Assembly (NCBI GenBank): GCA_902789665.1
Contig: CADAOY010000008.1
Coordinates: 1-61,360 of the forward strand
Source: an uncultured Lachnospiraceae bacterium
GTDB lineage: Bacteria > Bacillota > Clostridia > Lachnospirales > Lachnospiraceae
DNA length: 61,360 nt
Direction: 5' to 3'
Shown: one piece after another, positions 1 through 61,360 of the stretch
Layout of the letters: the number at the start of each line of letters is the position of its first letter
Numbering within the stretch: position 1 is the first letter of the stretch
Notes under the pieces: generated by a model
What the model saw: the letters and a program-made list of their open reading frames with translations, nothing else
What the model was told of the DNA's origin: nothing
The model's database searches: none
Translations under genes and position numbers: made by a program

Positions 1-88
1 CCCTTGAAGACGACGAGGTAGATAGGGCCAAGGTGTAAGTACAGTAATGTATTCAGCTGATGGTTACTAATAGATCGAAAGCTTATCC
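1..88 (+). rRNA. 23S ribosomal RNA, 3' end (partial)
   Basis: The first bases match the conserved 3' terminal part of bacterial 23S rRNA: the helix region around GACGACGAGGTAGATAGG, followed by the terminal GGTTACTAATAGATCGA block. The 5' part lies outside the window and the exact 3' end is estimated. The tRNA cluster follows after about 65 bp. No 5S-like sequence is present between the two. Confidence 0.9.
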
Positions 89-155
89 AGATAGGTGTTA
101 TACCTGATGTTATTTTGAATATATTTGGTTTTGAGTGCACTAATTCCATTTTTTT

Positions 156-229
156 GGCCTAGTGGCTCAGTTGGTTAGAGCGCCGCCCTGTCACGGCGGA
201 GGTCGTCGGTTCGAGTCCGATCTGGGTCG
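156..229 (+). tRNA. tRNA-Asp (GTC)
   Basis: Full cloverleaf. The acceptor GGCCTAG pairs with CTGGGTC with G-U pairs, the anticodon loop reads CTGTCAC (GTC), and the T loop is TTCGAGT. CCA is not encoded. First tRNA after the 23S gene. Confidence 0.95.
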
Positions 230-240
230 CTTTTGTGTAT

Positions 241-313
241 GGGATCTTAGCTCAGCTGGGAGAGCATCTGCCTTACAAGCAGGGGGTCACAGGTTCGAGC
301 CCTGTAGGTCCCA
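241..313 (+). tRNA. tRNA-Val (TAC)
   Basis: Cloverleaf with acceptor GGGATCT / AGGTCCC, anticodon loop CTTACAA (TAC) and T loop TTCGAGC. It lies 11 bp after tRNA-Asp, so both are probably cut from the rRNA transcript. Confidence 0.95.
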
Positions 314-353
314 TTTAGTACATTAAAAATTTAATAGTACTTTTAAATATCAT

Positions 354-435
354 GGATGGGTTCCCGAGTGGCCAAAGGGGGCAGACTGTAAATCTGTTAG
401 CAACGCTTTCGGTGGTTCGAATCCACCTCCATCCA
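354..435 (+). tRNA. tRNA-Tyr (GTA)
   Basis: Type II tRNA with a long variable arm (AGCAACGCTTTCGGT region). Acceptor GGATGGG / TCCATCC, anticodon GTA in loop CTGTAAA. The long variable arm and anticodon agree on tyrosine. Confidence 0.95.
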
Positions 436-477
436 TTTCACTATTTTTAGTGGGGTCGTCCATAGGAAGACCACTAT

Positions 478-550
<73 letters not shown>

Positions 551-766
551 CTATTGAGGAAAAGGGTATTACGCATGCTTGAACTTTTGTGTTCAGCCGC
601 GCCTCCTTTTACTTTTGTGAACACCATCACCCAAATGCTTCGCATTTGTTTGATGTACGTTTACTCGCTAACGCGAGCAAACATTTGGAAATTCGTTTTA
701 ATCTGGGCGAATGCGAGCATTCGCAGATAAAACTCATTTCCAAAAGAGCTCACATGCTCGTTATTC
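551..766 (+). other. hairpin-rich tRNA spacer
   Basis: No credible gene. Three tight hairpins can be read: 632-648 (CAAATGC, loop TTC), 659-682 (stem around CTCGC, loop TAAC, with outer GTTT/AAAC) and 701-728 (GCGAATG, loop CGAG, extended by ATCT/AGAT). Bases 631-637 can also pair with 682-688, so alternative folds exist. Bases 703-713 are the exact reverse complement of 763-773, which enters the 5' acceptor strand of tRNA-Phe. The spacer is much longer than the other tRNA gaps in this cluster. Confidence 0.6.
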
Positions 767-839
<73 letters not shown>

Positions 840-841
840 TT

Positions 842-870
842 AGAGTCTACTATGTGTAGGCTCTTTGTTT
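842..870 (+). terminator. terminator of the rRNA/tRNA operon
   Basis: Hairpin AGAGTCTAC / GTAGGCTCT (one T-G pair) with a five-base loop, followed by TTGTTTT. It ends the stable-RNA transcript before the RND operon. Confidence 0.75.
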
Positions 871-882
871 TATCTAAAATTC

Positions 883-900
883 CGACCGACTGGTCGGTCG
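883..900 (+). promoter_or_regulatory. TetR-type operator
   Basis: Perfect 18-bp palindrome: CGACCGAC, centre TG, GTCGGTCG. Symmetric GACCGAC/GTCGGTC arms are typical of AcrR/TetR-family operators. It lies 60 bp upstream of the RND pump start, and the TetR-family gene is the second gene of that operon, so autorepression is the simplest reading. A matching -35/-10 pair is not clear. Confidence 0.75.
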
Positions 901-960
901 AGAAAATATTACAGTTTATTATGGGATTGAGATAAATATATCTTAAAAGGAGAATCAGAT

Positions 961-3900
961 ATGTTTCCTAAAATCAGTGTTAAAAAACCTTACACAGTTT
1001 TCGTAGGCGTAGTACTTATTATAGTATTAGGCATTGTTTCCATGACGAAGATGACGACGGATCTTTTTCCGAATATGAATCTTCCGTATGCTCTGGTAAT
1101 TACAGCATATCCGGGAGCCAGTCCGGAGGAAGTGGAGTCAACTGTAACGGCTCCTGTTGAAGCCCAGATGGCCACAACATCCAATATTAAGAATATTTCT
1201 TCCATGTCATATAACAGCTATTCCATTGTTATTTTGGAGTATGAGCAGGCAGCCAACATGGATTCAGTTGTTATTGAGATGCAGCAGAAATTAGACCAGC
1301 TTAAAGGTACATGGAATGATACTGTTGGTTCACCTATGATAATGCAGCTTGACCCATCCATGCTTCCTGTAATGGTTGCATCTGTTGACGTTGAGGGTAT
1401 GGATTCCCTTGAATTATCAGAATATGTGGATAATAAGCTGGTTCCATATCTTGAAAGTGTTGAAGGTGTTGCTTCAGTTTCAACAGTTGGCTCCGTAAAA
1501 GAGAATATTCAGATTACTCTTAAGGAAGATGAAATTGAAGAAATTAATGAAGAGGTAAAAGCAGCCATTGAAGATAAGTTTGTGGATGCTCAGAAAGAAA
1601 TTGATGATGCTAAGAAAGAACTTGAAGATGGACAGGATACATTAAATGAAAAGAAGGAAGAACTTGCGGCACAAATCGCAGATAATTCCAACCAGGTAGT
1701 TAATGGTAAGATTCAGGCCTATGTTGGTGAGAGTAAGTTAGATACAACACTTACTGATCTTAATACTAATAAGGCTACTTTGGAGCAGACAATTGATGGC
1801 CTTAATAAATTATATGCAGCAGCAAAACAGGCTGAGGCTGCAAGAGATGGTTTAGGTCAGCTTCTTGCCATGGCGCCTATGATGGATGATGCAACCTTTA
1901 TGCAGGTTTCCGGTGGCATGACCAAGGAACAGGCACAGGCAGCATATGACCAGGCTAATGATGGTCTTAATCAGATTAATGCTCAGATTGCAGCTATGGG
2001 TCCTGCCCTTGCTGCACTTAAAATTACAGTTAAAGATTATAATGATATTCCTAAAGCAGTAGGCGAACTTACCAAAGTTCTTGCCCAGGTAAACAGCGGT
2101 ATCACTGCAGTAAACCAGGGAAAAGAGCAGGTTAATTCAGGTAAGGCTACTTTAGATGATGCATATAAGGCACTTACTGAAGGACAGATACTTGGTGTAA
2201 TGGAGATAAGTGGTGCCCAGACGCAGATTTTGCTGGGTCAGATGGCTCTGGAAAATGGCCAGACACAGCTCGACTCTGCCAAGGAAAGCGCATTAAGTCA
2301 GGCAGATGTAAGCAACATTCTTACCGTAGATATGCTTACCAATCTCATTATTGCGCAGAACTTTGAAATGCCTGCAGGTTATATTAATCAGAATGAAACA
2401 CAGTATCTCGTTACTGTTGGTGATGACATCAATACAGTAGAAGATCTTGAGGATGTAATCCTTATTGATATGGGTCTTGATGGCGTTGACCCTATTCATC
2501 TTTCAGATGTAGCGGATGTAGTAGTTGTTGATAATTCAGCAGATTCCTACTCAAGGATAAATGGCAATCCGGCTATCATGCTTTCAATTGAGAAGCAGAC
2601 CGGTTATGCAACAGGTGATGTAACAGACAGACTTTTAGACAAATTCGAAGAATATGAAGAAACTGAAGAAGGTCTTAACATGGCAGTTCTTATGAACCAG
2701 GGCGTATATATCGACATTATTGTTATGTCCGTAGTTCAGAACATGTTAATCGGCGCCCTCCTTGCTGTAATTATTCTTATCGTATTCTTAAAGGATTACA
2801 AATCAACATTTATTATTGCGTGCTCAATACCTCTTAGTGTTGTATTCGCAATCGTACTTATGTATTTCAGCAATATCACACTTAATATGATTTCACTTTC
2901 AGGCCTGGCCCTGGGTATAGGTATGCTGGTGGATAACTCCATCGTTGTTATTGAGAATATCTACCGAATACGAAAAGAAGGCGGAGCGGTTAAATATGCC
3001 GCAGTCGTTGGTACCGACCAGGTTACTGGCGCTATCGTGGCATCAACAATTACAACTGTCTGCGTATTCCTGCCAATCGTTTTCGTTGACGGTCTTACAA
3101 AGCAGTTATTCGTAGACCTTGCTCTTACAATTCTCTATACTCTTGGAGCAAGTTTGATTGTGGCTCTTACATTTGTTCCTATGATGGCATCCGTAATCAT
3201 CAAGGATGGCGAGGAAAAGCCGACACCATTATTTGACAAAATCAGAGACTGGTACGAGACTCTTGTTGCCAGGTTCCTTAAGGGCAAAGTGCTTGTACTT
3301 CTCCTTGCAATATTGCTTCTTGCAGTCAGCATATTTGCTGCATACCAGAGAGGCTTTAGCTTCATTAACATGGATATTGAAACAGATCAGATTTCACTCT
3401 CCATCGGACCTAGGGAAGATCAGACTCTTACAGAGGATGAACTGAGAGCCCTTTGCGATGAAGCAACAGAGATTATGATGGATATTGACGGCATCGAAAC
3501 CATCGGTGTTATGCTCGGTGGCGGCAGCGCCCTGTCACTCTTTGGCGGCGATTCTGAGGATGCATCATATTATATTCTTCTTGATGAAAATACCAAGAGA
3601 AAATCATCCGAAATCGTGGATGAAATCCTCCAGAAGACTTCAGTGCTTGACTGCGAGGTTAAAGCAACCACATCATCCAATGACTATTCTGCATTCTTCG
3701 GTTCAGGACTTTCTATCTATGTAAAGGGTCGTGACCTTGATAAGATTCAGGAATATGCAGCTGAGGTTGCAAAGATAGTTGAAGAAACAGAAGGAACAAC
3801 CAATGTTCAGGCCGGCCTTGATAATACCACACCATCCTTAAAGATTCATGTAGATAAGGATAAGGCAATGGAATACAAAATGACCGTCGCTCAGGTCTTC

Positions 3901-4863
3901 GGCCTTGTTATGACAAAGATTGCTTCCACTACCTCATCCACATCCATCTCAACAGAGACCAAGGATTTAAGCGTTTATCTTCAAAGTGAAGAGCAAAGCG
4001 AGGCAACTTTGGCAGACCTTAAGAAGATGACATTTACCTATGTTAATGATGAAGGAAAAGAAGAACAGGTAAGATTATCAAGAATCGCTACCTTCGAAGA
4101 TACAGAAACACTTAGCGTAATTAACAGAGATGCTCAGACAAAATATATTGCAATTACTGCAGATATTGATGAGGATCATAATATTACAAAGGTAAGTAAT
4201 GAAGTAAATAAGAAGTTAGACAAACTTGAACTTCCAAACGGTTATTCAATCGAAATGACCGGTGAGGATGAGATGATATATGATGCCATGAAGCAGCTTG
4301 GACTCATGCTTGCTCTTGCAATTATATTAATCTACCTTGTTATGGTTGCTCAGTTCCAGTCATTATTATCACCATTTATTATCATGTTTACTCTGCCGCT
4401 TGCTTTCACCGGCGGTTTCATGGCGCTCTTCTTATCAGGGCAGGAAATCAGCGTCATTGCAATGCTGGGCTTCGTAATGCTGGCAGGTATCATCGTTAAT
4501 AACGGTATCGTTATGGTTGATTATATCAATCAGTTAAGACGAGAAGGCATGGACAAAAAAGAAGCCATTGCCAGGGCTGCGGCTACAAGACTCAGACCTA
4601 TCCTTATGACAACACTTACCACAGTTATTTCCATGTTCCCAATGGCACTTGGTATCGGCGACGGCTCAGCCATGATGCAGCCTATGGCCATTACCATGAT
4701 TGGTGGTCTTGTATACGGTACATTAATGACACTTGTTGTTGTACCTTGTATCTATGACCTTCTCAACTCCAACAAGAGCATGGTTGAAGAAGATTTCATG
4801 AATGAAGGTAATCAGGAAGTTGCCCTTCAGTTTGAGCAGTCAAATGCCGGAGGTGAGGCATAA
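961..4863 (+). CDS. RND-family efflux transporter (HAE1/AcrB-like)
   Basis: Predicted proton-driven RND exporter of the cytoplasmic membrane, 1300 residues. The N-terminal TM segment and porter start (LFPNMNLPYALV) are followed by a coiled-coil-rich insertion at about residues 187-443, in a position where AcrB has none. TM4 carries GIGMLVDNSIVVIENIY near residue 650, with the conserved intramembrane Asp, and the second repeat carries LAGIIVNNGIVMVDY near residue 1173. AAAGGAGA lies 8 bases before the ATG. No membrane-fusion gene is adjacent and no outer-membrane channel is expected. It overlaps the TetR gene by one base (TAATG), implying translational coupling. Substrate unknown. Confidence 0.92.
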   Translation: MFPKISVKKPYTVFVGVVLIIVLGIVSMTKMTTDLFPNMNLPYALVITAYPGASPEEVESTVTAPVEAQMATTSNIKNISSMSYNSYSIVILEYEQAANMDSVVIEMQQKLDQLKGTWNDTVGSPMIMQLDPSMLPVMVASVDVEGMDSLELSEYVDNKLVPYLESVEGVASVSTVGSVKENIQITLKEDEIEEINEEVKAAIEDKFVDAQKEIDDAKKELEDGQDTLNEKKEELAAQIADNSNQVVNGKIQAYVGESKLDTTLTDLNTNKATLEQTIDGLNKLYAAAKQAEAARDGLGQLLAMAPMMDDATFMQVSGGMTKEQAQAAYDQANDGLNQINAQIAAMGPALAALKITVKDYNDIPKAVGELTKVLAQVNSGITAVNQGKEQVNSGKATLDDAYKALTEGQILGVMEISGAQTQILLGQMALENGQTQLDSAKESALSQADVSNILTVDMLTNLIIAQNFEMPAGYINQNETQYLVTVGDDINTVEDLEDVILIDMGLDGVDPIHLSDVADVVVVDNSADSYSRINGNPAIMLSIEKQTGYATGDVTDRLLDKFEEYEETEEGLNMAVLMNQGVYIDIIVMSVVQNMLIGALLAVIILIVFLKDYKSTFIIACSIPLSVVFAIVLMYFSNITLNMISLSGLALGIGMLVDNSIVVIENIYRIRKEGGAVKYAAVVGTDQVTGAIVASTITTVCVFLPIVFVDGLTKQLFVDLALTILYTLGASLIVALTFVPMMASVIIKDGEEKPTPLFDKIRDWYETLVARFLKGKVLVLLLAILLLAVSIFAAYQRGFSFINMDIETDQISLSIGPREDQTLTEDELRALCDEATEIMMDIDGIETIGVMLGGGSALSLFGGDSEDASYYILLDENTKRKSSEIVDEILQKTSVLDCEVKATTSSNDYSAFFGSGLSIYVKGRDLDKIQEYAAEVAKIVEETEGTTNVQAGLDNTTPSLKIHVDKDKAMEYKMTVAQVFGLVMTKIASTTSSTSISTETKDLSVYLQSEEQSEATLADLKKMTFTYVNDEGKEEQVRLSRIATFEDTETLSVINRDAQTKYIAITADIDEDHNITKVSNEVNKKLDKLELPNGYSIEMTGEDEMIYDAMKQLGLMLALAIILIYLVMVAQFQSLLSPFIIMFTLPLAFTGGFMALFLSGQEISVIAMLGFVMLAGIIVNNGIVMVDYINQLRREGMDKKEAIARAAATRLRPILMTTLTTVISMFPMALGIGDGSAMMQPMAITMIGGLVYGTLMTLVVVPCIYDLLNSNKSMVEEDFMNEGNQEVALQFEQSNAGGEA

Positions 4864-5483
4864 TGGATAAAATTCAGGAGTTAATGTTTCCTAAGGAGAA
4901 GGAAAAACAGTTATACATCGCTGTAATTGAAATGATAAATGAAGATGTGGATGTGAGCGCCTTAACTGTCAGCGAAATCGCGAAAAAGGCAGGGGTTGGA
5001 AAAGGCACAACCTATGAATATTTCAAAACCAAGGAAGAACTGGTCATAAAAGCTCTCTTTTATGACATCATAAAACAGATTACCATCGTTAAGGAACTGG
5101 TGGATAAAAAAGAGACTTTCCACGACAGATTTATGGTACTTCTTGATTATATGCAGGTACACAGAGACGATATTAAGCCATTTAATTATATGTTCAAAAT
5201 GGCCGCCGGTTCACACGAAAGCATGGGAGATATCAAAGAAAAATATACCTGCTTTGATGAGAATCTTGCCAGCAAATTCATTGAGTCATTAATTGACTGG
5301 TTTTATGAAGAGGCTAAAAAAGAGAACCTTGTTGGAGATAAGAATAAGCTGCTTCTTAAGTCGGCTCTTTTATCACAGATTGTTGAATTTACAATGATTC
5401 TTCATAACAAATGTTCTGATTCCATTGATATGGAAGAGGCAAAAGAATATATCTATGCGGGGCTTTTAGCCAAGATAAAGTAG
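4863..5483 (+). CDS. TetR/AcrR-family transcriptional regulator
   Basis: Predicted repressor of 206 residues. The N-terminal helix-turn-helix spans about residues 35-65 (LTVSEIAKKAGVGKGTTYEYF, then KTKEELV), the classic TetR DNA-binding signature. The C-terminal two thirds is the helical ligand-binding and dimer part, with no recognisable ligand. It starts inside the stop codon of the RND gene, so the two are co-translated. The likely target is the palindrome at 883-900 upstream of the operon. The inducer is probably a substrate of the pump, by analogy with other TetR/RND pairs. Confidence 0.92.
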   Translation: MDKIQELMFPKEKEKQLYIAVIEMINEDVDVSALTVSEIAKKAGVGKGTTYEYFKTKEELVIKALFYDIIKQITIVKELVDKKETFHDRFMVLLDYMQVHRDDIKPFNYMFKMAAGSHESMGDIKEKYTCFDENLASKFIESLIDWFYEEAKKENLVGDKNKLLLKSALLSQIVEFTMILHNKCSDSIDMEEAKEYIYAGLLAKIK

Positions 5484-5524
5484 TGATATAATTGAATGTA
5501 TCATATAGATTAAAGGAGCCGTAA

Positions 5525-6184
5525 ATGGATAAAATATTTTTGCCAAAAGGCACTGATGGCCGAATGAAAGACACCATGATACTGCATATAATGAGCTTTG
5601 CTCTGGTTGCAGTACTTATGATTATGCTCTTCTCATCTTTTGGAATACTTTTCAGGTCAGTTATTGAACTTGTAATGGTACAAAGCGGAGTTTTCGATTC
5701 GATTATCGGAGTATCCAATGATTATGAAAACGTTATGAATATGGGATTAATGGACGCGGCAGCATATAATCCGGTTTCCGCACCTATGGAGATGGTTTCA
5801 GGTATTATGAAAGTAATGAATACCATCGGATATGTGGTTACCTTTGCATCTATGGCAGTAACGATTCTGCTTGTTGTATTTATGCGTAAGCGTGCTAAAG
5901 ACATAGTGGAAGATCCGTTCCCAATGGAGAATCCGCTTAAAGTTAAGAAAGTGCCTTATGTATTACTGGGATTTTTATTAGGTGCTTTTGGCGGACATTT
6001 ATTCTATGTAAAGAATACGAAAAGGGCATTGATTTTCCTGCTTTTGGGACTTGTGGGATCAGGAATTCCGATTCTTATTTTCTACACAACAGCCATTAGC
6101 TTTGCAGATGCTTTTATTGCATGTTTTTATAAAAAAGATGAAGAAGGATATATCGTCATCGAGGATTATCCTTACTGGCTGTAA
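5525..6184 (+). CDS. TM2-domain membrane protein
   Basis: 219-residue membrane protein. One TM segment near residues 18-45 is followed by an external stretch, a second TM near 100-120, then a TM2 domain at about 140-195 with the typical VPYVLLGFLLGAFGGHLFY pattern (two helices and a short turn). AAAGGAG lies 5 bases upstream of the ATG. It sits 41 bp after the TetR gene and may be read with the pump operon. TM2 proteins have no single agreed function; here the context suggests only a membrane or stress role. Confidence 0.75.
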   Translation: MDKIFLPKGTDGRMKDTMILHIMSFALVAVLMIMLFSSFGILFRSVIELVMVQSGVFDSIIGVSNDYENVMNMGLMDAAAYNPVSAPMEMVSGIMKVMNTIGYVVTFASMAVTILLVVFMRKRAKDIVEDPFPMENPLKVKKVPYVLLGFLLGAFGGHLFYVKNTKRALIFLLLGLVGSGIPILIFYTTAISFADAFIACFYKKDEEGYIVIEDYPYWL

Positions 6185-6210
6185 ATTGATACTATTTTTA
6201 AGCTAAATAT

Positions 6211-6287
6211 AAAGCCTCATTGTATTTATTATTATATTTTGATACAATATAATAGTATAAAAATGCAATGGGGTTTTGCTTTTTTTG
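6211..6287 (+). terminator. probable terminator before degV
   Basis: Bases 6211-6222 pair with 6265-6276 (12 pairs, two of them G-T) and are followed by GCTTTTTTT. The long loop contains an inner ATTGTAT/ATACAAT pairing and a TATAAT at 6248-6253, so the degV promoter may lie inside the same element. No -35 at 16-18 bp is convincing. Confidence 0.5.
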
Positions 6288-6325
6288 GCAATTTGTGTAT
6301 TAGAAAACTTGGAGAAGGAGTTATT

Positions 6326-7177
6326 ATGGGAAAAGTAAAAGTTGTTACAGACAGTACATGTGATTTATCAGAAGATTTACTGAAAGAATATGATATTGCG
6401 GTGCTTCCGCTTTATATCGTAATGGACGATGTAAGCTATAAAGACATGGTGGAAGCTACTCCTGAGAAGATTTATGAATGGGCAGACAGGGTTAAGAAAA
6501 CTCCGGGAACATCTGCTCCATCAATAGAGGCTGCTGTTGAATTCTTAAGACCTTTCAAAGAGGCCGGGGATGAGGTTATATATCTTGGAATTTCTGAGGA
6601 TATGTCCACAACACTTAATGTATTCAGACTGGCAGCAGATGAACTGGAATATGAAAGATTTTCACCGGTTAATTCCATGAATCTTTCCACAGGTATCGGC
6701 CTTCAGCTTCTCAGAGCCGCAGATATGGCGAAAGAAGGCAAGAGCCTTGAAGAGATTACCGAGGCAATATCAGAAGCAAGAGTAAAGGTTAATGCAAGCT
6801 TCGTTGTTGATACACTTACATATCTTGCAAGAGGCGGAAGATGTACACAGGTAACAGCCCTTCTTGCCAATACACTTAAATTAAAACCATGTATCGAAGT
6901 TCACGACGGCACCATGGGTGTTGGAACCAAGTACAGAGGAAGCACAGATAAAGCAATCCTTAAATATGTTAAGGACAGAGAACAGAAGTTACTTAATGCA
7001 GATCCAAAGAGAGTCTTCATTACACATTCCGGCGCAGCACCTGAGGTTGTGAGCCAGGTAAGAAGTTATCTTGAATCACTGAATCATTTTGAGAATATTT
7101 ATGAAACCAGAGCCGGCGGCGTAATCTCAAGCCACTGCGGACCTGGAACTTTGGGCGTTCTCTTCTATGAAAATTAA
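6326..7177 (+). CDS. DegV-family fatty-acid-binding protein
   Basis: 283-residue DegV-fold protein (MGKVKVVTDSTCDLS start). DegV/FakB proteins bind a fatty acid; in Gram-positives FakB hands it to FakA for phosphorylation. The family marks are visible: DSTCDLS, the TSAPS loop near residue 65, ARGGRC near 168, and the C-terminal SSHCGPGTLG. An upstream in-frame ATG at 6239 exists, but GGAGAAGGAG just before 6326 and the usual family start favour the later one. The next gene starts immediately after its stop. No fakA is visible in this window. Confidence 0.9.
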   Translation: MGKVKVVTDSTCDLSEDLLKEYDIAVLPLYIVMDDVSYKDMVEATPEKIYEWADRVKKTPGTSAPSIEAAVEFLRPFKEAGDEVIYLGISEDMSTTLNVFRLAADELEYERFSPVNSMNLSTGIGLQLLRAADMAKEGKSLEEITEAISEARVKVNASFVVDTLTYLARGGRCTQVTALLANTLKLKPCIEVHDGTMGVGTKYRGSTDKAILKYVKDREQKLLNADPKRVFITHSGAAPEVVSQVRSYLESLNHFENIYETRAGGVISSHCGPGTLGVLFYEN

Positions 7178-8542
7178 ATGGGATTAATTACAGATAATCT
7201 GAATAATTTAATACAGTCGGATATGTATCCTTTTCATATGCCAGGGGGCAAAAGAGCCGCCTCCCTTCTAAAACTGGACATCACAGAGATAGAAGGATTC
7301 GACGATTTGCACCACCCGGAAGGCATAATTAAAAAAGCCATGGAAAAGGCTGCAAATATTTATGGCGCAGACAAAAGTTTCTTTTTGGTTAATGGCTCTA
7401 CTGCAGGAATTCTTTCCGCAATCAGTGCCTGCACAAAGGCCGGGGATGAGATAATAATTGCAAGAAATGCTCACAGGTCTGTATATAATGCAGTGGAACT
7501 TATGAGACTAAAAGCTAAATATGTAATTCCGGATGTAATGGATATTGGATGCTATGATGCCATAAGCCCTGACCTTGCAATTAAGGCAATTGATGATAAT
7601 CCTGAGGCTAAAGTTATGGTGCTGACATCTCCAACATATGAAGGTCAGGTCAGCGATATAGAAGCGATAGGAAGATATGCCCGTGAAAAGGGCGTAATAT
7701 TGATAGTTGATGAAGCTCACGGGGCCCATATGTATTTTTGCAAAGGCTTTCCAAAAGGAGCATTGTCAGGGGCTGATATAGTAATACAAAGTCTCCATAA
7801 GACTTTACCGGCGCTTACGCCGGCGGCTATTCTGCATATTAGGGGAGACAGGGTTGATCCCAAAAAGATTCAGAAATATCTGTCCATATATCAGACCAGC
7901 AGTCCGTCATATATTTTGATGGCCTGTATTGAAGATGTATTAGATGATGCCATTTCAGATGAAAGACCATGGCAAAGATACATAGACAGACTGGATAATT
8001 TTTATAAGGAAGTATCTTCCTTAAAGAAGCTTGAAGTTCTGGATTTCCAGGGCAGGGATAAGGGCAAGATAGTTTTATATCATAAAGAAAGAAAAGTATC
8101 AGGCCTTACACTTGCAGGGATTCTTCGAAATAAATATCATCTGGAATGCGAATATGCATCTCCGTATTTTGTCCTTCTGATGACTTCGGTTATGGACTCA
8201 GATGAAGGATTTGAAAGATTAATAAAAGCCATCAAAGAGATGGATAGAACCAATCTTGATATTGATAATGTGGAAGTAATTTTACCACCGGCAAAGAATC
8301 ACGAGATGGTTTTAATACCGGCCGAGGCTGCCGGGATGGAAACTGAAGAGATTCAGTATTTAGAGAGCGAAGGCAGGGTAAGTGGCGAAAACATATATAT
8401 CTATCCGCCTGGAAGGGTATATGTGGCAGAGGGTGAGAGAATCACCAGGGAAGATATAGAATATATCACCTATCTTAAAAAGACAGGATTTGATATAAGA
8501 GGAATAAATAATAATTTGATTTCCGTAGTCAGGGGGTTGTAA
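7178..8542 (+). CDS. Orn/Lys/Arg decarboxylase-like PLP enzyme (YaaO-like)
   Basis: 454-residue fold-type I PLP protein of the basic amino-acid decarboxylase group. The N terminus has the FHMPGGKR motif, the NGSTAGI PLP-phosphate loop lies near residue 72, IVDEAHGAH near 177 holds the cofactor Asp, and SLHKTLPALTPAA near 207 holds the Schiff-base Lys. A C-terminal decarboxylase domain follows. It starts directly after the degV stop. The same gene precedes tmk-yaaQ-yaaR-holB in Bacillus, so position supports the assignment. Actual substrate (Arg, Lys or Orn) cannot be told from sequence. Confidence 0.85.
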   Translation: MGLITDNLNNLIQSDMYPFHMPGGKRAASLLKLDITEIEGFDDLHHPEGIIKKAMEKAANIYGADKSFFLVNGSTAGILSAISACTKAGDEIIIARNAHRSVYNAVELMRLKAKYVIPDVMDIGCYDAISPDLAIKAIDDNPEAKVMVLTSPTYEGQVSDIEAIGRYAREKGVILIVDEAHGAHMYFCKGFPKGALSGADIVIQSLHKTLPALTPAAILHIRGDRVDPKKIQKYLSIYQTSSPSYILMACIEDVLDDAISDERPWQRYIDRLDNFYKEVSSLKKLEVLDFQGRDKGKIVLYHKERKVSGLTLAGILRNKYHLECEYASPYFVLLMTSVMDSDEGFERLIKAIKEMDRTNLDIDNVEVILPPAKNHEMVLIPAEAAGMETEEIQYLESEGRVSGENIYIYPPGRVYVAEGERITREDIEYITYLKKTGFDIRGINNNLISVVRGL

Positions 8543-8546
8543 TTTC

Positions 8547-9134
8547 ATGGGGAAGATATTTTATATAATGGGCAAAAGCTCCTGCGGCAAGGATACCATT
8601 TATAAAAAACTTCTGAGCCTGGATAAATGTAATCTTAAGAGAATTGTGCCTTATACCACAAGACCTATCAGGGATAAGGAGCAAAACGGAGTTGATTATT
8701 ATTTCATAGATGATGCCAAGTTAGAGGAATACAGAGGTAAGGGTTTAATCATCGAACTCAGGGAATATAATACAGTTCACGGTATCTGGAAATATCTTAC
8801 AGTGGATGATGGCAATACGGACCTTGAAGAGAATGATTATATTACCATAGGCACTCCTGAAAGTTACGAGAAAATGGTTAATTATTATGGGACCAAAAAT
8901 ATTGTTCCAATTCTTATAACTGTAGATGACGGGGTGAGGCTGGAAAGAGCCCTTAAAAGAGAAAGAGCACAGGAGAAGCCTAAATATGCTGAGATGTGCA
9001 GAAGATTCTTAGCAGATGAGCAGGATTTCAGTAAAGAGATTCTGGATAAACTTGGTATAGATAATGTTTTTGCCAATGATGATTTGGACGAATGCGTAGG
9101 AGAGATTGAGAATTTCATTCTTTCCCATAGGTAG
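8547..9134 (+). CDS. guanylate kinase-like protein
   Basis: 195 residues. The P-loop GKSSCGKDT is at residues 9-17, and YTTRPIRDKEQNGVDYYFI near 36-54 is the classic GMK nucleotide-binding segment (TTRxxRxxExxGxDYxF). The usual substrate segment with YG(T/V) is altered to NTVHGIWKY. The C-terminal part has an LID-like RALKRERAQEKPKY. It occupies the slot where thymidylate kinase (tmk) lies in Bacillus, but has the GMK signature rather than the Tmk DR(Y/F) signature. It could be a second guanylate kinase or a diverged nucleotide or protein partner kinase. AGGGGG lies 10 bases upstream. Confidence 0.75.
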   Translation: MGKIFYIMGKSSCGKDTIYKKLLSLDKCNLKRIVPYTTRPIRDKEQNGVDYYFIDDAKLEEYRGKGLIIELREYNTVHGIWKYLTVDDGNTDLEENDYITIGTPESYEKMVNYYGTKNIVPILITVDDGVRLERALKRERAQEKPKYAEMCRRFLADEQDFSKEILDKLGIDNVFANDDLDECVGEIENFILSHR

Positions 9135-9139
9135 ATTAT

Positions 9140-9586
9140 ATGGATAATATGCATATTAATCCAATTACACAGACTAATGCCGCGGCACCTGTGACTCAGG
9201 CAGCACCTCAGGTGGAAGGGGATTTTAAATTTATTTTAGCCAGCAATGTGTCGGAAGCGGAACTTTCCCAGAGGCTGACAGAGCTGCTGACTCAGATAGA
9301 GGATCAGGGTAAGAAGATATCCAAGAAGACTGACATTCGCGACATGCGAAGGTACAGGGCCCTGATTAAGGATTTCCTTAATGAAGTAGTTAACCGCTCA
9401 CATGAGTTCTCGAGAGAGAATTTCCTGGACAGGCGCGGGCGCCACAGGGTATATGGTATTATCAGACAGGTTGATGATGTGCTTGATTCACTGGCACAGG
9501 AACTGGTTAAGGAAGAGAAGGATAATATAGCAATCTTAAATAAGATTGATGAGATTAGGGGACTGTTGTTAGATATTTTCACATAA
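9140..9586 (+). CDS. yaaR: YaaR-family protein (DUF327)
   Basis: 148-residue soluble, mainly helical protein. The core from about residue 30 (LASNVSEAELSQRL) to the end, with DIRDMRRYRALIKDFLNEV and DRRGRHRVYGII, matches the YaaR/DUF327 family. Its molecular role is unknown. In Firmicutes it lies between tmk and holB, exactly as here. A second in-frame ATG nine bases downstream (9149) is possible. Gaps to both neighbours are under 20 bp. Confidence 0.85.
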   Translation: MDNMHINPITQTNAAAPVTQAAPQVEGDFKFILASNVSEAELSQRLTELLTQIEDQGKKISKKTDIRDMRRYRALIKDFLNEVVNRSHEFSRENFLDRRGRHRVYGIIRQVDDVLDSLAQELVKEEKDNIAILNKIDEIRGLLLDIFT

Positions 9587-9601
9587 TGGATGGTGATAAT
9601 G

Positions 9602-10597
9602 ATGAAAAACTTTGATGATATTGTTGGACAAAAAGGGCTGGTTGAATTAATGAAGGGTGCCGTAAAAAACGGTACTGTATCCCAGGGCTATCTCTTAAGC
9701 GGTGAGTTCAGATCAGGTAAGGAATTCGTGGCGACGATTTTTGCCAATGCGCTTCAGTGTGAGGATAAGGAGCATGCGCCTTGCGGTAAGTGTAAGGCCT
9801 GCAAGTTGGCGGCTGAGCGCAATCATCCTGACATTAAGTATATAGCTCATGACAAGCCAAGCACAGTGGGTGTTGAGGACATCAGAAGACAGGTTAATGA
9901 TGATGTGGTAATTAAGCCATACATCGGCCCATATAAGATCTATATAATTGAAGAAGCAGAGAAGATGACACCTGCTGCCCAGAATGCTCTTCTTAAAACT
10001 CTGGAAGAGCCACCTGAATATGTGGTCATTATTCTGCTTGCCACATCTGAGGAAGAGATGCTTCAGACCATCCGCTCAAGATGTGTCTGCCTTTCAATGA
10101 AGCCGGTTCCGGATGACGAGCTTAGAAGATTCTTAATTAACGAATACAGGGTTCCGGATTACAAGGCTGATATATGCGTGGCTTTTGCAAGAGGTAATTT
10201 AGGTCAGGCCAAGGCACTTTCCCAAAACGAGGATTTTGACAAAATTAAGAATCAGGCTGTAAGCCTTCTTAAGAATATTACAAACATGGACGGAGAGGAC
10301 GTTAATGAAGCAATTCATGAGGTCAGCAAGTTCCGTGTAAATGTGGATGATTTCCTGGATATTATTTATATCTGGTACAGGGATGTCCTCATGTTTAAGT
10401 CTGTTAATGATATTAACGGTCTTATATTTAAGCCTGAATTTACAGACATTAAGGAGATGGCGAAGAATCTGACATATCAGGAGATTGAGCAGATAGTAGA
10501 AGCTGTTGATACAGCAAGAGCGAGACTTAAGGCAAATGTTCCTTTCGAGCTAACTTTAAGACTTCTCCTTCTTACAATCAGGGAAAATCAAAGATAG
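9602..10597 (+). CDS. holB: DNA polymerase III subunit delta'
   Basis: 331 residues from the chosen ATG. AAA+ clamp-loader subunit of the replicase. After MKNFDDIVGQ, the Walker A position reads GEFRSGKEF, a degenerate form as expected for delta'. A zinc module with four Cys (CEDKEHAPCGKCKAC) follows near residue 55. IIEEAEKMTPAAQNALLKTLEEPP and the SRC motif are clear. In-frame ATGs at 9590 and 9599 are alternatives; 9602 has GGTGA at the best distance. The lack of a consensus P-loop argues against this being DnaX. Confidence 0.9.
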   Translation: MKNFDDIVGQKGLVELMKGAVKNGTVSQGYLLSGEFRSGKEFVATIFANALQCEDKEHAPCGKCKACKLAAERNHPDIKYIAHDKPSTVGVEDIRRQVNDDVVIKPYIGPYKIYIIEEAEKMTPAAQNALLKTLEEPPEYVVIILLATSEEEMLQTIRSRCVCLSMKPVPDDELRRFLINEYRVPDYKADICVAFARGNLGQAKALSQNEDFDKIKNQAVSLLKNITNMDGEDVNEAIHEVSKFRVNVDDFLDIIYIWYRDVLMFKSVNDINGLIFKPEFTDIKEMAKNLTYQEIEQIVEAVDTARARLKANVPFELTLRLLLLTIRENQR

Positions 10598-10611
10598 GAA
10601 TATAAATTTTA

Positions 10612-11859
10612 ATGGTAAAAGTAGTTTGTATTAGATTCAAAAATGCCGGCAGGGTTTATTATTTTGATCCGGGCGAGCTGGATATTAAGCGTGGCCAGCA
10701 TGTAATAGTTGAAACCATAAGAGGCGTGGAATATGGTCTTGTGGTTGACGGTGTTAAGGAAGTTTCCGATGAAGAAATCGTAAGTCCTTTAAAGCCGGTA
10801 CTCAGAATTGCAACAGAAGAAGATGACAGAATTGATGCTGAGAATCAGTCTTTAAGAGATGAAGCAATCGCCATCTGCAAGGAAAAAGTTAAGGAAAACG
10901 GCCTTGAAATGAAGGTGGTTGAAGCTGAATATACCTTTGATAAGAATAAGGTAATCTTCTATTTCACAGCAGATGGAAGAGTTGACTTTAGAGAACTGGT
11001 TAAGGATTTAGCCAAAGTTTTCAGAATTCGTATTGAGCTTCGTCAGATTAATTCCAGAGATGAGATTAAGATTATGGGTGGAATCGGTCCTTGTGGAAGA
11101 GATATCTGCTGCCATTCATTCATGTCTGATTTTGTTCCGGTTTCCATCAAGATGGCCAAGGAACAGCACTTATCGCTTAATCCAAGCAAAATCTCCGGCA
11201 TCTGCGGAAGACTCATGTGCTGCTTAACTTTTGAAGAGGAAACATATGAGGATATTAATGCAAGAATGCCTGAAAAGGATGAGCTGGTATCTACAAAGGA
11301 CGGCTTCAGCGGAAGAATTCAGAGCGTTAATGCGTTAAGGGAAACTGCCAAGGTTATTATTGAAATCGGTGATTCCAAGGAAATCAGGAATTATCCTATA
11401 GACGAGCTTCAGTTTAAGAAGATGTATAATAAAGAAAGAACTGACTTAACTGAAGAAGAACTGGCTCAGGTTGCATTTTTGGAGAAGCTTGAAGAGGCGG
11501 ACAGAAAGGCCAAGGAAGAGGCGGCCAAAGAAGAGTATGGTGCCAAGAGCGCACCTGCATCTCAGATTCAGAGGAAGCCATATAACAAGCCTTATAATAA
11601 GTTTAATAAAGATCAGAATAATTCCGTAAATCAGAATAATCAGGGCGATAAGGGCCCTAGGGATAATAAGGAATTTAAAGGTCCAAAGGATAATAATCAG
11701 GCTGAGAACCAGGGCCACGGCGGTAAGAAGGGATATAATAAGTTCCCTAAGAAAGATGAGAATGTTCATAACAATGCCGGTAATAATAACATGAACAGAA
11801 AGGGTAAGAAGTTCTACCCTCAGAATCACAGGAAATCCGGCAACAGAGGCGATAAATAA
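10612..11859 (+). CDS. ricT: RicT/YaaT, PSP1-domain regulatory iron-sulfur protein
   Basis: 415 residues. The PSP1 C-terminal-type core covers about residues 1-275. Cys-rich motifs GPCGRDICCHSF near 160 and GICGRLMCCLTFEE near 200 match the cluster-binding residues of RicT. In Bacillus, RicT joins RicA and RicF to bind [4Fe-4S] clusters and assist RNase Y-dependent mRNA processing. Residues from about 305 to the end form a long low-complexity tail rich in Asn, Lys, Gly and Gln, absent from the short Bacillus protein and probably disordered and RNA-attracting. It lies between holB and trmN6 as in Firmicutes generally. Confidence 0.9.
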   Translation: MVKVVCIRFKNAGRVYYFDPGELDIKRGQHVIVETIRGVEYGLVVDGVKEVSDEEIVSPLKPVLRIATEEDDRIDAENQSLRDEAIAICKEKVKENGLEMKVVEAEYTFDKNKVIFYFTADGRVDFRELVKDLAKVFRIRIELRQINSRDEIKIMGGIGPCGRDICCHSFMSDFVPVSIKMAKEQHLSLNPSKISGICGRLMCCLTFEEETYEDINARMPEKDELVSTKDGFSGRIQSVNALRETAKVIIEIGDSKEIRNYPIDELQFKKMYNKERTDLTEEELAQVAFLEKLEEADRKAKEEAAKEEYGAKSAPASQIQRKPYNKPYNKFNKDQNNSVNQNNQGDKGPRDNKEFKGPKDNNQAENQGHGGKKGYNKFPKKDENVHNNAGNNNMNRKGKKFYPQNHRKSGNRGDK

Positions 11860-11865
11860 TCTTTT

Positions 11866-12606
11866 ATGAATATGGATATTGATACAAGTAAAGAAAGACT
11901 GGACGATCTTGGAAGGAACGGTTTCTGCATATGGCAGAACCCGTCCCTTTTCTGTTTTGGTATGGATGCTGTGCTCTTATCTCATTTTGCCGAAATATCA
12001 GACAAGGCCAGGATTCTCGATATCTGCTCAGGTAACGGCATAATCCCGATTATGCTCAGAGCCCTTGATATGGGAGGAAGTTATACCGCAGTTGAGTATA
12101 TAAAAGAGAATGTGGACCTGGCTAACAAAAGCATCGCCTACAATCACATGGAAGATGTCATGACCATGATTCATGGAGACATTACGGATGAGAATCTTGT
12201 TCTTCCGGAAAGACTCTATGATGTGGTAACTGTAAATCCTCCTTATATGATTGGAAAACACGGCCTTGTTAATGATTTTGATGCCAAGGCAATAGCCCGT
12301 CATGAGATAACCTGTACCTTAGAGGATGTGGTTAAATTTGCAGCTAAATACTTAAGGGTACATGGTAAGTTATATATGGTTCACAGGCCCTTCCGCCTGC
12401 CGGAAATCATGAATGAAATGAGTAAATATCATATAGAGCCAAAGCGTATGAGGCTCGTATATCCTTATGTGGATAAGGAACCGAATATGGTTTTGATAGA
12501 GGCAGTAAAGGGTGGCAATCCAAGGCTTACGGTTGAGAAGCCGCTTATAGTTTATAAAGACGTAAATGTATATACAGATGAAGTAAAGAATATGTATCAG
12601 GGATAG
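11866..12606 (+). CDS. trmN6: tRNA1(Val) adenine-N6 methyltransferase (YabB/TrmN6)
   Basis: 246-residue class I SAM methyltransferase. The SAM motif I is LDICSGNGIIPIML near residue 45 and the catalytic NPPY is near 125. The N terminus (FCFGMDAVLLSHFA) is typical of TrmN6/YfiC, which methylates A37 of tRNA1(Val). A second ATG at 11872 is a possible start. Gaps of 6 and 7 bp to ricT and rsmI show operon membership. Confidence 0.88.
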   Translation: MNMDIDTSKERLDDLGRNGFCIWQNPSLFCFGMDAVLLSHFAEISDKARILDICSGNGIIPIMLRALDMGGSYTAVEYIKENVDLANKSIAYNHMEDVMTMIHGDITDENLVLPERLYDVVTVNPPYMIGKHGLVNDFDAKAIARHEITCTLEDVVKFAAKYLRVHGKLYMVHRPFRLPEIMNEMSKYHIEPKRMRLVYPYVDKEPNMVLIEAVKGGNPRLTVEKPLIVYKDVNVYTDEVKNMYQG

Positions 12607-12613
12607 GTGAAAT

Positions 12614-13456
12614 ATGGCAGGAATACTCTATTTATGCGCAACTCCCATAGGTAATTTAAAGGATATTTCTTTTCGCGTGCTGGAAATCCTTAAAAGTGTG
12701 GATATAGTGGCAGCAGAGGATACCCGTAACAGCATAAAGCTTTTTAATCATTTTGAGATTAATACTCCTTTAACCAGTTATCATGAATATAACAAGGTTG
12801 AGAAGGCAGTTAAGTTAATTGAGATGTTAAAGAGTGGGCAAAATATTGCCCTCATTACAGATGCAGGAACTCCGGGCATATCTGATCCGGGTGAAGTACT
12901 GGTCAGGATGTGCCACGAAGAAGGCATAACAGTCACATCCCTTCCGGGGCCGGTAGCCTGTATTGACGCTCTTATATTAAGCGGATTTTCCACAAGAAGG
13001 TTCGTCTTCGAAGGCTTTCTTCCAAGAGAGAAGAAGGAGAGGGCGGAGATTTTGGCTGAGATAGGGAAGGAAACCAGGACGGTGATTCTCTATGAAGCGC
13101 CGCATCACTTAAAGGGAACCCTCGAAGATTTAAGGGCTCTTGGGGATGAGAGAAATATCGCACTTTGCAGGGAACTAACGAAGAAGTATGAAGAGATAAG
13201 CCGAAAGACCATAGGCGAAGCCATTGAATACTATAAGGACAATGAGCCAAGGGGCGAATATGTGCTGGTAATCGAAGGCCTTGATAAGGCGGCATTAAAG
13301 GAAGAAGAACAGAAAAAATGGGAAGAGATGACCATTGAAGAGCATATGGCAATCTACGAAGGAAAAGGAATGGACAACAAGGAAGCCATGAAAATGGTGG
13401 CCAAAGACAGGGGCGTATCCAAGAGAGATATTTATAATTATTTACACAAAAACTAA
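12614..13456 (+). CDS. rsmI: 16S rRNA 2'-O-ribose C1402 methyltransferase
   Basis: 280-residue SAM-dependent tetrapyrrole-methylase-fold enzyme that methylates C1402 of 16S rRNA. Diagnostic stretches are the start LYLCATPIGNLKDISFRVL, VAAEDTRNS near residue 32, LITDAGTPGISDPG near 79 and FEGFLPR near 130. It ends with the helical RsmI C-terminal domain (MTIEEHMAIYEGKGMDNKEAMK pattern). AGGTGA precedes the ATG. Last gene of the degV-rsmI block; the next gene, acpP, has its own promoter. Confidence 0.93.
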   Translation: MAGILYLCATPIGNLKDISFRVLEILKSVDIVAAEDTRNSIKLFNHFEINTPLTSYHEYNKVEKAVKLIEMLKSGQNIALITDAGTPGISDPGEVLVRMCHEEGITVTSLPGPVACIDALILSGFSTRRFVFEGFLPREKKERAEILAEIGKETRTVILYEAPHHLKGTLEDLRALGDERNIALCRELTKKYEEISRKTIGEAIEYYKDNEPRGEYVLVIEGLDKAALKEEEQKKWEEMTIEEHMAIYEGKGMDNKEAMKMVAKDRGVSKRDIYNYLHKN

Positions 13457-13490
13457 ATGTCCTAAAGGGTAAATATCCTAAAAAATAAGG

Positions 13491-13519
13491 TTGACAAACA
13501 AGGGCAGTATATATATATT
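13491..13519 (+). promoter_or_regulatory. sigma-A promoter of acpP
   Basis: TTGACA at 13491-13496 and TATATT at 13514-13519, spacer exactly 17 bp. The start codon is about 60 bp downstream, leaving a short leader with GGAG before the ATG. Confidence 0.85.
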
Positions 13520-13581
13520 TATGTTTGTATAGTTAAGCAAATACAGAGAAATCTTATAATTATAAATAAAGGAGTAGGGTT

Positions 13582-13812
13582 ATGTTTGAAAAAGTTGTTT
13601 CAATTATGGAAAATGTATTAAATATTGACGGAGCTGATATTACAGAAGCTACAGATTTCAAGGATGATTTAGGACTTGATTCACTTGATCTTTTCGAACT
13701 TGTTATGGCATTCGAAGAAGAATACGGTATCGAGATTCCTCAGGATGACCTTGATAATATTGCTACTGTAGGCGATGTAGTTGAATATTTAAGCGCAGCT
13801 GAAGATCTTTAA
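13582..13812 (+). CDS. acpP: acyl carrier protein
   Basis: 76-residue acidic four-helix protein. The phosphopantetheine site is the Ser in GLDSLDLFELVM near residue 37, followed by FEEEYGIEIP, the standard helix II and loop of fatty-acid-type ACPs. It carries acyl chains during fatty-acid synthesis once modified by AcpS. Unlike many Clostridia it is not inside a fab cluster here. It has a strong 17-spacer promoter and an immediate terminator, forming a single-gene unit. A role with another pathway's synthase cannot be excluded, but none is nearby. Confidence 0.93.
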   Translation: MFEKVVSIMENVLNIDGADITEATDFKDDLGLDSLDLFELVMAFEEEYGIEIPQDDLDNIATVGDVVEYLSAAEDL

Positions 13813-13835
13813 TTATAACCATAAAATAATTATAA

Positions 13836-13864
13836 AAAACCTTGGTTTATGCCAAGGTTTTTTT
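13836..13864 (+). terminator. terminator of acpP
   Basis: Perfect stem AAAACCTTGG / CCAAGGTTTT with loop TTTATG and a run of T. It closes the monocistronic acpP unit. Confidence 0.9.
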
Positions 13865-13937
13865 GCTTTAATTCGTTGAAGAAAAGCCTTAAAAATGATA
13901 AAATAAAAGGGATTTGAATTTTCAGGGGGTCAGTTCT

Positions 13938-15422
13938 ATGAATAAGATCGGTTTCGATAACGAGAAATATCTTACAATGCAGTCAGCCAGAATCAAAGAG
14001 AGAATAGAAACTTTCGGTGGAAAGTTATACCTTGAGTTCGGTGGCAAGCTGTTCGACGATTATCATGCATCCCGCGTTCTTCCGGGTTTCAAGCCGGATT
14101 CCAAGATTAACATGTTATGCCAGCTTAAAGATCAGGCAGAAATAGTAATAGTAATAAATGCTGGGGATATTGTTAAGAATAAGAGACGTTCAGACTTAGG
14201 GATTACCTATGATATGGAAGTCTTAAGACTTATCGATGCCTTCAGGGGATACGGACTTTATGTAGGTTCAGTATGCTTAACTCATTTTGAAGGACAGCCT
14301 GCAGCTGTTAATTATCAGAAGAAACTGGAATCCCTTGGAATGAAAGTATACAGACATTATATCATTCAGGGTTATCCATCCAATGTTCCACTTATTGTAA
14401 GTGATGAAGGCTTTGGTCAGAATGAATATATAGAGACAACCAAGTCCCTTGTAGTTATTACAGCTCCGGGACCTGGAAGCGGAAAGATGGCAACATGTCT
14501 TTCGCAGTTATATCATGAACATAAGAGAGGCATTAAAGCAGGATATGCCAAGTATGAGACCTTCCCAATCTGGAATATTCCTCTTAAGCATCCTGTTAAT
14601 CTTGCATATGAAGCAGCAACAGCTGACCTTAATGATGTAAATATGATTGATCCTTTCCATCTTGAGGCTTATGGAGAGACAACCATTAATTATAACCGCG
14701 ACGTGGAGATTTTCCCGGTGCTTAGCGCAATCTTCCAGCATATTATGGGAGAGTGCCCATATAAGTCACCTACAGACATGGGTGTTAATATGGCAGGCTA
14801 TGGAATTATAGATGATGAGGCTGTATCTGAAGCATCAAAGCAGGAAATCATCAGAAGATATTATAATGCCATGAATGAAAAAAGAATGGGAGATACCGGT
14901 GATGAGCAGGTTCTTAAGATTGAACTTCTCATGAAGCAGGCAGGTATCACCACAGAGGACAGACCGGTTGTATCTGCTGCAATGATTAAGGCTGAAGCCA
15001 CAGGAGGTCCTGCAACAGCCATTGAACTTCCGGATGGAAGAATAATCACTGGTAAGACATCTGAGCTTCTTGGTGCATCATCAGCCATGTTATTAAATGC
15101 TCTTAAGGCCCTGGCCGGAATTGATGATGAAGCCAAGCTTATATCACCAACCACAATTGGTCCTATCTCAGATCTTAAGATAAATCATCTTGGCAACAGA
15201 AATCCAAGACTTCATACGGATGAGATTTTAATCGCCCTTTCCATATGTGCCGGAGAGGATGAAATGGCAGCCAAGGCCATGGAACAGCTCCATAAATTAA
15301 GAGGATGCGAGGTACATTCAAGTGTAATCTTATCACCGGTTGATAAGAATGTATTCAGAAAGTTAGGTGTTAACTTAACATGCGAGCCTGAGTACGAGAA
15401 CAAGAAGCTGTACCACAAATAA
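13938..15422 (+). CDS. DUF1846 family protein
   Basis: 494 residues from ATG 13938, chosen because AGGGGGT lies 8 bases upstream; an ORF start at 13914 lacks a ribosome site. The protein matches the DUF1846 family of Firmicutes: a C-terminal half rich in Gly/Ala with GPGSGKMATCLSQLYHEH near residue 185 (a P-loop-like stretch) and conserved PTDMGVNMAG. Structures of the family show a nucleotide-binding Rossmann-like fold but the reaction is unknown. It stands alone between the acpP terminator and an AIM24-family gene. Confidence 0.85.
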   Translation: MNKIGFDNEKYLTMQSARIKERIETFGGKLYLEFGGKLFDDYHASRVLPGFKPDSKINMLCQLKDQAEIVIVINAGDIVKNKRRSDLGITYDMEVLRLIDAFRGYGLYVGSVCLTHFEGQPAAVNYQKKLESLGMKVYRHYIIQGYPSNVPLIVSDEGFGQNEYIETTKSLVVITAPGPGSGKMATCLSQLYHEHKRGIKAGYAKYETFPIWNIPLKHPVNLAYEAATADLNDVNMIDPFHLEAYGETTINYNRDVEIFPVLSAIFQHIMGECPYKSPTDMGVNMAGYGIIDDEAVSEASKQEIIRRYYNAMNEKRMGDTGDEQVLKIELLMKQAGITTEDRPVVSAAMIKAEATGGPATAIELPDGRIITGKTSELLGASSAMLLNALKALAGIDDEAKLISPTTIGPISDLKINHLGNRNPRLHTDEILIALSICAGEDEMAAKAMEQLHKLRGCEVHSSVILSPVDKNVFRKLGVNLTCEPEYENKKLYHK

Positions 15423-15498
15423 GGAATACTACTGCTTTAGGCAGAGTAGATAAATTGTTATATTTTTTGTTCAGATTAATTCTAAAGGAGGAATTGTA

Positions 15499-16167
15499 AT
15501 GCAGTACGAGGTTAAATGTAAACCATTCCCAGTTGTTGTTTGTAATATGGCAAACGGTGACAAGATTAAATGCCAGAGAGGCGCTATGGCATGGATGACA
15601 CCAAATATGTCTATGGAGACTAAGACAGGTGGTCTTGGTAAGATGTTCTCAAAGGCTCTTACAGGTGAGTCATTATTTGAAAATGTTTACGAAGCTAAGG
15701 GTGACGGTATGATCGCTTTCACATCAGGTGTTCCTGGTGATATCCTTGCAGTTAATGTTTCAACACCAATCGTTGCTCAGAAGAGATCTTTCTTAGCCGG
15801 TGATGTAACAGTAGAGATGGAAACATTCTTCGCTAAGAAGTTTGGTGCAGGTCTCTTAGGTGGTGAAGGTTTTGTTATGCAGAAGTTCTCAGGAAGCGGT
15901 ACAGTATTCTTAGAGATCGATGGTAACGTAATGGAATATACACTTCAGCAGGGTCAGTCAATGATCGTTGATACAGGTACACTTGCAGCTATGGAAGCTA
16001 CATGTTCAATGGACGTTGTATCAGTTGAAGGCTTGGGAAACAAGCTTGCCGGTGGTGAAGGCTGGTTCAATACCAAGGTTTCAGGTCCTGGTAAAGTATG
16101 GCTTCAGACAATGCCTGTAAGCTCACTTGCAGAAGCAGTTAGACCTTATATTCCTACAGGAAGATAA
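15499..16167 (+). CDS. AIM24 / TIGR00266 family protein
   Basis: 222-residue all-beta protein (MQYEVKCKPFPVVVCNM start). The GAMAWMTPNM, SFLAGDVTVEMETF and GLGNKLAGGEGWFNTKVSGPG segments are typical of the AIM24 family, which forms a beta-helix-like trimer. Function is unknown in bacteria. AAAGGAGG lies 7 bases upstream. Codon use (Leu CTT, Gly GGT, Ala GCT) is biased in the manner of highly expressed genes compared with neighbours, suggesting abundant protein. Confidence 0.85.
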   Translation: MQYEVKCKPFPVVVCNMANGDKIKCQRGAMAWMTPNMSMETKTGGLGKMFSKALTGESLFENVYEAKGDGMIAFTSGVPGDILAVNVSTPIVAQKRSFLAGDVTVEMETFFAKKFGAGLLGGEGFVMQKFSGSGTVFLEIDGNVMEYTLQQGQSMIVDTGTLAAMEATCSMDVVSVEGLGNKLAGGEGWFNTKVSGPGKVWLQTMPVSSLAEAVRPYIPTGR

Positions 16168-16174
16168 GTAATAA

Positions 16175-16226
16175 ACGAGTTAAAGCGAGATTGTATCAGG
16201 CCGTACGGATATGGCTTGTGACTCGT
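16175..16226 (+). other. structured RNA candidate upstream of the GGDEF gene
   Basis: An outer stem ACGAGT (16175-16180) / ACTCGT (16221-16226) encloses a 16-nt single strand and a 9-bp hairpin (16197-16205 with 16210-16218, loop CGGA, two G-T pairs). A Rho-independent terminator follows 20 bp later, then the ribosome site of the diguanylate cyclase. This aptamer-like fold plus terminator resembles a riboswitch leader, but does not match the c-di-GMP-I consensus. It could equally be part of the 3' UTR of the AIM24 gene. Confidence 0.4.
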
Positions 16227-16245
16227 ATTCTATTTAATATTAATT

Positions 16246-16287
16246 GGGCCTCTGGGGGAGGATATGCTCCCTTAAGGGGCCCTTTTT
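16246..16287 (+). terminator. terminator between AIM24 gene and GGDEF gene
   Basis: Strong interrupted hairpin GGGCC...GGGGGAG / CTCCC...GGGGCCC followed by TTTTT. It sits only 18 bp before the GGDEF start codon. GGCCT at 16247-16251 can pair with AGGCC at 16198-16202, a possible but short antiterminator. Confidence 0.8.
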
Positions 16288-16305
16288 AGTTAAAGAAGGG
16301 TAAAA

Positions 16306-17622
16306 ATGGCAAAAAAACGCACAGGAAGTCTTAAAAATATAGTGCCACTGATGTCTATTTTTCCGGTGGTTGTATTCGGAATCGTTATTTCAATCGTGAC
16401 CAGTATGTCCTTCAGGGGCATTATGTATGAGAAGATTGAGGGGGAACTTAGTGAAATTGCCGCCATGATTCTGGACTCATATGATGCCATGTCTCCGGAT
16501 GATTATCATCTTGAGCAGGTGGGCAATGTGGTTGCTTTTTATAAGGGTGATGAGGAAATCACAGGCAATAATAAGCTTATAGATGCCGCTAAAAAAAGCA
16601 CCGAAGCCGAGGTGACTATTTTTTACATGGACACCAGAATGATAACAACCATCAGGGAAGAAGGCGGCGGTAGATTAATAGGAACCGGTGCCAATTCGGT
16701 AATTGTTAAGGATGTTATAGAAGGACAGTCTGACAGGTTTTATAATGATGTTGATATTAATAATGTCCGCTATTATGCATATTACAGACCGATTATCAAT
16801 TCTGACGGCTCAGTAATCGGTATGATTGCAGTTGCCAAGCCTTTGGCAGAAGTAAATGAATTAGTAAGAAAGGCAGTGCTTCCACTTGTATTTGTTACCC
16901 TTGTTTTACTTGTACTTACCGGACTTATTTCACTACGATATTCATCAACTTTAGTTAAAACCATACTTGGCCTTGAGAAGTCCCTTTCCCATGTAGCCAA
17001 TGGTGAACTTAACAAGAGTCCTGATGACAGGATACTTCACAGAAATGACGAACTTGGCGATATGGCCAAGTCCATAGTTCAGATGCAAAAATCCCTTCAT
17101 GCATTAATTGAGGAAGATGCACTTACTGAACTTTATAACAGACGTTATGCAGTTAAGAAATTATCATCTCTTATGGTGATGGCCGATACAACAGGCCAGA
17201 AATATACAGTAACCATCGCCGATATCGACTACTTTAAAAAGGTTAATGATACCTGGGGACATGATACCGGTGATGATGTACTTAAGGCTGTGGCATACTG
17301 CCTTAAGTCCTATATCAAGGGCCGCGGCTTCGTGGCCAGATGGGGTGGTGAGGAATTCTTACTCATCCACGAGAATTATGATTTGGAAGAAACAGCGGAG
17401 TGCTTAAAGATACTCCAGGGAGATATATATAATATTGCGGTTCCGACAGGAGAATATGGTGATATCGTTAAGGTTACCATGTCCTTCGGTGTTGCTGAAG
17501 GAATGCCGGGTCTTGATATGGATTCCCTTATCAAAATGGCCGACGAGAATCTTTATGATGCCAAGGAAGCAGGCCGTGACAGAATAGTAGCACTTTATCC
17601 AGAGGACAGAAATAATGACTGA
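16306..17622 (+). CDS. membrane diguanylate cyclase (Cache-HAMP-GGDEF)
   Basis: 438 residues. Makes c-di-GMP from two GTP. TM1 at about 11-32, an extracytoplasmic Cache-like sensor at 35-185, TM2 near 188-210, HAMP at 212-265, GGDEF domain at 270-435. The active site reads RWGGEEF with the upstream DIDYFKKVNDTWGHDTGD nucleotide segment, so it should be active. The inhibitory RxxD site five residues before GGEEF is absent (KGRG there), suggesting no product inhibition. AAGGGT precedes the ATG. It overlaps the AlaX gene by 8 bp. Confidence 0.92.
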   Translation: MAKKRTGSLKNIVPLMSIFPVVVFGIVISIVTSMSFRGIMYEKIEGELSEIAAMILDSYDAMSPDDYHLEQVGNVVAFYKGDEEITGNNKLIDAAKKSTEAEVTIFYMDTRMITTIREEGGGRLIGTGANSVIVKDVIEGQSDRFYNDVDINNVRYYAYYRPIINSDGSVIGMIAVAKPLAEVNELVRKAVLPLVFVTLVLLVLTGLISLRYSSTLVKTILGLEKSLSHVANGELNKSPDDRILHRNDELGDMAKSIVQMQKSLHALIEEDALTELYNRRYAVKKLSSLMVMADTTGQKYTVTIADIDYFKKVNDTWGHDTGDDVLKAVAYCLKSYIKGRGFVARWGGEEFLLIHENYDLEETAECLKILQGDIYNIAVPTGEYGDIVKVTMSFGVAEGMPGLDMDSLIKMADENLYDAKEAGRDRIVALYPEDRNND

Positions 17623-18820
17623 CGAAAGAACTACAAATGGCAGAACTAAAATCTTATATGAGGATGATGCTTATGTAAGTTCCTTTAAGGCTACTGTTCT
17701 TGAGATAGTTACGGAGGGCGACAAAAAGGCAGCAGTTCTTGATGTGACAGCCTTCTTTCCGGAAGGCGGCGGTCAGGGAGCTGATACAGGATTTATTGGA
17801 GATGCAAAGGTTACAGATGTTCAGAGAGTAAATGGTGAGATTCTCCATTATTTCAAAGGAAATCTGGAAGCAGGCTCTGTGTATGAGTGCAGACTTGATT
17901 TCGAAAAAAGATACGACAGGATGCAGAATCACACGGGGGAGCATATAATCTGCGGCCTCATTAATAAAGAATATGGTCTTGATAATGTAGGTTTTCACTT
18001 ATCGGATGATGTGATAACCGTGGATTTAAACGGCTATCTTGAATATGATGAGCTCCTTAAGATTGAGACAAGAGCTAATGAACTTATAGCAAAGGGAGCC
18101 AAAGTTAATATTCTTTATCCTTCAAAAGAAGAACTTAAAGGCCTTAATTACAGAAGCAAAATCGAAGACCTGGAGAATGTAAGATTAGTGGAGATTGAAG
18201 GTATCGATCTTTGTGCCTGCTGTGCTCCTCATCTTGATAATATTGCAAATGTTCAGATGGTGAAGATTCTTTCTTCCATGTCTCACAGAGGCGGAGTAAG
18301 ATTCACCATGATAGCCGGAAAAAGGGCAGTTGATGATTATGCTCTGTTACATAATAAGGCAATGGAAATAGTTAAACTTACATCCCTTCCAAAGGAAAAA
18401 ATGGATGAAGGAGTTGTGAAGTTTAAGGAAGATATAGAAAAATACAGAACACAGATTAATGAACTTAAAGAAACCATTACTGCAATAAATATGGTTTCAC
18501 TTAAAGAAAGAATAGCAGGTAATCCTGATGCCGGGATAATTGTTTATCCGGCCAAAAGCCTCGATGAAATTCAAAAAAGAACCCTGATTAATGAAGGAGT
18601 GCTTAAGTTTGAAGGCATCATTATGGTAGTGGATGACGTTGATGAGGGGAATGCTTCTTTCATAGCGGGAAGAAGAGCAGACGCATCCGGTTTAAGTCTT
18701 AAGGATTTTAAGGAAAAACTGATGTCTGAATTCGGAGCCAAAGGTGGAGGCTCAGATGTAATGATTCAGGGAAGAATCCAAATAGATAAAGAGATTAAAG
18801 ACAGACTTTGTGCATTATAG
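17615..18820 (+). CDS. alanyl-tRNA editing protein (AlaX-L type)
   Basis: 401-residue trans-editing hydrolase that removes Ser or Gly from misacylated tRNA-Ala. The editing domain has FFPEGGGQGADTG near residue 49, HTGEH near 107 and CACCAPH near 199; these His and Cys residues form the zinc site. The C-terminal 130 residues are a DHHA1 domain (GGRADASG-like stretch reads GRRADASG, then GAKGGGSD). Its ATG lies inside the end of the cyclase gene, with GAGGA upstream, so translation is probably coupled, although the functions seem unrelated. Confidence 0.92.
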   Translation: MTDERTTNGRTKILYEDDAYVSSFKATVLEIVTEGDKKAAVLDVTAFFPEGGGQGADTGFIGDAKVTDVQRVNGEILHYFKGNLEAGSVYECRLDFEKRYDRMQNHTGEHIICGLINKEYGLDNVGFHLSDDVITVDLNGYLEYDELLKIETRANELIAKGAKVNILYPSKEELKGLNYRSKIEDLENVRLVEIEGIDLCACCAPHLDNIANVQMVKILSSMSHRGGVRFTMIAGKRAVDDYALLHNKAMEIVKLTSLPKEKMDEGVVKFKEDIEKYRTQINELKETITAINMVSLKERIAGNPDAGIIVYPAKSLDEIQKRTLINEGVLKFEGIIMVVDDVDEGNASFIAGRRADASGLSLKDFKEKLMSEFGAKGGGSDVMIQGRIQIDKEIKDRLCAL

Positions 18821-18842
18821 AAGTATAACTTAGAGGGATTAG

Positions 18843-20768
18843 ATGGATTATGTACTTCATTACAATATAGCGGCAATTGTAATAAGCCTTCTGGTAATTG
18901 TATTATTCTTTTCCAGAAAGTTCTTTCCTGTTGCCTCAAACAAGTACTATGCTTTCATGGGCGTATTCGTTGCATTTAGTTCATTTTGCGACATATTATG
19001 CTCTTTAAGTTTTATGGGTAAAATAAATTATAATCCTGTAAGTTTTAGTCTGATTTTCGGCGGCTATTTTGCCGGTTCTATTTTGTGCGCACTTTCTTTT
19101 GCACTCTATACCATGGCTTTGGTTGAGGATAAAATGGGTTCTGATGCCCAGAGTATCAAAATCATTATCGCCGCGCTTTCCGTATTCGCCATTATTACTT
19201 ATCCGTTATCGCAGATTACAAAGATGTATTTTTACATGGATAACGAAGGGTATCACCATGGTCCGTTTATCTGGAGTTTCTACGGAATACTTGCAGTCGG
19301 AATGGCTATAGTGCTCTACACCCTTGTAAGATACGGCAAGTTCTTAACCAAGAGACAGAGGGCGGCGGCATATTTTGCTCTTATTATTGTAATATTATCC
19401 ATAGTATTTCAGGCAATATTTGATAAGATTCCAATCAGTAATTTTGCAAACGCGCTTGTTTTTATGGTAGTGCTTCATACCCTGCAAAATTCCAGGGATT
19501 ATACCAATTACAAGTTGTCCCTTTTTGATGATACAGCCTTTTATCTGCAGATTGATAATTATATCAGGGCCAATAAGAGTTTCTATGTGCTCTGCTTTGA
19601 TTTAGAGGGCGTTGGATTCTTAGAGCAGACCATGGGACCGGAGGCAAGAACGGAACTTCTGGAACATTTCGGAAGAGAATGTAAGGAAAATCTTGAGGGC
19701 ATGCTTTTCTATCTTGGTGGTACAAGGTTTGCATATATCTTTGATTCAACAAGAAAAGAAGCTATTGAGAAATACGCCGAATGGCTTAACTGGCGAGTAA
19801 TGACGCCTTACAGGGTTAAGGGCATAAAGGTTACTCTTTCCATAAGAATCGCCGTGGCTGAGTATGGAAATGAGATTAATGACAGAGAGACATTCATTAA
19901 CAGTTTAAGATATGCCTTAAGGGAAGCAAAGAATAAGGCTTCTCAGGAAATCGTGTGGGCGAGTGATAAGATGATTGAGTCTTATCAGAGATATAGGGAT
20001 ATTGTTCATGTCTTAAAGAAACAGATAGTTGAGAAGAGTTTTATGGTTTTCTATCAGCCGATTTACTGCGCAGCCACCGGGAAATTCTCGGCAGCAGAGG
20101 CTCTTATCAGATTATATGATGAGAAGATGGGATTCGTTCCTCCTGATGAATTCATTCCAATCGCGGAGAGCAATGGCCTGATTATTGAGATAGGCGAGAT
20201 TGTCTTTAGAAAGGTTTGTGATTTCTTATCTCATGAGGGCAGCGAGCTTGGAATCGATTATATTGAGGTTAACCTTTCCATGCTTCAGTGTATGCAGGAA
20301 GATCTTCATAAAACCTTAATAGAAATAATGGATGAATATGGTATTTCCTATGACAAGATTGATTTTGAAATTACTGAGACTTTCTCCCTGACAGACCAGA
20401 ATATTCTTATTAAAAATATGAATGCCCTGATTTCAGCAGGTTCGTCCTTTGCAATGGATGATTATGGCACAGGATTCTCCAATACGGAATATCTGATAAA
20501 GTATCCGTTCAAACTGGTGAAGCTGGACAAAATCTTCATCTGGGATGCCATGAAAGATGATAAAGCCATGAAAATACTCGAGCATACAGTGGCTATGATT
20601 AAGAGCCTTGATATTCAGATAGTAGCCGAAGGTGTTGAAACAAAGGAGCAGGCGGGGCTGCTTATGGGCATGGGCTGTGATTTTCTCCAGGGGTTCCTTT
20701 ATTCTAAACCTCTTCAGAAAGAATTATATATACAGTTTTTAAAAAATGACGGGAATGTGAATCAATGA
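18843..20768 (+). CDS. membrane c-di-GMP phosphodiesterase (degenerate GGDEF + EAL)
   Basis: 641 residues. An N-terminal block of about seven TM helices (residues 5-210) acts as a likely membrane sensor. A GGDEF-like domain follows at 215-375 with GGTRF in place of GGDEF, so it cannot make c-di-GMP and may bind GTP. The EAL domain at 385-635 keeps the catalytic set: AEALIR, EVNLS, DFEITET, MDDYGTGFSN, VKLDK, VAEGVET and QGFLYSKPL, so it should degrade c-di-GMP to pGpG. It lies two genes after a cyclase. The last 4 bp overlap the exonuclease gene (ATGA). Confidence 0.92.
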   Translation: MDYVLHYNIAAIVISLLVIVLFFSRKFFPVASNKYYAFMGVFVAFSSFCDILCSLSFMGKINYNPVSFSLIFGGYFAGSILCALSFALYTMALVEDKMGSDAQSIKIIIAALSVFAIITYPLSQITKMYFYMDNEGYHHGPFIWSFYGILAVGMAIVLYTLVRYGKFLTKRQRAAAYFALIIVILSIVFQAIFDKIPISNFANALVFMVVLHTLQNSRDYTNYKLSLFDDTAFYLQIDNYIRANKSFYVLCFDLEGVGFLEQTMGPEARTELLEHFGRECKENLEGMLFYLGGTRFAYIFDSTRKEAIEKYAEWLNWRVMTPYRVKGIKVTLSIRIAVAEYGNEINDRETFINSLRYALREAKNKASQEIVWASDKMIESYQRYRDIVHVLKKQIVEKSFMVFYQPIYCAATGKFSAAEALIRLYDEKMGFVPPDEFIPIAESNGLIIEIGEIVFRKVCDFLSHEGSELGIDYIEVNLSMLQCMQEDLHKTLIEIMDEYGISYDKIDFEITETFSLTDQNILIKNMNALISAGSSFAMDDYGTGFSNTEYLIKYPFKLVKLDKIFIWDAMKDDKAMKILEHTVAMIKSLDIQIVAEGVETKEQAGLLMGMGCDFLQGFLYSKPLQKELYIQFLKNDGNVNQ

Positions 20769-21520
20769 AATTAATATCGTGGAATGTAAATGGAATAAGA
20801 GCGTGCCTTGGTAAGGGATTTATGGATTTCTTTAATGAGGTGGATGCAGATGCATTTGCCCTGCAGGAGACCAAGGTGTCCGAAGGACAGGTAGAGCTGG
20901 ATATGCCGGGATATTATCAGTACTGGAATTATGCTGAGAAGAAGGGATATTCCGGAACTGCACTTTTTGTTAAGAAAGAGCCGATTAACGTAACCTATGG
21001 TCTTGGTATTGAAGAGCATGACCATGAGGGCAGGGTGATAACCCTTGAATATGAGAATTATTATCTGATTACGGTTTATGTGCCTAATTCCAAGGATGGA
21101 TTATTACGACTTGACTACAGGATGGTCTGGGAAGATGACTTCCTTAAGTATGTTAAAAAACTCGAGGAGAAAAAACCGGTAATCTACTGCGGGGACTTAA
21201 ATGTAGCCCATAAGGAAATTGATCTTAAGAATCCTTCTTCCAATCACAGAAACGCAGGTTTTACTGACGAAGAAAGAGGGAAGATGGATAATGTTTTGTC
21301 AGCCGGATTAATTGATACATACAGATTCTTTAATCCGGATAAGAAAGATATTTATTCCTGGTGGTCATACAGATTTCATGCAAGAGAGAAGAATGCCGGC
21401 TGGCGTATAGATTATTTTATCTGCTCAGAAAATCTTAAGGATAAATTGATATCGGCTGATATTCATACAGAAATTTATGGCTCTGACCACTGCCCTGTTG
21501 AATTACAGATTGATTTATAA
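20765..21520 (+). CDS. xth: exodeoxyribonuclease III (AP endonuclease)
   Basis: 251-residue ExoIII/ExoA family nuclease cutting at abasic sites in base-excision repair. Motifs in order: SWNVNGIRA (N7), LQETK (catalytic Glu), YSGTALF, GDLNVAH (Asp and Asn), WWSYR and the terminal GSDHCPVEL with catalytic Asp-His. Length matches the family. The start overlaps the EAL gene stop by 4 bp, so translation is coupled. Confidence 0.94.
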   Translation: MKLISWNVNGIRACLGKGFMDFFNEVDADAFALQETKVSEGQVELDMPGYYQYWNYAEKKGYSGTALFVKKEPINVTYGLGIEEHDHEGRVITLEYENYYLITVYVPNSKDGLLRLDYRMVWEDDFLKYVKKLEEKKPVIYCGDLNVAHKEIDLKNPSSNHRNAGFTDEERGKMDNVLSAGLIDTYRFFNPDKKDIYSWWSYRFHAREKNAGWRIDYFICSENLKDKLISADIHTEIYGSDHCPVELQIDL

Positions 21521-21564
21521 AACAGTAAATTATTTTGGAAGTACTGACATTAGGGGGTTAGCAA

Positions 21565-23628
21565 ATGCCTAATAAACTTAAACCAACGGATAAATCCGCA
21601 GGATATGATGTAAGGCCCGGCGATTTTCTCACCATGGGTGCAACTAAAGTGGAGTGCGGCGTAAATTTCACGGTTATGTCCATCCACGCTATTGGATGTG
21701 AAGTGGTGCTTTATAAAAGAGGCGCCAGGAAGCCATATGCACGAATTCCTTTTCCACCAAATTACAGAATAGGAAATACATATTCAATGCTGGTTTTCGG
21801 CCTGAATATTGATGAATTTGAATATACATACAGAATCAGGGAAATTGACCCGGAGACCAAGAGACCTATATATACACCGGAACTTCTCGATATATATGCC
21901 AAGGCTGTCGTAGGCCAGAGAAAATGGGGCGAGAAGGAAACAGGCAGCGAAAAACTGGTTAAGGCAAGAGTTGTTGAGAATACTTTTGACTGGGGCAATT
22001 TCGTTGAGCCTAATCATAAGTTTTCAGACCTAATAATATATGAGATGCATGTCAGGGGATTTACCATGGACCCAAGCTCCAAAGTAAAATACCCGGGCTC
22101 TTTTAAGGGAATAATCGAGAAGATTCCTTATCTTAAGAAACTTGGTATTAATGCAATTGAGCTGATGCCGATTTTTGAATTCGATGAGATGGAAGGCGAG
22201 AGAGTCTATAACGGCAAGAGACTCCTTAATTACTGGGGTTACAGCCCGGTAAGCTTCTTTGCTCCTAATACAAGTTATGCATCATCTGCTGAGCATAATC
22301 ATGAAGGCCATGAATTAAAGGAGACCATCAAGGCTCTTAATGAAAACGGAATTGAAGTCATAATGGACGTTGTATTTAACCATACGGCAGAAGGTAATTT
22401 CTCAGGACCTACCATTTCATTTAAAGGTTACGACCAGAGTGTTTATTATATGATGACCCCTCAGGGAGATTTCTTTAACTTCAGTGGCTGCGGTAATACA
22501 CTTAACTGTAACCATCCTGTGGTTAGAAGAATGATTCTTGACTGTTTAAGAAGCTGGGTTATTTTATACAAAATCGACGGCTTCAGATTCGATCTTGCAT
22601 CCATCTTAGGACGTGATCAGGAAGGTAATCCCATGAGTGCGCCTCCACTTCTTGAGGCCCTTGCATTTGATCCGATTTTAAGTAAGGTTAAGTTAATTGC
22701 AGAAGTATGGGATGCCGGCGGATTATATCAGGTTGGCTCTTTCCCTGCATGGAGAAGATGGGCTGAGTGGAATGGCAGATACAGAGATGACATGAGAAGA
22801 TTCCTTAAGTCTGATGCCAATATGGCAGAGGTTGCAATTAAGCGTATAACAGGCTCAAGGGATATATATGAGCAGTATTCAAGAGGTGATAATGCCAGCG
22901 TTAATTTCATAACCTGTCATGACGGCTTCACTTTGTATGACCTCTATGCATATAATGAGAAGCATAATGAGGAAAATGGCTGGAATAATACGGACGGTTC
23001 TGATGATAATAACAGCTGGAACTGCGGAGCTGAGGGTGAAACCAATGATCCGGAAATTCTCAAGCTTCGTAAGAGAATGAGACTTAATGCGGTAACGGCT
23101 CTGTTCTTAAGCCGCGGCGCAGCAATGTTTCTTGCAGGGGATGAGATGTGTAATACCCAGTATGGTAATAATAATGCCTACTGTCAGGATAATGAGATAT
23201 CTTATCTTAACTGGGACAAATATAAGAGCAATAAGGATACATTTGATTATTTTGCCAAAGCGATTGCATTTAGAAAGAAACATCCTGTTGTAAGATATAA
23301 ACTTCAGGACGCTCATATTGGTTTCCCTGATATCAGCATTCATGTGGAGCATCCATGGAACAGTGGTATTAATGCAGAAACCAGAACCTTCGGCATCATG
23401 TATGCAGGAAGGGAAGAAAAAGCCAAATCAGATGATGTGGTATTTGTAGCTTTCAACATGTACTGGGAGTGGAAGGACCAGTATCTGCCGGAACTTCCGC
23501 CTTCATTTAAGTGGCATCTTGCCTTCACATCATGTGAAGAGAATTATTTCGATGAAAAAGAAAATCGTATCGCCTTAATCGGCCGTTCGGTTGCAGTATT
23601 CGAAATGGTTAAAAACAGAGGTAAATAA
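21565..23628 (+). CDS. glgX: glycogen debranching enzyme / isoamylase (GH13)
   Basis: 687 residues, cytoplasmic (no signal peptide). An N-terminal CBM48-like domain (about 12-130) precedes the GH13 barrel. The four conserved regions are DVVFNHTAEGN, DGFRFDLASI (nucleophile Asp), LIAEVWDAGG (acid Glu) and FITCHDGF (third Asp after His). The order and the NNSWNCGAEG insert fit GlgX/TreX-type alpha-1,6 debranching of storage glycogen rather than branching. TAGGGGGT lies upstream. The other glycogen genes are not in this window. Confidence 0.9.
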   Translation: MPNKLKPTDKSAGYDVRPGDFLTMGATKVECGVNFTVMSIHAIGCEVVLYKRGARKPYARIPFPPNYRIGNTYSMLVFGLNIDEFEYTYRIREIDPETKRPIYTPELLDIYAKAVVGQRKWGEKETGSEKLVKARVVENTFDWGNFVEPNHKFSDLIIYEMHVRGFTMDPSSKVKYPGSFKGIIEKIPYLKKLGINAIELMPIFEFDEMEGERVYNGKRLLNYWGYSPVSFFAPNTSYASSAEHNHEGHELKETIKALNENGIEVIMDVVFNHTAEGNFSGPTISFKGYDQSVYYMMTPQGDFFNFSGCGNTLNCNHPVVRRMILDCLRSWVILYKIDGFRFDLASILGRDQEGNPMSAPPLLEALAFDPILSKVKLIAEVWDAGGLYQVGSFPAWRRWAEWNGRYRDDMRRFLKSDANMAEVAIKRITGSRDIYEQYSRGDNASVNFITCHDGFTLYDLYAYNEKHNEENGWNNTDGSDDNNSWNCGAEGETNDPEILKLRKRMRLNAVTALFLSRGAAMFLAGDEMCNTQYGNNNAYCQDNEISYLNWDKYKSNKDTFDYFAKAIAFRKKHPVVRYKLQDAHIGFPDISIHVEHPWNSGINAETRTFGIMYAGREEKAKSDDVVFVAFNMYWEWKDQYLPELPPSFKWHLAFTSCEENYFDEKENRIALIGRSVAVFEMVKNRGK

Positions 23629-23629
23629 A

Positions 23630-23971
23630 ATGATTAAATTAAAAGTTCTGTCTGTAGGTAAATGTACCTTAGAGGGTATGGTTAAAATTGAGGCCGATGG
23701 CAGTGATGGAAAAATAACCGTTTTTTATCCTAAGAAAAAGGCTGATAAAAAAGGTCTTAAAAAGGGGAATGATTTATATCTGGATAAAGAGAGCATGTGC
23801 CCATGCTGTAATTATTATTACGGATATAAGGCTGATTATGAAATCTGTCCTAACTGCGGCTGGGAATATGACACGGTTCAGAATGAAGATCCCGAATATG
23901 GCGGAGGCGCTAATGAAATGAGCCTTAACGAAGCCAGGGAAGCTTACGTAAATGGAAAGGAAATAAAGTAG
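23630..23971 (+). CDS. CPCC zinc-ribbon protein
   Basis: 113 residues from ATG 23630, which follows the glgX stop by one base and has AGAGGT upstream; an ORF start at 23591 inside glgX is less likely. Residues 65-105 carry CPCC and CPNCGWEYDTVQNEDPEYGGGANEMSLNEAR, the signature of the cysteine-rich CPCC domain (zinc binding, role unknown). The N-terminal half is an uncharacterised basic, beta-rich part. The stop overlaps the next gene's GTG start. Confidence 0.8.
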   Translation: MIKLKVLSVGKCTLEGMVKIEADGSDGKITVFYPKKKADKKGLKKGNDLYLDKESMCPCCNYYYGYKADYEICPNCGWEYDTVQNEDPEYGGGANEMSLNEAREAYVNGKEIK

Positions 23972-24567
23972 TGAAAAGAAGATTATTAACGGTTGTTTCT
24001 GCCCTGGGTCTTGCGCTTATACTTTCATCCTGTTCAGAACTTTCTTATGAACTTACTGAGGCGGAACAGCAGGAATTAGGAATTGAATCCATATCTGCCT
24101 CTGATGTGGTGGAAGATATATTGACCGGACAGGGTGGTGAATCTCAGGAAGCTCAGGCTGAAAACGAGATTGTGGATGAAGATGGTCAGGATGATGACCA
24201 GGATGCAGATTCAGAGGATGTTAAAGAGTCAGATGCAGATGAGCAAATCGCTGAAACAGATACTCAGAATGCAGACGATCACGGAAATGCCGACTATGTA
24301 GATTATTATTTCAGGTCATCCAAACTTCTTAATTCCCATTATGAGAAACATGGAATTGAGATGGGCTTTGCTTCAGCTAAGGAATATGAGAAGGCTGCAT
24401 CGGATGTGGTTAATAACCCCGCGGCTTTACACAAAACAGAAGCAGAAGATGGTGATGATGTTTATTATGTGGAAGAGACCAATGAATTTGTGGTGGTTTC
24501 CACAGACGGATATATAAGAACTTATTTTAACCCGGGTGGCGGAATAGATTATTATAACAGACAGTAA
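23971..24567 (+). CDS. acidic lipoprotein with possible BECR-type nuclease-like domain
   Basis: 198 residues with a GTG start overlapping the previous stop. A signal peptide with lipobox LILSSC gives Cys21 as the lipid-anchored residue. Residues 45-110 are a strongly acidic Asp/Glu/Gln linker. The C-terminal domain (about 115-198) contains HYEKHGIEMGF, SAKEYEKAA, GDDVYYVEETNEFVVVS and DGYIRTYF, resembling the BECR (barnase/EndoU/colicin E5-D/RelE-like) domains found in phage and polymorphic-toxin proteins. Homology is from pattern memory only, and activity on a surface protein would be unusual. Confidence 0.6.
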   Translation: MKRRLLTVVSALGLALILSSCSELSYELTEAEQQELGIESISASDVVEDILTGQGGESQEAQAENEIVDEDGQDDDQDADSEDVKESDADEQIAETDTQNADDHGNADYVDYYFRSSKLLNSHYEKHGIEMGFASAKEYEKAASDVVNNPAALHKTEAEDGDDVYYVEETNEFVVVSTDGYIRTYFNPGGGIDYYNRQ

Positions 24568-24588
24568 TATCTTTTAAAGAGGTAGTTT

Positions 24589-27500
24589 ATGAAAAACGAA
24601 TCAATAAACAGTTATGGTAAAATGTTACTTTTTACAACAGTATGTATTGTCGTGGATATTGTAGGCAGCCTGATTGCCAGATTTTACGATGTTCCACTTT
24701 GGATGGACTGTATAGGCACATGTTTCGCAGCATATGCTTTTGGCCCTGTGGCAGGTATGCTGGTTGGCGTTACAACCAATATCATTCTCTGGATAGTAAA
24801 GGGAACCGTGGTATGGTATTTAATTCCGGCAGCAGTTGTTGGTCTTACGGTAGGAATCGCAGCAAGAAAGAAGTGGTTTGAGGATTTCTATCATACTATG
24901 GTAATTGCGACACTGACTACTATTTTGGTAGTTGCGACGGCCATTCCGGTTAATTTTATTTTTAATGGTGCAAGAACAGGTAATGCCTGGGGTAATGCAC
25001 TTGTGGATTTCTTCCTTGAAAGAAGATATGGCGTATTTTCTTATCTGATTGGTCAGTTTTATGTGGATTTTTTTGATAAGACACTTACGATTATTTTCTT
25101 ATTCCTGGTTATTCATTTTAGAAGAAAACTTAAACAAGATAAAGAAAGTCATACAAGCACCAATGAAATGGTTGATAATCTTCAGGATGATATTATTAAC
25201 AGAGACAGGGAAAAAGCCAAGAGAATTCATGATGCAGTAGAGGAAGTTACAGAGCAGATTAGAAAAGAAGATGAAAAAGCAGCGGATGATGCTGAAAAAA
25301 TCAAGACAATGACCAAGATTGTCATTCTGCTTTTGATTCCATCCCTGATTATTGGCTCACTTAAAATAAATGTCAGCGCAGCTGATGATCCGCAAATTGT
25401 AAATGATTACGGTGCTTATATTCAGACTGTATATGACAACAGAAATGGTCTTCCTTGCGGCGAGGCCAATGATATATGCCAGACACCTGATGGTGTTCTC
25501 TGGATAGGAACTTATGCAGGTCTTTACCGTTATTCAGGTAAAGAGTTCCGTCCAATGACTCAGTTTGAAAGCGTAAGAAATGTTAACTGCCTTTATACTG
25601 ATTATGAAGGAAGAGTATGGATTGGTACCAATGACAGCGGTGTCGCACTTATGATTGATGGAGAAATCATAGATGTTATTGATACTGAGGATGGACTTCC
25701 ATCTAACTCAATTCAGTGTATTCACGAAGACTGCAGAGGTGATTACTATATCGGAACCACAGAGGGTGTGGTTGTATATACTTTATCGGAAGGTCTTGAT
25801 AAAGCCAACGAATTCTTAACCATCTCCAATCCTGTATCCATTGATGCAGATGAGTTTAAATATACTTATATCGTAGATTCAACAGGAGCCGTATATGTAA
25901 TTGAGGACAGAAAGATTGTTCAGAAACTTGTATCCAGTAATAAAGCATATACTGCAGTACAGGTTGAGTCAATGAGCGAGATTTATATTGCAACATCCAA
26001 TAATACCATAGAAAAATTTGCATATAATTTAAGCGGTCTCGTTCTTGAAGAAGAATATCCTTGCGAAGGTTTGTCAAATATCAGAAGAATCGTTGTAAAA
26101 AAAGATACTGAAGATAAGTTCTTCTGTGCTGATAACGGCGTTGCATATGTGGATGCAAATAGTGAATATCATCTTTTAAATACAAATGAGTTCGATAATT
26201 CAATAGAGAATATGATAGTGGACTATCAGGGCAACTTATGGTTCACATCTTCAAGACTTGGTCTTCTTAAGTTCTCACGTTCTGCGGTTTCGGATATTTT
26301 TACATCTTCAGGAACAGACAAAGCGGTAGCTAATGCAGTATGTGAGTGGCAGGGCAATATGTACTGCGGTACTGACCAGGGCTTGAGCGTTATAGATGAC
26401 AAGGAAAAAGTATCAATTTATAACAGCCTTACAGATTATTTCTCAGGGGACAGAATCCGTTCCATGTGCGTGGATGATGACGATAATCTCTGGATATGTG
26501 TCTACAAAAAGGGTGTATATAAAGTAACCAATACGGGCGCTACGGACAGAAGCGGCATCATTGTTACCCAGGTAGGACAGTCTGCCGAAGATGCCATAAA
26601 AGATATGGAGAATCCGGACAATACAAATGGTCCTATAGAGGAAATAACTGTTGATGATGAAGTGGTTGATGAAACAGCAGTAGAGGATGCCGACACAGGC
26701 GCAATTGCAATAGAAGAAGATTATTTCGATGCATACGAAGGCTTATATTATCAGCAGGGTGAGTATGCCGTAACAGAATATAACGTAGAGAATGGTCTCT
26801 TCGGTTCCAAAGCCAGAGTAGTTATCAAACTTAATGATGGCAGAGTTGCAGCAGCAGGTGATGGCGGTGTTACAATATTTGCCAAAGATGGCACCGTAAC
26901 TAACGTGGAAGGTATGGAATACCTTGCACAGGTTCTGTGCTTATGTCAGGATTCAGACGGCCGTATATATGCCGGTACTGATGGCAGCGGTATAGTAGTT
27001 ATCAAAGATGGAATAATTGAAAGAAAGATTACTTCAGAAGGTGGTCTTTCATCAGATGTAATTCTTAAGGTTGTACCATCACTTGATGGCAAATACTTCT
27101 ATGTAATTACAAGTAATGAACTTGATCTTCTTTATAAAGATGGAACAATAAAGGGTATTAACAACTTCCCTTATTATAATAACTACGATGTTGTTGAAGG
27201 CACCAATGGCAAAATCTACGTCTCCGGAAGTTCGGGTGTATATGTAGTTAATCTCTCGGATGTATTAGAGAACAGATATGGAATGCAGTATGACCTTCTT
27301 AATGTTGAATGGGGATTTATATCATCGCTTACAGCTAATGCATCCAATTACTTAAATCAGGATGAACAGTATTATGTATGTTCAAATCAGGGTATATATT
27401 CATTTAATCTAAATGATTACAAGCCTGGAAATCAGAATTACAGAATGCAGATAGCAGCTGTATATGTTGATGGTAATCCTGTAAAAATTGAAAGAGACGG

Positions 27501-28665
27501 AGCTTTGCTCATTCAGAGAGAATCAGAGAAACTGGTTATTGTACCGGAAGTAATTAATTATACTCTGGATGATCCGTATGTAAGTTATATGCTTGAAGGC
27601 TTTGATAAGGAGCCTACAGTTCTTCCTTTAAGAGATTTAACTGAAGTAACATATACCAACCTTCGAAGTGGTGACTACGCTTTTGTAATCAGTGTTTTAT
27701 CTTCAGATAAGGCATCAATTATGGAAGAAATAAAATATGATACCACTAAGGAAATGGCTATTCAGGATACACAGGTATTTATGATATATCTGGTAATCGG
27801 AGCGGCATTAATAAGCGCCTGGATTACAGCCTTAATTGTAGCTACCTGGGTTAGGGAAACAATTAAGAAGCAGAAAGAGCAGATCGAATTTGTTGAGAAA
27901 CAGGTTAAGATGGGTAATGAAACCATCATGACAATTGCGAGAGCTCTCGATGCCCGTGACCCGAATACAGCCCACCACAGTGAAAGAGTTGCCATTTATT
28001 CTGTGCTTATTGCTGAGCAGCTTGGCATGGATAAGGAAAAAATTGAAAGTCTTCGTAAGACTGCACTTCTTCATGATATTGGTAAGATAGGTATTCCTGA
28101 TGAAATTCTTAAGAAACCGAAAGGGCTGACAGATGACCAGTATCGCATCATGAAGACTCACGTAACCAAAGGTGCTGAGATTCTTAGTAATCTTACGTCT
28201 GTTGATGGCGTTGTGGAAGGTGCGCTTTATCATCATGAAAAATATGATGGAACCGGTTATGTGAAGGGACTTAAAGGTGAAGAGATTCCTTTAAATGGTC
28301 GTATTATCGGTGTTGCCGATGCATTTGATGCCATGACAGCTAACAGAGTATATCGTCAGCAGCTTGATATTGGCTATGTGCTGAACGAATTTGAAAAATT
28401 CAAAGGCAAGCAGTTTGACCCACAGATTGCAGATATTCTTCTTAACTTGATTCATACCGGAGTTATTGACTTAGAGAAGTTATATCCTCCAAGACCAAAG
28501 GATCCTGATTCAGGAGAAAAGAAGGAAGAGTCCAGGGAAGAGACTAAGCCTGAAGAGAAGAAAGAAGAAAACAAGGACGAAACTTCGGATAAGGCTGATA
28601 ATAAAGCAGAAGAAAAAACTGAAGAAAAAACAGAAGAAAAAGCTGATGAAAAGGAGGGCAAGTAA
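24589..28665 (+). CDS. membrane HD-GYP protein with ECF-like TM domain and beta-propeller
   Basis: 1358 residues. Order: five TM helices (about 10-180) resembling an ECF-transporter S-component-like sensor (PLWMDCIGTCFAAYAFGPVAG); charged coiled coil (185-240); TM at 242-262; extracytoplasmic propeller with at least eight Reg_prop repeats such as LWIGTYAGLYRY and VWIGTNDSGV (270-985); Y_Y_Y domain (about 990-1045); TM at 1061-1086; HD-GYP at 1105-1285 with HHSERV, LLHDIGKIGIPDEIL and HHEKYDGTGY; Lys/Glu-rich tail from 1304. HD-GYP proteins degrade c-di-GMP. The GYP itself reads GYV, so activity may be altered. Stop overlaps the next start. Confidence 0.88.
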   Translation: MKNESINSYGKMLLFTTVCIVVDIVGSLIARFYDVPLWMDCIGTCFAAYAFGPVAGMLVGVTTNIILWIVKGTVVWYLIPAAVVGLTVGIAARKKWFEDFYHTMVIATLTTILVVATAIPVNFIFNGARTGNAWGNALVDFFLERRYGVFSYLIGQFYVDFFDKTLTIIFLFLVIHFRRKLKQDKESHTSTNEMVDNLQDDIINRDREKAKRIHDAVEEVTEQIRKEDEKAADDAEKIKTMTKIVILLLIPSLIIGSLKINVSAADDPQIVNDYGAYIQTVYDNRNGLPCGEANDICQTPDGVLWIGTYAGLYRYSGKEFRPMTQFESVRNVNCLYTDYEGRVWIGTNDSGVALMIDGEIIDVIDTEDGLPSNSIQCIHEDCRGDYYIGTTEGVVVYTLSEGLDKANEFLTISNPVSIDADEFKYTYIVDSTGAVYVIEDRKIVQKLVSSNKAYTAVQVESMSEIYIATSNNTIEKFAYNLSGLVLEEEYPCEGLSNIRRIVVKKDTEDKFFCADNGVAYVDANSEYHLLNTNEFDNSIENMIVDYQGNLWFTSSRLGLLKFSRSAVSDIFTSSGTDKAVANAVCEWQGNMYCGTDQGLSVIDDKEKVSIYNSLTDYFSGDRIRSMCVDDDDNLWICVYKKGVYKVTNTGATDRSGIIVTQVGQSAEDAIKDMENPDNTNGPIEEITVDDEVVDETAVEDADTGAIAIEEDYFDAYEGLYYQQGEYAVTEYNVENGLFGSKARVVIKLNDGRVAAAGDGGVTIFAKDGTVTNVEGMEYLAQVLCLCQDSDGRIYAGTDGSGIVVIKDGIIERKITSEGGLSSDVILKVVPSLDGKYFYVITSNELDLLYKDGTIKGINNFPYYNNYDVVEGTNGKIYVSGSSGVYVVNLSDVLENRYGMQYDLLNVEWGFISSLTANASNYLNQDEQYYVCSNQGIYSFNLNDYKPGNQNYRMQIAAVYVDGNPVKIERDGALLIQRESEKLVIVPEVINYTLDDPYVSYMLEGFDKEPTVLPLRDLTEVTYTNLRSGDYAFVISVLSSDKASIMEEIKYDTTKEMAIQDTQVFMIYLVIGAALISAWITALIVATWVRETIKKQKEQIEFVEKQVKMGNETIMTIARALDARDPNTAHHSERVAIYSVLIAEQLGMDKEKIESLRKTALLHDIGKIGIPDEILKKPKGLTDDQYRIMKTHVTKGAEILSNLTSVDGVVEGALYHHEKYDGTGYVKGLKGEEIPLNGRIIGVADAFDAMTANRVYRQQLDIGYVLNEFEKFKGKQFDPQIADILLNLIHTGVIDLEKLYPPRPKDPDSGEKKEESREETKPEEKKEENKDETSDKADNKAEEKTEEKTEEKADEKEGK

Positions 28666-29873
28666 TGAACAGATTTTACAGACAGTTAACATTAGTGCTT
28701 GCGTGCCTCATATGTATAGCAGCTTCAATAGTATATATTCATTTCTTCCCACAAAAGGAAACGGGCTTAAACGAAATCAAAATTGGATATATATATGATG
28801 GCGATATTGCCAATCCTTATACCTATAATTTTGCCAAGGCTGAATATATATTAGAGGATAAGTATCCGGGCAAGGTGGAAAGTATAGTATACAGTAATAT
28901 TCCGGAAGAAAAGGATGTGGAATATGCCAAAAAGTTAGCAGATGCCGGCTGCAATATCATTTTCTTAAACAGCTATGCATCTGATGACGGATTAAAAGAA
29001 CTTGCTCTTAAATATCCTGATGTTCAATTCTGTCAGGCAGCAGGTGATAATCCGAATCTTGACGTAAGATACAGTAATTATCATACATTCATGGGCTCAA
29101 TATATGAGGCCAGATATATTACCGGAGTAATTGCCGGAATGAAATTAAAAGAGATGATTGATAATGGTGTAATAACCACCGAGGATGCAAAACTTGGCTA
29201 TATCGCAGCTTATTCCTGTGCTGATGTAATATCAGGTTATACTGCATATTATCTTGGAGCAGCATCTGTTGTTCCTGAGGTTACAATGGAAGTTACCTAT
29301 ACAGGCAGCTGGGCAAATTATCATCTTGAATATGACAAGTGCAGAGCGTTAATCAATGATGGCTGTGTTATCATATCCCATCATACTGATACATCCGGTT
29401 CTGCAATAGCCTGCGAAGATGCCAGAATTCAGGGTAAAGAGGTATACCATATTGGTTATAATCACAGTATGGAAGATGTGGCACCTACAGCATCCCTGGC
29501 ATCCTGTATGATAAACTGGAAGCCATATATTGTTGGCTCAGTTGAAGCAGTTATGCTTGGTAAGGATATTGAGAAATATGTGTCCGGTAACGTGCATGGC
29601 AAGGACATTGGTGGAGGCTATTCAGAAGGATGGCTGGAAATCACCGGCTTTAATGAACTTAATGCAGCGCCTGGAACAAAGGAAAAGATTGAAGAACTGG
29701 AAGATGCCTTTATATATAATAGAATTAAGGTATTTAAAGGTGACTACATCGGAGTTAATCCGGATGATCCGTCAGATACAATTGATTTAAATAACGGATA
29801 TGATGAATGCGCAAACTCTTCTGCAGCTTCCTTTAATTATGTGCTTAAGGGTGTTATCACAATAGTAGAATGA
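28665..29873 (+). CDS. BMP/Med-family substrate-binding protein
   Basis: 402 residues. An N-terminal uncleaved-looking TM or signal segment (LTLVLACLICIAASIVYIHFF), without a lipobox Cys, is followed by a BMP-family binding fold: IGYIYDGDIANPYTYNFAKAEY, NIIFLNSY, FCQAAGDNP and IISHHTDTSGSA. BMP proteins (such as Med, PnrA) bind nucleosides or similar small molecules. It overlaps the HD-GYP gene by one base (TAATG), and no ABC permease or ATPase follows, so it may act as a sensor partner of the HD-GYP protein rather than a transporter subunit. The Nudix gene overlaps its stop. Confidence 0.8.
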   Translation: MNRFYRQLTLVLACLICIAASIVYIHFFPQKETGLNEIKIGYIYDGDIANPYTYNFAKAEYILEDKYPGKVESIVYSNIPEEKDVEYAKKLADAGCNIIFLNSYASDDGLKELALKYPDVQFCQAAGDNPNLDVRYSNYHTFMGSIYEARYITGVIAGMKLKEMIDNGVITTEDAKLGYIAAYSCADVISGYTAYYLGAASVVPEVTMEVTYTGSWANYHLEYDKCRALINDGCVIISHHTDTSGSAIACEDARIQGKEVYHIGYNHSMEDVAPTASLASCMINWKPYIVGSVEAVMLGKDIEKYVSGNVHGKDIGGGYSEGWLEITGFNELNAAPGTKEKIEELEDAFIYNRIKVFKGDYIGVNPDDPSDTIDLNNGYDECANSSAASFNYVLKGVITIVE

Positions 29874-30325
29874 AAGAAACCACACTTTGTTACATAAAAA
29901 AGAATAATGAATATCTTTTTATGCTGCGTAATAAAAAAACTAATGACCCAAATGGCGGCAAATATATCGGAGTTGGCGGAAAACTTGAAAAAGGCGAAAC
30001 GCCTCTTCAGTGCGTCATAAGGGAGATAAAGGAAGAAACAAATCTTAAAGTTATTAGTCCAACATTAAGAGGAGAGATTTATTTTTACTCAGATACCTAT
30101 GATGATGAGAAAATGTATCTCTTCATAGCGGATAAATATGAAGGCGATGTGGATTACGACTGCAATGAAGGCACCCTAAAGTGGATAAGTAAGGAAGATA
30201 TCATGGGACTTAACCTTTGGGAAGGGGACAGAGTCTTCCTAAAAGAATTACTCGAAAGCGATGATTACATTAATTTAAGTCTCTGGTATGAAGGAGATAA
30301 ATTAGTCAGGACAAAACGGGGGTAA
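29870..30325 (+). CDS. Nudix hydrolase (MutT-like)
   Basis: 151 residues. The Nudix box GGKLEKGETPLQCVIREIKEET starts near residue 42 and has the full set G, E, REIKEE. Such enzymes hydrolyse nucleoside diphosphate derivatives, for example 8-oxo-dGTP, with Mg2+. The start overlaps the BMP gene by 4 bp (ATGA). The precise substrate is not predictable. The linkage to a BMP protein that may bind nucleosides is suggestive only. Confidence 0.88.
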   Translation: MKETTLCYIKKNNEYLFMLRNKKTNDPNGGKYIGVGGKLEKGETPLQCVIREIKEETNLKVISPTLRGEIYFYSDTYDDEKMYLFIADKYEGDVDYDCNEGTLKWISKEDIMGLNLWEGDRVFLKELLESDDYINLSLWYEGDKLVRTKRG

Positions 30326-30331
30326 GGAAAA

Positions 30332-31519
30332 TTGAAATACAACACAAGACTGGTACTTATGTCCATAGCCATAATCGTGGTGCCAATCGCTCTTTTACTC
30401 ATAACCTTCACCCTTTATTCGGTGGATACGGGAGCCAGCATAAATATCTCGGAGGATGCAGTAATATTCAGTAAGGAAACTTTTATCGCCATTGTGGTTT
30501 CCCTCTTTGCGGTCCTTACCATAACCAGCGTTGGAATAACCATCTGGTACAAAATCTCCGTCTTCAAACCTCTCTCAAGACTTGACGAAGCAATCAGGCA
30601 GATTGAAGAAGGCGACCTTGATACACCCCTTGAAAGAGAATCGGGAGAACTTGGTAATCTGTTCGATGATTTTGAAAATATGAGACTTACTCTTAATGAT
30701 TCCATCGACACACTAATTGAGTATGACAGATTCGGAAGAGAGTTGGTAAGCAACATATCTCATGACCTTCGTACACCAATAACTTCCATTAAGGGTTATG
30801 TGGAAGGTATAATGGATAATGTTGCAGATACTCCTGAGAAAAAGGAAAGATATATTAAAACCATATATAAAAAAGCCAGGGATATGGATCAGCTGGTTAA
30901 TGAATTAAGCGTTTTCTCCAAGATAGACAACGACAACATAACATATAATATGGAAGTGATACCTATATGCGGGTATTTTGACGATTGTGCTGATGAACTT
31001 TCCATGGATGCTGAATCACATGGTTTTGATTTTGTATATGATAATAAATTGGACCGTGATGTTCAGGTTGAGATGGACCCTGAGCAGATGACGAGAGTTA
31101 TTAATAATATAGTAAATAATTCTTTTAAGTATGCGAAGGAAGACAATAATAAGATTGAGTTAAAACTCTTCATGGAAGACGAGAATGTAGCCATATCTTT
31201 TAAGGATAATGGCAAGGGAATCAGTCCGAAAGATGCGGAGAGAATCTTCGAAAGATTCTACAGAACTGATGAATCAAGAGGCTCAGCCACAGGCGGAAGC
31301 GGCATAGGTTTATCAATAGTTCAGAAGGTCGTTGAGGCCCATGGCGGCGTTGTATCTGCAAATGGAGAACTGGGAAAAGGCCTGGAAATCAAAATCATCC
31401 TGCCTTTGTATGATGCGAATTCCACAGATAAGAAGCATAAAGTTAAGGATGAGAATGTAAGATCATCCAAGTTAAATAATATATTAAATAAAAAATATCC
31501 GAGAGGAAATAAAAAATAA
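30332..31519 (+). CDS. sensor histidine kinase
   Basis: 395 residues. The TTG start follows AAGGAA; no better ATG exists before residue 10. Two TM helices (about 8-28 and 55-75) bracket a short outside loop. HAMP at 78-130, HisKA with NISHDLRTPITSIKGY (phosphorylated His) near 150, HATPase with MTRVINNIVNNSFKYA, FKDNGKGISP and GGSGIGLSIV to about residue 355. A basic tail ends it. The partner response regulator follows after 10 bp. The signal is unknown. Confidence 0.92.
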   Translation: MKYNTRLVLMSIAIIVVPIALLLITFTLYSVDTGASINISEDAVIFSKETFIAIVVSLFAVLTITSVGITIWYKISVFKPLSRLDEAIRQIEEGDLDTPLERESGELGNLFDDFENMRLTLNDSIDTLIEYDRFGRELVSNISHDLRTPITSIKGYVEGIMDNVADTPEKKERYIKTIYKKARDMDQLVNELSVFSKIDNDNITYNMEVIPICGYFDDCADELSMDAESHGFDFVYDNKLDRDVQVEMDPEQMTRVINNIVNNSFKYAKEDNNKIELKLFMEDENVAISFKDNGKGISPKDAERIFERFYRTDESRGSATGGSGIGLSIVQKVVEAHGGVVSANGELGKGLEIKIILPLYDANSTDKKHKVKDENVRSSKLNNILNKKYPRGNKK

Positions 31520-31529
31520 GGAGGCCACA

Positions 31530-32222
31530 ATGTCAAAAATTCTCATAGTTGAAGATGAATTGGAAATTGCGGAATTAGAGAAAGATTATCTTGAGAAGGA
31601 AGGTTTTGAAGTTACCATTGAAGGGGATGGTAAAAAGGGACTTGAGAAAATTCTCACCAAGGAATTTGATTTAGTACTTCTTGATATCATGCTCCCTAAT
31701 ATGAGCGGACTTGAAATATGCAGGGAAGCACGTAAGAATGTGAATATTCCTATCATCATGGTCAGTGCACGTAAGGAAGAAAATGATAAGGTTAAAGGCC
31801 TTGAGTGCGGAGCTGATGATTATATCACCAAGTCCTTCAGCCCAAGTGAACTTGTGGCAAGAGTCAAGGCTCATCTTCAGAGATATGACAGACTTGTTTC
31901 CGGAAATCTTGAGAATGATATCATTGAGGTTAAAGGTCTTAGAATCGACAAGACTGCTCACAGAGTCTTCGTTGATGGCGTGGAGAAAATCTTCACCAAT
32001 AAGGAATTTGATTTACTTACCTTCCTGGCTCAGAATCCAAACAGAGTTTTCACTAAAGAAGAATTATTTAAAACCATCTGGGAAATGGACCCGTCAGGAG
32101 ATATTGCCACAGTAACTGTACATATTAAGAAAATCAGGGAGAAAGTTGAGACTGATTCACAGAATCCTGATTATATTGAAACCATCTGGGGTAAGGGATA
32201 CAGATTCAAGGCACAGGTGTAA
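31530..32222 (+). CDS. OmpR-family response regulator
   Basis: 230 residues. Receiver at 1-115 with acidic pair VEDE, phospho-acceptor LLDIML near residue 53 and the switch Lys in YITKSFSP (usual TKPF has Ser for Pro here). A winged-helix DNA-binding domain follows at 130-228 (NKEFDLLTFLAQNPNRVFTKEELF, GDIATVTVHIKKIREK). AAGGAGG lies 8 bases upstream. It forms an operon with the kinase just upstream. Targets unknown. Confidence 0.93.
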   Translation: MSKILIVEDELEIAELEKDYLEKEGFEVTIEGDGKKGLEKILTKEFDLVLLDIMLPNMSGLEICREARKNVNIPIIMVSARKEENDKVKGLECGADDYITKSFSPSELVARVKAHLQRYDRLVSGNLENDIIEVKGLRIDKTAHRVFVDGVEKIFTNKEFDLLTFLAQNPNRVFTKEELFKTIWEMDPSGDIATVTVHIKKIREKVETDSQNPDYIETIWGKGYRFKAQV

Positions 32223-32224
32223 AG

Positions 32225-32866
32225 TTGGATTTAATTGTTAGAGAAGATAAAGACATACTGGTAGCATACAAAAAGCCGGGCATGGCTACCCAGAGCAGCA
32301 ATATAAGGTCGGATGACCTTTACAGCGTGCTGATGAAATATCTTAAAGCCGGGGGAGCCCAAAAACCGGAGATACATCTGATTAACAGAATAGATCAGAA
32401 TGTTTCCGGGCTAGTACTGTGCGCCCTTAATAAAAGGTCTGCGGCAGTTCTTAGCAGGGATTTACAGGAGGGAAGGATAACCAAACGCTATAAGGCTACT
32501 GTAATGAGGGAACCGAAGGACAGGGAAGGTACCCTGAGGGACCGGATTTATTTTGATAATAAGGAAAATAAAAGTTATGTGGTAAGGGAGGATGACCCAA
32601 GATTTCCTGAGGGAAAGCCTTCGGAACTTAGGTTTAAGGTGATTGGGAAGAACCTTCTGGATATAGAACTTATAACAGGAAGGCATCATCAGATAAGATG
32701 TCAGCTGGGGCATATTGGCTGCCCAATTATGGGGGATTATAAATATGCTTCCCCTGAAATAATTAAGGACTTTGACCAAAGCAGACTTAATGGAATTGCA
32801 CTTTGTGCATATCACCTTGAGTTTAATCATCCGGCAACGGGTGAGAGAATAATTGTAGAAATATAG
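32225..32866 (+). CDS. RluA-family pseudouridine synthase
   Basis: 213 residues, TTG start with AGGTG five bases before. The catalytic-Asp motif reads NRIDQNVSGLVL near residue 57 (family RLDxxTSG), then ITKRYKATV and GRHHQIRCQLGHIGCPIMGDYKY. No N-terminal S4 domain, so it is a short RluA type. The substrate RNA (23S or tRNA) cannot be told. It begins 3 bp after the response regulator and precedes ahcY. Confidence 0.88.
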   Translation: MDLIVREDKDILVAYKKPGMATQSSNIRSDDLYSVLMKYLKAGGAQKPEIHLINRIDQNVSGLVLCALNKRSAAVLSRDLQEGRITKRYKATVMREPKDREGTLRDRIYFDNKENKSYVVREDDPRFPEGKPSELRFKVIGKNLLDIELITGRHHQIRCQLGHIGCPIMGDYKYASPEIIKDFDQSRLNGIALCAYHLEFNHPATGERIIVEI

Positions 32867-32875
32867 GAGAGAAAA

Positions 32876-34117
32876 ATGGCAAGCGAAATTAAAGACATTA
32901 ACTTAGCTCCATCAGGAGAAACCAAAATCGAGTGGGTAAAGAGAAATTGTAATTTACTTAGAACCTTAGAGGAAGAATTCAGTAAGACAAAGCCTTTCCA
33001 GGGTAAGAAGATTGCACTTTCGGTACATCTTGAAGCCAAGACTGCTTATCTTTGTAAGGTGTTGGCAGCAGGCGGAGCTGAAATGTATATTACAGGCTCT
33101 AACCCGTTATCAACTCAGGATGATGTGGCAGCAGCACTGGTTAAGGCAGGACTTGAGGTTCATGCATGGCATGGAACAACTGAAGAAGAATATAATTCTC
33201 ACATCAGAAGCGTATTAAGCGTAGGCCCTAATATCATTATTGATGATGGCGGCGACCTGGTTAATATGATGCATACCGAATTCGTGGACTTAATTCCGAA
33301 TGTTATCGGCGGATGCGAGGAAACAACCACAGGTATTATCAGACTTGAAAACATGAACAGGGAAGGAGCACTTAAGTTCCCGATGGTTAAGGTTAATAAT
33401 GCAGACTGCAAGCACCTTTTCGACAACAGATACGGTACAGGTCAGTCAGTATGGGATGGCATTAACAGAACAACAAACTTAATTGTCGCTGGCAAAATCG
33501 TCGTCGTGGCAGGTTACGGCTGGTGCGGTAAGGGTACAGCCATGAGAGCCAAAGGCCTCGGCGCAAGAGTTGTGATTACTGAGGTTGATCCGATTAAGGC
33601 TATTGAGGCTGTAATGGACGGTTTTGATGTAATGCCTATGAAGGAAGCCGCAAAGGTTGGTGATTTCTTCGTAACAGTTACAGGCTGCGATAAAGTAATC
33701 GATGCTGAGGACATGGCCGAGATGAAGGATGGAGCAATACTTTGTAATGCAGGCCACTTCGACTGCGAGATTGATATGGCATATCTTAAGGCCAATGCAG
33801 TAGAGTCAAAGGAAATGCGTAATAATATTATGGGATATAAACTTCCTACAGGTCAGTGGATCTGCGTAATTGCAGAAGGAAGACTGGTTAACCTGGCGGC
33901 CGGAGACGGACATCCTGCAGAAATTATGGATATGAGCTTTGCAATCCAGGCGCTTTCAGCCAAGTACTTAGTTGAGAACCAGGGCAAGCTGGATTCCATG
34001 TTAATTGATGTACCAAGGGAAGTAGATATGGATGTAGCATATAGAAAACTTAAGTTCCTTGGTAAGGACATTGATGTATTAACACCGGAGCAGAAGAAAT
34101 ATTTAGGAGTTGAATAA
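32876..34117 (+). CDS. ahcY: adenosylhomocysteinase (SAH hydrolase)
   Basis: 413 residues. NAD-dependent hydrolysis of S-adenosylhomocysteine to adenosine and homocysteine, in the SAM recycling cycle. NCNLLRTLEEEF near residue 22, SNPLSTQDDVAAAL near 75, GGCEETTTGI near 142 and the NAD-binding VAGYGWCGKGTA near 205 are visible, with HPAEIMDMSFA and the C-terminal Lys/Tyr region (KKYLGVE). Length is in the range of short prokaryotic SahH. AGGAGAG precedes the ATG; a terminator follows. Confidence 0.96.
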   Translation: MASEIKDINLAPSGETKIEWVKRNCNLLRTLEEEFSKTKPFQGKKIALSVHLEAKTAYLCKVLAAGGAEMYITGSNPLSTQDDVAAALVKAGLEVHAWHGTTEEEYNSHIRSVLSVGPNIIIDDGGDLVNMMHTEFVDLIPNVIGGCEETTTGIIRLENMNREGALKFPMVKVNNADCKHLFDNRYGTGQSVWDGINRTTNLIVAGKIVVVAGYGWCGKGTAMRAKGLGARVVITEVDPIKAIEAVMDGFDVMPMKEAAKVGDFFVTVTGCDKVIDAEDMAEMKDGAILCNAGHFDCEIDMAYLKANAVESKEMRNNIMGYKLPTGQWICVIAEGRLVNLAAGDGHPAEIMDMSFAIQALSAKYLVENQGKLDSMLIDVPREVDMDVAYRKLKFLGKDIDVLTPEQKKYLGVE

Positions 34118-34125
34118 ATTGATTT

Positions 34126-34153
34126 AAGAGCCGGCTTTGGGGAGCCGGTTCTT
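34126..34153 (+). terminator. terminator after ahcY
   Basis: Stem AAGAGCCGGCT / AGCCGGTTCTT (11 pairs, one G-T) with loop TTGGGG. It is followed only by TTGG, not a full T run, so efficiency may be moderate. Confidence 0.7.
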
Positions 34154-34165
34154 TGGACCATGAGT

Positions 34166-34194
34166 TTGACAGAAAAAGTCTGTAATGCTATGAT
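34166..34194 (+). promoter_or_regulatory. sigma-A promoter of the binding-protein gene
   Basis: TTGACA at 34166-34171 and TATGAT at 34189-34194 with a 17-bp spacer; TG at 34186-34187 adds an extended -10 element. It lies 44 bp before the gene. Confidence 0.85.
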
Positions 34195-34237
34195 AATAGC
34201 GCTTTATTATTAATATGTTGTTATAAAAAGGAGAGAG

Positions 34238-35041
34238 ATGATGAAAAAGTTAGTTGCATTAGTACTTGCACTTTCACTTTGTGCACTTACATTAGCAGGA
34301 TGTTCAGGTTCAGGCAGTAATTCTTTATCAGACTGGGAGTACATCCAGGATAAGGGAACATTGGTAATTGGTATTACATATTTCGAGCCAATGAACTATT
34401 TTGATGGTGATGGAAAGTTAGTTGGTTTTGAGACAGAATTTGCTGAGGCAGTTTGTGCTGAACTTGGTGTAGAGCCTGTATTCCAGGAAATCGAGTGGGA
34501 GCAGAAGGAAACAGAACTTAAGTCAAGAAACATTGACTGTATCTGGAATGGTCTTACAATTACAGATGAAAGAAAAGAGAATATGGCTTTCTCAACACCA
34601 TATGTTAATAACTATCAGGCAGTTGTAATCAGAAAGGCTGATGCTGACAAGTATACAGATCTTGCTTCACTTGCAGGCGCTAAGCTTTGTGCTGAGAATG
34701 GTTCTGCTGGTGAAGAAGCAATCCAGGGAGATGAGAATCTTTCAGGCGCAGCTTATACAGCAATGGATGCACAGAAGAGTGCACTCTTAGAGGTTAAGGC
34801 AGGTGCTTCTGATGCAGCAGTTATCGATGTTGTATATGCTAATGCAGTTGTTAAGGATGATACAGATTATTCTGACTTAATGATTATGGATGTTGAACTT
34901 GCTCAGGAATTATACGGTATCGGTTTAAGACTTGAAGATACAGAAACACTTGAGAAAATAAATGCAGCAATTGAGAAAGTTAAAGCAGATGGTACACTTG
35001 ATGCTTTAGCTGAGAAGTATGGGGTTAATCTTTGTGATTAA
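34238..35041 (+). CDS. amino-acid ABC transporter substrate-binding lipoprotein
   Basis: 267 residues with signal peptide and lipobox LTLAGC (Cys22). The body is a family-3 solute-binding protein: KGTLVIGITYFEPMNYFDGDGKLVGFETEFAEAV-type start, DCIWNGLTITDERK, and YGIGLRLEDTETLEKINAAIEK near the end. It binds a polar amino acid; specificity cannot be read. Two tandem ATGs (34238, 34241) exist after GGAGAGAG. The cognate permease and ATPase lie 1.25 kb downstream under another promoter. Confidence 0.9.
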   Translation: MMKKLVALVLALSLCALTLAGCSGSGSNSLSDWEYIQDKGTLVIGITYFEPMNYFDGDGKLVGFETEFAEAVCAELGVEPVFQEIEWEQKETELKSRNIDCIWNGLTITDERKENMAFSTPYVNNYQAVVIRKADADKYTDLASLAGAKLCAENGSAGEEAIQGDENLSGAAYTAMDAQKSALLEVKAGASDAAVIDVVYANAVVKDDTDYSDLMIMDVELAQELYGIGLRLEDTETLEKINAAIEKVKADGTLDALAEKYGVNLCD

Positions 35042-35068
35042 TATGTGTATTGGAAGGAGAATTAAGAG

Positions 35069-36172
35069 ATGAAATGTCCTAAATGTGGCAAAGAAGTAGC
35101 AGATGGTTCAAAGTTCTGTGACGCATGTGGCGCACCTATGGAAGCAGCACCTGTTCCAGCAGCAGAGCCTGCACCAGCACCAGCTGAGCAGCCAGCTCCG
35201 GCACCAGCACCACAGCCAGCACCTGCTCCGGCACCTGCACCAGCTCCGGCACAGGCAGCAGCTCCAGCACAGAGCACAGAGGCCAAGACTACAGAGCCTG
35301 CTAAGAAGAAATCTAAAAAGGGTCTGGTTATTGGTCTTATTATCGCAGCAGTAGTTGTACTTATTGCAGTAGTACTGATTGTTGTAATTATTGTAGCAGT
35401 TTTAATCTTTGGATTCGGTAATAAGTCAGCAAGAATCAAATCTGCTTATGAGGATATTTTCCACAACATCGAAAAAGGTACTCTTTTAACTGTTGATGGT
35501 GAATATGATATGAACGGAGCAAGTTTCGTAAATGAATATACCTCATATTCAACAGGAAGCGATGTTTATGCTAACTTTTATTATATTTCAGCCAAAGACG
35601 AAGATCGTATCTGGGATATTGTAACAGAGACTTACGAGTATGAAGTTGTATCTGTAGAAAAAGCAGATGATGATTATCTTGTGGAAGTAGAGATTACAAA
35701 CAGAAACATGTTTAATTCCATGAACAGTGCAATGTCAGATTTCTATTATGCATATGGTCCTGTTGAAACAACTACAGGCGGAGAAGTAACTAATATTTTA
35801 GGAGCACTTCTTGATGCCAATAATGCATATGCCAATTCTGAAGGCGGTTTTCTTGGACAGGCAGGTCAGATTGCAAATGGTATAATATCAGGCGTCGATT
35901 CATATAATTCATCTTCAAGCGGAGTTGACAACAGCTATTACTATGCCGGTATGGAAGATGGAAGCAACGCATCCATGATTGTTGATTATTTTGCATCATA
36001 TGCTGATTCAACATCATATGATTCAACAACAACAATTTACTTCTATGCAACCAAGGATGATAATGGCGACTGGGCTATTCCTAGTGTAGTTTATACTGAT
36101 GATCCAACTTCAGGATATGCATATGAGCAGGGCGCTTATTATACAATATTTGATGCAGTTTTAGGATATTAA
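35069..36172 (+). CDS. zinc-ribbon, Pro/Ala-repeat membrane protein
   Basis: 367 residues. An N-terminal zinc ribbon (CPKCGKEVADGSKFCDACG) is followed by a Pro-Ala low-complexity linker (about 28-75), a Lys cluster, a TM helix (about 88-120) and a Tyr/Ser/Asn-rich extracytoplasmic domain. The zinc ribbon would face the cytoplasm. Many such proteins occur in Clostridia without known role; the outer part resembles none I can name. GGAGAAT precedes the ATG, 27 bp after the binding-protein stop, so it shares that promoter, and its own terminator follows. Its place inside an ABC transporter cluster is unusual. Confidence 0.75.
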   Translation: MKCPKCGKEVADGSKFCDACGAPMEAAPVPAAEPAPAPAEQPAPAPAPQPAPAPAPAPAPAQAAAPAQSTEAKTTEPAKKKSKKGLVIGLIIAAVVVLIAVVLIVVIIVAVLIFGFGNKSARIKSAYEDIFHNIEKGTLLTVDGEYDMNGASFVNEYTSYSTGSDVYANFYYISAKDEDRIWDIVTETYEYEVVSVEKADDDYLVEVEITNRNMFNSMNSAMSDFYYAYGPVETTTGGEVTNILGALLDANNAYANSEGGFLGQAGQIANGIISGVDSYNSSSSGVDNSYYYAGMEDGSNASMIVDYFASYADSTSYDSTTTIYFYATKDDNGDWAIPSVVYTDDPTSGYAYEQGAYYTIFDAVLGY

Positions 36173-36197
36173 TAAGGTTTGACTTATAATAAAATTA

Positions 36198-36227
36198 AAG
36201 CAGAGTCTTACAAAGGCTCTGCTTTTT
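36198..36227 (+). terminator. terminator after the zinc-ribbon gene
   Basis: AAAGCAGAGTC / GGCTCTGCTTT hairpin (11 pairs, one T-G), loop TTACAAA, followed by a run of T. It splits the transporter locus into two transcription units. Confidence 0.88.
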
Positions 36228-36230
36228 TAG

Positions 36231-36259
36231 TGGAAAAATAAAGCACAAGGGGTTATAAT
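36231..36259 (+). promoter_or_regulatory. promoter of the permease-ATPase unit
   Basis: TGGAAA (36231-36236, four of six to TTGACA) and a perfect TATAAT (36254-36259), spacer 17 bp, 35 bp upstream of the permease start. Confidence 0.7.
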
Positions 36260-36293
36260 TTAGTATAGTAAATAATTAGCATAGGAAAATATC

Positions 36294-36941
36294 ATGTCTT
36301 TTTTAGAAGTAACAGTTAATCTTTTAGATGGTTTTAAAACATCTTTATTCATATTTTTTATAACCCTTCTGGGTGCTCTGCCCCTTGGGCTTATCATAGC
36401 CTTCGGCTCCATGAGCAAGGTTAAAATCATTCGCACAATTACAAGAACTTTTGTATGGATTATAAGAGGAACCCCTCTTATGCTTCAGATTATTCTTATA
36501 TTCTACGGCCCGGGGCTTATTTTCCATACCAATGGCCTTGGAAGACTTCCGGCAGTACTGGTGGCTTTCATTATTAATTACGCGGCCTATTTTTCAGAGA
36601 TATACAGAGGCGGCATCGAGAGCATAGCCCAGGGACAGTATGAAGCAGGTCAGGTTCTTGGTATGACGAAGACGCAGATTTTCTTCAAGGTTGTGCTTCT
36701 TCAGGTAATTAAGCGTATCATCCCGCCAATGGGTAATGAAATCATAACCCTGGTCAAGGATACCTCCCTTGCCAGAGTAGTATCGGTAACAGAACTATTA
36801 AAGGCAGCTCAGGATATTGTAGGACTTAAGGCAATAATCTGGCCTATATTCTATATAGGTGCTTTCTATCTTCTCTTTACGGGACTTCTTACAATATTAT
36901 TCAGATTTATAGAGAAGAAACTGGATTATTATAAAGGATAA
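36294..36941 (+). CDS. amino-acid ABC transporter permease (HisM family)
   Basis: 215 residues with about five TM helices. The membrane-to-ATPase coupling loop reads EAGQVLGMTKTQIFFKVVLLQ near residue 118 (EAA motif), typical of polar amino-acid permeases. It forms the inner-membrane channel, probably as homodimer, with the ATPase that follows after 11 bp and the binding protein encoded upstream. Confidence 0.93.
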   Translation: MSFLEVTVNLLDGFKTSLFIFFITLLGALPLGLIIAFGSMSKVKIIRTITRTFVWIIRGTPLMLQIILIFYGPGLIFHTNGLGRLPAVLVAFIINYAAYFSEIYRGGIESIAQGQYEAGQVLGMTKTQIFFKVVLLQVIKRIIPPMGNEIITLVKDTSLARVVSVTELLKAAQDIVGLKAIIWPIFYIGAFYLLFTGLLTILFRFIEKKLDYYKG

Positions 36942-36952
36942 GGATAAATAAA

Positions 36953-37846
36953 ATGGCTTTTTTACAGGTAGAAGACATACATAAATCTTTTGGCCAGGAA
37001 GAGGTGCTTAAGGGCATTTCCTTCGGGCTTGAAAAGGGAGAGGTTCTCTCGATTATTGGCTCTTCGGGTGGCGGCAAAACCACGCTTCTTAGAAGTCTTA
37101 ACCAGCTGATTATTCCGGATAAGGGCGTAATTAAGGTTAATGACGAGATAGTATTCGACGCATCAGAAGGCAAACTTTCGGAGTCGATGCTCAGAGACAG
37201 AAGACTGCATTTTGGTCTTGTATTTCAGCAGTTTAATCTCTTCCCTCAGTATAATGTAAAAAGAAATCTTACTCTGGCAGCAGAACTTCTTTGCAAGGAA
37301 AGAGGCAAGGCCGCAGGCAAGAGCGCGGAAGAAATCAAAAAAGAGATTAAGCAGTTAGACGCCAAGGCTTACGCCCTTTTGGTTAAAGTAGGACTTGAGA
37401 ACAAAATCACCGCCTATCCCGGTGAATTATCCGGTGGCCAGCAGCAGAGAGTTGCCATTGCAAGGGCCTTAATGTTAAGCCCTGACATCCTTTGTTTTGA
37501 TGAGCCTACATCAGCACTTGATCCGGAACTTACAGGGGAAGTGCTTAAGGTTATAGGAAGTCTTAAGTCTTCCGAGAGCACCATGGTTATTGTTACACAT
37601 GAGATGGAATTTGCACGTAAGGTATCTGATAAGGTTATCTTTATGGCAGATGGTGTGATTGAGGAGATGGGTACGCCGGCGGAGATTTTTGATGATCCTA
37701 AGTCAGCTAAATTACAGAATTTCTTGAATAAATCCCAGAATCTGGGAATTGATGATATGGAAAGCGGCTTTAATGCCAGGGAATGGGCCAAAGTTGCCCA
37801 GGATGGAGAAGAATGCCTAAAGGACAACGAATTAATCAGGTTTTAG
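36953..37846 (+). CDS. amino-acid ABC transporter ATP-binding protein
   Basis: 297 residues, longer than the usual 240-250. Walker A GSSGGGKTT near residue 37, Q-loop FQQFNLFPQ, signature LSGGQQQR near 163, Walker B ILCFDEPTSALDP and the His switch VTHEM are all present. A Lys/Glu-rich insertion of roughly 30 residues (about 104-135) sits between the Q-loop and the signature, and a C-terminal extension of about 40 residues follows the core. The extension's coding sequence overlaps the nth start. Confidence 0.93.
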   Translation: MAFLQVEDIHKSFGQEEVLKGISFGLEKGEVLSIIGSSGGGKTTLLRSLNQLIIPDKGVIKVNDEIVFDASEGKLSESMLRDRRLHFGLVFQQFNLFPQYNVKRNLTLAAELLCKERGKAAGKSAEEIKKEIKQLDAKAYALLVKVGLENKITAYPGELSGGQQQRVAIARALMLSPDILCFDEPTSALDPELTGEVLKVIGSLKSSESTMVIVTHEMEFARKVSDKVIFMADGVIEEMGTPAEIFDDPKSAKLQNFLNKSQNLGIDDMESGFNAREWAKVAQDGEECLKDNELIRF

Positions 37847-38448
37847 ACAGATTAGATGAGGAATATGGCACGGATTATAAGTGCTACCTTGAATATAATG
37901 AGCCGTGGCAGCTACTGATTGCGACCATTCTCAGTGCGCAGTGCACCGATGCCAGGGTGAACGTGGTTACAAGGGAGCTGTTCGTTAAGTATCCTTCCAT
38001 TGAGGCTTTTGCCAATGCTGATTTGGAGGAACTTAAAAAAGACATTCATTCTACGGGATTTTATCACAATAAGGCAGTGAATATAATTGCCTGCGCTAAA
38101 AGATTATTAGATGTTTATAATGGGGAACTACCAAGGAATATAGAGGATCTGACTTCACTGGCGGGAGTTGGCAGAAAGACCGCAAATGTTATAAGAGGAA
38201 ATATTTATCATGAGCCTTCAATTGTTGTGGATACTCATGTTAAAAGAATTGCGGGAAGACTGGGCTTTACGAAGGAAACAGATCCGGTAAAAGTGGAATT
38301 TGATCTTATGAAAAAGGTACCTGAAGAAAGGTGGATACTCGTTAATATCCATTTTATCAGACTGGGAAGAGAGATATGCAAGGCACCTACTCCAAAATGT
38401 CATAAATGCTTTCTTCAAGATCTTTGTCCGAGCTGTCAAGACCACTGA
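37813..38448 (+). CDS. nth: endonuclease III
   Basis: 211 residues from ATG 37813, chosen because GGAGAAG lies just before it and because endonuclease III normally begins near this point; an ORF start at 37783 is further into the ATPase gene. DNA glycosylase/AP lyase for oxidised pyrimidines. LSAQCTDARVN, the helix-hairpin-helix LAGVGRKTANVI with catalytic Lys, and VDTHVKR (catalytic Asp) are clear. The [4Fe-4S] ligands follow C-X6-C-X2-C-X5-C at the end. It overlaps the ATPase gene by 34 bp and the opposite-strand gene by 62 bp. Confidence 0.94.
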   Translation: MPKGQRINQVLDRLDEEYGTDYKCYLEYNEPWQLLIATILSAQCTDARVNVVTRELFVKYPSIEAFANADLEELKKDIHSTGFYHNKAVNIIACAKRLLDVYNGELPRNIEDLTSLAGVGRKTANVIRGNIYHEPSIVVDTHVKRIAGRLGFTKETDPVKVEFDLMKKVPEERWILVNIHFIRLGREICKAPTPKCHKCFLQDLCPSCQDH

Positions 38449-39163
38449 GGTAATTCATAATTGGTCCTTTGGTGAGGCCGGTTAAGAGGGAAGCGGCAGA
38501 TTCAAGATAACTAATCTTGGCTTTGTCATTCTCTTCAACGTAGATTCCGGCTAAGGACTTGTATGCGCTGATGCTGTCATTACCTGTGGCAATGATGAAC
38601 TCCAGAATTAATTTGGCTATATCTTTTCTGCCCATATGGAGGGCGTATTCACTTATGCAGATAAGCGCGCGGCTTAGGGAAAGATAATTCTGGTCATATT
38701 CCGTAAGAACCGGAAGATTGGCAGCCCCATAACTTAATTTTAAATCCGTATTTGAAATATTGCTTAAATTTACAATTTTACTGTTTTTAAGGGTTTGGAT
38801 AAGTGTAAGTGCATCCGATACATCATTAGGAATGCCTTCTTCGTTAAGGGCATGTTCGTTGGTTGCATCCGAGATGATGATTTTGTCAGGGTCATCATTG
38901 TTCGAATTGCTGGAAAAATCTCCGTTATTTTTTGAATTTTCCCCACTTTCACTAGTGAAATCTTTGGAAGATAATGATACAATTTCATCAGGGATGGTTA
39001 TATAGTTTAAATCATCAAGTGATTTCTTTGGTGTGGCATTGGCTTTGGCTTCTTTATCCCAGAAGGCTTCAGCCGATTTCTGAGTCTTCTTTTTACTCTT
39101 ATGAATTTCATAAGCAAGCCAGGCGCAGAACACCAGAACACTTGCAAAAATTGGAAATATCAT
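38387..39163 (-). CDS. conserved hypothetical membrane-anchored protein
   Basis: 258 residues. An N-terminal TM helix (IFPIFASVLVFCAWLAYEI) with a Lys-rich cytoplasmic flank, an Asn/Ser/Asp-rich linker (about 60-105), and a helical C-terminal domain (about 110-245) that reads like tetratricopeptide-type helical pairs (YLSLSRALICISEYALHMGRKD). I do not recognise a named family. Its 3' end overlaps convergently with nth by 62 bp, including the codons for the nth iron-sulfur Cys. AAAGGAT precedes the ATG on the minus strand. Confidence 0.75.
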   Translation of the reverse strand: MIFPIFASVLVFCAWLAYEIHKSKKKTQKSAEAFWDKEAKANATPKKSLDDLNYITIPDEIVSLSSKDFTSESGENSKNNGDFSSNSNNDDPDKIIISDATNEHALNEEGIPNDVSDALTLIQTLKNSKIVNLSNISNTDLKLSYGAANLPVLTEYDQNYLSLSRALICISEYALHMGRKDIAKLILEFIIATGNDSISAYKSLAGIYVEENDKAKISYLESAASLLTGLTKGPIMNYLSGLDSSDKDLEESIYDILE

Positions 39164-39216
39164 ATATAATATCCTTTCAGTAAAGATGCAGGTATGTATA
39201 AGGGAGGTACCCTAAA

Positions 39217-39324
39217 ATGATGAACCTACATAGTAAGAAATCTAAAAGAGTAATAGCTGCAATTATTATTATAATACTTGTAATTGCGATGATTATTCCT
39301 TTTCTTTCTTATCTCGCCTTTTAG
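39217..39324 (+). CDS. 35-residue single-TM membrane peptide
   Basis: Small ORF with tandem ATGs (39217, 39220) after AAGGGAGGT. It encodes a basic start (MMNLHSKKSKR), one hydrophobic helix rich in Ile/Val/Ala, and the end MIIPFLSYLAF. A strong ribosome site, a positive-inside N terminus and a clean stop support a real gene. It is divergent from the hypothetical gene at 38387-39163, 53 bp away. Similar short Ile-rich peptides occur in Clostridia; function unknown. Confidence 0.65.
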   Translation: MMNLHSKKSKRVIAAIIIIILVIAMIIPFLSYLAF

Positions 39325-39365
39325 TATAGACTAAGTTTGGTGAGATTTCAATCAAAGAGCGTATA

Positions 39366-39394
39366 AAGGAAATGTTTCCTTATTAATATATAAT
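39366..39394 (+). promoter_or_regulatory. palindrome overlapping a putative promoter
   Basis: Perfect 16-bp palindrome AAGGAAA-TG-TTTCCTT (39366-39381), then TATAAT at 39389-39394. The palindrome lies where a -35 would be, with no good -35 sequence there. This suggests an operator, or an activator-dependent promoter, for the VanW-family gene. It could alternatively be a weak hairpin ending the small-peptide transcript, but no T run follows. Confidence 0.45.
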
Positions 39395-39448
39395 GGTTGG
39401 GTTTTTAGAGCATAATTGCTCACGGTAGTTAAAAGAAAGAAGAAAAGT

Positions 39449-40918
39449 ATGAAAAAGGTAAGAAGAATCTCAGAAGTCGTATCACTGGCAGCCCTTATGG
39501 CAGTTTTGGTTATGGTTCCAAGCATCGGAGTCAAAGCTGAAGAAGATCCGGTTATTAAGGAAGGTATCTCCATCGGTGGCGTTGATGTTTCAGGAATGAC
39601 AGCAGCCGAAGCCAAGAAAGCTGTTAATAATTATATTAATCAGGTTAGTGATTCCACAATTAAAATGAATTTATCTGAGATTACTTCAGTTGAAGCAACA
39701 CCTGCAGATTTCGGATTTGAATGGCAGAATGAGGATGTTGTTAATGAGGCACTTGAGATTGGTACCACAGGTAACATTCTTGCAAGATATAAAGAGATTA
39801 AAGATGTAGAGAATGAAGGCTATGATTTTGACATCGTTTATGATGTTGATAAGAGTCTTATAAAAGAATATATGCAGGAACAGAGCGAAGGCTTCGACGT
39901 TGAGGCTGTTAATGCTACCATGACAAGAGAAGGTGGCAAGATGGTTGTTACTGAAGGCGTCAGCGGCGTGGTTCTTGATGTGGATGCATCAACAGATGTA
40001 GTTTACGATGCTCTTACAGCTGACTGGGATTTACAGCCATTAACTGTTGACCTTGTGGCAGAAACTGCAGAGCCTGAGGTTACAGCTGAGATGCTTAATC
40101 AGTGTACTGATGTACTTGGAACATTTACTACAAGTTACTCATCATCAGGTGCAGCAAGATCACAGAATATCGCAACAGGTGCTTCTCATATCAATGGTAC
40201 CATCGTAATGCCTGGTGAGGAGTTCTCAACATATAATACAATTAAGCCTTTTACAGCAGCTAACGGTTATCAGATGGCCGGTTCTTACCTCAATGGTACA
40301 GTTGTAGACAGTATGGGTGGTGGTATCTGTCAGGTATCCACAACATTATATAATGCAGTTATCAGAGCAGAGCTGGAAGTTACCGAGAGAAACAATCACT
40401 CAATGGTTGTAAGCTATGTTAAGGTTTCTGAAGATGCTGCAATTGCTGAGTCATCAGGTAAGGATTTCAAGTTTGTTAATACTTCAGAATATCCAATCTA
40501 CATTGAAGGATATACAGAGAATAAATCAATTACTTTCAACATTTATGGTGTAGAGACAAGACCTGCAGGTCATAAGGTTGAATTTGAGAATGAGATTCTT
40601 CAGGTAATCAATCCTGAATCAGAAACAATCATTGCAGATGCTAATAATGGTATTGGATATGTAAGTGTTCAGAGTGCACACATCGGATACAAGGCTCGTC
40701 TTTGGAAGATTACTTATGAAGATGGTGTTGAAGTATCAAGAGAGATATTCAATACAAGTAATTACAAGATGGTTCCAAGAACTGCTGTTGTTGGTATAGG
40801 TACCGGAGATCCGGGCAGACAGGCTGCAATTCTTGATGCTATCAATTCAGGAAGCATCGATTACGTGAAAGGGGTGGCGGCTGCACTGTATCAGCAGGAG
40901 ATAGGCGCCGTACAGTAA
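39449..40918 (+). CDS. VanW-family secreted protein
   Basis: 489 residues from ATG 39449; an upstream in-frame TTG (39416) adds eleven residues, but the signal peptide starts cleanly at MKKVRR. Signal peptide to about residue 28 (VKAEED). Repeated peptidoglycan-binding-type segments (GGVDVSGMTAAEAKKAV) at 40-200, then a VanW domain at about 240-370 with YNTIKPFT, MGGGICQVSTTLYNA and ERNNHSMVVSYV. VanW/YoaR proteins are cell-wall linked; exact role unclear. The AIR-synthase-like gene starts immediately after its stop. Confidence 0.88.
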   Translation: MKKVRRISEVVSLAALMAVLVMVPSIGVKAEEDPVIKEGISIGGVDVSGMTAAEAKKAVNNYINQVSDSTIKMNLSEITSVEATPADFGFEWQNEDVVNEALEIGTTGNILARYKEIKDVENEGYDFDIVYDVDKSLIKEYMQEQSEGFDVEAVNATMTREGGKMVVTEGVSGVVLDVDASTDVVYDALTADWDLQPLTVDLVAETAEPEVTAEMLNQCTDVLGTFTTSYSSSGAARSQNIATGASHINGTIVMPGEEFSTYNTIKPFTAANGYQMAGSYLNGTVVDSMGGGICQVSTTLYNAVIRAELEVTERNNHSMVVSYVKVSEDAAIAESSGKDFKFVNTSEYPIYIEGYTENKSITFNIYGVETRPAGHKVEFENEILQVINPESETIIADANNGIGYVSVQSAHIGYKARLWKITYEDGVEVSREIFNTSNYKMVPRTAVVGIGTGDPGRQAAILDAINSGSIDYVKGVAAALYQQEIGAVQ

Positions 40919-41902
40919 ATGAATGTAGGAAAGATTCCGGAGAACGTGCTCAAAAGAGCCGTTCTCGGACATATAGATAACAAGAGAGAAGAAATACTAA
41001 TCGGCGCAGGCGTTGGAGAAGACTGCGCCGTTTTGTGCTTAAAAGAAGGGGAAGTATATGTTACAAGTACTGACCCTATTACGGGAACTGCCAAGGATAT
41101 AGGTAAGCTCGCGGTTTTGGTTACAGCCAATGACCTGGCATCTTCGGGAGCGGAGCCCGTAGGTATACTTATATCCGCCCTTTTACCTGACGGCTTTACA
41201 GAGCCGGAGCTTAGGGAGATTATGGTGCAGGTTAATGAACAGTGCACAAAGCATAATATCCAGCTTATGGGCGGTCATACCGAGATAACAAGAGCTGTTA
41301 ATCAGCCTATTCTTACAGTTACAGGCGTAGGCAAGATTCAAAAAGACAAACTCATAACCACAGGCGGAGCAAAGCCTGACCAGGACATTGTGGTAAGTAA
41401 ATATATAGCCTTAGAGGGCACAAGCATCATTGCCAAGGAGAAGGAAGATGAACTTCTTACCAGATATCCTAAGGAAATGATAAAGAGGGCTCAGGGCTAT
41501 GATGAATATATATCTGTTGTTAATGAAGGAAGAATTGCAGCCGAGGTTGGCGTAAGCGCCATGCATGATGTAACAGAAGGCGGAATATTCGGAGCCCTCT
41601 GGGAAGTTGCAGCAGGTTCCGGTGTAGGTCTCACAGTGGACCTTAAGGCAATTCCTATAAAGCAGGAAACTGTGGAAATATGCAATTATTTTAACATTAA
41701 TCCTTATGAATTAATTTCTTCAGGTTCAATGCTTATGGTAGCTCCGGATGGGGAGAAACTTGTGGCAACACTTGCAGAGAGTGGAATCCCGGCTTCCATA
41801 ATTGGCAGAACAAACAGCAGCAATGATAAAATAATTCAAAATGGTGAGGAGACCAGATATTTAGAGCCTCCTAAAACCGACGAACTATATAAAGTAATCT
41901 AA
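40919..41902 (+). CDS. AIR synthase-related (PurM/HypE/ThiL superfamily) enzyme
   Basis: 327 residues. N-terminal domain with IGAGVGEDCAVL near residue 28, VTSTDPITGT near 50 and ANDLASSGAEP near 70; central MGGHTEITRAV near 119; C-terminal domain with AMHDVTEGGIFGALWEV near 218. This layout is that of ATP-using PurM/HypE/ThiL/SelD proteins. It is not a standard HypE (no terminal PRIC-like Cys) nor clear ThiL. The substrate is unknown. Its ATG follows directly after the VanW gene stop. Confidence 0.8.
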   Translation: MNVGKIPENVLKRAVLGHIDNKREEILIGAGVGEDCAVLCLKEGEVYVTSTDPITGTAKDIGKLAVLVTANDLASSGAEPVGILISALLPDGFTEPELREIMVQVNEQCTKHNIQLMGGHTEITRAVNQPILTVTGVGKIQKDKLITTGGAKPDQDIVVSKYIALEGTSIIAKEKEDELLTRYPKEMIKRAQGYDEYISVVNEGRIAAEVGVSAMHDVTEGGIFGALWEVAAGSGVGLTVDLKAIPIKQETVEICNYFNINPYELISSGSMLMVAPDGEKLVATLAESGIPASIIGRTNSSNDKIIQNGEETRYLEPPKTDELYKVI

Positions 41903-41929
41903 TTATTATCCATAATCAAGGAGGAAGAT

Positions 41930-42412
41930 ATGAGAGAGAAAATTTTGGCGATAATCGAAAAAAACAGCAGAATCGACATAGCCGAACTGGCCGTTATGCT
42001 GGGAGAAGAAGAAATAGAGGTTGCCAATTGTATAGCCGCCATGCAGGAAGAGGGCATTATCTGCGGATATCATACTCTTATTGATTGGGATAAGACCAAT
42101 ATCGAAAAGGTAAGTGCCATTATTGAAGTACGTGTTACTCCACAAAGAGGACAGGGCTTCGATACAATAGCTGAGAGAATTTACAAATATCCTGAAGTTA
42201 ATTCAGTATATCTTATTTCCGGCGGATATGACATAATGGTTACTCTTGAAGGCAAGAGCCTTAAGGAAGTGGCAGGCTTTGTTTCCGATAAGCTGTCCAC
42301 ACTTGACAGCGTGCTTAGTACTGCAACACACTTTATCTTAAAGAAATACAAAGATCACGGAACAGTATTAACCAAGAAATATACCGATGAGAGGCTGAAA
42401 TATACACCATGA
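41930..42412 (+). CDS. Lrp/AsnC-family regulator
   Basis: 160 residues. An N-terminal winged helix (IEKNSRIDIAELAVMLGEEEIEVANCIAAM) and a C-terminal RAM ligand domain (EVRVTPQRGQGFD, VYLISGGYDIMVTLEG). AAGGAGG precedes the ATG. It overlaps the aminotransferase gene by 4 bp, a common pairing in Clostridia, and probably controls that gene in response to an amino acid. Confidence 0.9.
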   Translation: MREKILAIIEKNSRIDIAELAVMLGEEEIEVANCIAAMQEEGIICGYHTLIDWDKTNIEKVSAIIEVRVTPQRGQGFDTIAERIYKYPEVNSVYLISGGYDIMVTLEGKSLKEVAGFVSDKLSTLDSVLSTATHFILKKYKDHGTVLTKKYTDERLKYTP

Positions 42413-43575
42413 GAGATTTTATAGCAGACAAAATAAAAGACGTTAAGCCATCCGGCATCAGAAAATTTTTCGACATAGTAAGTGAGATGCAGGATGCCAT
42501 ATCTCTTGGTGTTGGTGAACCGGACTTCGATACTCCATGGCATATAAGAGATGAGGGTATCTACTCTTTAGAGAAGGGCAGAACTTTCTATACTTCCAAT
42601 GCCGGTTTAAAAGACCTTAAAATTGAGATATGTAATTATATTAAGCGTAAGCAGAACTTAGATTATGATTATAACAAACAGGTTTTAGTTACTGTAGGTG
42701 GTTCAGAAGCCATTGATGTGGCATTAAGATGTATGATAAATCCGGGAGATGAAGTAATTATCCCTGAGCCATGCTACGTATCCTATGTGCCTTGTACCAC
42801 AATGGCAGACGGAGTTCCTGTAACAATCAATCTTAAAAATGAGAATAATTTCAGATTAACTGCAGGCGAATTACTGGATGCAATTACAGATAAAACCAAG
42901 ATTCTTATCCTGGCATTCCCTAATAATCCTACCGGTGCCATTATGGAGAGAGAGGACTTAGAGGCTATAGCAAAGGTTTGTATCGAAAAGGATATTTTCG
43001 TAATATCCGATGAGATATATTCAGAGCTCAGCTACGGAGATAAACCTCATGTATCCATAGCAGCGATTGAGGGAATGAAGGAAAGAACCCTTATGATTAA
43101 CGGCTTCTCCAAGGCCTATGCCATGACAGGATGGAGACTTGGATATGCAGTTGGACCAGAAGCCTTAATCAAGCAGATGATTAAGATGCATCAGTTCGCT
43201 ATCATGTGTGCTCCAACCACCAGTCAGTATGCAGCTATTGAAGCATTAAGAAATGGCGATTCTGATGTGGAGATGATGAGAGAGGCATATAATCAGAGAA
43301 GAAGATATTTAATTCATGCCTTCAAGGAGATGGGACTTCCTTGTTTCGAGCCGAAGGGAGCCTTCTATGTTTTCCCTTGTATCAAGGAATTTGGAATGAC
43401 ATCTGATGAATTTGCCATTAAGCTTTTAGAGGAGCAGAAGGTTGCCGTCGTTCCGGGCACGGCCTTCGGTGACTGCGGCGAAGGATTCCTTCGAATATCC
43501 TACGCTTATTCCATCGATGATTTGAAAGTTGCCATCGGCAGACTCAAAATCTTCGTGGAAGGATTAAGAAAGTAA
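42409..43575 (+). CDS. class I/II PLP aminotransferase
   Basis: 388 residues, fold-type I. LGVGEPDFDTPWHIRD near residue 31, AFPNNPTGA near 165, ISDEIYSELSYG near 200, the PLP Lys in NGFSKAYAMTGWRLGYAVGP near 234, and FLRISYA near the end. Aspartate/aromatic-type aminotransferase; the partner Lrp regulator suggests an amino-acid role. ATGA overlap gives coupled translation. A terminator follows. Confidence 0.93.
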   Translation: MRDFIADKIKDVKPSGIRKFFDIVSEMQDAISLGVGEPDFDTPWHIRDEGIYSLEKGRTFYTSNAGLKDLKIEICNYIKRKQNLDYDYNKQVLVTVGGSEAIDVALRCMINPGDEVIIPEPCYVSYVPCTTMADGVPVTINLKNENNFRLTAGELLDAITDKTKILILAFPNNPTGAIMEREDLEAIAKVCIEKDIFVISDEIYSELSYGDKPHVSIAAIEGMKERTLMINGFSKAYAMTGWRLGYAVGPEALIKQMIKMHQFAIMCAPTTSQYAAIEALRNGDSDVEMMREAYNQRRRYLIHAFKEMGLPCFEPKGAFYVFPCIKEFGMTSDEFAIKLLEEQKVAVVPGTAFGDCGEGFLRISYAYSIDDLKVAIGRLKIFVEGLRK

Positions 43576-43582
43576 ATATTGC

Positions 43583-43612
43583 GCCGCCTGGCCCACGCCT
43601 GGCGGCATTTTT
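43583..43612 (+). terminator. terminator after the aminotransferase
   Basis: GCCGCC / GGCGGC stem, a T-T mismatch, inner GGC/GCC, loop CCAC, then ATTTTT. Strong Rho-independent terminator. Confidence 0.9.
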
Positions 43613-43625
43613 ATGAGGGAAAATT

Positions 43626-44117
43626 ATGAATATTGTATTACATGAACCGGGGAATCCCTTAAATACAGGAAATATTGGAAGAACATGCTGCGCTACAGAC
43701 ACAGTACTTCATCTTATTGAGCCAATGGGATTTCGCCTTGATCAGAAAGAAATAAAAAGAGCCGGTATGGATTACTGGCAGCATCTTGATGTAAGAAGAT
43801 ATATTAATTTTCAGGACTTCCTACAGAAGAATCCCGGAGCGAAAATATATATGGCCACAACCAAAGCGCATAAAACTTATACTGAGGTTCAGTATGGGGA
43901 GAATGATTTCATAATGTTTGGAAATGAAAGCAGGGGCATCCCTGAAGAAATCCTTGTAGATTATGAAGATACCTGTATCAGAATTCCAATGGGTGAGAAA
44001 ATAAGATCATTGAATCTTGCCAACTCAGTTGCCATCGTATTATATGAAGCGCTCAGGCAGCAGAACTTTGCGAATCTGGAGTGTAATGGGGAACTGCACA
44101 GGTTAAACTGGAAGTAG
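43626..44117 (+). CDS. trmL: tRNA (cytidine/uridine-34 2'-O)-methyltransferase
   Basis: 163-residue SPOUT methyltransferase of the TrmL type acting on wobble nucleotide 34 of tRNA-Leu. Motifs: HEPGNPLNTGNIGRTCCAT at the start, IMFGNESRGIPEE near residue 97 and IPMGEKIRSLNLANSVAIVLYEA near 120, forming the SAM-binding trefoil knot. TGAGGGAAAAT precedes the ATG. Length matches the family. Confidence 0.93.
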   Translation: MNIVLHEPGNPLNTGNIGRTCCATDTVLHLIEPMGFRLDQKEIKRAGMDYWQHLDVRRYINFQDFLQKNPGAKIYMATTKAHKTYTEVQYGENDFIMFGNESRGIPEEILVDYEDTCIRIPMGEKIRSLNLANSVAIVLYEALRQQNFANLECNGELHRLNWK

Positions 44118-44469
44118 TTCGAAGCTGCCTTACGCGTCGCTTAAATATTACGCGCCCCTCTCGCCAAAAACTACTCTTCGAAGCTCATTGCTGCTGGGCA
44201 GCACAGGATCGCTTCTCAGAGCATTTTTGTCTCGGGGTCGCTACATCTATGAAAATCGTTCTTCAGAGCATTTAAGCTGGCTCGGCAGCGCCAAAGTTTA
44301 TATTGTTGCCTTGCTAGGACAAAATGCTCTCCACAAAGCGAACCTGTACAGCTTGCTGTAATGAGCTTTGGGGAGAGTATTTTTGGACGCAGCAAAAGGC
44401 AACTGCATAGAGTCATTTTGGACGCGTCAGGCAGCATCATAGATGCAGCGCGAAGCACCAAAGAATATA
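44118..44469 (+). ncRNA. structured intergenic region, possible RNA
   Basis: 350 bp without a credible gene between trmL (+) and a kinase gene (-). Bases 44321-44339 pair with 44365-44383 over 19 positions (one A-G mismatch, one G-T), enclosing a perfect hairpin TACAGC-TT-GCTGTA (44347-44360), and ATTTTT follows the stem. AGTAGTTCGAAGCT and CTACTCTTCGAAGCT recur near the left end, and TTTTGGACGC occurs twice (44381, 44416). It may be a bidirectional terminator, a repeat remnant or a structured RNA; no -35/-10 pair is clear. Confidence 0.4.
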
Positions 44470-45903
44470 CTACACATCATCTTCTGTCTGGACTTCAGAA
44501 ATCGGAAGTGTGAAGAGGAACTCGCTGCCTTCACCTTCGGTGCTGATTACATCGATATTTTCGTTGTGAGCTCTGATGATTTCCTTGGTAATGGAGAGGC
44601 CAAGGCCTGTGCCTTTCTTGTCCTTACCACGGGATGAATCTGTTTTATAGAATCTGTCGAAAATTTTATGAAGACTTTCTTTAGGAATACCAATTCCGTT
44701 ATCTTTTACACTGATAAGGAGTTTGGTATTTTTTTCCTGGGTTTCTATTTTAATTTCACTGTCTTTATTACTGAATTTAATTGCATTATCAAGAAGGTTG
44801 TAGATAACCTGCTCAATCTTGGTTTTATCCGCATGCACATACATCTCTTCGCCTGTTAATACAAGATTAATACGAATCTTCTTTTCTCTGCAGGCACCTT
44901 CGAAGGTGGAGATAATGGAGCGGATGGTAGAATTTATTTCAAAATCAGAGAGCTCTAACATATTTCTGTTAGTTCCCATATTATTCAATGTCAAAAGTGA
45001 ATTGGTTAACTTGATTAATCTTTCGGACTCATTCTGTACGATGGCAAGATATTTATCATGCATCTCAGGTGGAATGGTTCCATCAAGCATGGCTTCGGAA
45101 TAGCCCTTAATACTGGTAAGTGGTGAACGGAAATCGTGAGATACGTTGGCTACAAGTTTCTTTTCGTTATCCTCAACTTTCGCCAGTTCGCTGGCCATAT
45201 AATTAAGGGTGGCTGCAAGGTAGCCCATCTCATCATCACTGTCCACGGTAAATTCATAATGAAGATTACCGCTGGCATATTCCTCTGTGGCTCTGGTGAT
45301 TTTACGAAGCGGAATATATACAGCTTCAGTAAAGAAAATCAGGATGATTAATGAGAGTAAGAAAAGAATTACCAGCATGATATATGAAATATTAAGAAGA
45401 CTGTTCTGGAAAGCATCGACGGTCTCCATAGGCTTACTGATAACAACATAACCCTGAACGGTATAGCCGTTGGTGATTGGAGCATAAACGCAGAGGTGAT
45501 TTGAATCCCAGTAACCGCGAAGTGTGGTAACTTCGTAGAATTCGGTGCTGTCGATAAGTTCTCCAAAGCCTTCAACATAAACATCTTCAGCTGTTATATC
45601 AAGTGGTGTGGAAGAATCAAGAATAATAAGACCTGAAGGATTGATAATCCAGATTGTTGCAGAAAGATAGGACTGCAGGATATCAATCTGTGTCTTGGCT
45701 GATTCCAGAGTGATGACATTATTATAAAGCCCTGATGCGAAGGTGTCTGCGATTTGGACAGCCTCTTTGTACAGAGCTTCTGATTCGTGGGCCAAAAGGG
45801 ATCTGCGGACCATGGAAGTAACAAAGGATGAAACTACCAGGAAACCGAAGAGCGCAAAAATGATATAGCCCATTATGAACTTAAGATAAACGGTTTTTCT
45901 CAT
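44470..45903 (-). CDS. sensor histidine kinase
   Basis: 477 residues. TM1 at about 8-30, an extracytoplasmic double-Cache-like region at 31-165, TM2 at 168-190 and HAMP at 192-245. HisKA NVSHDFRSPLTSIKGY near 257 carries the phospho-His, and HATPase has IEQVIYNLLDNAIKF, VKDNGIGIP and KGTGLGLSIT. Its ATG overlaps the response-regulator gene's end by 4 bp. The outer domain probably binds a small ligand, unknown. Confidence 0.92.
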   Translation of the reverse strand: MRKTVYLKFIMGYIIFALFGFLVVSSFVTSMVRRSLLAHESEALYKEAVQIADTFASGLYNNVITLESAKTQIDILQSYLSATIWIINPSGLIILDSSTPLDITAEDVYVEGFGELIDSTEFYEVTTLRGYWDSNHLCVYAPITNGYTVQGYVVISKPMETVDAFQNSLLNISYIMLVILFLLSLIILIFFTEAVYIPLRKITRATEEYASGNLHYEFTVDSDDEMGYLAATLNYMASELAKVEDNEKKLVANVSHDFRSPLTSIKGYSEAMLDGTIPPEMHDKYLAIVQNESERLIKLTNSLLTLNNMGTNRNMLELSDFEINSTIRSIISTFEGACREKKIRINLVLTGEEMYVHADKTKIEQVIYNLLDNAIKFSNKDSEIKIETQEKNTKLLISVKDNGIGIPKESLHKIFDRFYKTDSSRGKDKKGTGLGLSITKEIIRAHNENIDVISTEGEGSEFLFTLPISEVQTEDDV

Positions 45904-46613
45904 TCTGGTTTGTTATATTGAAATTTGTAGCCCCTTGCCCAGATGGTGGTTAAATCCCAGTTCGGGTGGGTGCCGATTTTTTCACGGATTCTCTTAATAT
46001 GTACGTCAACTGTACGTGTATCAACCGGGTTGTTAAAGCCCCAGATTTTATCAAGAAGCTGCTCTCTTGAGAATACCTGGTTCGGTGATGAAGCCAGGAA
46101 ATAGAGAAGCTCAAGTTCCTTCGGAGGCATGGTAATAATCTCACCACGGCAGATAACCCTGTAGTTGGTTAAACTGATGGTAAGGTCTGGATAGGTAACC
46201 ATTTCCTCGCCGGTTTTGGTTTCAGGAACGGCACTGCCCATCTTGTAACGTCTCGTAACTGCCTTAACCCTTGCCACAAGTTCCTTGGAATCGAAAGGCT
46301 TCTCCATATAATCGTCAGCCCCAAGCTCCAACCCAAGTACCTTGTCGAAGGTCTCGCCCTTGGCGGAAAGCATGATAATCGGCACGTTATTATTCTTTGA
46401 ACGAAGTTCTCTTACGACGCCGTAACCGTCAATTCCCGGAAGCATTATATCCAAAAGAATTAAATCAGGGTCAAAATCCCCGGCCGCAGTTATCGCCGAT
46501 TCCCCATCACCCACGATTAAGGTTTCAAAACATTCCTTGGTAAGATAAAGGGAAATTAATTCTGCTATGGCATTGTCGTCATCGACTATGAGAATTTTCT
46601 GTTTATTAATCAT
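45900..46613 (-). CDS. OmpR-family response regulator
   Basis: 237 residues. Receiver with VDDDNA, LLDIMLPGIDG (phospho-Asp near residue 54), LSAKG and YMEKPFDSKEL (switch Lys); a winged-helix output domain from about 138 (PPKELELLYFLASSPNQVFSREQLL, RTVDVHIKRIREK). AAGGAGAG precedes its start on the minus strand, overlapping the end of mutS2, so the order mutS2-regulator-kinase is one operon. Confidence 0.94.
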   Translation of the reverse strand: MINKQKILIVDDDNAIAELISLYLTKECFETLIVGDGESAITAAGDFDPDLILLDIMLPGIDGYGVVRELRSKNNNVPIIMLSAKGETFDKVLGLELGADDYMEKPFDSKELVARVKAVTRRYKMGSAVPETKTGEEMVTYPDLTISLTNYRVICRGEIITMPPKELELLYFLASSPNQVFSREQLLDKIWGFNNPVDTRTVDVHIKRIREKIGTHPNWDLTTIWARGYKFQYNKPE

Positions 46614-46622
46614 GATCTCTCC

Positions 46623-48971
46623 TTATTCTCTGAAGCTGGCAATGGTTACACCTGCATCGCCTTCTCCGTATTCCGCTATGTGGAATTCCTTTACACTTGA
46701 TACACTTTTTAGGTGTCTGTGAACTGCATTTCTAAGGGCTCCGGTACCCTTTCCATGTACTATTCTAACAGATGGAAGGCCCGAAAGAAAAGCGTCATCA
46801 AGATATTTATCAAGTTTTGCAATGGCCTCATCTGATGTAAGTCCAAGAAGTTTTATCTCAGGTGAAATATTCATGGACTTGGAGTGTGCACTCTTAAGAT
46901 TTCTCTTATAGCCCGTATTTTTGTATGGATTTTCCTCCTTAACAGGAGATAAATCATCCACATTTGCCTTCATCTTCATAACGCCGCAGGTTACAAAGAG
47001 ATTACCTTTGGCATCAGGAAGGGTGGTAACTGCGCCCTTTAAATTCATGGAGATAATAAGCACAGTGTCGCCTTTTTTTAGTTTCTTTGGATCAACTTTA
47101 GGGAGGCTTCGCCCCTTATCTTCCTCCGCCTTCGAAACCCTGGCAGACTTACTCTTTATATGCTCTCTTAAGGTGCTTCTGTCCTGCTCCAGGGTCTTAA
47201 TGTCAGAACGCTGCAGGTCAATAATCGCCTTATCCACAGTCTTCTTGGCATCTTCCAAAATATCCTTCGCCTCTTCATTGGCTGAAGCAAGAATCTTCTC
47301 GCGGCTTTCAATAATTCGTTCTTCCTTCGTGGATAAGAGTTCTTCTCTTTCCTTAAGTTTCTTAAGCTGAATATCAATATAGGCCCTGTCTTCTTCCTGG
47401 GCGATTCTTTCCTTATCAAGTTTTGATAAAAGGTCTTCAAAGTCCAGCTTCGAAGAGCCAATATTAGTCTTGGCATTCTCAATAATGTCCTTTGGAAGTC
47501 CAAGTTTGGTAGAAATTGCCAGGGCGTTGCTTTTGCCCGGGATTCCGATTAAAAGTTTATAAGTAGGAGCCATGGTATCCACGTCGAATTCGCAGCCTGC
47601 ATTCATAACTCCCTCAGTGCTCATGGCATAAATTTTAAGCTCGCTGTAGTGAGTTGTTGCGATGGCCGGAACGCCTGAGGCTCTAAGCTTCTCCAGAATA
47701 GCCGTCGCCAGGGCAGCGCCTTCCACCGGATCGGTTCCTGCACAAAGCTCATCAAAAAGTACCAGCGTGCGGTCATTGGCTTTTTCCAAAATCTCCACAA
47801 TCCTGGTCATGTGTGATGAGAAGGTACTCAGGTTCTGCTCAATACTCTGATTATCGCCGATATCTGCATAAATATCCTCAACGATAGGAATCTCGCTTAA
47901 GTCAGATGCCGGTATAAAAAGCCCCGACTGCGCCATGGCAAGTAAAAGACCGGTGGTTTTAAGCGTAACGGTTTTACCGCCGGTGTTAGGACCTGTGATA
48001 ATCAGCATCGAATAGTCGCCCCCAAGGGTGACGGTAATCGGCACAATCTTCTTAGCGTCGATAAGGGGATGACGCGCCTTAATAAGATTAATATATCTGT
48101 CATCTCTTATATTCGGATAGGCACCATTCATGCGAATGGCCAGGCGCCCTTTGGCAAAAATCAAATCAAGTTCAGTTAATGTGTGGATATTATTAAGAAT
48201 ATCAGGCAAAATTCCCGCAACCTTGCGGCTAAGGGAAGCTAAAATTCTCTCAATTTCTGCAATCTCATCGAGCTCTAATTCATGCAGCCTGTTATTAAGT
48301 TCAACCACGCTTTCCGGTTCAATAAAATAGGTGGACCCGGAGTTGGAGGTATCATGAACAATACCCCTGACCTGGCCCTTATATGGAGCCTTAATCGGAA
48401 TACAGTAGCGGTCGGAACGAAGAGTCACCACCGCTTCCTGCAGGTAGTCTTTATATTTACTGGTAATTAATTTATTAAGCTCAGAATGAATCTGCCCCTG
48501 CATCTTCTTAATCGCCTTGCGAAGCGAAGCAAGCTCCGGCGAGGCATTATCCGAAATGGTATCCGCATCCTCGATGCACCTTCTGATATCCATTGCAATA
48601 TCCTTGGCAGGATAGAGGGTATCAAAATAATTCTTAAGGATGTTCTCCTTCTGCCCGTACTGTTTTGCCGAGAGGCAGCATTCCAGGTGCTGTGCCACCT
48701 TAATAAGGGAGCCAGCAGACAAAGAACGCTCAAGCCTCAGGCTCTCCGTCTCTTCCTTCAGAGTTCTGTTTCCGCTTAAATCAAGATTGCCCTGAGTTAA
48801 TATATATTCCGTCGCCGCCCCGGTCTTATCAAGCGCATTTAAAACCAGCTTCTTATCTGAAGACGGCTGGGTGGCAAGAGCCAGGGCATGACCTTCTTCT
48901 GAAGTGGTCTCGTTGGCTAAAAGGGCGAGGATTTTGTTATATTCCAAAATACGTAAAGATTCTCTATTCAT
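46623..48971 (-). CDS. mutS2: endonuclease MutS2
   Basis: 782 residues from ATG 48971 (a GTG three codons earlier is possible; neither has an obvious ribosome site). Core and clamp helices, then the ABC ATPase with GPNTGGKTVTLKTTGLL near residue 330, DELCAGTDPVEGAALATAIL near 408 and TTHYSELK; a long coiled coil at about 520-620; and a C-terminal Smr domain with VRIVHGKGTGALR. The usual LDLRG of Smr is IKLLG here, which may affect nicking. MutS2 acts in recombination control and on stalled ribosomes. Confidence 0.94.
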   Translation of the reverse strand: MNRESLRILEYNKILALLANETTSEEGHALALATQPSSDKKLVLNALDKTGAATEYILTQGNLDLSGNRTLKEETESLRLERSLSAGSLIKVAQHLECCLSAKQYGQKENILKNYFDTLYPAKDIAMDIRRCIEDADTISDNASPELASLRKAIKKMQGQIHSELNKLITSKYKDYLQEAVVTLRSDRYCIPIKAPYKGQVRGIVHDTSNSGSTYFIEPESVVELNNRLHELELDEIAEIERILASLSRKVAGILPDILNNIHTLTELDLIFAKGRLAIRMNGAYPNIRDDRYINLIKARHPLIDAKKIVPITVTLGGDYSMLIITGPNTGGKTVTLKTTGLLLAMAQSGLFIPASDLSEIPIVEDIYADIGDNQSIEQNLSTFSSHMTRIVEILEKANDRTLVLFDELCAGTDPVEGAALATAILEKLRASGVPAIATTHYSELKIYAMSTEGVMNAGCEFDVDTMAPTYKLLIGIPGKSNALAISTKLGLPKDIIENAKTNIGSSKLDFEDLLSKLDKERIAQEEDRAYIDIQLKKLKEREELLSTKEERIIESREKILASANEEAKDILEDAKKTVDKAIIDLQRSDIKTLEQDRSTLREHIKSKSARVSKAEEDKGRSLPKVDPKKLKKGDTVLIISMNLKGAVTTLPDAKGNLFVTCGVMKMKANVDDLSPVKEENPYKNTGYKRNLKSAHSKSMNISPEIKLLGLTSDEAIAKLDKYLDDAFLSGLPSVRIVHGKGTGALRNAVHRHLKSVSSVKEFHIAEYGEGDAGVTIASFRE

Positions 48972-49075
48972 AACAAGCACATAATAGCATATTTTGGGAC
49001 AAATTACTATTTAAAAGATGTAAAATCCCCGCCCTTTATGGTATTATTAAATAGTGTTTTAGAAAGGGAAAAACC

Positions 49076-50368
49076 ATGGATAAAAAAACAGATGTAATTG
49101 ACAATGAAGATTATAAATTTCTCCAGGAACAGATTAAAGACAGGCCGATAAACAGGCGTAAACTCATAAAGAGGTCCATAACCACGATCCTGATGGCCAT
49201 AATTTTTGGTCTTGTGGCCTGCATTACCTTCATTCTTCTTGAGCCGGTTTTCTCCAAGATGATAGAGCCTAAGCCTGCTGAGGAGGAGCCACCGGTAGTT
49301 GTAATCAGCGAGGAAGACGAACTTCTTCCTGAGGACATGCTTTCGGAAAAAACCATAGAAGAGCCGGCGGGACCTATATCAACCTCCAGTTCTCCGGCAG
49401 ACTCCCTTAATGAATATCAAAGCGCAATGAAGGAGATGAAGAGCATCTCCGAAGATGTGCAAAAGAGCCTTGTTACCATTACATCCATCGTGGATAATGA
49501 GGACTTCTTTGCGGGAACAGCAAGGTCAGACCGTAGAATCAGCGGTCTTTTGGTGGCAGACAATACGACGGATTATATCATCATTGCCAAGATGAAGGAG
49601 TCGCACATTGGAGACAGCGTGGCGGTTACTTTTGCAAGCGGTGAGACCGTAAGGGCCACAATATATAATAAGGATAACAATACAGGTTATGTAGCAATTA
49701 CAGTGCCTCTTAACGGGGTGCCACTCAGTACCAAAGGCGTAATAAGTTATGCCCATATAGGTAATTCCAATGTTACGGGTAATGTTGGAGACATAGTTAT
49801 GGCCCTTGGTAATCCTTTGGGATACGACAACTCAGTATCCTACGGCATGATTACATCGAGGGAAATCGATGTAAGTTTAATGGACTGTAATTATAAACTC
49901 ATGACTACAGATATCTACGGAAGCACCAATGCCAGCGGTGTCATAGTTAATACCAAGGGACAGGTAATAGGCTTAATCGATCAGAGTTTTAACCCATCGG
50001 ATATGACCAATCATCTTTCTGCCATTGGCATCACAGAGTTCAAAAGTGTCATCGAGATGCTCTCAAATGGCGTAACCAGACCGCACCTTGGACTCTATGT
50101 TGAGAATGTCAGCAAGGAAGATAAGATTTTATATCATCTGCCGGACGGGGCTTTTGTCACAGATATGGAAATAGATTCGCCGGCATTTCTGGCCGGTTTT
50201 AGGAAGGGGGATATAATCTTCGCCGTTAATGATGCCATTGTTGGGGATGTGAGCGAGTTCGAAACCGAGATGAAATATTATGCATCGGGAGACTCCGTTG
50301 TGATTTCGGTTCTTAGGTCCAATGGCGCTTCATATACGGATGTTAATCTGACAGTTAATCTGGAGTAA
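49076..50368 (+). CDS. HtrA-like membrane protein, probable pseudoprotease
   Basis: 430 residues. A basic cytoplasmic start, TM at about 33-55, a Pro/Glu-rich linker, a trypsin-like domain at 120-300 and a PDZ domain at 305-425. The fold is clear (VAVTFASGETVRATI, ALGNPLGYDNSVSYGMITS), but none of the three catalytic residues aligns: YIIIAKMKES where HtrA has TNxHV, KDNNTGYVAI where the Asp should be, and STNASGVIVN in place of GNSGGPLVN. It is therefore likely a non-catalytic sensor, chaperone or scaffold. GAAAGGG precedes the ATG; mutS2 is divergent. Confidence 0.85.
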   Translation: MDKKTDVIDNEDYKFLQEQIKDRPINRRKLIKRSITTILMAIIFGLVACITFILLEPVFSKMIEPKPAEEEPPVVVISEEDELLPEDMLSEKTIEEPAGPISTSSSPADSLNEYQSAMKEMKSISEDVQKSLVTITSIVDNEDFFAGTARSDRRISGLLVADNTTDYIIIAKMKESHIGDSVAVTFASGETVRATIYNKDNNTGYVAITVPLNGVPLSTKGVISYAHIGNSNVTGNVGDIVMALGNPLGYDNSVSYGMITSREIDVSLMDCNYKLMTTDIYGSTNASGVIVNTKGQVIGLIDQSFNPSDMTNHLSAIGITEFKSVIEMLSNGVTRPHLGLYVENVSKEDKILYHLPDGAFVTDMEIDSPAFLAGFRKGDIIFAVNDAIVGDVSEFETEMKYYASGDSVVISVLRSNGASYTDVNLTVNLE

Positions 50369-50387
50369 ATTAGAAAGAGGTAAAATA

Positions 50388-51323
50388 ATGAGATACATTG
50401 TGGATTTAAGAGAAGGACTTAATGTGGATGATATCTACTTCTGCAAGTCCAAGACTACAGGCACGACTTCTACGGGAAAGGAGTTTTTCAACCTGGTACT
50501 GCAGGATAAGACAGGCACCATCAATGCCAAGGTCTGGGATACATCAAGCAGCGCCATTGCTGAATTTGAGGAGATGGATTTCGTCTATATCCGTGGAGAA
50601 GTGAACTCATATAGGGAGAATCTTCAGGTGAAGGTGCTTCAGCTTCGTAAGGCTCAGGAGGGCGACTACTTAGTTGATGATTATATGCCAATGTCTTCCA
50701 AGCCGATTGATGAGATGTGGGGGGATTTGCTGGCATATATTGATAAAGTTGAGGATAAGCATTACAATCAGCTTCTTAAGAAGTTCTTCTTAGAAGATGA
50801 GGAAGTTATCTCACAGTTCAAGAAGTCATCTGCTGCAAGGGGCGTGCATCATGCTTTTGTCGGAGGCCTCTTGGAGCATACCCTTGGGGTTACGAGAGTT
50901 GCTTATCTGTTAAGCCGCGTCTACAGTGATTTAAACCGCGACCTTCTTGTAACATCGGCCATTCTCCATGACGTGGGCAAAATCCGCGAGTACAGCTCTT
51001 TCCCACAAAATGACTTTACTGATGAGGGTAATCTTATCGGACATATCATCATAGGTTACGAGATGATAGGGGATAAGATTAAGGATATTCCGGAATTTCC
51101 AAAAATGAAGGAAGATCAGCTTAAGCACTGCATCTTAGCACACCATGGCAAACTTGAATTTGGCTCACCTAAGACCCCTGGTCTTATTGAGGCTGTGGCT
51201 CTTAATTATGCAGATGATATCGATGCCAAACTTGAGACTTTCCGTGAGGCTACTGCCAAGGATGAGAACTGGGTATTTTCCAAGCCTCTTGAGCGCTCAA
51301 TAAGGAAGACTATTACAGATTAG
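50388..51323 (+). CDS. yhaM: YhaM-family 3'-5' exoribonuclease
   Basis: 311 residues. An N-terminal OB-fold RNA-binding domain (about 1-95; TGKEFFNLVLQDKTGTINAKVW) and a C-terminal HD domain with HHAFVGGLLEHTLGV near residue 160, SAILHDVGKIREY near 187 and LAHHGKLEFGSPKTP near 245. These match YhaM/Cbf1, a Firmicutes 3'-5' exonuclease acting on RNA and DNA. AGAGGT lies just before the ATG, 19 bp after the HtrA-like gene. Confidence 0.93.
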   Translation: MRYIVDLREGLNVDDIYFCKSKTTGTTSTGKEFFNLVLQDKTGTINAKVWDTSSSAIAEFEEMDFVYIRGEVNSYRENLQVKVLQLRKAQEGDYLVDDYMPMSSKPIDEMWGDLLAYIDKVEDKHYNQLLKKFFLEDEEVISQFKKSSAARGVHHAFVGGLLEHTLGVTRVAYLLSRVYSDLNRDLLVTSAILHDVGKIREYSSFPQNDFTDEGNLIGHIIIGYEMIGDKIKDIPEFPKMKEDQLKHCILAHHGKLEFGSPKTPGLIEAVALNYADDIDAKLETFREATAKDENWVFSKPLERSIRKTITD

Positions 51324-51334
51324 GTTATAAGTTT

Positions 51335-53029
51335 ATGGAATATAAAAAGAATCAGGTGGTTACTGTCACCATCACGGATATGGATGATGACGGTAACGGC
51401 ATAGGTAAGATTGACGGATATATTCTCTTTATCAAAGATACCGTAATTGGGGATACCGTCGAGGCCAAAATCATCAAGGTTAAGAAAAATTATTCCTATG
51501 CCATTGCAACAAAAATAATTACGCCATCAGCTGACAGGGTGTCGCTTAAGTGCCCTGTTGGCAAATCTTGTGGCGGATGTCAGCTTCAGGCTCTAAATTA
51601 CGAATCCCAGTTACAATTTAAATATAATAAGGTTTTCAATGATTTAGTGAGAATCGGCGGTGTGGATGCTGATTATCTTAAAGTTGTCATGGAGCCTGTT
51701 GTGGGTATGGAAAATCCATGGAATTACAGGAATAAGTCGCAGTATCCTGTCGGTCTTAATAAAGACGGGGAGATAATTGCAGGCTTTTATGCAGGCCGTA
51801 CTCACAGTATTATCAGTTTTCCTGAGTGCCATATTGCGACCTTAAGTGATAAAGCTATTCTTGATGTGATTCTAAAATGGGCCGGGGATATGAATGTCAG
51901 GCCTTATGATGAAACATCCCAGACCGGGCTTCTTCGCCATATTCTTATTCGAACCGCGGTGCATACCGGCGAAATTATGGTATGCCTGATTATAAACGGC
52001 GAGTCTTTGGGAGATAAAGAGAATTCTTTGATTTCTTCACTTAAGAAGGTGGATGGAATTGCATCTGTCTGCATTAATGTTAATAAGAAAAATACCAACG
52101 TAATAATGGGAGACAGAACTTACTGCATCTACGGTAAGGATAAAATAGAGGATATAATGGTGCCTTGCAATGTCTCGGGAAATGAGTTTGTTCCAACCAG
52201 GCGCGAGGTTAAGTTCCTGATTTCTGCAAGGAGCTTCTATCAGGTTAATCCCATTCAGACGCAAAAATTATATTCAATAGCGCTTGATTATGCAGGCCTT
52301 ACAGGCAATGAAGAGGTATGGGATCTTTACTGCGGAATCGGAACAATTTCCCTATTTATGGCATCATCAGCCCGTAAGGTATATGGTGTGGAAGTTGTAG
52401 GTGATGCCATCCGTGATGCCAAGGAGAATGCAGCAATTAATGGCATCGAGAATGCGGAATTTATAGAGGGTAAGGCGGAGGAGATTTTGCCAGAGTATTA
52501 TGAGAAGGGCATCTCAAAGCCTGACGTTATTATGGTGGATCCACCACGTAAGGGCTGCGACGAAAAATGCCTTGATACCATGGTTCGTATGGCTCCTTCA
52601 AAGATTGTATATGTAAGCTGCAACCCGGCCTCCCTTGCCAGGGATATTAAGTTTTTGATGGCGAATGGTTATGAACTTAAGAAGGTGCGGCCGGTTGATA
52701 TGTTTGGGCATACGGTGCATGTTGAGACGGTTGTTCTTCTGTCCCAACAAAAACCGGACGATCATATTGAGATAGAGATTGATTTGGATGAAATAGATGC
52801 TACAAGAGCGGAGACAAAGGCAACCTATGAAGAGATACGTAATTGGGTGCAGGAGATGTACGGATTCCATGTGACAAACCTGAATATTGCACAGGTAAAA
52901 CAGAAGCATGGAATTATTGAAAGAGAGAATTATAATAAGTCAAAATCAGAAAACAGTAGGCAGCCGGGATGCCCGGAAGAAAAGATTAGGGCTATTGAAA
53001 ATGCGCTGAAATTTTTTCAGATGATTTAA
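51335..53029 (+). CDS. 23S rRNA (uracil-5-)-methyltransferase (RlmCD/RumA type)
   Basis: 564 residues. An N-terminal TRAM domain (about 1-60), an iron-sulfur Cys set CPVGKSCGGCQLQ near residue 72, a SAM methyltransferase core with QVNPIQTQKLY, WDLYCGIGTISLFMA near 330 and VDPPRKGCDEKCL near 395, and a catalytic Cys in YVSCNPASLARD near 427. A C-terminal extension of about 80 residues (ATYEEIRNWVQEMYG onward), seen in several Clostridia, is of unknown use. RlmD/RlmCD methylate U1939 and U747. It follows yhaM after 11 bp. Confidence 0.92.
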   Translation: MEYKKNQVVTVTITDMDDDGNGIGKIDGYILFIKDTVIGDTVEAKIIKVKKNYSYAIATKIITPSADRVSLKCPVGKSCGGCQLQALNYESQLQFKYNKVFNDLVRIGGVDADYLKVVMEPVVGMENPWNYRNKSQYPVGLNKDGEIIAGFYAGRTHSIISFPECHIATLSDKAILDVILKWAGDMNVRPYDETSQTGLLRHILIRTAVHTGEIMVCLIINGESLGDKENSLISSLKKVDGIASVCINVNKKNTNVIMGDRTYCIYGKDKIEDIMVPCNVSGNEFVPTRREVKFLISARSFYQVNPIQTQKLYSIALDYAGLTGNEEVWDLYCGIGTISLFMASSARKVYGVEVVGDAIRDAKENAAINGIENAEFIEGKAEEILPEYYEKGISKPDVIMVDPPRKGCDEKCLDTMVRMAPSKIVYVSCNPASLARDIKFLMANGYELKKVRPVDMFGHTVHVETVVLLSQQKPDDHIEIEIDLDEIDATRAETKATYEEIRNWVQEMYGFHVTNLNIAQVKQKHGIIERENYNKSKSENSRQPGCPEEKIRAIENALKFFQMI

Positions 53030-53079
53030 GAACTTTGATAAATACGAATTTGATTTGATTTATTATTTGGAATTAATGA

Positions 53080-53316
53080 ATGCCGATTCATAATCATACA
53101 ACGTCAGAACACATGAGTATAATCGGATTAGAACGATCGAGTATGCAATGGCCTGCAATTATGTTGAAGGAAAACCATGATTCAACAGGCGATTACTGGT
53201 ATTTCTGGTTTGTAAAAGAAGGAGCAGATAAATATTATGTGCTGAGTCTGTCTGCAGACCGGTTCAGCAAAGAAGAAGCGATTGAAATTGCCAAGTCTGT
53301 TATAATAAAAGAATGA
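53080..53316 (+). CDS. short hypothetical ORF, possible DUF4367-like remnant
   Basis: 78 residues. The ORF has no clear ribosome site before 53080. Its second half (YWYFWFVKEGADKYYVLSLSADRFSKEEAIEIAKSVI) resembles the C-terminal end of DUF4367-type extracytoplasmic domains, where an enzyme-like loop is followed by a final helix. It lacks a signal peptide or TM, so it may be the remaining end of a larger gene. It marks the start of the accessory part of the window. Weakly supported. Confidence 0.4.
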   Translation: MPIHNHTTSEHMSIIGLERSSMQWPAIMLKENHDSTGDYWYFWFVKEGADKYYVLSLSADRFSKEEAIEIAKSVIIKE

Positions 53317-53371
53317 TGAATTAAAGCTTTACAACCAATAACCTAGAGGGTAATATCTCTTCAGGTTTTTG

Positions 53372-53380
53372 TGTTATAAT
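53372..53380 (+). promoter_or_regulatory. extended -10 promoter element
   Basis: TGTTATAAT (TG then TATAAT), about 46 bp before the VanZ-domain gene; no good -35 at 17 bp. An extended -10 can work without one. Confidence 0.5.
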
Positions 53381-53425
53381 AAAGTTTATTATGAATAAAG
53401 CATGTACTGGCAGGAGAATACTAAA

Positions 53426-54838
53426 GTGCGAATTAGAGATTTGATAATTATGGGTCGGCAGTACTTGGTTCTGGCCTGTATCATAATTGTAGCGATAGCT
53501 GTTTTATTCTTTCTCGGTTACTATGTTATCTATCGAAAAATACTTCATGGTCGGATAAAAATCGGCATCGGAAAAATAATCTGGCTTGGGGTATTACTGA
53601 TTTATCTTTTTGTAGTGGCAGGAGCCACTCTGTTTTCAAGGGGGGGATACTACGGAAACGGAATGGTGTCCCAGTTGTTTTCGTCATACAGAGAAGCTTA
53701 TATTCTGCAAAAAAGTGTTCTGTGGAGAAACCTAATTCTAAATTATCTTATGTTTGTTCCTTTGGGAATCCTTCTCCCAATCGGAATAAAGCAATTTAGC
53801 AAGCCGTGGCATGTTTATGTCTGCGGATTTGTTTTGTCGTTTCTTATTGAAACCACACAGCTTGTTCTCCACAGAGGTATTTTTGAACCGGATGATCTAT
53901 TTGCAAATACTGTTGGATGCATGATTGGATATGGGATTTATAATATTTTCAGGCACGTCGTATGCAAGGATAAAAAGGAAAAAGCAAGGAAAATTTTTGC
54001 CCTGCAACTCCCTTTGATTGCCGCATGCTCTGTTTTTACAGTCTTATTCGTATGTTATGCAGGACAGGAATTGGGAAATAATCCTAACCAGGCATATGAG
54101 AATATTCAATCTTCGGCATTTGAGGTGGACGGTAAGAGCAATTTTGAAAATGAAGACCGGCAACTAACGGTATATAGGGTAAAAAGATTATCCGTAGAAG
54201 AGGCAATCACAAAGGGAAGAGATTTTTTTGCTTCAATAGGGACAAAAATAAACGATTCCCGTACAGATATTTATGATGAGTCAGTGTTGCTATATGATTC
54301 TTCTGGGATGTGTTGTATTTGGATTGATTATATGGGTGGTTCGTTACGTTATACGAATTTTGATATGATGTTTTCCGAGGATGGAACGGATAAGGCTTCG
54401 GTCAAAGCTTCTGAGACCGATGTTCGTGCCGCGCTTTCCAAGGTACATGTTAATCTGCCGCCGGAGGCAGTTTTTTTAGAGGAAGGGAACGGACGATACC
54501 TTTTTAGAGTGGATGTTAACGAGCAGATGGACGTATTGAATGACGGCTTCCTGGAATGCAAATATTCCGCTGAAACCGGTATTGCTGAGTTTGATAATCA
54601 TATTCTTTTGCTTGAACGCTATAAAACATATCCGGCAATCAGTACACAGGAAGCATTTAATAAGCTGCGGCAAGGGGATTTTTGTACTTACTTACCAGAA
54701 GGTTTTGCAAAGATATCGGTTGAAGGCGTGCGTATTGGATATAGCATAGACACGAAAGGCTTTTATCAGCCGGATTACTGTTTTGACTGTATCATAAATG
54801 GTGAGAACAGTACAATCCGAATTCCTGCATTAAGATAA
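53426..54838 (+). CDS. VanZ-domain membrane protein with extracytoplasmic C-terminal domain
   Basis: 470 residues from GTG 53426, chosen because AGGAG lies nine bases before; an ATG at 53402 has no ribosome site. N-terminal half: about five TM helices with a VanZ-type core, NYLMFVPLGILLPIG, SFLIETTQLVL and GIFEPDDLFANTVGCMIGY. VanZ lowers teicoplanin sensitivity in enterococci; most VanZ-like proteins have unknown roles. A further TM near 190-215 is followed by a 240-residue outer region with PepSY/YcdB-like repeats (SVEEAITKGRDFFASIG, STQEAFNKLRQGDF). No van resistance genes are adjacent. Confidence 0.8.
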   Translation: MRIRDLIIMGRQYLVLACIIIVAIAVLFFLGYYVIYRKILHGRIKIGIGKIIWLGVLLIYLFVVAGATLFSRGGYYGNGMVSQLFSSYREAYILQKSVLWRNLILNYLMFVPLGILLPIGIKQFSKPWHVYVCGFVLSFLIETTQLVLHRGIFEPDDLFANTVGCMIGYGIYNIFRHVVCKDKKEKARKIFALQLPLIAACSVFTVLFVCYAGQELGNNPNQAYENIQSSAFEVDGKSNFENEDRQLTVYRVKRLSVEEAITKGRDFFASIGTKINDSRTDIYDESVLLYDSSGMCCIWIDYMGGSLRYTNFDMMFSEDGTDKASVKASETDVRAALSKVHVNLPPEAVFLEEGNGRYLFRVDVNEQMDVLNDGFLECKYSAETGIAEFDNHILLLERYKTYPAISTQEAFNKLRQGDFCTYLPEGFAKISVEGVRIGYSIDTKGFYQPDYCFDCIINGENSTIRIPALR

Positions 54839-55064
54839 TCATTTGGTTGTGGGAGGCTGTTGAAATGAGTATTCTGGTTTTTTTTCTTGGGTACCGAAAG
54901 GGGATGGAATATATCCCGAATTGGCCTGAAGTTTCCCGTAAAGGCCTATCGTGTCCATTTTAACTGAATTGGAAGTGTGGTATGGTTATAATGTCGAAAC
55001 AAATGTGAAATCCATAATTATGATAAGTTCACCCTGTTCCGATAGAATAGCTGAGTATGATGTC
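54839..55064 (+). other. gene-poor gap after the VanZ-domain gene
   Basis: About 225 bp with only two short overlapping ORFs (33 and 60 codons, in different frames) that have no ribosome site and no recognised sequence. They may be decayed coding sequence. Nothing else is seen here. Confidence 0.4.
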
Positions 55065-55093
55065 TTGACAAAATCGAACGAATATTCTATATT
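55065..55093 (+). promoter_or_regulatory. consensus sigma-A promoter with no ORF behind it
   Basis: TTGACA at 55065-55070 and TATATT at 55088-55093, spacer 17 bp. No ORF with a start and ribosome site follows before the terminator at 55154-55185, so the transcript may be a small RNA. Confidence 0.75.
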
Positions 55094-55099
55094 ATTAAC

Positions 55100-55185
55100 G
55101 GAGATATTATGCTCTAAAGTAAGAAAACGATAAATCGGATGAATAGTAAGAATAAGCTCAAAACCCTGTGTTTTGGGCTTTTTTT
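55100..55185 (+). ncRNA. candidate small RNA
   Basis: Predicted transcript of about 86 nt from a start 6-7 bases after the TATATT -10 to a strong terminator. An ATG near 55110 is followed by CTC and TAA, so it encodes at most two residues. The 5' half is single-stranded and A/G-rich (GGATGAATAGTAAGAAT). It sits just upstream of the mobile element's regulatory region, and may be host or element RNA. Evidence is the promoter and terminator only. Confidence 0.5.
55154..55185 (+). terminator. terminator of the candidate small RNA
   Basis: AAGCTCAAAAC / GTTTTGGGCTT stem (11 pairs, one T-G), loop CCTGT, followed by TTTTT. Confidence 0.88.
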
Positions 55186-55256
55186 AATGCCCTGATTTCT
55201 TTGGCCGGAATAGTTAGAACAAAAGAAACGAAAAAGTCAAGGGAAAAAAGGGGTAA

Positions 55257-55283
55257 TTGACAGGTAATTCATAGGCGTATTTT
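55257..55283 (+). promoter_or_regulatory. promoter-like sequence before the mob leader
   Basis: TTGACA at 55257-55262 and TATTTT at 55278-55283 with a 15-bp spacer, shorter than ideal. It precedes the inverted repeats and the attenuator of the mobC leader. Confidence 0.4.
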
Positions 55284-55295
55284 AGGACAAAAAAA

Positions 55296-55326
55296 TTCAC
55301 AAATTTGTTTGTGAACATTTCACAAA
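55296..55326 (+). repeat. TTCACAAA repeats (inverted and direct), candidate operator
   Basis: TTCACAAA (55296-55303), TTTG, TTTGTGAA (55308-55315), CAT, TTCACAAA (55319-55326): an 8-bp inverted repeat plus a third copy. It lies just after the promoter-like sequence, as expected for a repressor or relaxosome-protein binding site. MobC is a ribbon-helix-helix-type candidate binder. Confidence 0.6.
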
Positions 55327-55330
55327 GATT

Positions 55331-55486
55331 GGAGGTGATGGATTTGTAACAATCGAATGCAATAGTATTACAGTAGGCGAGGCATCCTGAAGGGTGTCTT
55401 TTTTTGTGCGATAAGACCGGAGAGCGCAGACCATGCTTGCATGAGTCTGCATTCGATGGTCAACGCGACAGTAGGAGGATTAAACA
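55331..55486 (+). promoter_or_regulatory. structured mobC leader / candidate oriT
   Basis: A strong ribosome-like GGAGGTG is followed by ATG-GAT-TTG-TAA. Then a 10-bp inverted repeat (55352-55361 with 55448-55457) encloses a terminator-like hairpin (55380-55405, stem GGCATCC/GGGTGTC and seven T) and an 11-bp hairpin (55426-55450, stem GCAGACCATGC, loop TT, bulged A). The outer repeat competes with the second hairpin. ACAGTAGG occurs twice (55370, 55468). Upstream of mobC, this is where oriT of MobC/MOBP elements often lies; attenuation of mobC is an alternative reading. Confidence 0.5.
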
Positions 55487-55819
55487 ATGGAGTATCGAGA
55501 CAAACAAATGAATTTCCGTGTAACGGAAAGCGAGTATGAAGTAATCAGAAAGAGAATGGAAATTACCGGTATCAAAAGCCCGAGTGCGTACCTTCGAAAG
55601 ATGGCGATGAACGGATATATTATCCAAATGGATTTGTCCGATTTAAAAGAACTGGTCCGGATTGAGCATATCAATTCCAATAACATAAACCAGTATGCCA
55701 GACGGGCAAACGAGACGGGGAGTATTTATTCAAAAGACATCGAAGATCTTAAGTATGGTCAAGAAGAAGTATTAAAGCTTCTTCGAGACCTGTACGAAAA
55801 GATTTCGCAAATCAAGTAA
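55487..55819 (+). CDS. mobC: plasmid mobilization relaxosome protein MobC
   Basis: 110 residues. The N terminus MEYRDKQMNFRVTESEYEVIRKRMEITGI and PSAYLRKMAMNG match the ribbon-helix-helix MobC/relaxosome family that binds oriT and assists the relaxase. The C-terminal part has the family IEHINSNNINQYARRANETG. AGGAGG lies 9 bases upstream, and the relaxase begins 14 bp downstream, so the two form a mobilization operon. Confidence 0.88.
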   Translation: MEYRDKQMNFRVTESEYEVIRKRMEITGIKSPSAYLRKMAMNGYIIQMDLSDLKELVRIEHINSNNINQYARRANETGSIYSKDIEDLKYGQEEVLKLLRDLYEKISQIK

Positions 55820-55833
55820 AGGGGGGCGAGCAA

Positions 55834-57267
55834 ATGGCAGCAACAAGATTGATTCCCATGCATATGCAAAAGGGAAAAAGTGTCAGGCAGTGTCTTATGG
55901 AACGAACAGATTATGCAAAGAATCCGACGAAAACAGAAGAAGGAGAATATGTTTCTTCATACGAGTGTATGCCGGAAACCGTTGATTTGGATTTTGCATA
56001 TACCAAAAAAGAATATGAACAGATTACGGGAAGGAAGAACGGAAGCACGGATGTGATTGCATATCAAATTCGTCAGGCATTTAAACCTGGAGAGGTTTCG
56101 CCGGAGGAAGCAAACCGGATCGGATACGAAACAGCAATGCGATGGACCAAGGGAAAACATGCTTTTATCGTGGCGACACATACGGATAAGGCGCACATCC
56201 ATAATCATATTATTTATAATTCCACGACGCTGGATGCCGGGCATAAATATAAAAACTTTTTCTTTTCGTCGATTGCCCTTCGGAGACTCAGTGACACGAT
56301 TTGTCTTGAAAACGGTTTGTCGGTTATCGAAGCAAAGAAACCGAGCGAGTGGCAGAAAAGAACCGTTTATCCGAAGAAAAGAACTGTCCGCGATGAAATC
56401 AGACAGGTAATTGATCCCTGCATGGAGAAGAATCCGAGAAGCATGGATGAATTACTTTTGCTTTTGGAAGAAATGGGATTTGAAACAAAGCGCGGGAAGT
56501 ATGTTTCTGTAAAAATGTACGGTCAAAAGAATTTTATCCGGTTCAGGAGTTTGGGGGACGGGTATCGGGAAGAAGATTTAGAAAGAGTTTTCCGGGGCGA
56601 GAAAAAGTTTGTTCCCGGAGTAAGAAATGAAATGATAACGACTGCGGATACAAGACCTGATAAAGTATCTGATTCGAAGATGGATATGCTTTTGGATATT
56701 CAGAAAATTATAGCAAAAGGAAAAGGTCCTGGTTATGAAAGATGGGCAAGAATTCATAACGTAAAAATGATTGCACAGACACTTTTGTTTTTGGAAGAGA
56801 AGGATATTCGAAGCATCAGTCTTCTTAATCAAAAGACCGAAGAGGCAACCAAGCGTTTTGCAGAAATCTCCGGCCGGCAAAAAGAAATCGAATCGAGACT
56901 TTCGGAAATCAGTGAACTGAAAAAGCATATTTTCAATTATTCGAAAACAAAAGAAATCTATGCCGAATACAAAAAGCATGGATACAGTAAGAGCTTTTTT
57001 GAAGAACACAGAGAAGCACTTACACTTCATAAAGCTGCCAAGGAAGCTTTTTCGAAACTTGAAGGGCCGATTCCGAAGATCAAAGATTTGAATGAAGAAT
57101 ATGGGAAACTTTTGCAGGAGAAGAAACAAAATTATGCAGAATATCGAAGGGCCAGAAAAGAGATGAGAGACTTCCAGACAGCCAAATACAATGTGGAACG
57201 ATTCTATCAAACCACGGGAGATAAAGAAAATGAAAGAGGCAAAAAAAGGAACACAACGGTTTTATAA
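55834..57267 (+). CDS. MOBP-type relaxase/mobilization nuclease
   Basis: 477 residues. The N-terminal relaxase domain (about 1-190) has the His motif HTDKAHIHNHIIYNS near residue 111 and a candidate catalytic Tyr in the early region. The central part is a linker, and the last third (about 300-477) is a Lys/Glu-rich coiled coil. It nicks oriT and stays bound to the 5' end for transfer; a conjugation pore must come from a helper element, since no type IV secretion genes are in the window. AAGGGGGG precedes the ATG. Confidence 0.88.
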   Translation: MAATRLIPMHMQKGKSVRQCLMERTDYAKNPTKTEEGEYVSSYECMPETVDLDFAYTKKEYEQITGRKNGSTDVIAYQIRQAFKPGEVSPEEANRIGYETAMRWTKGKHAFIVATHTDKAHIHNHIIYNSTTLDAGHKYKNFFFSSIALRRLSDTICLENGLSVIEAKKPSEWQKRTVYPKKRTVRDEIRQVIDPCMEKNPRSMDELLLLLEEMGFETKRGKYVSVKMYGQKNFIRFRSLGDGYREEDLERVFRGEKKFVPGVRNEMITTADTRPDKVSDSKMDMLLDIQKIIAKGKGPGYERWARIHNVKMIAQTLLFLEEKDIRSISLLNQKTEEATKRFAEISGRQKEIESRLSEISELKKHIFNYSKTKEIYAEYKKHGYSKSFFEEHREALTLHKAAKEAFSKLEGPIPKIKDLNEEYGKLLQEKKQNYAEYRRARKEMRDFQTAKYNVERFYQTTGDKENERGKKRNTTVL

Positions 57268-57434
57268 AGTGCGCCGAAGGGCGCGCGCAGCTCTGAGACG
57301 AAGTCGAAGTTTCAGGGGCTTGGGGCGCTTCCCCAACAAGAAAAAAAGACAATCGCTAGCGAATGTCATTGCTTGCGATTATGCATCACATAAATAATAG
57401 TCAGATACAGTAATGAAAACATAAGGAGGATGAC
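57268..57434 (+). repeat. hairpin-rich GC patch after the relaxase
   Basis: No gene. Hairpins: GCGCC-GAAG-GGCGC (57271-57284), CTGAGAC/GTTTCAG (57293-57315), TTGGGG-CGCTT-CCCCAA (57320-57336) and GACA-A-TCGC-TA-GCGA-A-TGTC (57348-57367). The last competes with a longer pairing of the AATCGC...GCGATT strands. Locally much more GC-rich than the surroundings. It may be a transcription pause, an RNA processing site or a REP-like repeat. AAGGAGG at 57423-57429 serves the next gene. Confidence 0.5.
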
Positions 57435-57701
57435 ATGGCAAAAGATATTTATTTTACAAATCCGGAATACAATGTACTATTCAGCAGGTGTATTGATGAA
57501 CTTGCAAAACTAATAGAAAAGTATTCCGGTGATTTCATGTTTCATGATATAGGATACGAGTATTGTATCGGAGATTCCGGAATTCCGATTCGTATATCCA
57601 GTGTAGATTATGAGGAGTGTCAAAATCGGTTGATAGGATATATACAATTCTTTTATCTGTATAATACTATAATTGAACCGGAGTGCCAGAAAGCAAGTTG
57701 A
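57435..57701 (+). CDS. hypothetical mobile-element protein
   Basis: 88 residues. I do not recognise it. The protein is acidic with aromatic and Cys residues (FTNPEYNVLFSRCIDELAKLIEKYSGDFMFHDIGYEYC). No TM or signal peptide. A strong AAGGAGG lies 6 bases upstream, so it is very likely translated. It lies between the relaxase and a coiled-coil/HTH gene that starts 54 bp after its stop. Confidence 0.6.
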   Translation: MAKDIYFTNPEYNVLFSRCIDELAKLIEKYSGDFMFHDIGYEYCIGDSGIPIRISSVDYEECQNRLIGYIQFFYLYNTIIEPECQKAS

Positions 57702-57754
57702 CACTGCATGTGGATAGAATTATAATTGTGTCAAAAAGCAAGGAGGCACAAAAG

Positions 57755-58039
57755 ATGAAGATTAAGACATTAGAAGAAGCACTTAAAAGAATCAAGGAGT
57801 TGGAACAGGAAATTGCCGAATTGAAAACTGAAAATGAAAAACTTCGTAATCGAAATTATGGCGGACGAAAAAAACATGATGAAGCATGGATGAGTGCTTA
57901 TAATGATTTCGTTGTGAAATACGAAAGCGGAATGACAATTATGGAAATTGTTGATGAAGGAGAGATTAGCAGACGAACCGCTTATCGCTACCTGTCATAT
58001 TACAAAGAATTGAAGAAAGGAACACAGAAAAATGAATGA
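57755..58039 (+). CDS. coiled-coil plus helix-turn-helix DNA-binding protein
   Basis: 94 residues from ATG 57755, chosen for AAGGAGG just upstream; an ORF start at 57683 overlaps the previous gene without a site. A leucine-type coiled coil (LEEALKRIKELEQEIAELKTENEKL, residues 5-32) leads to a basic stretch and a resolvase-type helix-turn-helix (MTIMEIVDEGEISRRTAYRYL, about 60-85). Probably a small regulator of the element. Its stop region overlaps the next gene by 8 bp. Confidence 0.7.
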   Translation: MKIKTLEEALKRIKELEQEIAELKTENEKLRNRNYGGRKKHDEAWMSAYNDFVVKYESGMTIMEIVDEGEISRRTAYRYLSYYKELKKGTQKNE

Positions 58040-58568
58040 AGAATCTAAGAGAAACGTGTCAGTGATTCAGGATATGAACGGACACAATATAGTAGTAATA
58101 AACGACATTATATTTAAGGGAAAACAAGCCATTCAGTGGAATGATGTTGAAGAATATTTAAGACGATATGTTGGGGATTTTTATATGATTGCCGATACAA
58201 AAGAGATTGTTTATATCGGCTCGGATCTTCCGGATGAATATGCTCACTCGGAGTATACCAATATTTTAAAGGGAGCCAATGCCAAAGCAAAAGCGAATGC
58301 TGCACAGGGGATTCCGGAGTTGGTTGAAACTGCAACCGGAATGAGATTTACACCAAATACCAAAGCGAAACACAAAAAAGATGCAAAGTATGGCTGGTAC
58401 AGGTATGAATCAAGATTTGCATTGCCGGTGCTGGGAAAGGATGGCGAAGTGGAAAGATATAATGTCTTCCACGTTGCAATGATAATCCGACACGGTGAAG
58501 ATAATAAAAAATATCTATACGACATTATGAATATAAAAAAAGAAATGAGTAGCCTTTTCCAGTCGTAG
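58032..58568 (+). CDS. conserved mobile-element protein, possible BECR-type nuclease domain
   Basis: 178 residues. The N-terminal half includes IIFKGKQAIQWNDVEEYLRRYVGDFYMIADTKEIVYIGSD; the C-terminal half has NAAQGIPELVE, KHKKDAKYGWYRYESRFALPV and YNVFHVAMIIRHGEDNKKYLYDIMNIKKE. I recall this type of sequence from Firmicutes phage and mobile elements, where the latter half occurs as a domain in polyvalent proteins, and a BECR-like fold is possible. Function is not established. Its start overlaps the previous gene, suggesting a coupled pair like a toxin/antitoxin or regulator/effector arrangement. Confidence 0.55.
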   Translation: MNEESKRNVSVIQDMNGHNIVVINDIIFKGKQAIQWNDVEEYLRRYVGDFYMIADTKEIVYIGSDLPDEYAHSEYTNILKGANAKAKANAAQGIPELVETATGMRFTPNTKAKHKKDAKYGWYRYESRFALPVLGKDGEVERYNVFHVAMIIRHGEDNKKYLYDIMNIKKEMSSLFQS

Positions 58569-58579
58569 GACCTTACTCA

Positions 58580-58608
58580 GTGGAAAACCCATTTCTTGTT
58601 CATATAAT
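58580..58608 (+). promoter_or_regulatory. putative promoter of the recombinase
   Basis: TATAAT at 58603-58608 with GTGGAA (58580-58585) 17 bp upstream as a weak -35. It lies 50 bp before the recombinase start, so the recombinase may have its own promoter apart from the cargo genes. Confidence 0.4.
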
Positions 58609-58658
58609 AATGGAAACAGAAGAATAAATCAATAATTTTTAGGAAAAAGGTGAATGAT

Positions 58659-60326
58659 ATGCAAAAGAAAAAGAAGTGCTACATATATACTCGTGTATCG
58701 ACGGCAATTCAGGTTGACGGATTTAGCTTGGATGCTCAGAGGAATAAACTGACAAAATATGCAGAGTATCAGGATATGGAAGTCGTAAAAGAATTCTCTG
58801 ATGCGGGGCATTCCGGAAAAAACATAAATGGAAGACCTGAGTTTGCCAGAATGCTTGAGGAAATAAAAAATGGCGAGGACGGGGTAAGCTTCGTTCTCGT
58901 TTTTAAGTTATCAAGATTCGGAAGAAATGCGGCAGATGTTCTCAATTCGCTTCAACTTATGCAAGATTACGGAGTAAATTTAATCTGTGTTGAAGACTCT
59001 ATCGACAGCTCGAAAGAGGCAGGGAAACTGATGATTTCTGTTCTCTCGGCTGTTGCAGAGATAGAGCGTGAAAACATTTTGGTTCAGACAATGGAGGGAA
59101 GGAGACAGAAAGCAAGAGAAGGTCGTTGGAACGGAGGGTTCGCACCGTACGGTTATAAACTTGTCGATGGGAAATTGCTGATTGAGGAAGATGAAGCAGA
59201 GGTCATTCGATTGATTTTTGACAAGTATATTCACACAAATTTAGGGGCAAACGGGGTTGCGGATTTTTTGAATAAGCATGGTTATAAAAAGAAAAAGCGA
59301 CAGAATAATACAATAGATGCGTTTGCAAGTTCTTTTGTGAAAGGAGTTTTGGATAATCCAATATATATGGGGAAAATGCCTTACGGAAGGCGTTCCAACG
59401 AAAAGATTCAGGGAACACGAAACGAATATCATGTTGTAAAGCAGGATGTATATGATCTTTACAATGGAATTCATGAGGCTATTATTACAGAAAATGATTT
59501 TAGACTTGCTGCGCAAAAGCGTAAAGAAACCGGGGTAAAAAGGGAGAAGACCTACAGCTTGGAACATGAACACATTTTATCCGGAATACTTCGATGTCCT
59601 GTTTGCCATGGTGCAATGTACTCAAATGTTAATCGAAAAAAGAAACCTGACGGATCTTATTACAAAGATTTTTTCTATTATGCATGCAAGCATCGACTGA
59701 AAGTGGATGGTCACAACTGTACGTACCATCATCAGTGGGGGCAGGAAAAGGTAAATGCAGCAGTTGAAGAAGTAATCTATAAGCTTGTAAAGAGCCCAAA
59801 ATTCCAAGCAGCGCTTAAGGAGAAGGTGGGAGCTAAAACAGACACAGAAGAACTCGATAAAGAGCGGGATCTTTGTAAGGTAAGACTTAAGCAGACTATA
59901 GGTTCAAAAAATAAACTTGCGGATCAATTGGACAGGCTGGATGTGAATGACAGGTTTTACGACAGAAAATATGAAGATATGCAGGAGCGTATGAATAAAC
60001 TGTATGAAGAAATCGGGGCAATCGAGGATGAAATAGAAACCATTACCATGAGAATTGACAATATTAATAAAAAGCGGCTTTCCCAGAATTCAATCTATAA
60101 AATTCTAAAGAGCTTTGATAAAATATATAGTGAATTTACGGATGCTGAAAAGAAAAGATTTATCGGCTCTTTTGTAGAACGGGTTGAAATCTATGAAGAA
60201 GAACAGGAGAATGGGCGATTCTTAAAAAGCATCAAATTCCGTTTTCCGGTTTACTATAACGGAGTGGAAACACAAGAAGTGATTTTTTCAGACAATGGTT
60301 GGGACTACTTGCTGACAAAGAAATAG
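58659..60326 (+). CDS. large serine recombinase (integrase)
   Basis: 555 residues from ATG 58659, with AAAGGTGA at a good distance; an in-frame GTG at 58650 is inside that site. Catalytic domain at 1-150 with YTRVSTAIQVDGFSLDAQ (nucleophile Ser near residue 13), SRFGRNAADVL and ERENI. A recombinase domain follows (about 160-290; GGFAPYGYKLVDGKL), then a zinc ribbon with CPVCHGAMYSN and YYACKH...C, and a coiled-coil C-terminal part that controls direction. Large serine integrases move elements by short att sites and need no host factor. Immediately after the mob cargo, it is the likely mover. Confidence 0.93.
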   Translation: MQKKKKCYIYTRVSTAIQVDGFSLDAQRNKLTKYAEYQDMEVVKEFSDAGHSGKNINGRPEFARMLEEIKNGEDGVSFVLVFKLSRFGRNAADVLNSLQLMQDYGVNLICVEDSIDSSKEAGKLMISVLSAVAEIERENILVQTMEGRRQKAREGRWNGGFAPYGYKLVDGKLLIEEDEAEVIRLIFDKYIHTNLGANGVADFLNKHGYKKKKRQNNTIDAFASSFVKGVLDNPIYMGKMPYGRRSNEKIQGTRNEYHVVKQDVYDLYNGIHEAIITENDFRLAAQKRKETGVKREKTYSLEHEHILSGILRCPVCHGAMYSNVNRKKKPDGSYYKDFFYYACKHRLKVDGHNCTYHHQWGQEKVNAAVEEVIYKLVKSPKFQAALKEKVGAKTDTEELDKERDLCKVRLKQTIGSKNKLADQLDRLDVNDRFYDRKYEDMQERMNKLYEEIGAIEDEIETITMRIDNINKKRLSQNSIYKILKSFDKIYSEFTDAEKKRFIGSFVERVEIYEEEQENGRFLKSIKFRFPVYYNGVETQEVIFSDNGWDYLLTKK

Positions 60327-60543
60327 CGTATTTACGACTGAAAAATCTGAAAAAAAAGCTTCCGTTTACAAAAAACTTTTCAGCATTAGTTGCTAAGGGA
60401 TGTAAAGACTGTGTGGCTTTTTTTGACATATGTATGAAAAATCCACAAGCTATAATAGAAAATTGATTAATTCAGGTTTGTCGGGATGAACGATAGAGCG
60501 TTATCCCGGAATATAAGAAGTTTCTTAGGAAGGAGAATTTTTG
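60327..60543 (+). other. gap between recombinase and DinB-family gene
   Basis: About 215 bp. TAGCGTATTTACGAC follows the recombinase stop directly and resembles TAGGCGTATTTTAGGAC at 55272-55288 near the left end. TTGACA (60423-60428) and TATAAT (60451-60456) are 22 bp apart, too far for a normal promoter. A leader hairpin lies at 60482-60508 (CGGGAT/ATCCCG and AACG/CGTT). Then AGGAAGGAG for the DinB-family gene. Nothing else recognised. Confidence 0.4.
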
Positions 60544-61068
60544 ATGAATGAATTATGTATGATAATTAAAGACATGGTAAAACCGAATTTCCTAAATATT
60601 CGGACATCTATTCAGACCTACGATCGTGATGCGATTTGTTGTGGTGCTCCCTGTTGGAGATGGGCATATCACGCGCTTCATTCTGCGGATAAGTGGTTTA
60701 TCAATCCTTGCATATATGATGAACCTCCATTTCATGAAGATGGTTTGGACAATCCTGATAATCCTTCTTCGGTAATACTTTCAGACGAACAACTCCTTGA
60801 TTATCTTGATAGAATCGAACAAAAAACTTACGCATATCTTGATTCTCTTACAGATGAAATGTTGTATGAATGCCCTGAAAACTGTGAGCATACAAGGATG
60901 GAATTGGTGCTCAGACAGTTTCGCCATATCTCATTCCATACAGGAATGCTTAATGGGCAAACGGCTTTGGCAACAGGAAAGTTTCCAATGTGGGTATCTC
61001 AGGCAGATAAGTATGTGGATGACGGTATTCTTTTTGGAAGGTATCGTAAAGGACGAGTAGAACGATAA
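60544..61068 (+). CDS. DinB-superfamily protein
   Basis: 174 residues from ATG 60544, after AGGAAGGAG; an in-frame TTG is directly before it. A four-helix DinB-like protein with the His-metal pattern: WAYHALHSADKWF near residue 37 and RHISFHTGML near 125-133. Members include mycothiol- or bacillithiol-dependent transferases and many uncharacterised metal enzymes. No thiol-specific residues can be judged. It may be host or element cargo; it follows the recombinase by 217 bp. Confidence 0.75.
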   Translation: MNELCMIIKDMVKPNFLNIRTSIQTYDRDAICCGAPCWRWAYHALHSADKWFINPCIYDEPPFHEDGLDNPDNPSSVILSDEQLLDYLDRIEQKTYAYLDSLTDEMLYECPENCEHTRMELVLRQFRHISFHTGMLNGQTALATGKFPMWVSQADKYVDDGILFGRYRKGRVER

Positions 61069-61120
61069 CCTGGAAGATTTTTTGATATTATATATGCAAT
61101 TAAATAACGAGGTGAATAAC

Positions 61121-61360
61121 GTGGAAATTATATATGATATAGCTAACCTGAACGATATACCGGAACTTGTACGTCTTAGAATGCTGTATATGATTGATGA
61201 TTTTGGCTCCATAACCGATGAAGAAAGAGCGGGAATGGAAAAGCAGCTTCCCGGATATTTTGAGAGAGAACTCGGGAAAAAACTGATCGCATTTGTTGCA
61301 AGAGCAGAAGGAAGACTTGTTGCAGCAGCGTATCTCCTTATTATCGAGAAACCTGCGAAT
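61121..61360 (+). CDS. GNAT-family acetyltransferase, 5' part
   Basis: 80 codons, cut by the window end. The GTG start has GAGGTGA upstream. LNDIPELVRLRMLYMIDDFGSITDEER, FERELGKKLIAFVARAEGRLVAAAYLLI and EKPAN resemble the first strands and helices of small GNAT enzymes, with the end of strand 4 at the edge. The acetyl-CoA loop is beyond the window, so the substrate cannot be judged. Confidence 0.75.
   Translation, partial: MEIIYDIANLNDIPELVRLRMLYMIDDFGSITDEERAGMEKQLPGYFERELGKKLIAFVARAEGRLVAAAYLLIIEKPAN

Follow-up and report, generated by a model that had tools for sequence, protein, structure and literature searches.

An uncultured Lachnospiraceae bacterium (GenBank assembly GCA_902789665.1, contig CADAOY010000008.1) carries an HD-GYP sensor gene that overlaps the gene of a BMP-family binding protein, and the locus raises the question of whether the binding protein serves import or sensing. 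Here, we report an analysis of this gene pair, which lies in a stretch of DNA of 61,360 nucleotides (the window), and of related loci. In many gut and rumen bacteria, the gene pair is probably a joint receptor for purines or nucleosides, and it seems to be composed of parts from two kinds of nutrient importer.

24589..28665, + strand: sensor gene (1358 aa)
28665..29873, + strand: BMP-family binding protein gene (402 aa)

Both open reading frames lie where a first-pass annotation of the DNA had called them, and the overlap of the sensor stop with the BMP start that it described is real. The junction reads GTAATGAAC, so the sensor TAA (28663-28665) and the BMP ATG (28665-28667) have 1 base in common. 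From N to C terminus, the sensor is laid out as an S-component-like module, linker, transmembrane (TM) helix, Reg_prop propeller, Y_Y_Y-like domain, TM helix, HD-GYP domain, and charged tail.

Conservation of the gene pair

The BMP subfamily was found in 31 of 397 genomes of the family, with a sensor at the 5' side of the BMP gene in all 31 (one split over two contigs). Among 80 named loci, the sensor is followed by the BMP gene in 76 and the order is changed in 1; in the other 3, the contig ends within the locus. A search of other genomes had been proposed as a check in the first-pass annotation, and by these counts the pair is a conserved unit. Identity of the BMP proteins to that of the window is 44 to 55% (48 sequences), and order and tight spacing are kept across this deep divergence; the adjacency extends over many genera and into Treponema. 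Because it is conserved, the arrangement goes beyond chance. The BMP and sensor trees correlate (Mantel r, 0.84; 69 pairs), which is weak evidence since the comparison came without an unlinked-gene control. Gene adjacency by itself is no proof of contact. The Treponema copies do not form a single clade in the BMP tree or in the sensor tree.

Named carriers include Lachnospiraceae bacterium NC2004, Butyrivibrio sp. XPD2006, ATCC 27753 (listed as Lactobacillus rogosae), Treponema zioleckii kT3, and Treponema sp. JC4, and samples from rumen or gut appear in many titles of the 80 records. Flagellin was present in 30 of 31 genomes with the pair versus 133 of 276 others (raw counts, kinship ignored). 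The pair aside, no gene family (families were only partly annotated) occurs in more than 15 of the 80 loci; as even the largest, by our reading an ABC-exporter-like protein, stops at 15, no third core member was accepted and the candidacy of a recurrent third gene was dropped. A 341- to 349-aa protein stands beside the pair in four Treponema loci only.

Three of the 34 full-layout sensors retrieved at an E value of ≤1e-110 have no BMP neighbor, and no BMP-like protein was found in genome G039 at an E value of ≤1e-3. The same is true of a sensor in genome G034 that shares this layout but is more remote (E value, 2.2e-96): it has no BMP gene beside it. The three clade sensors and that of G034 indicate that not all sensors of this kind need the BMP protein. 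Among literature titles and abstract openings, no description of the sensor-BMP gene pair was found, nor was any paper found combining "regulator propeller" with "HD-GYP."

Anchor, pocket, and C terminus of the binding protein

28671..28748, + strand: N-terminal membrane anchor helix (residues 3-28; model and sequence)
28773..29744, + strand: two-lobed binding domain with purine-type pocket Y52, S103, D187, W216, H240, and D242 (fold and alignment)
29745..29870, + strand: C-terminal extension with Y361, G363, P366, D374, L375, Y392, and L394 (alignment)

The 402-aa protein matches the Bmp profile of Pfam at 86.8 bits (cut-off, 24.1), and its model has a two-lobed fold with TM-scores of 0.84 to 0.88 (by target) against AtzT chains. 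AtzT (guanine) and 3s99 (adenine modelled) are closest in both fold and pocket. Within 79 sensor-linked BMPs, the pocket residues Y52, W216, and H240 occur in all 79, D242 and E/D187 in 78 each, and S103 in 64 (12 have an alignment gap there); transporter-type BMPs of the family have the same pocket. AtzT is exported, and a role in transport is proposed for it (PMC6834077), in contrast to the TM-anchored, sensor-linked BMP protein here.

A lipobox pattern (regex) was matched by 1 of 30 sensor-linked versus 38 of 46 transporter-linked BMPs; the sole sensor-linked match, that of the window BMP itself, is doubtful, lying inside the hydrophobic core. The sensor-linked BMP has a membrane anchor in place of the lipobox; in the model, its N-terminal helix spans residues 3-27. 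The seven C-terminal residues listed above are present in at least 90% of the 79 sensor-linked BMPs and in fewer than 25% of 45 transporter-linked ones, and at 3 of 17 clade-specific positions the window BMP has a residue other than that of the clade.

Among the fold matches of the BMP model, the comK activator 2hqb, a relative of Med, ranks 16th. In Bacillus subtilis, the lipoprotein Med is reportedly (Banse, in 2011) required by the membrane sensor kinase KinD. Med and KinD resemble the BMP protein and its sensor in that a membrane sensor has a partner protein. KinD is a histidine kinase whose sensor domain is of the Cache type; it lacks a propeller, an S-component fold, and a c-di-GMP domain.

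Domains of the sensor

24604..25152, + strand: S-component-fold membrane module, six-helix core (residues 6-188; NCBIfam match, AlphaFold2, Foldseek)
25153..25317, + strand: helical linker, predicted cytoplasmic (residues 189-243; model, with the membrane side taken from the topology)
25318..25374, + strand: TM helix leading into the extracellular part (residues 244-262; model and sequence)
25411..26538, + strand: Reg_prop propeller, first half (about residues 275-650; Pfam, with a 4a2l match at residues 287-470)
26551..26778, + strand: acidic insert separating the propeller halves (about residues 655-730; unconserved in 34 orthologues)
26779..27468, + strand: propeller, second half (about residues 731-960; sequence comparison)
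27580..27717, + strand: Y_Y_Y-like domain (residues 998-1043; Pfam, 26.4 bits versus a cut-off of 26.6)
27781..27837, + strand: TM helix (residues 1065-1083; sequence)
27937..28428, + strand: HD-GYP domain (residues 1117-1280; Pfam, with a 4mcw match at E value 1.1e-41)
28477..28662, + strand: Glu/Lys-rich C-terminal tail (about residues 1297-1358; sequence)

The union of an S-component-like module, a propeller, and an HD-GYP domain in one protein, as first annotated, is borne out by profiles and predicted fold, with Reg_prop at 84.6 bits (cut-off, 20.4) and HD_5 at 131.1 bits (above cut-off); the Y_Y_Y domain is only marginal, falling just under its cut-off. The solved propellers matched by sequence (4a2l, 3v9f, and 3ott) all belong to two-component sensor proteins, presumably HTCS sensors. 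HTCS sensors such as 4a2l share with this protein the Reg_prop propeller, a Y_Y_Y-like stretch, and a TM helix; they differ in output (histidine kinase/response regulator versus HD-GYP here), and the S-like module and partner binding protein are additional. Given these matches and the many record titles from rumen or gut, a tentative case can be made for two separate inputs, in which the propeller would bind an oligosaccharide as in HTCS and the BMP protein would add a purine signal for a joint response to plant or microbial biomass. The loci count against this, as beyond the pair no gene family (not all being annotated) reaches more than the 15 of 80 given above.

The N-terminal module scored clearly below cut-off for ECF_trnsprt (PF12822; 22.8 versus 30.7 bits), and ECF_S_CD3073 (NF045596, NCBIfam) matched residues 13-176 with an E value of 3.7e-17 at 62.6 bits, under the family cut-off of 180, for which reason a CD3073 equivalog identity was dropped. 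In the AlphaFold2 model (mean pLDDT, 89.2; pTM, 0.70), the module has a six-helix core, so the five TM helices first ascribed to it were too few and gave way to a six-helix S-component fold. The best 19 Foldseek matches against PDB were all ECF S-components (probability, 0.96 to 1.00; E values, 2.4e-3 to 0.34, none at ≤0.001), and the next match had a probability of 0.11.

Partipilo and Slotboom (2024, PMC11109136) describe use of a membrane S-component fold for sensing in 5TMR sensor kinases, whose EcfT-docking residues are largely changed, as they seem to be here; the main text of that source makes no mention of HD-GYP, propeller, or nucleoside. The module differs from 5TMR in that the model has no helix ahead of H1, the NXR motif between helices 1 and 2 occurs in 0 of 49 sensors, and the chain continues into a TM helix and then a propeller outside the cell; the 5TMR profile (PF07694) scored 19.8 bits, below its cut-off of 24.6. 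Small residues at both positions of the AXXXA docking motif in helix 1 were found in 1 of 49 sensors (T/V in the window) and in 13 of 24 stand-alone S-components; the eight stand-alone ones beside EcfT, however, have PxxxA/G.

Of the 24 stand-alone S-components examined, 9 of the 10 nearest to the module have a nucleoside hydrolase or phosphorylase within 1.5 kb. No matching nucleoside gene was found within that distance of the true CD3073-type ones (all nine over the cut-off) or, overall, at 13 of the 24 loci, so the ligand hint comes solely from the nearer S-components. With the purine-base pocket of the AtzT and 3s99 type, the nucleoside-salvage genes beside most of these nearer S-components support and refine the nucleoside ligand guessed in the first-pass annotation.

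The BMP protein and the S-like module thus both come from purine- or nucleoside-tied lineages, which lends some color to an unlikely alternative: the BMP protein would hand its ligand to the module within the membrane, and the receptor would be a chimera that unites the binding protein of an ABC importer with the membrane component of an ECF importer, the propeller being mainly a scaffold or second input. In keeping with such a handover, the module largely retains N/D23, P36, D40, G43, T44, D163, and K164 of stand-alone S-components, and W38, G135, G155, and F161, rare in stand-alone ones, are invariant in the sensors (49 of 49). Against it, the module is present also in sensors without BMP, so the BMP protein is not required by the module in general, and we know of no handover between such parts. 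A bolder version, about equally improbable, joins the ligand-binding parts of two nucleoside importers through the propeller to HD-GYP: the BMP protein would deliver a purine or nucleoside to the module, and products of nucleic-acid breakdown outside the cell would, through the pair, govern c-di-GMP and motility.

The HD-GYP domain of the window has the motifs HDIGK and HHEKYDGTGYV, with V in place of the GYP proline. The HDxGK-type motif is present in 102 of 102 sensors and HHExxDGxGY in 101 (the pooled sets overlap); the proline is kept in 53. From these motifs, the sensor HD-GYP is predicted to be a c-di-GMP phosphodiesterase. Motifs intact in nearly all 102 sensors make it improbable that the domain has lost its activity and that the pair has another regulatory target. 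It is likewise improbable that the sensor acts alone with the BMP protein as a co-transcribed passenger; the 3 of 34 sensors lacking a BMP neighbor would fit a passenger, and the order and tight spacing that persist at 44 to 55% BMP identity argue against one.

Transporter context and a candidate receptor

Absence of transporter genes near the pair, noted in the first-pass annotation, was confirmed by a Pfam scan of 12 proteins encoded between 18.8 and 34.1 kb of the window. That annotation had also allowed for an ABC transporter encoded elsewhere; no member of the cognate permease family (PF02653, BPD_transp_2) was found in the genome of the window (2.25 Mb, 91.5% complete). Neither a cognate ATPase with BPD_transp_2 permeases nor a lipoprotein signal, as expected of an ABC importer subunit, was found for the BMP protein. 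Two BMP-type permeases had no match on either strand in the 80 loci (60 with at least 3 kb after BMP), and a single locus (L235) has an ATPase like that of BMP transporters (221 bits), roughly 5 kb past the BMP gene and close to where the examined stretch ends. In some same-genus genomes, HD-GYP genes lie 2 to 3 kb from transporter-type BMP genes; those BMP genes precede ABC-type genes where the contig allows, so these neighbors were set aside as a second link. An ordinary importer subunit with its permease elsewhere, placed beside the sensor incidentally, is therefore very improbable and was ruled out as the main reading: the pocket common to transporter-type BMPs, a PF02653 permease of some kind in 25 of 31 pair genomes, and the L235 ATPase would suit it, but six pair genomes including that of the window (91.5 to 99% complete) show no PF02653 permease, the 80 loci give no BMP-type permease match, the lipobox is lost, the C-terminal residues are clade specific, and linkage to the sensor persists across many genera and Treponema.

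We favor, with a probability of roughly 0.6, a two-protein purine/nucleoside receptor that controls the HD-GYP phosphodiesterase and works like NspS-MbaA. The first-pass proposal of a two-protein ligand sensor thus stands in part: the conserved pair, the genome with no cognate permease, and the purine-type pocket agree with it, and the sensors without a BMP neighbor do not. In the favored receptor, the products of both genes would form one membrane complex, with the BMP protein tethered by its N-terminal helix to the external face of the membrane and feeding no ABC importer. Its cleft, judged by the pocket, would bind a purine base or nucleoside, and depending on ligand occupancy the protein may dock on the propeller/Y_Y_Y ectodomain or on the S-component-like module. 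The module, as kin to nucleoside-type ECF S-components, may itself bind a related ligand within the membrane. The signal would cross via the TM helix to the cytoplasmic HD-GYP domain, whose catalytic motifs suggest that it degrades c-di-GMP; ligand occupancy might raise phosphodiesterase activity and favor swimming, a direction that is a guess of low certainty.

In NspS-MbaA (Vibrio cholerae; Sinorhizobium meliloti), the gene of a binding protein overlaps that of a c-di-GMP enzyme in the membrane, and the ligand state of NspS sets the enzyme activity of MbaA (PMC8967002, PMC9993111). The overlapping gene pair of a binding protein and a c-di-GMP enzyme is common to both systems; NspS-MbaA differs in its polyamine ligands and GGDEF-EAL enzyme, as opposed to a BMP-family purine-type protein, propeller, S-component-like module, and HD-GYP here. 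According to a 2022 review of c-di-GMP sensing, only SBP_bac_3, out of 27 families in the binding-protein clan (Pfam v34), had been studied in c-di-GMP networks (PMC8846402).

For sensors that combine a Reg_prop propeller with HD-GYP, we know of no assigned signal in these bacteria. The pair offers a ligand class (purines/nucleosides) and a mechanism (a tethered binding protein as coreceptor), both testable, and suggests that importer parts have been reused as receptors twice within one system.

Gene pair and neighbourhood

Both open reading frames proposed by the first-pass annotation, for a sensor and a BMP-family binding protein (BMP), are present in the window.

24589-28665, + strand, sensor gene (1358 aa)
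28665-29873, + strand, BMP gene (402 aa); its first base is the last base of the sensor stop codon

From N to C terminus, the sensor comprises a hydrophobic module, a helical linker, a TM helix, Reg_prop, a Y_Y_Y-like domain, a TM helix, HD-GYP, and a Glu/Lys-rich tail. Pfam cut-offs were passed by HD_5 and Reg_prop (sensor) and Bmp (BMP), Y_Y_Y fell 0.2 bits short, and on the sensor N terminus ECF_trnsprt (Pfam, 22.8 versus 30.7) and CD3073 (NCBIfam, 62.6 versus 180) scored below theirs. A NUDIX gene (29870-30325) overlaps the BMP stop codon by 4 nt (ATGA) and is followed 3' by a histidine kinase (30332-31519) and an OmpR-type regulator (31530-32222); no such family was prominent at other pair loci in a neighbour-family comparison. 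An EAL-domain membrane protein (18843-20768) is encoded 4 kb upstream of the sensor, giving the window another gene related to c-di-GMP.

Conservation of the pair

A BMP search of 397 family genomes returned 30 places at E ≤ 3.9e-98 (window included), with a clear step below to one partial match at a contig end (1.7e-82) and then to 2.6e-75 and weaker. Neighbourhoods were compared for the 30 top BMP places other than the window and 50 weaker matches. By scripted gene order, BMP was the next gene after the sensor in 28/30 non-window neighbourhoods, overlapping it by 4 nt in 18/28 pairs (first possible start codon assumed). At locus L125 (genome G450) the BMP gene also lies next to the sensor, under a longer opposite-strand ORF, and in genome G180 the pair is split over two contigs, the second having the BMP gene start beside the sensor. 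Counting the window and the split pair, this BMP subfamily had an adjoining sensor in 31/31 genomes among the 397. The sensor search of the same genomes gave 36 matches at E ≤ 1e-110, two of them (G260 and G456; 1031-1033 aa) without the N-terminal module; a BMP neighbour was found beside 31 of the remaining 34 full-layout sensors and was absent in G039, G315, and G399. The G034 sensor, of the same layout and just outside the threshold (E 2.2e-96), likewise had no adjoining BMP, and G032 encodes an S-component-like/propeller protein with no HD-GYP match. Linkage is strict for the BMP clade and nearly strict for the sensor clade and, given G039, G315, G399, and G034, does not extend to all sensors of similar layout.

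Contig records were scanned with the C-terminal half of clade BMPs (28-sequence alignment as query), and the best 80 of the 385 relatives found were used for locus analysis; some genomes are common to both collections (e.g., L210 = G038 and L213 = G397). Among these best 80, a sensor frame lay directly 5' of BMP in 76, three loci started at a contig end, and one was reordered (Treponema zioleckii; BMP, 341-aa gene, sensor). One frame held all three sensor regions in 68/76 loci; six others were cut by a contig end, and in L202 and L247 the regions spanned two successive frames. Six of the 80 loci are labelled Treponema, two being named strains (T. zioleckii kT3 and Treponema sp. JC4). The Treponema copies do not form a single clade in either the BMP or the sensor tree, and L225 has L206 as its nearest neighbour in both, a pattern suggesting that sensor and BMP gene have travelled as a pair. 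Four Treponema loci (L200, L229, L234, and L235) have an additional membrane protein of 341-349 aa beside the pair.

Binding protein, S-component-like module, and ligand

Downstream of transporter-type BMP genes in the family there are typically an ATPase gene and two permease genes. BMP-type permeases (two queries, either strand) gave zero matches in 80 loci, 60 with at least 3 kb after BMP, and ATPase matches occurred in 18/80, the strongest (L235; 519 aa, 221 bits) ~5 kb after BMP. Some PF02653 permease was found in 25 of the 31 pair genomes checked, and none in the window's genome or in five further pair genomes. A lipobox pattern matched 38/46 BMPs beside ABC importer genes (transporter-linked) versus 1/30 beside sensors (sensor-linked); the sole sensor-linked match, in the window BMP, lies inside the hydrophobic core of the anchor helix. 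The AlphaFold2 model (mean pLDDT 94.5, pTM 0.89) places a helix (3-27) before a two-lobed domain. This BMP is not a normal importer subunit. Seventeen clade-specific positions (at least 90% of 79 sensor-linked and <25% of 45 transporter-linked BMPs), 12 of them at 303-396, form a candidate docking surface; the window BMP differs from the clade residue at three.

The nearest solved relatives by sequence were 3s99 and AtzT, and the nearest folds were AtzT, 3s99, and then binders of guanosine, adenosine, riboflavin, uridine, inosine, and thymidine. AtzT contacts guanine (Kd, about 110 nM) through Tyr45, Ser97, Glu165, Trp194, Asn218, and Asn220, and adenine was modelled in 3s99, according to the AtzT paper (PMC6834077). 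The BMP equivalents are Y52, S103, D187, W216, H240, and D242; among 79 sensor-linked BMPs, Y52, W216, and H240 occur in 79, D242 and E/D187 in 78 each, and S103 in 64 (12 gaps at that position), and the same residues prevail in the 45 transporter-linked BMPs. Because its nearest relatives and pocket residues are AtzT type, our best guess for the ligand is a purine base or nucleoside.

Sensor residues 1-262 (AlphaFold2, pLDDT 89.2) matched 19 S-component chains in the PDB at high probability, with weak E-values (best, 2.4e-3); among the 50 matches listed, the probability for any other fold was at most 0.11. A profile from 49 sensor modules was used to rank 24 stand-alone S-components (loci from two earlier searches, not a random sample). 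The nearest were L295 (163 bits) and L299 (157 bits), where the S-component lies beside ECF genes and a gene of the nucleoside phosphorylase family. A nucleoside hydrolase/phosphorylase lay ≤1.5 kb away in 9 of the 10 nearest (L295, L299, L290, L288, L255, L289, L256, L294, L293, and L297), two of the nine (L255 and L256) being source stretches of the query genes; the count was 11/24 overall and 0/9 for true CD3073 equivalogs. CD3073-related S-components at L276, L277, L288, L289, L295, and L299 sit in operons with nucleoside hydrolases/phosphorylases and EcfT/EcfA and are probably nucleoside or nucleobase ECF transporters; by Pfam, L276 and L277 have IU_nuc_hydro and EcfT-type neighbours, with a PNP_UDP_1 gene in L277.

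S-component folds are described in sensor kinases, where the AXXXA docking motif is lost (Partipilo and Slotboom, PMC11109136). Small residues occupied both positions in 1/49 sensors versus 13/24 stand-alone S-components, a comparison that is only suggestive because eight of the latter, next to EcfT, carry PxxxA/G. Because similar modules are also found on other HD-GYP proteins, one more of them in the window's genome, the module is a sensory part in general use among these bacteria; an S-component profile matched a 716-774-aa frame in 22/31 same-genus genomes (by profile match and frame length). The protein in the window's genome (contig 10, L275:5250-7397; 715 aa) has an S-component-like N terminus and HD-GYP.

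Output and related receptors

An HDxGK-type motif was present in 102/102 sensors and HHExxDGxGY in 101/102; the last proline of the HD-GYP motif is kept in 53 of the 102 and is V in the window. Flagellin genes were found in 30/31 pair genomes (the exception is 68% complete) and in 156/299 family genomes sampled evenly; setting aside the 23 pair genomes in that sample, all positive, leaves 133/276, against which the 30/31 count gives Fisher p 3e-8 (a statistic that ignores descent). This association fits c-di-GMP control of motility.

Literature searches (titles and abstract starts) found no published description of the gene pair. Its closest working model by analogy is NspS-MbaA, a binding protein and c-di-GMP enzyme likewise from an overlapping gene pair (PMC8967002). 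The sensor/BMP pair would work like NspS-MbaA, yet is not a member, because its binding-protein family and output domain differ and it has two extra sensory parts.

Tandem BMP-BMP genes without a lipobox (L072 and L166-L170, in G034, G006, G019, G030, G027, and G047) lie directly 5' of a gene whose product has two predicted TM helices; in both loci checked (L072 and L166) this product is a hybrid histidine kinase, and L166 also carries response regulators with HD-GYP and GGDEF. These loci look like a second, unrelated BMP-based receptor. At L070 and L159 a BMP-family gene adjoins a chemoreceptor (sCache_3_3 and MCP signalling domain), making BMP-dependent chemotaxis possible there. The second half of a 652-aa protein on contig 2 of the window's genome (L002:508-2466) contains a partial BMP-like domain, and many further genomes of the order have BMP matches in frames of about that size. 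Since hybrid-kinase and chemoreceptor loci also carry BMP genes, the family seems to have put BMP proteins to sensory use on more than one occasion.
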